Notes under the pieces: generated by a model | Database searches by the model: none | The model's input: only the letters and a program-made list of their open reading frames with translations | Told to the model about the DNA's origin: nothing | In this document: positions 1 to 29,503 of the stretch, in pieces | How the letters are laid out: every line of letters begins with the position of its first letter | How positions within the stretch are numbered: position 1 is the stretch's first letter | Translations under genes and position numbers: made by a program | IMG/VR virus record: IMGVR_UViG_3300025110_000083 | Coordinates: 1-29,503 of that record | Origin: a virus | DNA length: 29,503 nucleotides | Strand: one strand, 5' to 3'

Positions 1-682
1 CGTACTTACTGAGTTTATCTTTTCTTGGGTATCGGCTTGGCCAAACGAACGGACGGTAGTTGCGCTCTGCCAACTTACGATAAACAGTAAAAACAGTCTG
101 AGGAGTCCCGAGATAGCAAATACGGCTGTCACTTTTTGGCGTGAGGATAGATTCAGCTTCGGTACAGAGTTGAAGAAGTTTCTCACGCATCAACTCCGTC
201 ATACTGTTTCCTGGTACTTCTATGTCGTCGAGGACCATGAGGTCTGCACGAGAACCAGTAAGTTGCCCAGTAATACCAACGCTTTTTACGCTTGGAGCCT
301 GATGAGGCGAGCACTGTACGTCGAAGGAGATACGACTCCACCTTGCCTCGTCTGACTTTGGTTGTAGGTGATTTAACCACGGTGTTTCTATGATTAGTTT
401 CTGTAGGAAGATAGACATGTTATCTGCTCTCTCTTTAGAGGCAGAGATAATCATGATCTTTCTTTCTTTGTCTTTGAATAAGGTCCACAAGACGAACGCT
501 CCAGTAATCCAACTCTTACCGACTCCACGGAAGGCTTGAATCTGGAGACGCTTTGGTCCGTTTTGTAGGTAGTCAGCTATAGCAAATTGTGCTCTAGTTG
601 GTGGGGGTAGTTCAAGCTGTTCCCATAAAGCGGTCAGAAACAGCTTGAAATCGGCCTGTAAGGCTTCTAAAGGGTTCTCCAT
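1..682 (-). CDS. terL: Terminase large subunit, N-terminal part (T7 gp19-like)
   Basis: This is the DNA-packaging motor ATPase that docks on the portal and translocates phage DNA into the prohead. Translation starts at the ATG at 682-680 (MENPLEALQADFKLFL) and stays open to the window edge, so about 227 residues are present and the C-terminal nuclease domain is missing. A Walker A-like loop, FRGVGKSW, follows the AQFAIADYLQNGPKR adenine-side region. A Walker B-like strand, LMVLDDIE, and the segment YLGTPQT (a motif III/coupling candidate) come later. This order matches T7-type terminases rather than T4 gp17. The gene begins 10 bases after the stop of the preceding 469-aa gene and is last in the order small terminase, HNH, large terminase. 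The family call is secure; exact nuclease properties cannot be judged here. Confidence 0.95.
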   Translation of the reverse strand, partial: MENPLEALQADFKLFLTALWEQLELPPPTRAQFAIADYLQNGPKRLQIQAFRGVGKSWITGAFVLWTLFKDKERKIMIISASKERADNMSIFLQKLIIETPWLNHLQPKSDEARWSRISFDVQCSPHQAPSVKSVGITGQLTGSRADLMVLDDIEVPGNSMTELMREKLLQLCTEAESILTPKSDSRICYLGTPQTVFTVYRKLAERNYRPFVWPSRYPRKDKLSKY

Positions 683-692
683 GTATGTTTGA

Positions 693-2102
693 TCATATAC
701 CTAATTTTAGCCTTGTTGTAGGCGTATTTCCCCACTTTATCTTTTTCTTCTTCTTAGTTGTTTGAGTTGGTAAACCTTGCCCTCTTTGTAATCGAGATAT
801 GTCAAGACCTGTATTTGTTAGATCTAATGCAGCTGATGCTCCATCACCTAGTATAGGTATCCAACCAATAGCACCACTTAACGCGGCAATACCAGCTTGA
901 TCTAATCTACCTTGGCCTAAATAAGACATCATTTCACCACCAGATATTAGTACGTCTAATCCTGGTATAGTTTTCATCATTGTCTTACCAGCTCTAGAAG
1001 CACCAAGTCTAGTTATTTGACCAGCTAAGGCTTTCTGTGCAGCAGGGTTCTTTAGTATTTCAGAGGCAGCTAAGACACCACCTCCAATAGCTACTCCAGG
1101 AACATTACCAGTAGCAATATTAGTACCTAATTGTAAAACTTGATCAGTCCTTCTAAGACCTCCAACCTTCACCTTATCTCCAATACCACCGAGAGGTCTC
1201 CCTAGCGAAGTGGTTTCGATATTCTTATGTACTTTGTTTTGTTGCCAGTCCCATTTAGAATCTGCCATACGTGCCTTACGTTGGTCAAAGGTAAGACGTT
1301 CATCAGGATGATTAAACTCAAAGGTTGCTTGATCAATCTCAGCCTTAGTCATAGGTCTGATTGCGTCATGCTGATCAAACTTTATATCTGCTAACTTAGC
1401 TTCTATAGGTTCTTGTACGTTCTTAAAGAAGTGTAGGAGAGCATTCTTTCTACTTTCTACAGTATCACCCAAGTCGGGTACACCTGGAAACTTATAACCT
1501 TTCTTTATTTTCGCACTGCTAACTTGATAACCCCTTTCCCTCATGAAATCATGAATCTTTTTATGGAAAGGTTCACTCAACATAGCTCTATTAGATATAT
1601 CATCCCCTAGTGCATACTTAGATTCGAAAGCAAAATCAGCTAGTGCAGCTTGATCTTCTTTAGATAAATTCTCAAAGAAAGGTCTATACATCTGAAGCAT
1701 TCTCACATGATGAGCTTGCAGCTTACCTAAGTTTTTTGCTACAGGACCAATTCTAGAATAAGAATCTGTATCTACTCTTACTTTCTCAATATCCTTTTTG
1801 TTGAATCCTTTTGTTGCATGTTGAGAGATTTGCTGCTTCTGATCTGCGAGTCTTTTCGTCTCAGGGTTAGATACTTTAATCTCTAGCTTAAGTTTTTCGT
1901 TTTTAGGATCAGCTAGTATATTTTTCTGTGATGTAGTACCTAATCTTTGTTTTATACCATCCTTACCATAATATATAGCTTTAGGTCTAAATCCAGTTTT
2001 TTTAAATTTAGCTGTAAGATGATCTCTTAATTTTTTTCTATTGTCTCTTGAGTCATCTATAAGTGTGTACTCACCTTGTCTAACGCGCCACGGATTTGCC
2101 AT
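693..2102 (-). CDS. Uncharacterised 469-aa protein with HNH/AHH-like histidine motif and hydrophobic C-terminal part
   Basis: I do not recognise a characterised homologue. I chose the start MANPWRVRQGEY at 2102; an in-frame ATG at 2120 would add six residues. The N-terminal third is basic. Residues about 127-190 contain KLQAHHVRML, then PFFENLSKEDQ, LGDDISN and EPFHKKIH. This spacing (HH, then N, then H-x3-H) resembles HNH/AHH nuclease domains of polymorphic toxins, where the first histidine and the later Asn and His form the metal site. Residues about 330-440 are Gly/Ala-rich and hydrophobic (IPGLDVLISGGEMM, AALSGAIGWIPILGDG), like the glycine-rich pretoxin segments seen near such nucleases. 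The C-terminus is lysine-rich. It sits between a 47-aa gene and the large terminase, so a packaging-linked or virion-carried nuclease is one option. This is inference from motif spacing only. Confidence 0.75.
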   Translation of the reverse strand: MANPWRVRQGEYTLIDDSRDNRKKLRDHLTAKFKKTGFRPKAIYYGKDGIKQRLGTTSQKNILADPKNEKLKLEIKVSNPETKRLADQKQQISQHATKGFNKKDIEKVRVDTDSYSRIGPVAKNLGKLQAHHVRMLQMYRPFFENLSKEDQAALADFAFESKYALGDDISNRAMLSEPFHKKIHDFMRERGYQVSSAKIKKGYKFPGVPDLGDTVESRKNALLHFFKNVQEPIEAKLADIKFDQHDAIRPMTKAEIDQATFEFNHPDERLTFDQRKARMADSKWDWQQNKVHKNIETTSLGRPLGGIGDKVKVGGLRRTDQVLQLGTNIATGNVPGVAIGGGVLAASEILKNPAAQKALAGQITRLGASRAGKTMMKTIPGLDVLISGGEMMSYLGQGRLDQAGIAALSGAIGWIPILGDGASAALDLTNTGLDISRLQRGQGLPTQTTKKKKKIKWGNTPTTRLKLGI

Positions 2103-2223
2103 ACTTACCTCGTTCTTCAAAGTACGCTTCTTTCGCCTTTCTCATGTCGGCGTATTCTTTAGCATCGGCTTTATCCTTTGGGGATTCATAGGTTGCCGTA
2201 CCTGTAAATTCTTTTTTAGCCAT
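2080..2223 (-). CDS. Small charged protein, 47 aa
   Basis: A short gene starting MAKKEFTGTATYESPKDKAD and ending GKSVAR. Its ATG overlaps the stop of the preceding 200-aa gene by one base (TAATG), and its 3' end overlaps the start of the 469-aa gene by 23 bases, which fits translational coupling. It is rich in Lys, Glu, Ala and Tyr, probably helical from residue 16 on, with no membrane segment or signal peptide. The function is unknown. Confidence 0.7.
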   Translation of the reverse strand: MAKKEFTGTATYESPKDKADAKEYADMRKAKEAYFEERGKYGKSVAR

Positions 2224-2825
2224 TAATCTCTGTACTTCCCTCTGAATTTAAGCTTGCCGTATTTCCTTTTACGATTTGGATGCCACTTCTTCTCCCACGC
2301 ATCTAAGGTTCCGTTCTTCCTAGCTATCTTCCATTCTTCATGTGCCTTTTGCTGACGCTCTACTGCCTCTCTACCATGTATTTCTATATTTCTTCTTATA
2401 GCTGCGTCCCTGCCTGTAGTCTTCCTACTCTTTAGTTTGGATGCTGGTTTGTCACTTAACTTGTCTGTTCTTTTATTTTCATTAACTACTTTGTCTGGTT
2501 GACCTTTAACTCCATAGTCAGGGTTAAGACGTTCAGCTTTACCATCTCTTCCTTTTATAACCGCATTACCTTCTTTTGGATTGATGTTACTTAATCCAGT
2601 TTCTCCTAGGAGTTTATTTCTTTGATAAGCATTCTTCTTTCGGGTTGTCCCATGTTCAAATTCATATTTAGTCTGAGGAGCTGTATCTGTTATGTCTCTA
2701 ATTTTTCTGAGTACCTTTCTAACCCCAGAAAGTGGAACCCATTGTAATTTTCCTTTTACTTTTTGATAACGATATACTTTACCGTTAACTTTTTTTGTAT
2801 CTCCCTGTTTCGGTTTAAGTGCCAT
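2223..2825 (-). CDS. Uncharacterised basic protein, 200 aa
   Basis: Starts MALKPKQGDTKKVNGKVYRY two bases after the HNH gene ends. It is strongly basic along its length and lacks cysteines, signal peptide or membrane segments. The N-terminus (KVNGKVYRYQKVKGKLQWVPL) looks like a small beta unit. The middle is low-complexity and charged (KVVNENKRTDKLSDKPASK). The C-terminal third is helical, then ends in a Lys/Arg/Trp-rich tail (KKWHPNRKRKYGKLKF). Such a composition suits nucleic-acid contact. It belongs to the block between small and large terminase with an HNH gene upstream, so a role around DNA ends or packaging is possible but not shown. I do not recognise the family. Confidence 0.75.
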   Translation of the reverse strand: MALKPKQGDTKKVNGKVYRYQKVKGKLQWVPLSGVRKVLRKIRDITDTAPQTKYEFEHGTTRKKNAYQRNKLLGETGLSNINPKEGNAVIKGRDGKAERLNPDYGVKGQPDKVVNENKRTDKLSDKPASKLKSRKTTGRDAAIRRNIEIHGREAVERQQKAHEEWKIARKNGTLDAWEKKWHPNRKRKYGKLKFRGKYRD

Positions 2826-2827
2826 AA

Positions 2828-3157
2828 TTAATTAATATGTGAAATGATCATTTGTTCTCTTAAAGGGTTACGTCCAAATGTTTGACGCATCCATCTGAGC
2901 CAATGACGGCTACCTTTCCCTTGATTACACGATTGACAGGCGGGTACGAGATTACTTGTAAGATCTTCGCCGCCATTTGTTTTAGGTTTGACATGATCGA
3001 GTGTGAGTTCTGTAAGTTCATAGTTGTTTCCACAATAAACACATTGACAATCGAAGTGCTCTTTAATAGCTCTTCTCCAGAGCCGCTTAGCATCAGGACT
3101 TGTCATGGTTATTAGGTTAAATAAATAGTGATCAGGGGTTGGTAGTAGTGGGGTCAT
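2828..3157 (-). CDS. HNH endonuclease
   Basis: A 109-aa metal-dependent nuclease of the HNH family. Visible landmarks are the zinc-type CVYCG knuckle at about residues 39-43, the core LTLDHVKPKTNGGED at about 52-66 with catalytic His in LDH, the Asn in SNLVPAC, and the second zinc pair CQSCN, followed by the helix GKGSRHWL. All residues expected for an active small McrA-like HNH domain are present. The ATG overlaps the stop of the preceding 85-aa gene as ATGA; an internal Met at residue 18 (MTSPDAKRLWRR) would also give a complete domain. HNH proteins beside terminase genes assist DNA-end formation in several tailed phages, so this may be a packaging factor rather than a free homing endonuclease. 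The family is certain, the role inferred. Confidence 0.93.
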   Translation of the reverse strand: MTPLLPTPDHYLFNLITMTSPDAKRLWRRAIKEHFDCQCVYCGNNYELTELTLDHVKPKTNGGEDLTSNLVPACQSCNQGKGSRHWLRWMRQTFGRNPLREQMIISHIN

Positions 3158-3411
3158 GCGGTGCGTACTTTAAGTCTGCTTTTACGATTAATAGATTTAC
3201 TTTGGGTTCTACCCTTAGTAGTACTTCCTGGGTAGTGAGCAGCATCTTTGCCGTCACCATTACCATAAGTACCTAGTTTTCTATTAAGCTTGTTAGCATT
3301 CTTTTTTATCGTACTACCTTTTGATGTTTTTTGATATGCACTTTGTTGTGCTAGTCTCTTCTTACGAGCACCAGGATTCTTCCTGTAATACTCAGCTGTG
3401 CTTCCTGCCAT
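3154..3411 (-). CDS. Small basic protein with NGDGKD motif, 85 aa
   Basis: A very basic 85-aa protein starting MAGSTAEYYRKNPGARKKRL. It has a Lys/Gln-rich helix, then LNRKLGTYGNGDGKDAAHYP and a C-terminal SINRKSRLKVRTA. The pattern YYRKNP, NRK-GTYGNGDGKD-H, then NR near the C-terminus recurs in small proteins of many aquatic phages and some giant algal viruses. I know of no established function. It overlaps the small terminase gene by 20 bases upstream and the HNH gene by four bases downstream, so it is probably translated together with both. Its charge suggests DNA binding, possibly as a partner of the HNH enzyme. Confidence 0.8.
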   Translation of the reverse strand: MAGSTAEYYRKNPGARKKRLAQQSAYQKTSKGSTIKKNANKLNRKLGTYGNGDGKDAAHYPGSTTKGRTQSKSINRKSRLKVRTA

Positions 3412-3640
3412 AAAGTCTGCTCTGTACTAGTTCGGGATCTACCTTTGGCATTACTGCCGCAAGTTTAGATAGAGGGTTGCCATCATAAGCAATACCACTA
3501 ATGTCATTTGTTTTAAGCCATTCACAGGCTGCTTTGAGATCTTGAGTAGAAGCTTCGCCACTTTTGACTCGCTTTAGAAACTCAGTTGTTACAAGGTTAT
3601 GTAGTTCGTTAAATTGATCTTCAGTGGCTTTCTTCTTCAT
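3392..3640 (-). CDS. terS: Probable terminase small subunit (T7 gp18-like)
   Basis: An 82-aa protein starting MKKKATEDQFNELHNLVTTE. It has the short helical layout of T7-group small terminases: an N-terminal helix (DQFNELHNLVTTEFLKRVKSGEA), then STQDLKAACEWLKTNDISG, then a loop and the tail DPELVQSRLYGRKHS. The small subunit binds concatemer DNA and recruits the large subunit. The gene lies about 2.7 kb upstream of the large terminase in transcription order, separated by the HNH block. The ATG overlaps the stop of the preceding 55-aa gene (GAATGA). The call rests on length, helical pattern and position; no catalytic motif exists to confirm it. Confidence 0.75.
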   Translation of the reverse strand: MKKKATEDQFNELHNLVTTEFLKRVKSGEASTQDLKAACEWLKTNDISGIAYDGNPLSKLAAVMPKVDPELVQSRLYGRKHS

Positions 3641-3804
3641 TCTCCTTTAATTCCTGGGAATAGATTACGTCTGACAATCTCTACTGCCTTATCATCAATA
3701 GTATTATCTGTGGTGTTTGCGTAAGCTTCGAGTAATTGAATGATCAAATTCTTCACTGCAGTAGTGGAGAGAAATGCCATAAGGATAGGTTGGATGATGA
3801 TCAT
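3637..3804 (-). CDS. Small hydrophobic-start protein, 55 aa
   Basis: Starts MIIIQPILMAFLSTTAVKNL and ends RRNLFPGIKGE. Residues 1-26 are hydrophobic enough to associate with a membrane, while the rest is charged and helical (DKAVEIVRRNLF). Both ends overlap neighbours: ATGA at the start with the 59-aa gene, and ATGA at the stop with the small terminase gene. This supports real translation. It could be a lysis accessory or a virion peptide; the function is unknown. Confidence 0.75.
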   Translation of the reverse strand: MIIIQPILMAFLSTTAVKNLIIQLLEAYANTTDNTIDDKAVEIVRRNLFPGIKGE

Positions 3805-3980
3805 TTGCTTACGGGGATTGTTAGTGTTGGTGATTTTGTTACCTGTTCAATGAGTTGTTTACGTTGTTGAAGTTGCTCAACTACTTGTCCAGTAGGTGAG
3901 TTTTTGAATCCATTAACTATATTTGCTGTCACTCCTCCAATTAGGACAAGGCCAGCTAGGATTGCTAGTTTAATTTTCAT
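3801..3980 (-). CDS. Single-span small membrane protein, 59 aa
   Basis: Starts MKIKLAILAGLVLIGGVTAN, a signal-anchor of about 17 hydrophobic residues after two lysines. It continues with GFKNSPTGQVVEQLQQRKQL, a Gln-rich stretch able to form a coiled coil, and ends LTIPVSK. This one-helix plus periplasmic coiled-coil layout resembles an inner-membrane spanin (Rz-like), but it is shorter than typical Rz proteins and no partner lipoprotein with a lipobox is visible. It follows the 26-aa gene directly (TAG then ATG) and overlaps the 55-aa gene. A lysis role is only a hypothesis. Confidence 0.75.
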   Translation of the reverse strand: MKIKLAILAGLVLIGGVTANIVNGFKNSPTGQVVEQLQQRKQLIEQVTKSPTLTIPVSK

Positions 3981-4061
3981 CTATTTCTTCGTTGTTTTCT
4001 TTTTTGCTTTTGCTGCTTGCTCTTTAGCTTGCTTTGCTATTGCTGCACTTAATGTACTCAT
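3981..4061 (-). CDS. Lys/Ala-rich micropeptide, 26 aa
   Basis: A 26-codon frame starting MSTLSAAIAKQAKEQAAKAK and ending in a lysine-rich tail. Its ATG overlaps the stop of the preceding secreted-protein gene (AAATGA), and its TAG abuts the ATG of the next gene, so the frame fits the coupled arrangement on both sides. The composition is that of an amphipathic Ala/Lys helix similar to histone H1 tails, suggesting nucleic-acid or membrane contact. The function is unknown. Confidence 0.6.
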   Translation of the reverse strand: MSTLSAAIAKQAKEQAAKAKKKTTKK

Positions 4062-4999
4062 TTAGATTGTGTGTTAGTTGGGCATTTGTACTCTTGTTTC
4101 TGCCAAGGGAGTTTTCTTCCCTCAACTGGAGTACATTCAGTTTTTAAATACTGCTTGACGGCAGCTTGTTTTTCTTGTTCATACTTAACTATAGGGACAA
4201 CATCATTACACATGCTATATACACGTGTATTTTCTGCTAACATAAAACCTTTCTGTTGGAGTTCAGCACATCTAAGCATACGAGTCAGCTCATAATCAAG
4301 CCTCATTTTCTCTTCTTGTCGTTTTGCTATTCGTCTGCATTGTGCTAAACCTTTACGGTCTAATGGAAACATGAAATTTACCTGTCCTCCCCAGTTCTCA
4401 GCTATAGTATATGTTCTCTGGTCCATATTCTCATCAAAGGGAACCGTATGATTCCCCATGTAGAATGGACTGAACGTCATGGTACTACCATTACAGCTAA
4501 CCCCAGAACCATAGTGCTGCCTTGAAGGAGCACCATTATTCTGAAATTGGACAGCTTGGTTCGTAACATTTCCAGTCGCTGCTGCAACAGGATTAGAGGT
4601 ATTATTTGTTTCACCTTCCGCTGCCTTAAGTGGAGCTACTGAGAGAAGACTGATAAGGATACAGTAGTAGAGTCCGTTTCTATAGTTCGCTCTATTTCTG
4701 TCAGTTCGATTATCTGACTTGCTGCTCTTGATACTACCTCTAACGAGAAATCGCTTCCAGCTGTATGGATTGTAAAGACTGAATCGCTGTCTACTAAGCC
4801 TCCTGATGATGCGGAGGTATGGGTTATATTGTCCCCAGACCATTTGTTTAATGCTGCTCCGTAGGTGGTTGTTGTTATCTCTTCTGTTATGTCTTGAGTA
4901 GTTGTAGTTGTACTGTTCATCGACCCTTGGGTGAAGTTGGGTTGTACTAATTCTGCTTTCGCTACTGTGGGTGATGCCAGTAGGAAGATTAAGAGCCAT
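4058..4999 (-). CDS. Secreted protein, C-terminal 204 aa convincing; start unresolved
   Basis: The coding sequence from about 4672 down to 4058 is convincing. A signal-peptide-like stretch (LYYCILISLLSVAPLKA) is followed by AEGETNNTSNPVAAATGNVT, then MTFSPFYMGNHTVPFD, and a helical cysteine-containing region (QCRRIAKRQEEKMRLDYELT). Similar proteins are, to my recollection, common as a second secreted gene in cyanophages. The problem is the start. Upstream of the signal peptide this frame has no ATG, GTG or TTG until an ATG at 4843, then one at 4999, eight bases inside the preceding gene's start. The sequence between 4999 and 4672 reads as an Arg/Asn/Ser-rich shadow of the overlapping 123-aa gene. 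Options are a -1 frameshift, initiation at a distant ATG, a non-canonical start or a sequence error. The coordinates given are the outermost ATG-to-stop frame. Confidence 0.6.
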   Translation of the reverse strand: MALNLPTGITHSSESRISTTQLHPRVDEQYNYNYSRHNRRDNNNHLRSSIKQMVWGQYNPYLRIIRRLSRQRFSLYNPYSWKRFLVRGSIKSSKSDNRTDRNRANYRNGLYYCILISLLSVAPLKAAEGETNNTSNPVAAATGNVTNQAVQFQNNGAPSRQHYGSGVSCNGSTMTFSPFYMGNHTVPFDENMDQRTYTIAENWGGQVNFMFPLDRKGLAQCRRIAKRQEEKMRLDYELTRMLRCAELQQKGFMLAENTRVYSMCNDVVPIVKYEQEKQAAVKQYLKTECTPVEGRKLPWQKQEYKCPTNTQSK

Positions 5000-5007
5000 T
5001 TCTTCAT
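4636..5007 (-). CDS. Secreted Thr-rich protein, 123 aa
   Basis: Has a clear signal peptide, MKKWLLIFLLASPTVAKA, with predicted cleavage after AKA. The mature part is Thr/Ser-rich (MNSTTTTTQDITEEITTTTY), then NKWSGDNITHTSASSGG, TIHTAGSDF and a C-terminal IERTIETDSTTVSLSVFSQ. It has no cysteines and is probably beta-rich. A purine run (AAAAAAAAGGAAGA) lies just before the ATG. The gene overlaps the upstream 103-aa gene by four bases. It is the first of two adjacent secreted proteins; both may be periplasmic, outer-membrane or virion-associated. I recognise the pattern from cyanophage genomes but not a function. Confidence 0.8.
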   Translation of the reverse strand: MKKWLLIFLLASPTVAKAELVQPNFTQGSMNSTTTTTQDITEEITTTTYGAALNKWSGDNITHTSASSGGLVDSDSVFTIHTAGSDFSLEVVSRAASQIIELTEIERTIETDSTTVSLSVFSQ

Positions 5008-5315
5008 TCTTCCTTTTTTTTAACCATAGGACAATTTACGGGTGTTGGCTTACTATTACCACTCTTATTTCCAGTGGTCAAGCCGAATGTCGCAAGTGCT
5101 CCCGTAAACACACTAGCAACGAACGTGATATCTGAGTTACCTGATTTCTTAACCATAGGTAATTCTACGTAGTTCATCGTGATGATGAATCCACTCCACA
5201 CCACTACTCCTAATCTGACAAATGTACCAAGTATTTGTATTTGGTGTTCTTGATCCTCAGCAGCATCTTTCAGCTTTCCGAGGAGTCCTTTTTCTTCTGG
5301 CGGTTTTCCTTCCAT
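5004..5315 (-). CDS. Two-span membrane protein, 103 aa; holin candidate
   Basis: Starts MEGKPPEEKGLLGKLKDAAE, a short charged cytoplasmic helix, then two hydrophobic segments at about residues 29-48 (LGTFVRLGVVVWSGFIITMN) and 62-81 (DITFVASVFTGALATFGLTT), and a charged tail with KKKEE. Length, two spans and charged termini match small class II holins. The neighbours are secreted and membrane-anchored genes typical of a lysis or cell-surface module, though no endolysin is visible here. The start lies within the 3' end of the 137-aa gene (46-base out-of-frame overlap). The holin role is an inference from topology. Confidence 0.8.
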   Translation of the reverse strand: MEGKPPEEKGLLGKLKDAAEDQEHQIQILGTFVRLGVVVWSGFIITMNYVELPMVKKSGNSDITFVASVFTGALATFGLTTGNKSGNSKPTPVNCPMVKKKEE

Positions 5316-5683
5316 TTATCGACTTTTTTCTGTAGGAATTTTTGTACTTGTTTTTTAATTTTGTTAAAAAAGGGTGTAGCTAAGGTGGTAGTGGCTACAG
5401 CTGCAACAGCTGCATAGGTAGCAGTAGCTACGACTTCTGCTGTTGGTAAGGGTAAATCTATTTTTATTACAGGTATTCTTAAACTAGGTTGCTCAGTTTG
5501 AGCTGTTTCTTTATCTTCATCTTCTTGAAGTTCTACTCCAACTGGAGCTTCTAAGTTACTAGGAGGGATGACAATCGGTGGAAAGACTGGCATCTCTGCT
5601 GTTGGTTGCTTTAGATTAACGCTAGGCATGTCTAAAGCTCTTGGAAGGCTACCTCGTCCTAAGTTTATGGATGGGATTTCCAC
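5270..5683 (-). CDS. Pro-rich protein with one hydrophobic segment, 137 aa
   Basis: Starts MEIPSINLGRGSLPRALDMP. The N-terminal half is Pro-rich with repeated short patterns (PSINL, PSVNL, PSNLE; IPVIKIDLPLP). Residues about 81-106 form an Ala/Val/Thr-rich hydrophobic segment, and the C-terminus is a very basic helix (FFNKIKKQVQKFLQKK). Such a protein could sit in the membrane with a basic cytoplasmic tail or be a virion component. It follows the glycine-rich fibre-like gene by seven bases and overlaps the next gene. The function is unknown. Confidence 0.8.
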   Translation of the reverse strand: MEIPSINLGRGSLPRALDMPSVNLKQPTAEMPVFPPIVIPPSNLEAPVGVELQEDEDKETAQTEQPSLRIPVIKIDLPLPTAEVVATATYAAVAAVATTTLATPFFNKIKKQVQKFLQKKVDKWKENRQKKKDSSES

Positions 5684-5690
5684 TAGTTAA

Positions 5691-6977
5691 TTACCAATAA
5701 ATCCCAATAGCACCATCTCCACCATCTCCACCTTTACCACTTTGAATAGTACCGTAGTTAGAACCTGTATCAGACCAGACGGATCCACCGCCTCCTCCGT
5801 TACCACCTCTACCTCCTAACGCTAGGTTTGGCTTAGTATTATTATTACCAGTATTTAAGGCACCACCGCCTCCACCACCAAAGCCACCGTCTCCACCAGC
5901 AGCAATAGATACATCACTTCCTTCACCATAAGCACCGCCGCCGCCTGCGCCAGGACCGCCATTACCAGCTTTCCATCCAACTTGGTATGTAGTGAGACTA
6001 AGGGAACCACCACCACCACCATCGATTTCCCAAGGGAACCACCAATTAGGGTTTCCGTCCTCTCCGTGCAATTTACTTTCTGAGTCAACGAGAAATTGCT
6101 GAAATCGTCGATATTGGTCATTGTCTGTTCCTGTTGCGGCATTCAAGTTATACGAGATACCTCCTCTCGCTTTTTGGCCGTCTCCACCTCTTTGCCATCC
6201 AGTAGTACCTGTATTGCTTGTAGATGGGGTTGCTCCAAATATTTGAGGTATAGTGTGAGATCCTGCTCCTGACGTTGGACAACTAGCTAATGTCCATGAA
6301 CCACTATTTAGGTTGCATAATCTATCGTAAGTAGGAAGCATTTGTGCCCAACCGCCTCCACCTGCTGCACAATATTTTTTCATAATTATCCTAGGAGGAG
6401 GACAACCAGGACCATTTGGTGTGCCAGAAGAACCTCCACCATAAGCTGACGATAATTGACTAGGAGACATATCATTAATACCAGCACCGCCACTATATTG
6501 ACCACCACCACCACCAGCGGCGGTATAGGCATCAGTAACTCCACTTGTTGAGGCACTCCCACCTTGCCCGACTTGAGTACCATTATCTGAAGTAACCTTA
6601 CTAGTAGGAGCTTTATCACCACCGTTAGCTGTTAAATAGGTAGTTCCACCTCCAGCTAAAGTGGTATTGCCTCCATCAGTTTCAGTGTGTATTCCATCAC
6701 CGCCTTCTCCGTGAGCACCGACAGTAACTGTCAATGTACCCCCAGGAGTTAGACCAGATATAATACCACTCGCATAACCACCACCTTCACCACCTTTTAA
6801 GATACCAGATTGGGTAGATGTGTAAGCACCACCACCTCCAGCACCTATAGCGAACGCCCATACTTTAGTAACACCATCTGGTATTAAAAATGTAAAAGTT
6901 CCTGTTTTGTCGTAAATTCTACGATCTCTTCTAAATAAGCCACGTCCACCTGACTGACTATAATCTGATAATCTCAT
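5691..6977 (-). CDS. Glycine-rich tail-fibre/adhesin-like protein, 428 aa
   Basis: After a short N-terminus comes TFLIPDGVTKVWAFAIGAGG and then long glycine-rich stretches (for example PGGTLTVTVGAHGEGG and repeated GGGGG runs) through residue 428. This composition is that of the glycine-rich domain found in phage receptor-binding and structural proteins, thought to form polyglycine-helix bundles as in the T4-group gp38 adhesin tip. An interruption at about residues 185-250 contains cysteines and PGCPPPR, then KYCAAGGGGWAQMLP. Located just after the two fibre genes, it is probably a distal fibre or accessory adhesin that determines host contact. No enzymatic motif is seen. Confidence 0.8.
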   Translation of the reverse strand: MRLSDYSQSGGRGLFRRDRRIYDKTGTFTFLIPDGVTKVWAFAIGAGGGGAYTSTQSGILKGGEGGGYASGIISGLTPGGTLTVTVGAHGEGGDGIHTETDGGNTTLAGGGTTYLTANGGDKAPTSKVTSDNGTQVGQGGSASTSGVTDAYTAAGGGGGQYSGGAGINDMSPSQLSSAYGGGSSGTPNGPGCPPPRIIMKKYCAAGGGGWAQMLPTYDRLCNLNSGSWTLASCPTSGAGSHTIPQIFGATPSTSNTGTTGWQRGGDGQKARGGISYNLNAATGTDNDQYRRFQQFLVDSESKLHGEDGNPNWWFPWEIDGGGGGSLSLTTYQVGWKAGNGGPGAGGGGAYGEGSDVSIAAGGDGGFGGGGGGALNTGNNNTKPNLALGGRGGNGGGGGSVWSDTGSNYGTIQSGKGGDGGDGAIGIYW

Positions 6978-6998
6978 AATTGTTAATTGTTAATTGTT
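6978..6998 (-). repeat. Tandem 7-base repeat before the glycine-rich gene
   Basis: Three perfect copies of AATTGTT (plus strand; AACAATT on the coding strand) fill the space between the stop of the 221-aa gene and the ATG of the glycine-rich gene. The A/T-rich unit leaves the start region unstructured and has no Shine-Dalgarno core. It may simply be slipped-strand spacer. Confidence 0.8.
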
Positions 6999-7662
6999 AG
7001 TTGGAAGCAATAAGCCAACCACGTGTGGCATCTGCGAAAATTAAGGATACATACCCATCAAAAGTATCTACATATAAATCCTCTGTTGTAGATTCAATTT
7101 TTGAGCTATTTCTAGCTACAGTACAGTACCTACCTCCTAATATTCTTACATCTACAGTATTACCAACACTAGGACTAGCTGGCAAGGTTACCGTTAAACT
7201 ATTACCGTTAACTACTACTAAATCTCCAGCTACAGCAGTTCTATTTGCTGTAATCACTACAGGTGTAGAACCTGCAGCTACATCAGCCCACGTTAAACCT
7301 CCTGTATTACCAGACTGCTTTTGTAGGTACTGACCATTTGTACCAGCGTTACTGATCTTTAAATTATCTTCATCTACAATATTACTTGCAATTACTTGAG
7401 CACCATCTGCTGTAGACGTTACTTCTCCAGAGTGATTAGGGTGAGTGTACTGTGTAGGAACAGCAGCCCACGTCAACCCACCAGAATTACCTGATTGTTT
7501 CTGTAGGAACTGTCCATTAGAACCAGCATTAGAGATCTGAATTTTCGACTCGTTAACGCATTCTCCATCTAAATCACTTTGTCTAACATTTCCATCAGCT
7601 ATTTTTTCTGATGCTATGGCGGAGTCTTTAACACCGCCTGTACTTATTTTTGTTAATGCCAT
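6997..7662 (-). CDS. Fibre-like protein with duplicated module, 221 aa
   Basis: Starts MALTKISTGGVKDSAIASEK, a pattern typical of short cyanophage tail-fibre proteins. A module of about 30 residues occurs twice, at about residues 40-69 (ISNAGSNGQFLQKQSGNSGG) and 100-129 (ISNAGTNGQYLQKQSGNTGG), separated by a linker with HSGEVTSTADGAQVIASN. The C-terminal domain (TLPASPSVGNTVDVRILGG, then YVSLIFADATRGWLIASN) resembles the beta-structured end domain common in phage fibres. It lies seven bases after the main fibre gene, so it is likely a second fibre or fibre-associated protein. The exact role is unknown. Confidence 0.8.
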   Translation of the reverse strand: MALTKISTGGVKDSAIASEKIADGNVRQSDLDGECVNESKIQISNAGSNGQFLQKQSGNSGGLTWAAVPTQYTHPNHSGEVTSTADGAQVIASNIVDEDNLKISNAGTNGQYLQKQSGNTGGLTWADVAAGSTPVVITANRTAVAGDLVVVNGNSLTVTLPASPSVGNTVDVRILGGRYCTVARNSSKIESTTEDLYVDTFDGYVSLIFADATRGWLIASN

Positions 7663-7668
7663 AATTTT

Positions 7669-10600
7669 TTAAGGTACCCAAGATTCTCTAATTAATAGTG
7701 TTGTTGCAGTTAAAGCTGTTCCAGCTTTAGATGTACCTGTACCAGCACTGCCACCTATAGTGCCATCTCCTTGATTGTAGTAGGTAGATCCAGGTGTCAA
7801 GTTGGATAATGTGGCTGTGTTGCCAAATGTTTTAATAGTTGCGGTATCACCATCACTATAATTAGCTTTGGAGAATCCCATGAAAAGATTTTGATTATTA
7901 TTTGTTGTAGTGTTATGGACATTCATCCTTCCACCTATGACAGAATCAGTAGTAGCAACTCGTTGGCAAATGCAAACTAATTGATCTTTAACTGAATCAT
8001 AAGTCATTGTTGGCTCACGCATATCTGAGTTATGTACCTGCTCTTGAGTGCTTTGCCAAGTAACAGTCGTACCACTAACCGTGAAACCTAAGACATATTG
8101 TCTTTCTTGGGTTTCATGCCTGTAACAACAGACAAAATAACCTTCCTCTGTAACTATAAGATCCTGACCCTTTCTTCCCGCTGGATCTTGCTTGTGATCA
8201 GCTTGAGCTTGATTACCTACACTTATAGTGTTATTAGATGAACTTGTAGTCAAAACTGCTGCCAGTATGAAACCATCAGTATCAACATCTCCAGTTTTCC
8301 ACTTGACGCATAATTTATTATTTACTGAGTCATAAGCAAGACCAATACAGCTACCGCTACTAGTTGCTTGAACTTCCGAACCCCAAGTAGTAGTTCCTGA
8401 TCCTGAACTACCTGAAACAGTTGCAGCTAGAACTTTTACACTCTGACCACTACCTGCACAAATTCCACTAATGAGTCTGTTGTTAGTTGAATCGTAAGCA
8501 CATGCAATTTGTGAATCAACATTTTGTGTCTCCGTACTAATCTTTACATCGCTACCAGCGGAGAATGTTCTGCTAGTCCCAGAACCTGAGAAATCAACAA
8601 TTCGGCAAAATACTCTACCTATGTTGCTGTTGTTTCCTCCTTGTTCCCATCTAAAGAAAATAGCCGCTCTAGTATTAGATATCCTTTGCACAGCAAATCT
8701 ACTACCACCTTCACCAGTTGCGCTGACATTATTTACTACTCCAAGGTTTAATCCTCCTCCATTCCATTGAACAGTTCTACATTGAGCTTCAGTTGCATTT
8801 CCTCTGCCCCATACAACTAACCAATAATTATCTCCTACATATTCAACCGTAGCACTGGCAGCCTGGTCATTACCTGTTTGAGCATTTGTAGTTATGGTAA
8901 CTGCACTAATTAAACCAGTAGCTAAATAGCCATTAGTTTGTCCAGAATGAGTAACTGTAGCTTTTATTGTACTATTATTTCCTCTCCAGCAAACCAGTGT
9001 AAGACCATTAGAGCTATCTACTGAACCGCTTTGGCTGTTTGCATCTGGGTTGAAAGAACAATCTATATCTCTACTTGTTTCATTAGCTAATTCAGTATAG
9101 TTTCCGCCACTAGGAGTGCCTGGAGAACTTCTGATTACCATAGTTTCACTTATTGCTTTAAATTTTCCAGCCGATGTAAGTACTACTGGCTTATTAGCGA
9201 CAAGCGCACCATCAGCTACTCCAGTTAAAGTAGGAGATGTTTCTAGGGCGGCTCCATTAACAGTTATTGCACCCGTTACGTTTATTCCACCCGAAGTCGT
9301 CTCTAATTTTTTCGCTGCATTATGAAAAAGTTCAACTTCTCCTGTATTTACTCCTTTAAAATAAGTAGCAGTTCCTGCTCCATTTTGTACATAAACAGCG
9401 TTACCTTGTAATTTTAGATTAGTAGCGTTATTTTTACGAATGGTAAAATCACCTGTACCATCATCTTTTATCCAGGTGTGGTTACCAGTACCTGTATGAT
9501 ATATATCTAGATCATTTCCAGTACCGAACCGAGCTTTAACATCATCGTTAAAGTCAGCACCGTTAGCACCACCAACACCTGCTGGTACTGATTGCCAAGA
9601 ACTTGTTCCATCACCATCTTCTCTCAGGAACTTAGTCCCACCTGATTCGCCTGTTGATTTAACATCAGTACCTTCAGATGCACCATCAGACCACTCCATT
9701 CCATTGGATGTGTACTTAAGGTATTTACCTGTAGCTGGTGCGTTGTGTATATCTAACTTGCCTTCCGAAATTGCTGCACTGCTAGATATATCTCCATTAA
9801 CAATACTACCATCAACAATCTTAGCTGATGTAACTGTATTATCACTAGGTGTACCAATACTTACTGATGATCCTTGCGTGACGATAAAGTAATCGCTACC
9901 AGCAGCAGGGGCGGCAGCAAAAATGATATCGTTGCCAGAAATTGCAAATCCCTCAGAGGGTTGTGATGTTCCAGAATTAGGTTTCTGAATAACTCCATTG
10001 ACACTAACTATTAATTGTTGAGCCATAGTAGGTGCATTAGACAGAGTAAATCTGTATGCACTACCATTGAATGTTGCACTACCACCACCAGTACCAGAGG
10101 AACTAGAGATTGTATTAATATAGAAATTACCAACTGAAGCAACGTCATCCCAAGCATTAGTTGTACCGTTGTACACCTTCATCTTGTTAGCTGCGGTGTC
10201 AAAGTACATGTCACCAGCATCATTGTTAGATCCAGGTGCAGAACCAGCTACACGGTATCTAGCGTTGAAGTCGTTTATGTCATCACTTAATTGTTTAACG
10301 TCTGTTTCAGCAGCTAGAATCTTGTGATAGTTATAGGTATTAGCAGTAGAAGTAGCTGTTACTATTAAACCAACACCAGCAGCTAATGTCTCTCCATTTA
10401 ATGAACTAGGAAAGTTATTAATAGTAACTGTAGCTGGTGTTCCATCAGTTGTACGTCCAGTTGTAGATACACCTGAACCATTAACAACCACGCCAGCTGC
10501 ATTATTGATACTAACAACAACACCGTTAGCTGGCATACTTGATGTAGCTGGAAAGCTTACTTCATCAGCAATAGTTACGAAACCACCAATAGCAGTTTGA

Positions 10601-11934
10601 GAACTAGCAACGTGAGCAGCAATAACCTTTGAAGAAGGTATCTCTGTATCACTTGTTGTGTCTAAGGTTCCACTGGAAGTTTTAAAGGACTTACCAGCTA
10701 CTATGTTCAGTTCTGCAGTACTAGCAGTAACACCATCTAATTTATTAATTTCAGATGTATTAGTAGTAGCACCATCAAGTATGTTTAGTTCTGTAGGTGT
10801 AGAGGTTAGACCATCTGTTTTATTTAATTCAGCTGTAGTAGCTGTTACACCGTCAAGTAAGTTTAGTTCTGCTGTAGTAGCAGTTACTCCATCTAGTATA
10901 TTTAATTCAGCAGTAGAGGATGTTAAACCATCTGTTTTATTCAGTTCTGCTGTAGTAGCAGTAACACCATCTAAAATGTTTAATTCAGCTGTAGTTGACG
11001 TTACTCCATCTAATATGTTTAATTCAGCTGCTGTAGATGTTACACCATCTAGTATGTTCAATTCATCTTTAGTAGCTGTGACACCATCTAAAATGTTTAA
11101 TTCAGCTGCCGTGGAGGTTACTCCGTCTAAAATATTTAACTCATCCTTTGTAGCTGTAACTCCATCAAGGATGTTCAATTCAGCTGTAGTTGAAGTAACT
11201 CCATCTAAAAGATTAATCTCATCCTTATCTGCTGTTACACCATCTAAGATATTCAGTTCAGCTGTAGTTGAAGTAACACCATCTAATAGGTTTAACTCAG
11301 CTGTACTAACTGTTGCTCCATCTAAGATAGCTAACTCTGTACTGGTTAAAGCTGCTAACTGAGTAGCTGCTCCAGACTGCATATCTTTAAGAGTTGCAAT
11401 ATCAGCATCTAGATCAACTCTTATCTGACCACTAGCAGGGCTGTTATCAACAATAGTTACACCGTCACCACCTGATACATCAGTAGTTAAGGCTGTTTTA
11501 ATCTTGTCAGTGACACGGTTCTCAATAGCTTTAGTAGTACCTACCTTTGTATCATCACTTGTATGCCAAGTTTCAGTACTTTTAATTGTCTCATCACCAG
11601 TCTGCCAAGCGGATGATGAATCTCGCTTAGCTTCCTGAGTAACATATAAGTTTTGATTAAAGTTATCGTTTAGATCTTGTGACTTAATAGCAGACCCTGC
11701 ATAGAAGGTAGCTGATAAGTTATCAACATCTGTATCACGATAAACTCTAATAGATTTTCCACTGGCGGGTACGTGTCCTGTATTAAATTTTACGGATGTA
11801 GCAGTTGGCATGGTGAATTCTGCTGTATCCGTGCCATCGACACTAATTTTAATGTCGCTGGTCTTAAGATATTCAAATGTGAAGTTGTACGTGGTTGCCC
11901 CCGTACTATTTATTGTGTTTTCTGTAACTGCCAT
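7669..11934 (-). CDS. Tail fibre protein (T7 gp17-like N-terminus), 1421 aa
   Basis: This is the main host-recognition fibre. Residues 1-150 match the T7 gp17 virion-attachment domain (TTYNFTFEYLKTSDIKISVD, VYRDTDVDNLSATFYAGSAI, DLNDNFNQNLYVTQEA). Residues about 198-414 are 17 tandem 13-residue units. Residues 560-950 hold collagen-like and beta segments, including FDTAANKMKVYNGT and the shaft-like DLDIYHTGTGNHTWIKDDGT. From about 950 to 1370 there are recurring YDS-x3-L motifs (AYDSTNNRL, AYDSVNNKL, TYDSVKDQL) at spacings of roughly 55 and 110 residues, resembling propeller blades. The tip LSNLTPGSTYYNQGDGTIGG and the final ALTATTLLIRESWVP form a common fibre end. It is 2.5 times as long as T7 gp17 (553 aa). 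It lies between the gp16-like gene and the accessory fibre. Confidence 0.93.
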   Translation of the reverse strand: MAVTENTINSTGATTYNFTFEYLKTSDIKISVDGTDTAEFTMPTATSVKFNTGHVPASGKSIRVYRDTDVDNLSATFYAGSAIKSQDLNDNFNQNLYVTQEAKRDSSSAWQTGDETIKSTETWHTSDDTKVGTTKAIENRVTDKIKTALTTDVSGGDGVTIVDNSPASGQIRVDLDADIATLKDMQSGAATQLAALTSTELAILDGATVSTAELNLLDGVTSTTAELNILDGVTADKDEINLLDGVTSTTAELNILDGVTATKDELNILDGVTSTAAELNILDGVTATKDELNILDGVTSTAAELNILDGVTSTTAELNILDGVTATTAELNKTDGLTSSTAELNILDGVTATTAELNLLDGVTATTAELNKTDGLTSTPTELNILDGATTNTSEINKLDGVTASTAELNIVAGKSFKTSSGTLDTTSDTEIPSSKVIAAHVASSQTAIGGFVTIADEVSFPATSSMPANGVVVSINNAAGVVVNGSGVSTTGRTTDGTPATVTINNFPSSLNGETLAAGVGLIVTATSTANTYNYHKILAAETDVKQLSDDINDFNARYRVAGSAPGSNNDAGDMYFDTAANKMKVYNGTTNAWDDVASVGNFYINTISSSSGTGGGSATFNGSAYRFTLSNAPTMAQQLIVSVNGVIQKPNSGTSQPSEGFAISGNDIIFAAAPAAGSDYFIVTQGSSVSIGTPSDNTVTSAKIVDGSIVNGDISSSAAISEGKLDIHNAPATGKYLKYTSNGMEWSDGASEGTDVKSTGESGGTKFLREDGDGTSSWQSVPAGVGGANGADFNDDVKARFGTGNDLDIYHTGTGNHTWIKDDGTGDFTIRKNNATNLKLQGNAVYVQNGAGTATYFKGVNTGEVELFHNAAKKLETTSGGINVTGAITVNGAALETSPTLTGVADGALVANKPVVLTSAGKFKAISETMVIRSSPGTPSGGNYTELANETSRDIDCSFNPDANSQSGSVDSSNGLTLVCWRGNNSTIKATVTHSGQTNGYLATGLISAVTITTNAQTGNDQAASATVEYVGDNYWLVVWGRGNATEAQCRTVQWNGGGLNLGVVNNVSATGEGGSRFAVQRISNTRAAIFFRWEQGGNNSNIGRVFCRIVDFSGSGTSRTFSAGSDVKISTETQNVDSQIACAYDSTNNRLISGICAGSGQSVKVLAATVSGSSGSGTTTWGSEVQATSSGSCIGLAYDSVNNKLCVKWKTGDVDTDGFILAAVLTTSSSNNTISVGNQAQADHKQDPAGRKGQDLIVTEEGYFVCCYRHETQERQYVLGFTVSGTTVTWQSTQEQVHNSDMREPTMTYDSVKDQLVCICQRVATTDSVIGGRMNVHNTTTNNNQNLFMGFSKANYSDGDTATIKTFGNTATLSNLTPGSTYYNQGDGTIGGSAGTGTSKAGTALTATTLLIRESWVP
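10693..11343 (-). repeat. Coding repeat: 17 units of 13 codons in the tail fibre
   Basis: The encoded unit is roughly TAELNILDGVTST/AT, with variants KDELNILDGVT, TAELNKTDGLT and TSEINKLDGVT. The period is 39 bases, and neighbouring copies share long identical stretches, so the array is open to expansion or contraction by recombination. At protein level it would build a regular trimeric beta or coiled shaft. The + strand shows an open antisense frame over the same bases, an effect of the periodic codons. Confidence 0.92.
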
Positions 11935-11946
11935 TGTGTGTTGTTG

Positions 11947-14900
11947 TTACTTGTTTTTAGTTTTATTTAATATATCCTTTATTCTTTCTTGGTTTGTTTG
12001 AGATTGACTCCTAGCATCCTTCACCTTACCTTGCTTCATCTTCTGTTTAACAATAGCTCTACCAGTACCTTGTATATCTAAGTGCTTATAATTAGGGTCC
12101 ATAGCTAGTCTAGCTTCAGCTCTCTTTTGAGAATCCTTAAGTATTTTCTTTAGACGTTGATAGACAGGTAATTGATCTTTATATCGTTTAACATCAGCTG
12201 CAGAGGCAGAAGGATCATTAATGACTTGTCTTAAGTTATTAAGCTCTTCATTCCATCTAGGCTCATTCATCATCTTATTAACCTTCTTCCATAGCTGATC
12301 TTCACCCATAAGGCGACCTATAGCTTGTCTTTCTTCAGCAGTGTATTCAACATCAGAATCGAATTTCTTTTTAAGAATACCGATATCATCAAATCCACTG
12401 TTGATTAACCATAGTCTCCAAGGTTCCTCACCGCCATGTACCTTAATAGGACTAGCAGCATTCATAATCCTAAGTAAAGGATTATCTATTTCATTAATCT
12501 TCTCACCTGTCCAATGGTCAATCTGAGAAGGTAATGTAGCTTTACCAATAGTTGTGTTTAATAAGTAACCAGTTGCATCATCATAGATATCCTTCTGTGC
12601 TTGAGTAATAGCATTTGCTACTACACCATGAGCACCAGACATAGGTAAAGCACCTCTAGCTATGTTAGCAGCTAATCTCTTAAATGCAGCCTCATCACCG
12701 TTCATAATAGCCATGAATGGTTCAATACCATATAGAGGTGTATTATTTAGGTATGTAGCTGATATAGTCCAACCAAGTTTATCTAGGAAGTCAGTAGTTA
12801 AGTTAGAACCTAAAGCTGTTTGGTTATAAGCTAAGTCACCAACCAATGCAAACATCTGTTCAACCATAGGTATGCCTTTATAGCTAACCCAGTTACCACC
12901 TATGTTTACAGTATATGGCTTCCAGCCTTTTCTCATTAAGTCCTGTCTTTCTGAAGCATTAGCAGGTCCATTACCTCTGATGTTTCCAGACATTGCATAC
13001 CAATATCCCATGATTGCAGTTGCACTACCAACCATCATACGACCTTCGTACTCATCTCTAAGCTGCTTATATATAGCCATAGCATTAGGAGTATTCTTGT
13101 AGTCAACTCCGTGTTGTGCTAGTGCTTCTATAATGAGTTGCTCATCATTACCAGCCTGTAGGATTTTTGCATACTTACTCTTAAATCCAGGTATCTTTCC
13201 AATTGGTGTGTAGGAAAGAGCCATCTTGACTTGGTTAATACCAGTTCTAGGAAACATCATTAATGTCTTCATAGCTGGTACTTTCCCTAATCCTTCATTA
13301 AGCCAAGTAGACATACCATCATCAAGGTTTAAAGCGACCTCACCTGATGCGTTCTTTGCAGCTGCATCAGTTAATAGACCATCTTTATCAAACATCCTGT
13401 GGTAGTTATCCATCTCAGCTTTCTTGAGATGTTGTGAGAATACTTGGGGATCTACTGTTTTACCAACTTGTCCAAATACATCATCATAAGCTTTAAGTCT
13501 GGAGTTAAAGGTAGCCATAAAGGTATCAGTAAATGCGTCAACCCCTGCCATACCAGTCATACCCATTCTCATCCACTTCATCCGTGCCATAGAACGGTTG
13601 AACTTAGCCCATCCATAATAGAATTGACTTGCGTTATCACCTGTCTTTTGCCAATGCTCTGCCATATCATCAATGATTCCATAGGCAGCATCCTCTTCTA
13701 TAACAAAGTCCTTACGAACAGCCTTCATCATGAAGTCTGGATCACTATGGACTTTTGCCATACGAGTCATGGCATCACTCATTGCTCTACGAGTAGTCTC
13801 AAACATTGAACCATGTAGATAGATTGCTCTTTCCCAAGGTTCAGAGTTCTTAGACATAACCTTAGTTAAACCAGCTCTAGCAAATGTAGTTATTGGTTTA
13901 AGTATCAAAGCAGAACCATTACCTATCGCTGCTCTCAATGGTGATAAACCAGATAGAACGTTGTTATATGTAACAGCCCAAGCTCCTTTAGCAAAGAGGT
14001 TCATACCATCTCCGCTGCTGTAGATCAATCCACGAGGATCAACCTGCTCTTTAGCCCACTTGTTTAGTTTGATGATAGTATCTACATTACCATCGCTATA
14101 GTCATAAGCTGCTTTTAGAGTGTTAACTAGTTCAGGATGATCCTTCTTAGCAGACATCAATGTCTCTCTAAAAGCTTTAACCTTAGAGTGTTCGGTTATT
14201 GCATTCTGATTAAACTCTTCAAATGTCCTAGCAGCTTGTTCAGCAGCGTCACCTTTTAACCAGCGTTGCCACCACTTCAAGTTTTGTAGCTGCCAACCAG
14301 CTTGATACTTAGATTGACCATACAGAGATTCAAGTAACTCAATACGATCCATTAGATTCTTAGTTACTGTTGCATCATCCATAAGGTTTCCGAACTCTAC
14401 GGTACCTTTAGAGATAGCTGATATCTCCTTACCAAGAGTAGACATAACTCTGGCAGAGGTTTCTATTGTTTCTCTACCTAAGTAAACATCTAATAAGTCA
14501 CTGATAGCTACAGCTGCAGCCTCAGTAGCATCTGGATTTAACCATGAAACATTTTGAGATTTAAGCATCTCATCTTTAAGTGTTGTTCTTGTTAGGTATT
14601 CAGGATCACTTAAAAGGTTGCGTAACCCATCTGCAGTATCTGGTTTCATGATCTTTTCATAGATCTTAAACACAGCTTCTGATCTCTTACCTTTAGGGAA
14701 CTTATCTTGGAAGTCTATATACTCTCCAGATTGTTTAACTTTCTGAGCTATCTCAGCTACAAGGTAATGAGACTTGCCTAGTTGTAAACCCTTCTTCCTC
14801 ATAGCATCTGTATAAGGAGCTGTAGGTACAGAATTTCTAGACTTCTCACCCATCTCTTGTGCAGCTACATCAATTGTATTCTTAGCTGCAGCTCCAGGAA

Positions 14901-16092
14901 TCTCTGGTTTAGCAGTTAGTTTTGTTTCTGGTGCTAGTTTTTGAGCAACATTAGGATTGAATGTATCTTGCCAAGGATCTTCTATAGGGTTATTTAAAGC
15001 ATCAATTCCTTTACGGTCAATTGATCTCTGTCTAGATCTTTGATTTCTAGTGACGTAATCCTCACCTGATTCAGCAGAATTAACAGCTGTATCAATTACA
15101 GCATTCTTCTGTTGAGCTACTCCTAGAGTTTGAGTCTCATCTAATAGACCACTCTTGAGAGACTGGTCAAGATCAATAATCTTTTTCTTAGCTTCCTGGC
15201 CTAAATTCTTAAGCTGCTCTTTACGTTTCCAGATGAATGAAGTCTGATCTAATGGTTTGATATTCCATAGAAGTGGCTTACCAGCATTCAGGGCATAACC
15301 TATTAAATCACCCACACCACTAAGAGCTGTTTCATCTATAGCAGCTAATAGTTTATTAATCTCTGGATCAGTACCATCAATGGTCTTTAGATCCTCTGGG
15401 ATAGCATATGTACCCTGTGGTCCAAATGTCTCTGGATACCACTCAGCCATACGTTTAAAGTTATCAGGGTGTGTTAGTAGTCTATTCTCAGCATTCTCAC
15501 CGTAGTCACTGATAGTAGCTACAGTACCGTTAATCAAACCCACACCTCCAACATTAGCAACTGCTTTTGTTAGACCTGTAAGCTTAGTTGCATTAAGGAA
15601 CTTAGAATACTTACTTACTGCAAAAACAGTAGGCATTAAGAAACTAGCTACACTTCTAAACTTGTTAGCGTTCTCATCATCAAACTTGGTCATTTCATCC
15701 CAAGTATCGTCTATGCCACCTAAACCAGGAACTAGACCTACGACATCAAATGGTACATCTAGTGCAGCCATACCAGCCATATAAGCCCAGTTAGCAGGGT
15801 TCATGTTTAGCTCACGGTCTTTATGCCATTGAGCAAAACCACCCTCATTAGGTTGCATAGGTGGTTGTTCAGGAGTTGGTTGAGTATCCTGCAGTTCTCC
15901 ACCTTGGAGTACTGTCTCAGCTTGATCTATTACCTGAGAATCTTTATCTTCAGGGTCAGAGTATATCCAAGTGTTAGGAGCGTTGTAGGTGTTACCTTCT
16001 TCAATCCTTTTTAACTCTTCCTCTGCATCCCTCTTCATTCCCTGCTTAACAATTTCACTTTGTTGTTTAATTAATTCTTCGTTATCCATCAT
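11947..16092 (-). CDS. Internal virion protein (T7 gp16-like), 1381 aa
   Basis: By order (third of three genes between tail tube B and fibre), size (T7 gp16 is 1318 aa) and composition this is the large ejection protein that forms the trans-envelope channel with the gp14- and gp15-like proteins. The N-terminus is charged, followed by hydrophobic patches at about residues 100-200 (NWAYMAGMAALDVPFDVVGL, LTKAVANVGGVGLINGTVAT) and at about 700-730 and 1020-1110 (MVGSATAIMGYWYAMSG). The C-terminus is very basic. I see no lysozyme-like Glu motif typical of the T7 gp16 transglycosylase domain. The start MMDNEELIK overlaps the stop of the gp15-like gene by four bases. Confidence 0.88.
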   Translation of the reverse strand: MMDNEELIKQQSEIVKQGMKRDAEEELKRIEEGNTYNAPNTWIYSDPEDKDSQVIDQAETVLQGGELQDTQPTPEQPPMQPNEGGFAQWHKDRELNMNPANWAYMAGMAALDVPFDVVGLVPGLGGIDDTWDEMTKFDDENANKFRSVASFLMPTVFAVSKYSKFLNATKLTGLTKAVANVGGVGLINGTVATISDYGENAENRLLTHPDNFKRMAEWYPETFGPQGTYAIPEDLKTIDGTDPEINKLLAAIDETALSGVGDLIGYALNAGKPLLWNIKPLDQTSFIWKRKEQLKNLGQEAKKKIIDLDQSLKSGLLDETQTLGVAQQKNAVIDTAVNSAESGEDYVTRNQRSRQRSIDRKGIDALNNPIEDPWQDTFNPNVAQKLAPETKLTAKPEIPGAAAKNTIDVAAQEMGEKSRNSVPTAPYTDAMRKKGLQLGKSHYLVAEIAQKVKQSGEYIDFQDKFPKGKRSEAVFKIYEKIMKPDTADGLRNLLSDPEYLTRTTLKDEMLKSQNVSWLNPDATEAAAVAISDLLDVYLGRETIETSARVMSTLGKEISAISKGTVEFGNLMDDATVTKNLMDRIELLESLYGQSKYQAGWQLQNLKWWQRWLKGDAAEQAARTFEEFNQNAITEHSKVKAFRETLMSAKKDHPELVNTLKAAYDYSDGNVDTIIKLNKWAKEQVDPRGLIYSSGDGMNLFAKGAWAVTYNNVLSGLSPLRAAIGNGSALILKPITTFARAGLTKVMSKNSEPWERAIYLHGSMFETTRRAMSDAMTRMAKVHSDPDFMMKAVRKDFVIEEDAAYGIIDDMAEHWQKTGDNASQFYYGWAKFNRSMARMKWMRMGMTGMAGVDAFTDTFMATFNSRLKAYDDVFGQVGKTVDPQVFSQHLKKAEMDNYHRMFDKDGLLTDAAAKNASGEVALNLDDGMSTWLNEGLGKVPAMKTLMMFPRTGINQVKMALSYTPIGKIPGFKSKYAKILQAGNDEQLIIEALAQHGVDYKNTPNAMAIYKQLRDEYEGRMMVGSATAIMGYWYAMSGNIRGNGPANASERQDLMRKGWKPYTVNIGGNWVSYKGIPMVEQMFALVGDLAYNQTALGSNLTTDFLDKLGWTISATYLNNTPLYGIEPFMAIMNGDEAAFKRLAANIARGALPMSGAHGVVANAITQAQKDIYDDATGYLLNTTIGKATLPSQIDHWTGEKINEIDNPLLRIMNAASPIKVHGGEEPWRLWLINSGFDDIGILKKKFDSDVEYTAEERQAIGRLMGEDQLWKKVNKMMNEPRWNEELNNLRQVINDPSASAADVKRYKDQLPVYQRLKKILKDSQKRAEARLAMDPNYKHLDIQGTGRAIVKQKMKQGKVKDARSQSQTNQERIKDILNKTKNK

Positions 16093-18521
16093 AACCCCAC
16101 TCTATAGAAACGTCCAACATTAGTACCCTCTTGTATTTCATAATCAAAGTCATCGCTATCTTTTAGGAACTGTTGTGTTTGAGGATCTAAAATCACTGGT
16201 ATTTCTTCTGTATATACAGGTGGAAGTGTTTTGGTAACAGTACCTGCTACTATAGGTGACATATACTTTGGATCTTGTGCTGAGTTTGGTTTATAAGTCA
16301 GCTGTAATACCTTTCTGAAATCAGCTTTAGTCCTAAGAGTTTGAATGATCTCCTTACCTAGTGGGTCTTTGGAATCTCTAAACATAGTTCCTTTAAAGTC
16401 TTCTATCTTTAGATCCATCTTCTCTAAGTATCCATGATCCTGAGCAGCTTTAAGTTGTTGCTGCCATATATCTATAGGACTACCCATAACACTGGGGTTG
16501 TAACCAGATAACTCATAGAATACCTCTGGGAGACGATAGCTTCTACCTTCTTTGATAGCTTTAGCTATATCCCTTAGTTTCTCAGGTTTAATTAGAAGAT
16601 CTCTGTGTAGAAGAGTTGGATCTTTAGCTACTCTTTGCTTGATCTTCTGTCTTTCTTTAAAGGTAGATACATTTAAAATAGGAGGTGCATTATCATGATT
16701 ACCTGGAGTGAAAGAAGCAAAGAATGATGTAACACCATTTGCTATCTCTTGCTTCCCTGGCTCTATGACTGAGTACTTACCAGTACCATTCTTGATTTTA
16801 AGTTCGATGTTCTGTAGTGCCTTATCAGCATCACCACCATTCCTTAAGAACTCCTTTCTAAACTCTAATTCTGCATGACGCTTAGCTTTCTCAAAACTAG
16901 GGTGTAAAGCAGTAGTCAAACTGTCTTCCTTCAGTGCAGCTCTGAGTGCTCCACCAAGGTCATCTTTAACAATGGATTTGAGATCTATTGTGCTGAATAG
17001 TTGATCATTCTGAGCAGCCTGTTTCCAATACTTATTCTTTAGATCTGTAGGTACGTATGGACCTGTTAGATCCTCAGTAGATAGTGAGTTGTTAAGAGCT
17101 AAATCATTGATTTGTTCTCTCCAGAAATCACCATCAGCTCTACCTTGTACACTCTGATCTAAGTAAACTAAGAATGGTGCAAGTTCCTCTGATGTATGAC
17201 CACTAGCAAATAACTGGTCTATACCTTGTTGTACAACTCTAGCATCACCGTTATATCTAGTTGGGTCATCTAGGAATGCTTTGAATTCAGCTCTTTCCTC
17301 TCGCCTCTTAGCTGTTAGTACAGCTTTAGATACTGTCTTTCTGTTCTCTTTCTCTATCCTTCTATTATTCATCAAGTCTCGGACTAGCTCTGGATTAGCA
17401 GCCGCCCAAGTCTTATTCATATGAGTTAGCTTAGTCTCATTCAACAGCTTGTAGACATCAGCATCACTAGGAAAGTTATCTATATTCTTTAAAACATCAG
17501 TAAAGATTTTCAACTTAGCTTCGGAAGGGGAAAGACTTGTTCCTGTTGAAGGATCTATTTCTCTAGTCTTCTGCAGCATGAGGTTGTTAAGAGCTGCACC
17601 TCCAGAGGTTGTGTTATAAGAAGCTGCTAATACTTGTATATGATCTTTACTTCTTATCTGGCTTTTTTGAATAGACTCACTTCTTCTAGCACCGTTAACA
17701 ATCTTACTGGTAGAAGATCTCATCTTTTGGAACATTGGCTCCAAGAAATCAGCACTAAAACCTTTTAGGCCATGAACTTCTAAATACTTATCTGCAAGTA
17801 TTTCCATTGCAGCTTCTTTCTGTGCAGCTGTATCAGCTTCCATTTTTGGAAGTTGCTGTAAAGCCCACTGTTCAAACTGATTACCAACAATGATTGAATA
17901 AGCTTTTCTTCTTCCATATTCAGATGCACTGTTCTTACCACGGACCCACATCTCTTCTTCGATGGTGAATCCTTCTTCTCTTAACTGATCAGCTAGTAGC
18001 TCTAGCTCTTCACCTTTAGCCCATTGATGCTCTTCTAATAAATCAAGTGCAATCTGATCATCAAGAGAGATACCATGCTTCAAATGAAACTTAGTACTTG
18101 TGCTTTGATCAACATCCCAGTTGTGTTTATTAAGTTTATCAACATCTCCAACAGCTTGCGGTACTAATTCAGTAAGAAAATTCTGTACCTCTTTAGCTTT
18201 AGCTTTATCTGCTTTTTGTTCTCTTTCAAAGTTATCTTCAAAGATTCCTTTATTAACCTTGAGTGCTTTCTCTCTTGTATCTATAACTTTATCTTCGATA
18301 TAGATATCTTTAAGATTAGCTTCCTCTGTTTTCTGTATCCTTTCTAAGTTTGCTTCAGCTGTTAGATCCCTTTCTCTACGCTCTTTTTCAGCTTCCTTTA
18401 AGTTAGCTAAGTTTTGATTGTCGTCTTCCCGCATACGGGTTAACTTTGCGTAGCCAGGGTCTATGTTGCTAAAACCTTTACCGATTGCTTGCAATTCGGG
18501 TGTGATTTTTCTTCTAGACAT
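16089..18521 (-). CDS. Internal virion protein (T7 gp15-like), 810 aa
   Basis: Second of the three ejection proteins by position and size (T7 gp15 is 747 aa). It is charged and predicted to be mostly helical: residues 30-120 are dense in Lys, Glu and Asp (NLKEAEKERRERDLTAEANL) and probably coiled coil. No transmembrane segment or enzymatic motif is apparent. The C-terminus ends DFDYEIQEGTNVGRFYRVGL. It is spaced three bases after the gp14-like gene and overlaps the gp16-like gene. In T7 this protein forms the periplasmic tube with gp16. The assignment is mainly positional. Confidence 0.85.
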   Translation of the reverse strand: MSRRKITPELQAIGKGFSNIDPGYAKLTRMREDDNQNLANLKEAEKERRERDLTAEANLERIQKTEEANLKDIYIEDKVIDTREKALKVNKGIFEDNFEREQKADKAKAKEVQNFLTELVPQAVGDVDKLNKHNWDVDQSTSTKFHLKHGISLDDQIALDLLEEHQWAKGEELELLADQLREEGFTIEEEMWVRGKNSASEYGRRKAYSIIVGNQFEQWALQQLPKMEADTAAQKEAAMEILADKYLEVHGLKGFSADFLEPMFQKMRSSTSKIVNGARRSESIQKSQIRSKDHIQVLAASYNTTSGGAALNNLMLQKTREIDPSTGTSLSPSEAKLKIFTDVLKNIDNFPSDADVYKLLNETKLTHMNKTWAAANPELVRDLMNNRRIEKENRKTVSKAVLTAKRREERAEFKAFLDDPTRYNGDARVVQQGIDQLFASGHTSEELAPFLVYLDQSVQGRADGDFWREQINDLALNNSLSTEDLTGPYVPTDLKNKYWKQAAQNDQLFSTIDLKSIVKDDLGGALRAALKEDSLTTALHPSFEKAKRHAELEFRKEFLRNGGDADKALQNIELKIKNGTGKYSVIEPGKQEIANGVTSFFASFTPGNHDNAPPILNVSTFKERQKIKQRVAKDPTLLHRDLLIKPEKLRDIAKAIKEGRSYRLPEVFYELSGYNPSVMGSPIDIWQQQLKAAQDHGYLEKMDLKIEDFKGTMFRDSKDPLGKEIIQTLRTKADFRKVLQLTYKPNSAQDPKYMSPIVAGTVTKTLPPVYTEEIPVILDPQTQQFLKDSDDFDYEIQEGTNVGRFYRVGL

Positions 18522-18524
18522 TGT

Positions 18525-19388
18525 TTATGATTTAATTGAGAACATATCTCCAAGTGATCCTGTTCCACCATCAAGTGATGAGGTATATGCTGAGAACCCT
18601 GCACCAGCTGCACTAGCTATTGTGCTGAACATACTTGGAACTGCTTGGAAAGATACACCCTTGATAGGCTTAGGTCCAAAGTCAAATTCCTCCAGTGCTC
18701 TAGGTAACATTCGTTCAGAGATCGGTGTCTTTAATGGTTTAAGTGGATCTGGTGCTTTAGTAGGTCTTATCATACGTTGAGCATCAGCTTGAGTCAGGAA
18801 GGTTCTAAGCTGCATACGTGACTCACGGTCTGCGCTCATCATATTTCTAGATAATATTGCTAATTCACTTCCAGTCTCAGCTATTTGAGATTGGTAGTTT
18901 TCTATTGCACTCTGACCTGATTGACCTTTAGCCATCAGATCACTCTTTAATCTTATACTATCTACTATTCGATCTTCATTCTGGTAAGCAAACTTAGCTC
19001 TATTTTCTTCATCTTGTATTTTCTTTTGATCTCTCGCTTCACCTACAGCTCTACGATATAAGCTTTCAGATTTATAATACTGACCCATCTTTGTTTGATG
19101 TTCGTAGTTAGCTATCTTTAATTTCTGCTGATAATTCCTTAAATTATTCTTATCTTTAAACTTAGCTAGCTTTAATTCATTACGAGCTGCAAGTTGAATA
19201 CCTCTTATCTGTTCATCTCTATTAGCAATTAGCCTTGCACCTTGCATCTCCCAACTAGGAAAATCAAACTCATCATACTTCTTCTGATAAAAAGCGTCTT
19301 CTTTATTCCTAGCTTTCTTTGCGTCTCTTCCAGCTGCCCACTTTGATGCGCCTGTTAAGGCTGCAGCTGCCCAAAATTGCCATGCCAT
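18525..19388 (-). CDS. Internal virion protein (T7 gp14-like), 287 aa
   Basis: Starts MAWQFWAAAALTGASKWAAG, a short hydrophobic N-terminus like the T7 gp14 membrane segment. It is followed by a long basic helical region (residues about 50-140, e.g. LKIANYEHQTKMGQYYKSES) and a QSQIAETGSELAILSRNMMS segment. The C-terminus is Gly/Ser-rich. It is the first of three ejection-protein genes after tail tube B and is expected to insert in the outer membrane. Length exceeds T7 gp14 (196 aa), with the extra at the C-terminus. The assignment rests on position and architecture. Confidence 0.82.
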   Translation of the reverse strand: MAWQFWAAAALTGASKWAAGRDAKKARNKEDAFYQKKYDEFDFPSWEMQGARLIANRDEQIRGIQLAARNELKLAKFKDKNNLRNYQQKLKIANYEHQTKMGQYYKSESLYRRAVGEARDQKKIQDEENRAKFAYQNEDRIVDSIRLKSDLMAKGQSGQSAIENYQSQIAETGSELAILSRNMMSADRESRMQLRTFLTQADAQRMIRPTKAPDPLKPLKTPISERMLPRALEEFDFGPKPIKGVSFQAVPSMFSTIASAAGAGFSAYTSSLDGGTGSLGDMFSIKS

Positions 19389-19391
19389 ATC

Positions 19392-22346
19392 TTAAGTCCT
19401 CCTATAAAATCTCGGTGAGTAGTTTCCTTCCCACATCATCGAGTTAAGAGAGACGGGAAATGGTGAGTCATTGAAGACTCGTAAGGTGAAGTTCTTACTT
19501 CTTTGGTGTACAGGTAGTGTGAATACTGTTGAATCATCTAAAGGTACATCATCAGCTAGGTAAGTGTTAGCTGAGGTTATTGGTTGTAATTGATACCACT
19601 CATCTAGATAGACAAGTATCGCATCCCCTGTAGCAGGGGCAGTGTCAAATTTTATTTTAGTATCACTTTCAAAATCCCAAGCTGTAGAAGTTACATTATT
19701 AATTTTTACTTTTACTTGTTCTCTGTCTACATAAGATAAATCAGATGCAATCCATTCGAATTCAGTAGTTGAGTTATCTCCTGTGAATTCTTTTTTACCT
19801 GCAAATCTACCTATTGCTTTAAGTTTAAAACCTAATACACCTGATAAACCTACATCAAACTTAAGTCTTGATATTGTAAGGCTTGCTGTAAAGTCAACAC
19901 TCTTACCATCTTGATCTAATTGGTAGTATATCTGTGGTAATGTTACATCAAAATTATAGGCATAACCTACATATACATTGCTTGCAATGCTAGTAAGGTT
20001 CTGTCCAGGTACTATGAAGTATGTACCATCTGCATCTACCTCTGGGGTAATAGTGAATCCTGAGTTATTATATGTACCAGCTGCTGTTGTACCACTAACA
20101 ATTAGTACATTCTTTGGACCTTGTAAGTATGCATAAGGTAGGTAGCATTTAGATCTATCTACTGCATCTATAGTTGCAGTGGCTGTAGCACCACTACCTC
20201 CTCCTCCAGAGAAACTAATTGTAGGGGTGTATTGATAGTTTATTCCTACATTAGTTAATGTTATACCTGTGACAGCACCACCTGATATGGTTGCTGTACC
20301 AGTTGCAGTTGTACCACTGTAGGGTGCAGTAATTGTAACTGTAGGTGGTGATGTATAGCCACTACCACCAGCTGTTATAGTGGTTGATACTATATTTCTA
20401 TATCTAATTTCAGTTGGTAATGAATAAAGATCCATACAAGGGTTGATTTTCTGACCATCAACGTTAGTGATTATGGATACCTCTGGACTTTGAGTTAGGT
20501 TTGAACTAGATAATGTGTACTGATAATGTGTAGTTACATTACCACTACCATCTGTAAGTGTATAGGTGTTCTTATTAACACAATACATATCATCCTGATC
20601 TAAGGCTAGACCCTGAACAGTTCCAGGTAAACTCCACTTAAACCAAGACTCCATCAATAGTTCTTTACCATTTGAGTAAGTCTTATAGAAGAATATCTCA
20701 TTACTATCCTGTGCAGACATAGCAATGAACTCATTCTGTATACTGGCTACAAGTGTATCTACATCAATCGTTATCCACTCATTAACTACACGACCTATAT
20801 CAAGGATGTCTGGACTCTCACCTAAACCTTTAGTTGTCATAGCAAACACCCTAACGAAGTTAGGAGTCTTGCTAATGAAGTTCATGTGAGTACCAATGTC
20901 TATTGGCTCAACATCATCACTCATTTCCATGTTTGACATGGGAGCTATCTTTGATGCATTGGGAGACAACTGACCGTTCTCTTCTCCATACATCAAGAAC
21001 TGTTGGTTCTTAGCAAACAGTACTAAACCCTGTCTGAATGGTTTAACAGAGAATAGTTTACAAGGTCTAAGAGAGGCACAGTTTAGAGATACTCGATCTC
21101 CTGACGATACAAATCTAGCTGTAATCCTATAGAAGTCATATGGTTTAGTTGCTTTACTGAGTACTACATTATCTTCAGTTAATACACCTAACCTAGCATC
21201 ATGAAAGAAGAGTTTAGTAATAGTTTTACCAACAAATACAGGGTGTTGATTTGTGATATCACTACCTACCATCCTGTCTTCCCAGGGTATCTCCTCAAAA
21301 TCAAAAGTAGTAGCTCCTGTATTTACTAACCTATGAGGCATAGTCGATGCAGTTAATCCTGTAGAAATATTAGGAGCAAGTGTTTCCTTCCAATAACCCT
21401 TTCCAGCTGTACCGTTATCTGCTACAAACTTTGCATAGATATCATTAGTTGAATCTCTATCTCCATTAGTAATACCTACAACATGGTTATGGAATGAGTT
21501 AGGAGGTAACGATGCTTCATCTAATGCGTGATCCTGATAGACAACTAACCTCTTATTATCTGCACCACCTTTAGCTTCTAAGGTGAATGGAGTTAAGGTT
21601 TGATTACCACCAACATTGAGCTGATAATCTAATTGTAGAGATGTACCGTATTTAGTACATGTCATACCAGTGATATTCTTAGCATCAATTGCAGCTTTGA
21701 TTTTTGTTAGTACATCTTCATACTTATCATCTGAATCTGATGTAGCTGTAGCTACTTGAATAGCACTCTTCTCTGCAAGTATAGCTGTACCACCTAACTT
21801 AACTTCCCAGTCTTGACTGATCATATCAAGAGCAGTACCAGTAAGTAACACGGTTCCTCTGCTAGCAGCTACAAATGTAGGAGCTGCCTTAGCTGTGATA
21901 ACTTTTGAATTGTTTGTTATGAATGTAGCTGCGTCTACAGTTAGTACATCATAGTTTGATTTAGTTCCATCAAGATATGCATGTGCTCCTATAGCTGCAT
22001 TAGTTGTTTTATCTGTAATCGTACATACTGCCCCTGTATCAGCATTCCATACATGGATTGTACCATTAGTATTACCTACTTTAGGTGTGACACATCCTAT
22101 ATATTTAGTAGCACTTCTGTTGATATAGAACCACTTGGCTCCATCTAATTGAGTACCACTAAAGTCTGTACCACTTGAATTTTTTAACTTTGAAATAAAC
22201 TTTAGCCCAGGTCTTTTAGTTAAGCCTAGTGTTACATCAGGGAATCCATTCAAACACTCTTTTACTTGGCCTGGAATTTTCTTACTATCTGCTTGTTTAG
22301 ATACGCCACTTAAGTAGTGTGGTATCTTTTGAGTTACGGCTGCCAT
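19392..22346 (-). CDS. Tail tubular protein B (T7 gp12-like), 984 aa
   Basis: Builds the tail nozzle below the gp11-like adaptor. The N-terminus carries the hallmark of gp12 proteins: TQKIPHYLSGVSKQADSKKI, then LNGFPDVTLGLTKRPGLKFI. Middle sections with GSDITNQHPVFVGKTITKLF and FRQGLVLFAKNQQFLMYGEE are also typical. Residues about 650-728 are an insert rich in Gly, Thr and Pro (GSGYTSPPTVTITAPYSG, then GGGGSGATATATI), which may be a surface-exposed beta domain. The length is 984 aa against 794 aa in T7. The start ATG overlaps the stop of the gp11-like gene by one base. Confidence 0.93.
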   Translation of the reverse strand: MAAVTQKIPHYLSGVSKQADSKKIPGQVKECLNGFPDVTLGLTKRPGLKFISKLKNSSGTDFSGTQLDGAKWFYINRSATKYIGCVTPKVGNTNGTIHVWNADTGAVCTITDKTTNAAIGAHAYLDGTKSNYDVLTVDAATFITNNSKVITAKAAPTFVAASRGTVLLTGTALDMISQDWEVKLGGTAILAEKSAIQVATATSDSDDKYEDVLTKIKAAIDAKNITGMTCTKYGTSLQLDYQLNVGGNQTLTPFTLEAKGGADNKRLVVYQDHALDEASLPPNSFHNHVVGITNGDRDSTNDIYAKFVADNGTAGKGYWKETLAPNISTGLTASTMPHRLVNTGATTFDFEEIPWEDRMVGSDITNQHPVFVGKTITKLFFHDARLGVLTEDNVVLSKATKPYDFYRITARFVSSGDRVSLNCASLRPCKLFSVKPFRQGLVLFAKNQQFLMYGEENGQLSPNASKIAPMSNMEMSDDVEPIDIGTHMNFISKTPNFVRVFAMTTKGLGESPDILDIGRVVNEWITIDVDTLVASIQNEFIAMSAQDSNEIFFYKTYSNGKELLMESWFKWSLPGTVQGLALDQDDMYCVNKNTYTLTDGSGNVTTHYQYTLSSSNLTQSPEVSIITNVDGQKINPCMDLYSLPTEIRYRNIVSTTITAGGSGYTSPPTVTITAPYSGTTATGTATISGGAVTGITLTNVGINYQYTPTISFSGGGGSGATATATIDAVDRSKCYLPYAYLQGPKNVLIVSGTTAAGTYNNSGFTITPEVDADGTYFIVPGQNLTSIASNVYVGYAYNFDVTLPQIYYQLDQDGKSVDFTASLTISRLKFDVGLSGVLGFKLKAIGRFAGKKEFTGDNSTTEFEWIASDLSYVDREQVKVKINNVTSTAWDFESDTKIKFDTAPATGDAILVYLDEWYQLQPITSANTYLADDVPLDDSTVFTLPVHQRSKNFTLRVFNDSPFPVSLNSMMWEGNYSPRFYRRT

Positions 22347-22960
22347 TATCTAGAAAGTGCATGATAAGGTTCATAACTGACATAAGGGTGTCCTCCGTCA
22401 GCGTGTCCAAAGAATGAATAATCACCTTGGGCTGTTTCGTATTCAAGAGCCATAGCTCTCATGTATGCTTCCTTCTGTTGAAGCATTTGATACTGTGTGC
22501 TATCACCAACTATTCTACTAGAGGTAATAGAGGAAGCTCTGGCTGTGATGTAATCTTGTATAGGACGTGGTAGATCTACCCAGTCAAATAGCCAAGTTAT
22601 ATCACACTCTACAGCTCCATCTGTCCATTGATCAGTGTGGTTTTGTTTGTCATATAATTTACCGTTTCTTCTTACTACATTCTTATCACTCGCTGATGGT
22701 TGATGTAGATCAACTTGTAACATGTTGTTGGGTATGACAATTTCATTGTTACTATCTGGTGTCATGTCATAATGCTCTTCCTTGTTAAAGGACCAGCCTT
22801 CACTTTGAACTTCTCTACTAACTTCTAAAAGTGTTTGATAAGCAATCGCAACGTCTGGGTTGGTTTCATCCAAAGTGGTGACTGGTGCCTGACCACAAGC
22901 CATCAGTATTTGATTTATAGCAAGTAATTCTTGAGCAGCATTAGTGGTAGGGAAAGCCAT
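22346..22960 (-). CDS. Tail tubular protein A (T7 gp11-like), 204 aa
   Basis: The adaptor that binds the portal and the gp12-like nozzle. I chose MAFPTTNAAQELLAINQILM at 22960 as start; the open frame runs 23 codons further upstream, but that part reads through the capsid terminator hairpin and is unlikely to be coding. Typical features are AAQELLAINQILMACGQAPV, the EGWSFN segment and RPIQDYITARASSI with the C-terminal ALEYETAQGDYSFFGH. The length matches T7 gp11 (196 aa). It is the first gene after the terminator, so its expression depends on read-through or a promoter I cannot define. Confidence 0.92.
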   Translation of the reverse strand: MAFPTTNAAQELLAINQILMACGQAPVTTLDETNPDVAIAYQTLLEVSREVQSEGWSFNKEEHYDMTPDSNNEIVIPNNMLQVDLHQPSASDKNVVRRNGKLYDKQNHTDQWTDGAVECDITWLFDWVDLPRPIQDYITARASSITSSRIVGDSTQYQMLQQKEAYMRAMALEYETAQGDYSFFGHADGGHPYVSYEPYHALSR

Positions 22961-22980
22961 AGGTATAAATATTTGTGAAT

Positions 22981-23007
22981 AAAAAAAAGGGAGCCATAAA
23001 GACTCCC
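22981..23007 (-). terminator. Intrinsic terminator after the major capsid gene
   Basis: On the coding strand a 7-bp stem (GGGAGTC pairing with GGCTCCC, one G-U pair) closes a 5-base loop TTTAT and is followed directly by eight T. It starts ten bases beyond the capsid stop codon. The position matches the terminator downstream of T7 gene 10, which partly uncouples capsid from tail gene expression. Confidence 0.92.
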
Positions 23008-23016
23008 TTAATAGGG

Positions 23017-24153
23017 TTATGCACCCCAAGCAGAAGGTGCAGAAGCACCAACATAAAGTTCAACTGCAGCAGCAGGGTTGACATAATCTGCCCCACATGC
23101 TAAGCGACCCAATATCACATCCCCCTGGTAAATAACCGAAACATCTCCTTTAGTTACTTGAACTTGAGGACCGATAGCTTCAACAATACCTGCAGCTTCA
23201 CGTTGGAAGATAAGTCCACAAGACTTACTACCTACTTCAGCAGCTGTACCGTAATCGTTATTAATACCTGTATCAGAGTCTGCAACATCGTTGTCTAATG
23301 TTGGACCAACGAAACTACCTACATTAGTAGGGGCAGTAACGCCAGTTGTACCACCGTAAGCAGTACCATATTTGCCAAGGAACGGAATGTTCATGGACTT
23401 GTAAATCTTGATACCAGCGATCTCTGTAATTCCAGTTCCACTCTGACGAGATGAACCTTGTGAGTCTCTGTTAACTAGACCGTTCTCACCTACTTGTTGG
23501 ATGAGTTCGTAGTATTGACGTGGGTTTAATACCGCTACTCTACCATCAGTACTGACTCCCTTTTCATCAAGGGCTGCAGCTGCGTCATAAAACGCATTAA
23601 CTAGGTTTGCAGGTACATAAGCATCAGAGTCATTGGTTGTTGTACCAACACGAATCTGAGTTCCACCTGGCTCTATAAAGTTTGTCTTAGTGATAGGTGA
23701 GGGCTTACGTGCTCCACGTGTAACAGCTCTGAAAGCGAGTCTGTCATATTTCTCAGCTAGAGCATATCCAATCTTACGAGAGATCTCTGATCTCAAATCG
23801 TAGTGAGCAAGAACTTCGTCTAACTCGTAAAGGAAAGCTGAACTGATAAGAAGATCATCAACTGTGATAGTCTTCTCTGCTACTGGAGGTGCGCCATCAC
23901 TGTTACCCAAGATTGGTTTTCCTGGTGTGTGGAATTCACTCGTGGTGCGACCTGTGTAGATGAACTGTAATGATTTACCGTTCTTTAAAGTTCTCTTCAT
24001 GAGAAGATCCCTAGCAATTGTATTGTTTTGGAATCCTTTGAACATCTCACCTGAGAACAGCTTGAGATATAGTGCTCTTACGTCACCTGCACTATTCGCT
24101 TGGCCCTGACGGGTTAACGAAGTGGCGGTGCCAGAGGCATTCTGATGTGCCAT
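23017..24153 (-). CDS. Major capsid protein (T7 gp10-like)
   Basis: A 378-aa HK97-fold shell protein. The N-terminus has TSLTRQGQANSAGDVRALYL and the segment LFSGEMFKGFQNNTIARDLL typical of the T7 group, then GKSLQFIYTGRT, GAPPVAEKTITVDDLLISSA, VAVLNPRQYYELIQ, FQREAAGIVEAIGPQVQV and ILGRLACGADYVNPAA. The length is close to T7 gp10A (345 aa). It is separated from the scaffold gene by the accessory cassette and tRNA, and ends just before an intrinsic terminator. No Shine-Dalgarno core is seen before the ATG. Identification is firm. Confidence 0.96.
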   Translation of the reverse strand: MAHQNASGTATSLTRQGQANSAGDVRALYLKLFSGEMFKGFQNNTIARDLLMKRTLKNGKSLQFIYTGRTTSEFHTPGKPILGNSDGAPPVAEKTITVDDLLISSAFLYELDEVLAHYDLRSEISRKIGYALAEKYDRLAFRAVTRGARKPSPITKTNFIEPGGTQIRVGTTTNDSDAYVPANLVNAFYDAAAALDEKGVSTDGRVAVLNPRQYYELIQQVGENGLVNRDSQGSSRQSGTGITEIAGIKIYKSMNIPFLGKYGTAYGGTTGVTAPTNVGSFVGPTLDNDVADSDTGINNDYGTAAEVGSKSCGLIFQREAAGIVEAIGPQVQVTKGDVSVIYQGDVILGRLACGADYVNPAAAVELYVGASAPSAWGA

Positions 24154-24228
24154 TTATCTATGTTTTAATTTTATGAGTTGTATAAATCTTCTTCGCATGC
24201 AAATTAAATTGAATGTTTTGTGGTCTTT

Positions 24229-24252
24229 CCCACCGTCTAGACGGCTAATGGG
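24229..24252 (-). other. Palindromic hairpin between tRNA-Gly and capsid gene
   Basis: A perfect 12-base palindrome (CCGTCTAGACGG, 24233-24244) is flanked on the coding strand by CCCA with a TTAG spacer and by TGGG, allowing an extended stem with a bulge. No T-run follows, so it is not an ordinary terminator. It may be an RNA-processing site that releases the tRNA and the capsid message, or a protein-binding site. Confidence 0.55.
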
Positions 24253-24280
24253 TATCTGTCGTAACAGGCCAAGAGCCAAA

Positions 24281-24351
24281 AGCGAGCTATCGGAATCGAA
24301 CCGATGAACCTAGCTTGGAAGGCTAGAGTTTTACCGCTAAACTAAGCTCGC
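24281..24351 (-). tRNA. tRNA-Gly (anticodon UCC)
   Basis: A complete 71-base cloverleaf is readable. The acceptor stem GCGAGCT/AGCTCGC is perfect. The D-stem is GTTT/AAAC with loop AGCGGTA. The anticodon stem CTAGC/GCTAG has loop CTTCCAA (anticodon TCC, reading GGA). The variable loop is 4 bases, and the T-stem ATCGG/CCGAT has loop TTCGATT. The discriminator base is T, usual for bacterial tRNA-Gly. The 3' CCA is not encoded. It lies between the 60-aa gene and the capsid gene in the same direction, so it would be cut from the structural transcript. Confidence 0.95.
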
Positions 24352-24378
24352 TAGAAAGGTACCGAAGTACCTCTCTAT

Positions 24379-24561
24379 TTATAAAGTTGTTAAAGCTTCT
24401 TCAATACCTATGTCTGGCATATCATCAGCTGGAATTTCTTCTTCAATCGTAAGTGGGTCCATCATGTGTAGAGGGATTCCTGATTTAGAGAATTCGGGTT
24501 CGGGTGTAAGGCTTGTGATCTGTGCCTTATCTCCTTCGCAGTCTGATTGATGATGTGACAT
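24379..24561 (-). CDS. Small acidic protein, 60 aa
   Basis: Starts MSHHQSDCEGDKAQITSLTP and ends DIGIEEALTTL. It is acidic, with Pro-rich and Met-containing stretches (HMMDPLTIEEEIPADDMPDI), and no membrane or signal sequence. Its ATG overlaps the stop of the beta-barrel-like gene by one base (TAATG), implying coupled translation. The function is unknown. Confidence 0.7.
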   Translation of the reverse strand: MSHHQSDCEGDKAQITSLTPEPEFSKSGIPLHMMDPLTIEEEIPADDMPDIGIEEALTTL

Positions 24562-24923
24562 TAGAAAGTATACTTAGCTCCAGCCTTAACGTTATATACA
24601 TTGTCTAAATCGCCAGCTGTGATGCCAGCGAACTCACCATAGAAGCCTACCTTATCAGTTGCCTTAAGGTTAGCTCCGATCTTACCAGAGATCTCAGTGT
24701 TAGTACCATCAATACCTTCAGTTGCAAGTACTGTTGGACCACCTTGAACATAGTAAGCTACCTTATCAGTACCTCCTTCATATCCAACGTGGAAGTCAAT
24801 GGCTCTACCAAAATAGTCAGAACCTGTGTAACCCTGATTCAATTCAGTGTTAACATATACTCCCGCGAATGCAGGTGCAGACGCTAGAGTGGTTGTTGCG
24901 AGAGCAAGTGCAAGTGTTTTCAT
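24561..24923 (-). CDS. Secreted outer-membrane beta-barrel-like protein, 120 aa
   Basis: The chosen start MKTLALALATTTLASAPAFA at 24923 gives a textbook signal peptide with cleavage after AFA; the longer frame upstream overlaps the 20-aa peptide and is not used. The mature protein of about 100 residues has alternating patterns suggesting six or so beta strands (GVYVNTELNQGYTG, AIDFHVGYEGG, KVAYYVQGGP, KIGANLKATDKVGFYGEFAG, VKAGAKYTF). It ends in Phe, as in outer-membrane proteins whose last strand is recognised by the BAM complex. Similar small proteins are, from memory, frequent in cyanophages. It sits six bases after the peptide gene led by the glutamine-II-like element, so it may be expressed with it. 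A role in altering the host outer membrane during infection is possible but inferred. Confidence 0.85.
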   Translation of the reverse strand: MKTLALALATTTLASAPAFAGVYVNTELNQGYTGSDYFGRAIDFHVGYEGGTDKVAYYVQGGPTVLATEGIDGTNTEISGKIGANLKATDKVGFYGEFAGITAGDLDNVYNVKAGAKYTF

Positions 24924-24928
24924 TTTAA

Positions 24929-24991
24929 TTAAATTGTTTTTGATTTTGTATAAGTGATGCCACGATACTTGTAAGTAACTTTTACAGTCAT
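24929..24991 (-). CDS. Riboswitch-associated micropeptide, 20 aa
   Basis: A 20-codon frame starting MTVKVTYKYRGITYTK. A GGAG ribosome-binding site (25002-24999) lies seven bases before the ATG and is part of the structured leader. The Tyr/Lys-rich YKYRG-x-Y motif recalls short peptides encoded after Downstream-peptide RNAs in marine picocyanobacteria and their phages, and the YRG-x-Y core of DUF4278. The stop is six bases from the next ATG. The function of such peptides is unknown. Confidence 0.75.
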   Translation of the reverse strand: MTVKVTYKYRGITYTKSKTI

Positions 24992-24998
24992 GATTAAT

Positions 24999-25058
24999 CT
25001 CCAAGTACCTAAGCCCCGTTCCATGCTTAGGTCGTCATGCGTCCCATGGGGATGAACG
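24999..25058 (-). promoter_or_regulatory. Glutamine-II (Downstream-peptide) type riboswitch
   Basis: On the coding strand the leader reads CGTTCATCCCCATGGGACG, then CATGACGACCTAAGC, a 10-base loop, GCTTAGG and TACTTGGAG. Visible pairing: CGT/ACG with CCC/GGG in the first part, and a perfect 7-bp hairpin CCTAAGC/GCTTAGG closed by ATGGAACGGG. The loop GAACGG can pair with CCGTTC upstream, giving a pseudoknot. CGTTCA, GGGACGCATGACG and the final SD-containing TTGGAG fit my memory of the Downstream-peptide consensus. That class binds L-glutamine in cyanobacteria. Its place directly before a 20-codon peptide is diagnostic of the class. Ligand binding here is inferred. Confidence 0.78.
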
Positions 25059-25077
25059 GACGTGGCGTTGAGTCAAC

Positions 25078-25272
25078 CTAGAATACTCCAGGTATAATAT
25101 CTCCAGTGAAAAGATAAGCTCCTACTGCAGCAACGAATCCAATCATTGCTAAGCGGCCATTTAATTCCTCTGCATCGTGGAAGAGGATCTCTTGTTCTTT
25201 TTGGTTCATTAATCGTGGGGGTGTTTCGTTTGCGAAAATGTTTTGCTTACCGTATTCGGTTGTAGTAGGCAT
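25078..25272 (-). CDS. hli: High-light-inducible protein (Hli/HLIP)
   Basis: A 64-aa single-helix chlorophyll-binding protein of the thylakoid membrane, which protects photosystem II and chlorophyll-synthesis complexes during infection under light stress. The signature EELNGRLAMIGF lies at residues 35-46, followed by a hydrophobic helix (VAAVGAYLFTGDIIPGVF). The Glu/Asn/Arg residues that bind chlorophyll are intact. A second possible start at Met22 would still include the whole helix. It lies in the scaffold-capsid slot used for host-derived photosynthesis genes in T7-like cyanophages; psbA is absent here. Acquisition from a cyanobacterial host is the accepted origin of this family. Confidence 0.95.
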   Translation of the reverse strand: MPTTTEYGKQNIFANETPPRLMNQKEQEILFHDAEELNGRLAMIGFVAAVGAYLFTGDIIPGVF

Positions 25273-25326
25273 TAAATTAATTGATAGGTGTAAGGCGAGG
25301 ATGATATGTCAGGTCGCCATGTCTAC

Positions 25327-25383
25327 CTACTTCTTAGGGGGTCTACCTTTCTTGGTACCGTATGTTCCTTTTCCTTTAGGCAT
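25327..25383 (-). CDS. AT-hook-like micropeptide, 18 aa
   Basis: An 18-codon frame, MPKGKGTYGTKKGRPPKK, followed by TAG. The KKGRPPKK end matches the AT-hook core (GRP flanked by basic residues) that inserts in the minor groove of A/T-rich DNA. Its ATG is nine bases after the stop of the 47-aa gene. I recall nearly identical small frames in other cyanophages, which supports real coding. The role is unknown. Confidence 0.65.
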   Translation of the reverse strand: MPKGKGTYGTKKGRPPKK

Positions 25384-25391
25384 AATTAAAG

Positions 25392-25535
25392 TTACTTTTT
25401 ATTTTTAGAAGGTAGTCCCATATGTTTACGATAGTTTTTATCTCTGTTTTTTACAGCATTAGTAACTGTTTTTACATCGCTTTTAAAAGCATCGTAGAAT
25501 TCGTTAAGATTACTTTTGATTTTTTTTAATCCCAT
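25392..25535 (-). CDS. Small basic protein, 47 aa
   Basis: Starts MGLKKIKSNLNEFYDAFKSD and ends GLPSKNKK. It is helical, basic and without a membrane segment. It begins just two bases beyond the scaffold stop and ends nine bases before the AT-hook-like peptide. The function is unknown; it could be a DNA-binding or capsid-associated peptide. Confidence 0.65.
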   Translation of the reverse strand: MGLKKIKSNLNEFYDAFKSDVKTVTNAVKNRDKNYRKHMGLPSKNKK

Positions 25536-25537
25536 AG

Positions 25538-26329
25538 TTAAAAATTAATGTCTGAACGTGCTAACTTAGCTAGTATTGCGTCTTGATAAGCCTCATCAGT
25601 TTCATATCTTGGATCACGTTGAGCCTCAACTAATTCCGCTTGGCTATTAAATACATCACCTTGTGATTTAGGTGCTTTGCCTTTGACCATTTGACCATCT
25701 CTACCAACTGCATCTTGATACTTCAATGCCATAGATTGAACAGCAAAGTAAGCAGCTAGTCTATTACCTTGATCCATTACTGAATCAAATAATTCTATCT
25801 CTTGTTCTGGTACGTTTTGCTGCGCCCATCCCAACATATTATTATAGTTCTCTTCACCTCCTACTAAACCTTGAATCTGATCAACGTCTGAATCAGTGAA
25901 ATCTACAGACTCAGGTTTGGAAGATCTACTTCGCTGTTGCATAGCCATCTTAGCTACTTCAACAGGGTCCATATTCTTCAGCTCTTCAAAAGTCTCCTTA
26001 GTTAATGAGTTACTAGTACCCTCTTCCCAGAGAGCATCTAATAAATTCCGCTCATAATCATTTGATTCTGATGATTCAGTTTCATATTCTGATTCGACTT
26101 CCTCTGAATCACCATCAGATTTTTCGCCCAATTTCTTTTCGAGTTCCTTGTAGGCAGTCTCTAATTCGGAAGCGTCTTTATATTTACCAGCCAGTAAGTT
26201 CTCCCCCTGGCGTTCCATATCCTCTCCAATTAATAGAGAGTCTTTTTCTTCTATTGTTAAGTCAGTAACGTCCTGAGCATTCTCAGTCGGTAATGGTGAC
26301 TCCATTGATAATGTTTGATCTTCGCTCAT
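25538..26329 (-). CDS. Capsid assembly scaffold protein (T7 gp9-like)
   Basis: A 263-aa, very acidic helical protein that guides prohead assembly and then leaves. The first 110 residues are rich in Glu, Asp and Ser (SDGDSEEVESEYETESSESN), while the C-terminal 100 residues hold conserved-looking helices (NNMLGWAQQNVPEQEIELFD, DQGNRLAAYFAVQSMALKYQ) and end AYQDAILAKLARSDINF. It follows the portal with a four-base ATGA overlap, the standard order. The length is close to T7 gp9 (307 aa). Confidence 0.9.
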   Translation of the reverse strand: MSEDQTLSMESPLPTENAQDVTDLTIEEKDSLLIGEDMERQGENLLAGKYKDASELETAYKELEKKLGEKSDGDSEEVESEYETESSESNDYERNLLDALWEEGTSNSLTKETFEELKNMDPVEVAKMAMQQRSRSSKPESVDFTDSDVDQIQGLVGGEENYNNMLGWAQQNVPEQEIELFDSVMDQGNRLAAYFAVQSMALKYQDAVGRDGQMVKGKAPKSQGDVFNSQAELVEAQRDPRYETDEAYQDAILAKLARSDINF

Positions 26330-27897
26330 TCTTGTTCAGGTGGTTGTTGTTGATCACCAGCTAATGCAGGGTTCTTAGATGGGTCCATCATTGGAGTCTT
26401 CATCATTGCAACTTGTTGTTCTTGTTGCTGTTGCTGCATAGCCATTTGTTGTGCTTGTTGCTCTTGACCTTGTATCTCTTGCATTGACTTAACTAAGTTC
26501 AATACATCAATACCTTGGGAGGCTGCAAGTCTTTTGATTACTTCCTCTGGGTTGATAAACTTCTGTACTGCCTCTGGACCCATTGTTTGTGAGATGACTG
26601 TTAGGAATTGACCTAAGCTTTCTCTATCCTGACCACGACCTAGTGCATTAACACCAGCTACAATGGTAGGTTTAACAATGTTCTTTGGTAGCCTTGGTAT
26701 CTTACCAGACTTTTGGAATTGATTAAGTATTCTACTTAAGTATGGTAGTAAGAACTCTGTAGTTAGTAATGAGAATAGCCCACCTAACTGTTGCTCTAAC
26801 TCCATCTGTGTGAGGCGTACCTCTTCAGCTGTAGTGCGTTCACTTTGTCTAACTTGCATAACTAAGAACGCTTCATTAAGTCTGCGTTCTAGTTGTTGCA
26901 TCATCTGAAAAGCAGTACCGAAGTCGGCACTTTTACCTACCTGTACAACGCCGATGTCATCAGGTCTACCTTGCACAATTGCGCCGTTCCCTGCTTTTGC
27001 AAGGGTGCTCGGCTTAGTTGTACTGGAAGGTGATACTGTGAACACAACTTTAGCTGCAGCTGCTGACCCTTCCACTAAGGCTTGGGACAGTGCTTCAAGT
27101 GATTTTAAGTCGCCTATAAATTGGCCGACTCTTCCCCGTCCATAATCCTCTCCATCTACTGAGTTAAATCTCAGTGCGATCCAAGGGGATACATCGACAG
27201 GAGCTTTCCCGTGGGATTTTGGTAGTACTTGACCATGTACTTCCTGATGCCAGACGTATCTGTTATTGTCTCGTGTGATGTGGGTGTAGATATCGCACTC
27301 ATCAATATCATCAGTTGAGCTATCAACTACCGTACCATACTCATTAAGTACATCCTTTGGTAGTTCATCCTCTATTAATTTCTTTGCAATTGTTTCTTTC
27401 GTTACTATTTCAATCACATTGCCGTTACCATCTCGTTCTACAACGTAGCGATTCAACGGATAAACTTTCAGACCTTCCTTATCCATAAAGATTAATGCAT
27501 TACCTGCTATTACTAAATGTAGTAAAGCTTCATGCACAATTACACGATCATTGGAAGCTGCAATAGCCTCCAAGATAGTGCGTTCAATCTTTGCAAATGA
27601 TAAGTCTAATTCTGATTTAACTTCGGGACCAAATTCCTCACCAAGTTGAGTGTCATCTACCTGTAGCTTGAAGAAGCTAGTTTGAACAGGCAGCATTGAT
27701 TGCATTAGCTTTGCGGCTAATGTAACTGAGCACTTAGCTCCTACTGACTGCCAAGGTGTAGGAAGATGTTTCATTCCCTTGGAGTATTGATCCTTTAAGA
27801 TTAAATATGGAAGAGTTAATTCCGCTGATTGTTCTGCTTCGTCTAGAAACTGGGTACGTTCGCTTGATAAATAGTCGTATCTAGATTTTGCTTTCAT
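26326..27897 (-). CDS. Portal protein (T7 gp8-like head-tail connector)
   Basis: A 523-aa subunit of the dodecameric portal. The N-terminus has the T7-group pattern YDYLSSERTQFLDEAEQSAE, LTLPYLILKD, then PTPWQSVGAKCSVTLAAKLM. Later landmarks are NALIFMDKEGLKVYPLNRYV, DEDYGRGRVGQ-type text (GEDYGRGRVGQFIGDLKSLE) and SERTTAEEVRLTQMELEQQL with GGLFSLLTTEFLLPYL. The last 60 residues are Gln/Met-rich (QAQQMAMQQQQQEQQVAMMK) and low complexity. The length is close to T7 gp8 (536 aa). It overlaps the scaffold start by four bases. Identification is firm. Confidence 0.96.
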   Translation of the reverse strand: MKAKSRYDYLSSERTQFLDEAEQSAELTLPYLILKDQYSKGMKHLPTPWQSVGAKCSVTLAAKLMQSMLPVQTSFFKLQVDDTQLGEEFGPEVKSELDLSFAKIERTILEAIAASNDRVIVHEALLHLVIAGNALIFMDKEGLKVYPLNRYVVERDGNGNVIEIVTKETIAKKLIEDELPKDVLNEYGTVVDSSTDDIDECDIYTHITRDNNRYVWHQEVHGQVLPKSHGKAPVDVSPWIALRFNSVDGEDYGRGRVGQFIGDLKSLEALSQALVEGSAAAAKVVFTVSPSSTTKPSTLAKAGNGAIVQGRPDDIGVVQVGKSADFGTAFQMMQQLERRLNEAFLVMQVRQSERTTAEEVRLTQMELEQQLGGLFSLLTTEFLLPYLSRILNQFQKSGKIPRLPKNIVKPTIVAGVNALGRGQDRESLGQFLTVISQTMGPEAVQKFINPEEVIKRLAASQGIDVLNLVKSMQEIQGQEQQAQQMAMQQQQQEQQVAMMKTPMMDPSKNPALAGDQQQPPEQE

Positions 27898-27902
27898 TTT
27901 AT

Positions 27903-28769
27903 TTAGGTTGTACCTGTATTAACTGTGTCAGTAGATGTTGAGCCTGATCCAAAGTTATCCTTGAACCATGTACCCATCCCTTGTAGATGGTCCATTGGGT
28001 TATAAGCAGCTTGTACACCACCTGGGTTTAATCCACCGTAGCCGTATTGACCACCACCGTAGCCGCCTCCGCCCATACCACGTCCACCACCCATGACAGA
28101 CATCAGCATCATGAACTTCATGAAGTCACCCATGCCATTGTCAGCTTTGGTTTCTTCTTTTGCATCACCTTGTAGGAATGTCTTAAAGGCATCTGCATCT
28201 GCAAACTGATTCCACCAACCTTCATTACTTACATCACCTGGGATGTTTGTTGTACTGGTGGCTGGATCTCTAGTTACAATTGGATCGTTGTTGTAGTAAG
28301 GACTTTTGAATTTGCTATCAGGGTTGTTTGCGTTGTAAGTATTATTTAAAAGTCCAGCTACATTATTAGTTGATGCATTAGTTGCCGTCCCTGCACCAGG
28401 CATACCAGCCCATATTGTATTTGATAAATCACCAGACAAAGCACCTCCATCTGAGAAATGAGAAGCCCATGTCTTCTTCATAGGATCTGTCTGTTTGGAA
28501 TCTGCATGTTGCTGTGCAGCTATTGACGCATTAGGATTAACACCACCTATCCAAGTACTTGTTACCTTTCCCTCTTTATCTCTCTGAGCAGTCTGTCCTT
28601 CAGCTGAAGCTGCTAAATGTTTAGCTAAACCAGCTGCGTCTAAATTATTATTTTTTATTTGATCTGTCCAATAGGAAGCACCTCCAAGAGTGCCAAAAGA
28701 AGCATCCCTATTAAAGGCTTTCCTGTATGCGTCTTGTACTATCTGTTGGTTGTCTGATAATTTGGCCAT
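27903..28769 (-). CDS. Virion-type protein with DUF4214-like N-terminus and Gly-rich tail, 288 aa
   Basis: The N-terminal 60 residues (IVQDAYRKAFNRDASFGTLG, ASYWTDQIKNNNLDAAGLAK, HLAASAEGQ) follow the pattern Y-R-x-F-x-R, G-x-x-YW, then SAEG/F found in DUF4214 and related phycobilisome-linker helices. The middle is Asn/Thr/Asp-rich. Residues about 215-255 include a Met-rich segment and GGGRGMGGGGYGGGQYGYGG, then QAAYNPMDHLQGMGTWFKDN. It lies directly before the portal, where T7 carries gene 7.3, a tail-assembly protein. A structural role is likely by position, without direct proof. The linker-like call is pattern-based. Confidence 0.75.
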   Translation of the reverse strand: MAKLSDNQQIVQDAYRKAFNRDASFGTLGGASYWTDQIKNNNLDAAGLAKHLAASAEGQTAQRDKEGKVTSTWIGGVNPNASIAAQQHADSKQTDPMKKTWASHFSDGGALSGDLSNTIWAGMPGAGTATNASTNNVAGLLNNTYNANNPDSKFKSPYYNNDPIVTRDPATSTTNIPGDVSNEGWWNQFADADAFKTFLQGDAKEETKADNGMGDFMKFMMLMSVMGGGRGMGGGGYGGGQYGYGGLNPGGVQAAYNPMDHLQGMGTWFKDNFGSGSTSTDTVNTGTT

Positions 28770-28958
28770 TTAATTTTCCTCGTTAATTCGGTTATTAATC
28801 CAATCAACTACTGAGCGTTGACCAGATCTGTACATAATTGTTTCCAAAGAATCCTCTGGAGATGGAGTTATTTGTGGGTAGATATCCTCTAACTCCGAGA
28901 GGATTGACTCAAGATTTGGTCCAAGTATGGACTCAAGAGTATTGGGGTAGGTTGACAT
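28770..28958 (-). CDS. Uncharacterised 62-aa protein
   Basis: Starts MSTYPNTLESILGPNLESIL and ends VVDWINNRINEEN. The ATG lies 26 bases inside the 3' end of the reductase gene, in another frame. It is acidic and helical, with the repeated pattern LESILGPN/LESILSEL at the N-terminus and IMYRSGQRSVVDWI at the C-terminus. A longer frame upstream lies entirely within the reductase gene and is not used. The function is unknown. Confidence 0.7.
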   Translation of the reverse strand: MSTYPNTLESILGPNLESILSELEDIYPQITPSPEDSLETIMYRSGQRSVVDWINNRINEEN

Positions 28959-29503
28959 TTGAATGTTCAAAGAAGGCTGGCATACGAGCTGACTTAGTTT
29001 CGGAAAGCTCTGGAGCTTTGCCCTCATACATAAGTCGATCACTAGTATCTAGCCAGAATTTTTTGCTTAAATATTTATCGCCATAGGTATTCCTACCTAA
29101 TGGTTCCATTATCCAGTTAATGGTGGCCTTCCTAAGTTTATCCAGAGATTTACTAGGAGTAAGACCCATATCAGCACATACGAGGCTATTAGTGGCCACG
29201 TGTATTTGTTCGTCTCTGGATATATCAGCTGATACCGTTCTGAGACCAGCATCGCCATTAAACCTAAAAAAAGGCAGAAGTACAAAGAAGATAGCACGTT
29301 CAGCTACTAATGCTTTAGTTATTGTGTGATCAGGGTGCGCTTCCCACGCATCCCTTAGTCGAAAAGCCTCTTGTTCAGACTTCTCGTCAACGCCTATAGC
29401 GTTTGTTATATAGCCAAGAGCGAGGTCATGTTTGATCTCGTCTTGGACGTTTGATTCTAAGAGTATTCTCGCAGATTCGGGAACCTCTTTTTCAAGTGCT
29501 TCT
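28933..29503 (-). CDS. Ribonucleotide reductase class I beta subunit, 3' part, tyrosine-less
   Basis: The frame is open to the window edge; about 189 residues are present and the N-terminus is missing. A ferritin-like metal site is visible: DEIKH (first visible Glu-x2-His, near 29440-29428), Glu in VAERAIFF (near 29300) and DEQIHV (Glu-x2-His, near 29210). These correspond to the E-x2-H, E, E-x2-H ligands of R2 subunits; the first Asp/Glu ligand lies outside. Four residues after the first His, where standard R2 has the radical Tyr, this protein has Leu (HDLAL). The C-terminus (NVNLPQYS) carries a Tyr as in R2 tails that contact R1. The enzyme supplies dNTPs for phage replication. The catalytic alpha subunit should lie beyond the window. 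Confidence 0.85.
   Translation of the reverse strand, partial: EALEKEVPESARILLESNVQDEIKHDLALGYITNAIGVDEKSEQEAFRLRDAWEAHPDHTITKALVAERAIFFVLLPFFRFNGDAGLRTVSADISRDEQIHVATNSLVCADMGLTPSKSLDKLRKATINWIMEPLGRNTYGDKYLSKKFWLDTSDRLMYEGKAPELSETKSARMPAFFEHSNVNLPQYS

Follow-up and report, generated by a model that had tools for sequence, protein, structure and literature searches.

Type-2 glutamine (Glutamine-II) riboswitches of picocyanobacteria are linked to DUF4278 proteins and activate on glutamine (PMC6316151); the class has been published as a translational ON switch with a DUF4278 partner (PMC6316151, PMC6698751). The bases contacting glutamine in the crystal structure 6QN3 (Huang 2019) are CGUUC, CGC, A33, and GGAACGGG (PMC6698751), and the expression platform is given in the same paper only as a likely competing structure (PMC6698751). 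A passage in Weinberg 2010 (PMC2864571) already takes the conserved amino-acid sequence behind these RNAs as a regulatory hint. The Glutamine-I (glnA) riboswitch of gifB belongs to the same ligand class, differs in architecture, and controls IF17, which carries DUF4278 and inhibits glutamine synthetase (PMC6316151); its DUF4278 part is dispensable for inhibition (PMC6316151). T4-like cyanophages and the methylophage Melnitz also carry glutamine riboswitches, which differ from the present case in the phages and genes concerned, that of Melnitz being of the glnA type and situated in the tmRNA region (PMC9964418, PMC9004378). The literature searched contained no report of a Glutamine-II riboswitch from cyano-podoviruses.

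The element described here lies in a 29.5-kb viral record of a T7-like cyano-podovirus (29,503 nucleotides, the whole stretch of DNA that was analysed, hereafter the window), the cultured relatives of which include NATL1A-7, NATL2A-133, P-SSP7, and P-GSP1. With the Glutamine-II units of picocyanobacteria known from the literature (e.g., PMM1846) it shares the aptamer, the contact bases, a small YRG protein, and the translational position. However, the picocyanobacterial leader has its own (NtcA-type) promoter, whereas the phage element is embedded in a late operon, between hli/psbA and the capsid gene; furthermore, the phage peptide is cut to 14–38 aa, and some phages add an outer membrane-like protein (OMP) as a passenger. 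On the phage elements tested, the Glutamine-I model scored 17–18 bits, which is below its cut-off, and the phage micropeptide lacks the inhibitory part of IF17, the DUF4278 motif being all that the two have in common.

The aptamer and its genomic setting

On the minus strand of the window, the gene order is ribonucleotide reductase beta subunit, portal, scaffold, hli, riboswitch, micropeptide, OMP, a 60-aa ORF, tRNA-Gly, capsid, and tail genes. The features of the region are as follows.

25078..25272 (−): high-light-inducible protein gene, hli (phrog_178, 4e-23)
25008..25061 (−): Glutamine-II riboswitch aptamer (RF01704, contact bases, P1/P2 covariation)
25058–25054 with 25021–25017 (−): pseudoknot
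25052–25049 with 25045–25042 (−): P1
25032–25025 with 25014–25007 (−): P2, up to 8 bp
25058–25054, 25041–25039, 25024, and 25022–25015 (−): ligand-contact sites CGUUC, CGC, A33, and GGAACGGG
24964..25009 (−): P3, proposed expression platform (leader-ORF complementarity, column covariation, codon bias)
24999..25002 (−): Shine-Dalgarno (SD) sequence GGAG of the micropeptide, 7 nt before the ATG
24929..24991 (−): 20-codon micropeptide MTVKVTYKYRGITYTKSKTI, YRG..Y (DUF4278-like)
24561..24923 (−): Phage_OMP gene, 120 aa with signal peptide (PF24653, 3e-39; phrog_417, 1e-36)
24379..24561 (−): 60-aa ORF, its start overlapping the OMP stop codon as TAATG
24280–24352 (−): tRNA-Gly (UCC), abutting the capsid leader
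24219..24280 (−): capsid-gene leader, a conserved structured RNA separate from the riboswitch, single copy in the window

When the window was searched against Rfam (cmscan), the Glutamine-II model RF01704 matched at 25061–25008 (−) with 52.5 bits (E 3e-10; gathering score, 33 bits) and was, together with a tRNA, the sole match. The class assignment of an earlier note on this DNA (Glutamine-II/Downstream-peptide) was thus right, and the covariance-model search it had proposed gave a score well over the cut-off. All contact bases (C1–C5, C17–C19, A33, and G35–G42, read against the description in PMC6698751) are kept, and the exact aptamer pattern was matched in none of 100 shuffles. Among 35 distinct relatives, P1 and P2 covary: 98.5% of the cells were paired vs 82.7% in shuffles (0/500), and changes on both sides of a pair numbered 82 vs 18.6 in shuffles, being found at 10 of the 17 pairs. 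The pseudoknot was invariant across relatives, partly since the search pattern had demanded those bases. Both structures proposed in the earlier note, the hairpin P2 and a GAACGG/CCGTTC pseudoknot, are present; the hairpin is, however, not limited to the 7 bp given there, since P2 can form 8, and the GGAG, placed by the note within the structured 3′ end, falls downstream of the modelled aptamer (25002–24999). Judged by its bases and covariation, the RNA at 25061–25008 is a true type-2 glutamine riboswitch, its ligand being assigned from class members.

The element is intercistronic, as the hli stop codon lies only 16 nt 5′ of the aptamer. A promoter in this 16-nt gap was considered and rejected, the site search there being empty; neither was a sigma70-like site found elsewhere on the minus strand in the region. 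Outside this region, the window encodes (7669–11934, −) a protein of 1421 aa in which units of type LDGVTSTTAELNILDGVTATKDEL recur many times in tandem.

Genes linked to the riboswitch

To avoid the bias of loci found via the OMP, the riboswitch by itself was used to search viral contigs, which gave at least 120 matches; among the matches listed, 104 distinct loci extended far enough downstream to be compared. The YRG..Y micropeptide followed directly 3′ of the riboswitch in all 104. In contrast to the single conserved riboswitch-peptide-OMP module that had been proposed, the OMP followed in 27 of these loci among the matches listed and was missing there from the other 77; in eight, it lay upstream, near hli/psbA (L067, L076, L084, L102, L131, L133, L140, and L156, L131 having copies on both sides). 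P-SSP7, P-GSP1, P-SSP2, and P-SSP3 keep the riboswitch and the peptide with no OMP there, and in L013 and L014 the OMP sits directly behind hli with no riboswitch. The comparison of synteny thus leaves, as far as gene order can tell, riboswitch plus micropeptide as the constant pair, and the OMP as an optional, lineage-specific passenger. The element usually lies between hli or psbA and the capsid gene, which was the first recognised downstream gene, and hence the commonest, in 74/104 loci; in 35/104, the psbA stop was at most 25 nt away (both among the matches listed). Of the 21 cultured cyano-podoviruses checked, 15 had an RF01704 match over the cut-off; the model was sub-threshold in S-SBP1 and absent from Syn5, P60, S-B28, S-CBP2, and S-CBP42; sub-threshold matches were also obtained for the cyanomyoviruses P-SSM2, P-TIM68, and S-RIM2. 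The lone genome-collection match (L064, Burkholderiales) to a differently spaced pattern, which had missed the window, was taken as chance.

Across 105 distinct coding cores, the motif Y-R-G-x-x-Y, with its second tyrosine, was invariant but for third-position wobble. Single-codon differences in frame were 12,940 synonymous vs 3,213 nonsynonymous; in the shifted frames, the numbers were 2,999 vs 12,543 and 1,257 vs 18,124, so that the synonymous excess was confined to the coding frame. By this measure, the micropeptide is under purifying selection at the protein level. It is 14–38 residues long across relatives, the motif being retained irrespective of N-terminal extensions of varying length. 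Assignment to DUF4278 rests on longer relatives (micropeptides of 32–37 aa at the same site), since the window's own 20-mer matched nothing in Pfam, including PF14105, at E ≤ 1: when ten relatives were scanned, one matched PF14105 with 30.5 bits (cut-off, 25.3) and six more scored 15–20 bits. PF14105 found no match across the phage's own record; tblastn with the 20-mer, which is too short a query, gave no matches. Since longer micropeptides match DUF4278 and picocyanobacteria link DUF4278 to this riboswitch class, the phage pair would most simply be a host-derived, shortened copy of the picocyanobacterial unit. Most likely, the target of the micropeptide would be nitrogen assimilation in the host or the regulators of that process.

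The protein encoded next matched PF24653 (Phage_OMP) over its full length with 134.5 bits (cut-off, 27). Its AlphaFold2 model (pLDDT 73.6) is a six-strand beta meander behind a disordered signal peptide, and its Foldseek matches were weak (best E 0.05), mostly to outer membrane barrels such as OprF and OmpX. The earlier note's order of riboswitch, 20-codon peptide, barrel-like protein with signal peptide, and coupled 60-aa ORF was correct; the gap between peptide and OMP is 5 nt instead of six. With this spacing, and with no SD of its own, the OMP of this phage probably depends for its translation on coupling to the micropeptide and would share its control, which makes glutamine control of the OMP plausible here. 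An SD between peptide and OMP was lacking in all 75 riboswitch-OMP loci, but this is weak evidence of coupling because most genes of this phage have no recognisable SD.

Further structured RNAs precede the capsid gene. The capsid leader, which 113 of the 132 related loci have, is composed of UUGGC..GCC, CCUNUACGNAGG, AUACC, the palindrome CCGUCUAGACGG, and the hairpin GUGG-GAUAGA-CCAC, the hairpin stems being compensated (GUAGG/CCUAC, GUGUG/CACAC, ACUG/CAGU); even at E ≤ 1, it matched nothing in Rfam. In P-SSP7 (L006, 3119–3165) and 36 other OMP-less loci, the micropeptide and the capsid leader are separated by a tRNA-like element consisting of a T-arm with a T-loop-like sequence and a 5-bp acceptor-like stem, the 5′ strand of which falls within the final micropeptide codons. 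This stem is compensated (GAGTA/TACTC, GAATA/TATTC, GATAA/TTATC) and perfect in 27/37 loci vs 7.1 in shuffles (0/2000); the element may signal processing by RNase P ahead of the capsid cistron. At its place, the window has a true tRNA-Gly, which also occurs at the equivalent site in NATL1A-7 and a few contigs, most relatives being without it. Loci without the tRNA-like element (L065 at about 3520–3560, L069, L071, L101, L122, and others) have, at the equivalent position before the capsid leader, an alternative conserved hairpin with the loop CACCUCAG(A/U)GU(C/A)GGA; in L065, it had no Rfam match.

Complementarity between leader and micropeptide codons

Downstream of the aptamer, the leader sequence GGUACUUG (25009–25002) can pair with CAAGUAUC (24971–24964), i.e., codons 7–10 of the micropeptide, with one G-U pair. 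The two strands of this helix (P3) flank the SD and the AUG of the micropeptide, and the codons involved precede and include those of the first Y and R. The leader GGU at 25009–25007 is common to P3 and to the outer three pairs of P2 (ACC:GGU). Over 116 leader-ORF pairs, the mean duplex energy was −10.6 kcal/mol vs −7.3 (sd 0.2) when partners were exchanged (0/200), and the complementarity singled out this stretch of the ORF (−6.4 and −6.0 kcal/mol vs about −3.7 elsewhere). Column pairing in P3 was matched by 0/2000 shuffles overall, by 0/2000 for the K class of peptides, and by 1/2000 for the V class. Codon usage was likewise biased: lysine in P3 was encoded by AAG in 63/65 cases vs 114/338 elsewhere and tyrosine by TAT in 122/127 vs 38/194, although p-values for this bias overstate it because related sequences are not independent. 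The rare AAA (2/65) co-occurs with a matching leader, GGUAUU in place of GGUACU, and between L027 and its close relative L028 a leader base and a K-to-M codon changed together, in a compensated manner. One clade (YCYRG peptides) did not show the pairing. When the pseudoknot strands were held out, SD accessibility in a nested fold was 0.31 vs 0.32 (15 up and 12 down of 132); as no systematic change resulted, the switch step was not reproduced in silico. The pairing of leader and codons appears to be a new observation, and P3 is a likely expression platform of the riboswitch.

A candidate ON switch and its alternatives

Taken together, the element probably acts at the level of translation as an ON switch for a micropeptide of host origin within a late operon (portal-scaffold-hli/psbA-capsid) of a T7-like cyanophage, between two genes of which it is placed, the OMP being a coupled passenger in this phage. 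Its main job would be to turn on translation of the conserved YRG..Y micropeptide, a putative minimal form of DUF4278. Without glutamine, the leader GGUACUUG would pair with the codons CAAGUAUC and close a hairpin around SD and start codon. Glutamine would stabilise the pseudoknot and P2; since the GGU is common to P2 and P3, P2 should then compete for it, reclaim it, and weaken the hairpin, allowing ribosomes to load. The direction of switching we infer from class members, and the strand competition from the shared bases. The phage would, thus, probably tune the micropeptide and, in this genome, the OMP to the nitrogen state of its host.

That the riboswitch chiefly controls the OMP, tying a change in the host envelope to glutamine and leaving the peptide as a spacer or leader, would agree with the tight spacing and gene order here and in the 27/104 loci among the matches listed, and with the lack of an SD before the OMP (75/75 loci). 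Yet, this is improbable given the 77/104 loci (among the matches listed) without an OMP there, the eight with an upstream OMP, the riboswitch-free OMP behind hli in L013 and L014, and the cultured phages, such as P-SSP7, that keep riboswitch and peptide with no OMP at this place. Unlikely as well is that the micropeptide is a functionless leader ORF, the glutamine-gated translation of which governs either the OMP downstream, through coupling, or the capsid leader together with the tRNA-like element. At both ends of the ORF, which can be as short as 13 codons, RNA pairing does constrain the codons, the 5′ strand of the tRNA-like element/capsid leader overlaps its last codons in OMP-less phages, and capsid is the commonest next gene among the loci listed; however, a functionless ORF accords poorly with the invariance of Y-R-G-x-x-Y despite third-position wobble, with the DUF4278 matches of longer relatives, and with the persistence of the motif behind N-terminal extensions of differing length. 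Finally, the aptamer fold might persist because it stabilises the mRNA or serves its processing between cistrons, glutamine sensing having been lost. Its intercistronic place abutting psbA or hli and the unchanged SD accessibility in silico fit this idea, but it is very improbable, as every ligand-contact base is conserved whereas P1 and P2 have undergone compensated drift.

Going beyond the ON switch for the micropeptide favoured here, the micropeptide may, tentatively, be dual-coding, its YRG codons hiding its own ribosome binding site, so that sensor, platform, and effector would be combined in about 130 nt. Cyano-podoviruses as a group would then respond to plentiful glutamine by releasing a DUF4278 mini-effector, derived from the host and acting on nitrogen metabolism, and in OMP-less relatives the same translation might open the tRNA-like element before the capsid gene.

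As far as can be judged from comparative sequence analysis, an established riboswitch family is found here in a phage context conserved across cyano-podoviruses, in which the proposed envelope module is lineage-specific and it is the micropeptide that counts, across phages, as the regulated product. This product, a conserved phage micropeptide that usually goes unannotated, is thereby named, and P3 offers an expression-platform mechanism for the Glutamine-II class that is testable via codon-leader pairing. Model systems are at hand, since P-SSP7, P-GSP1, NATL2A-133, and others carry the riboswitch-micropeptide pair, which gives a testable route by which abundant ocean phages would read the nitrogen status of their host during infection.
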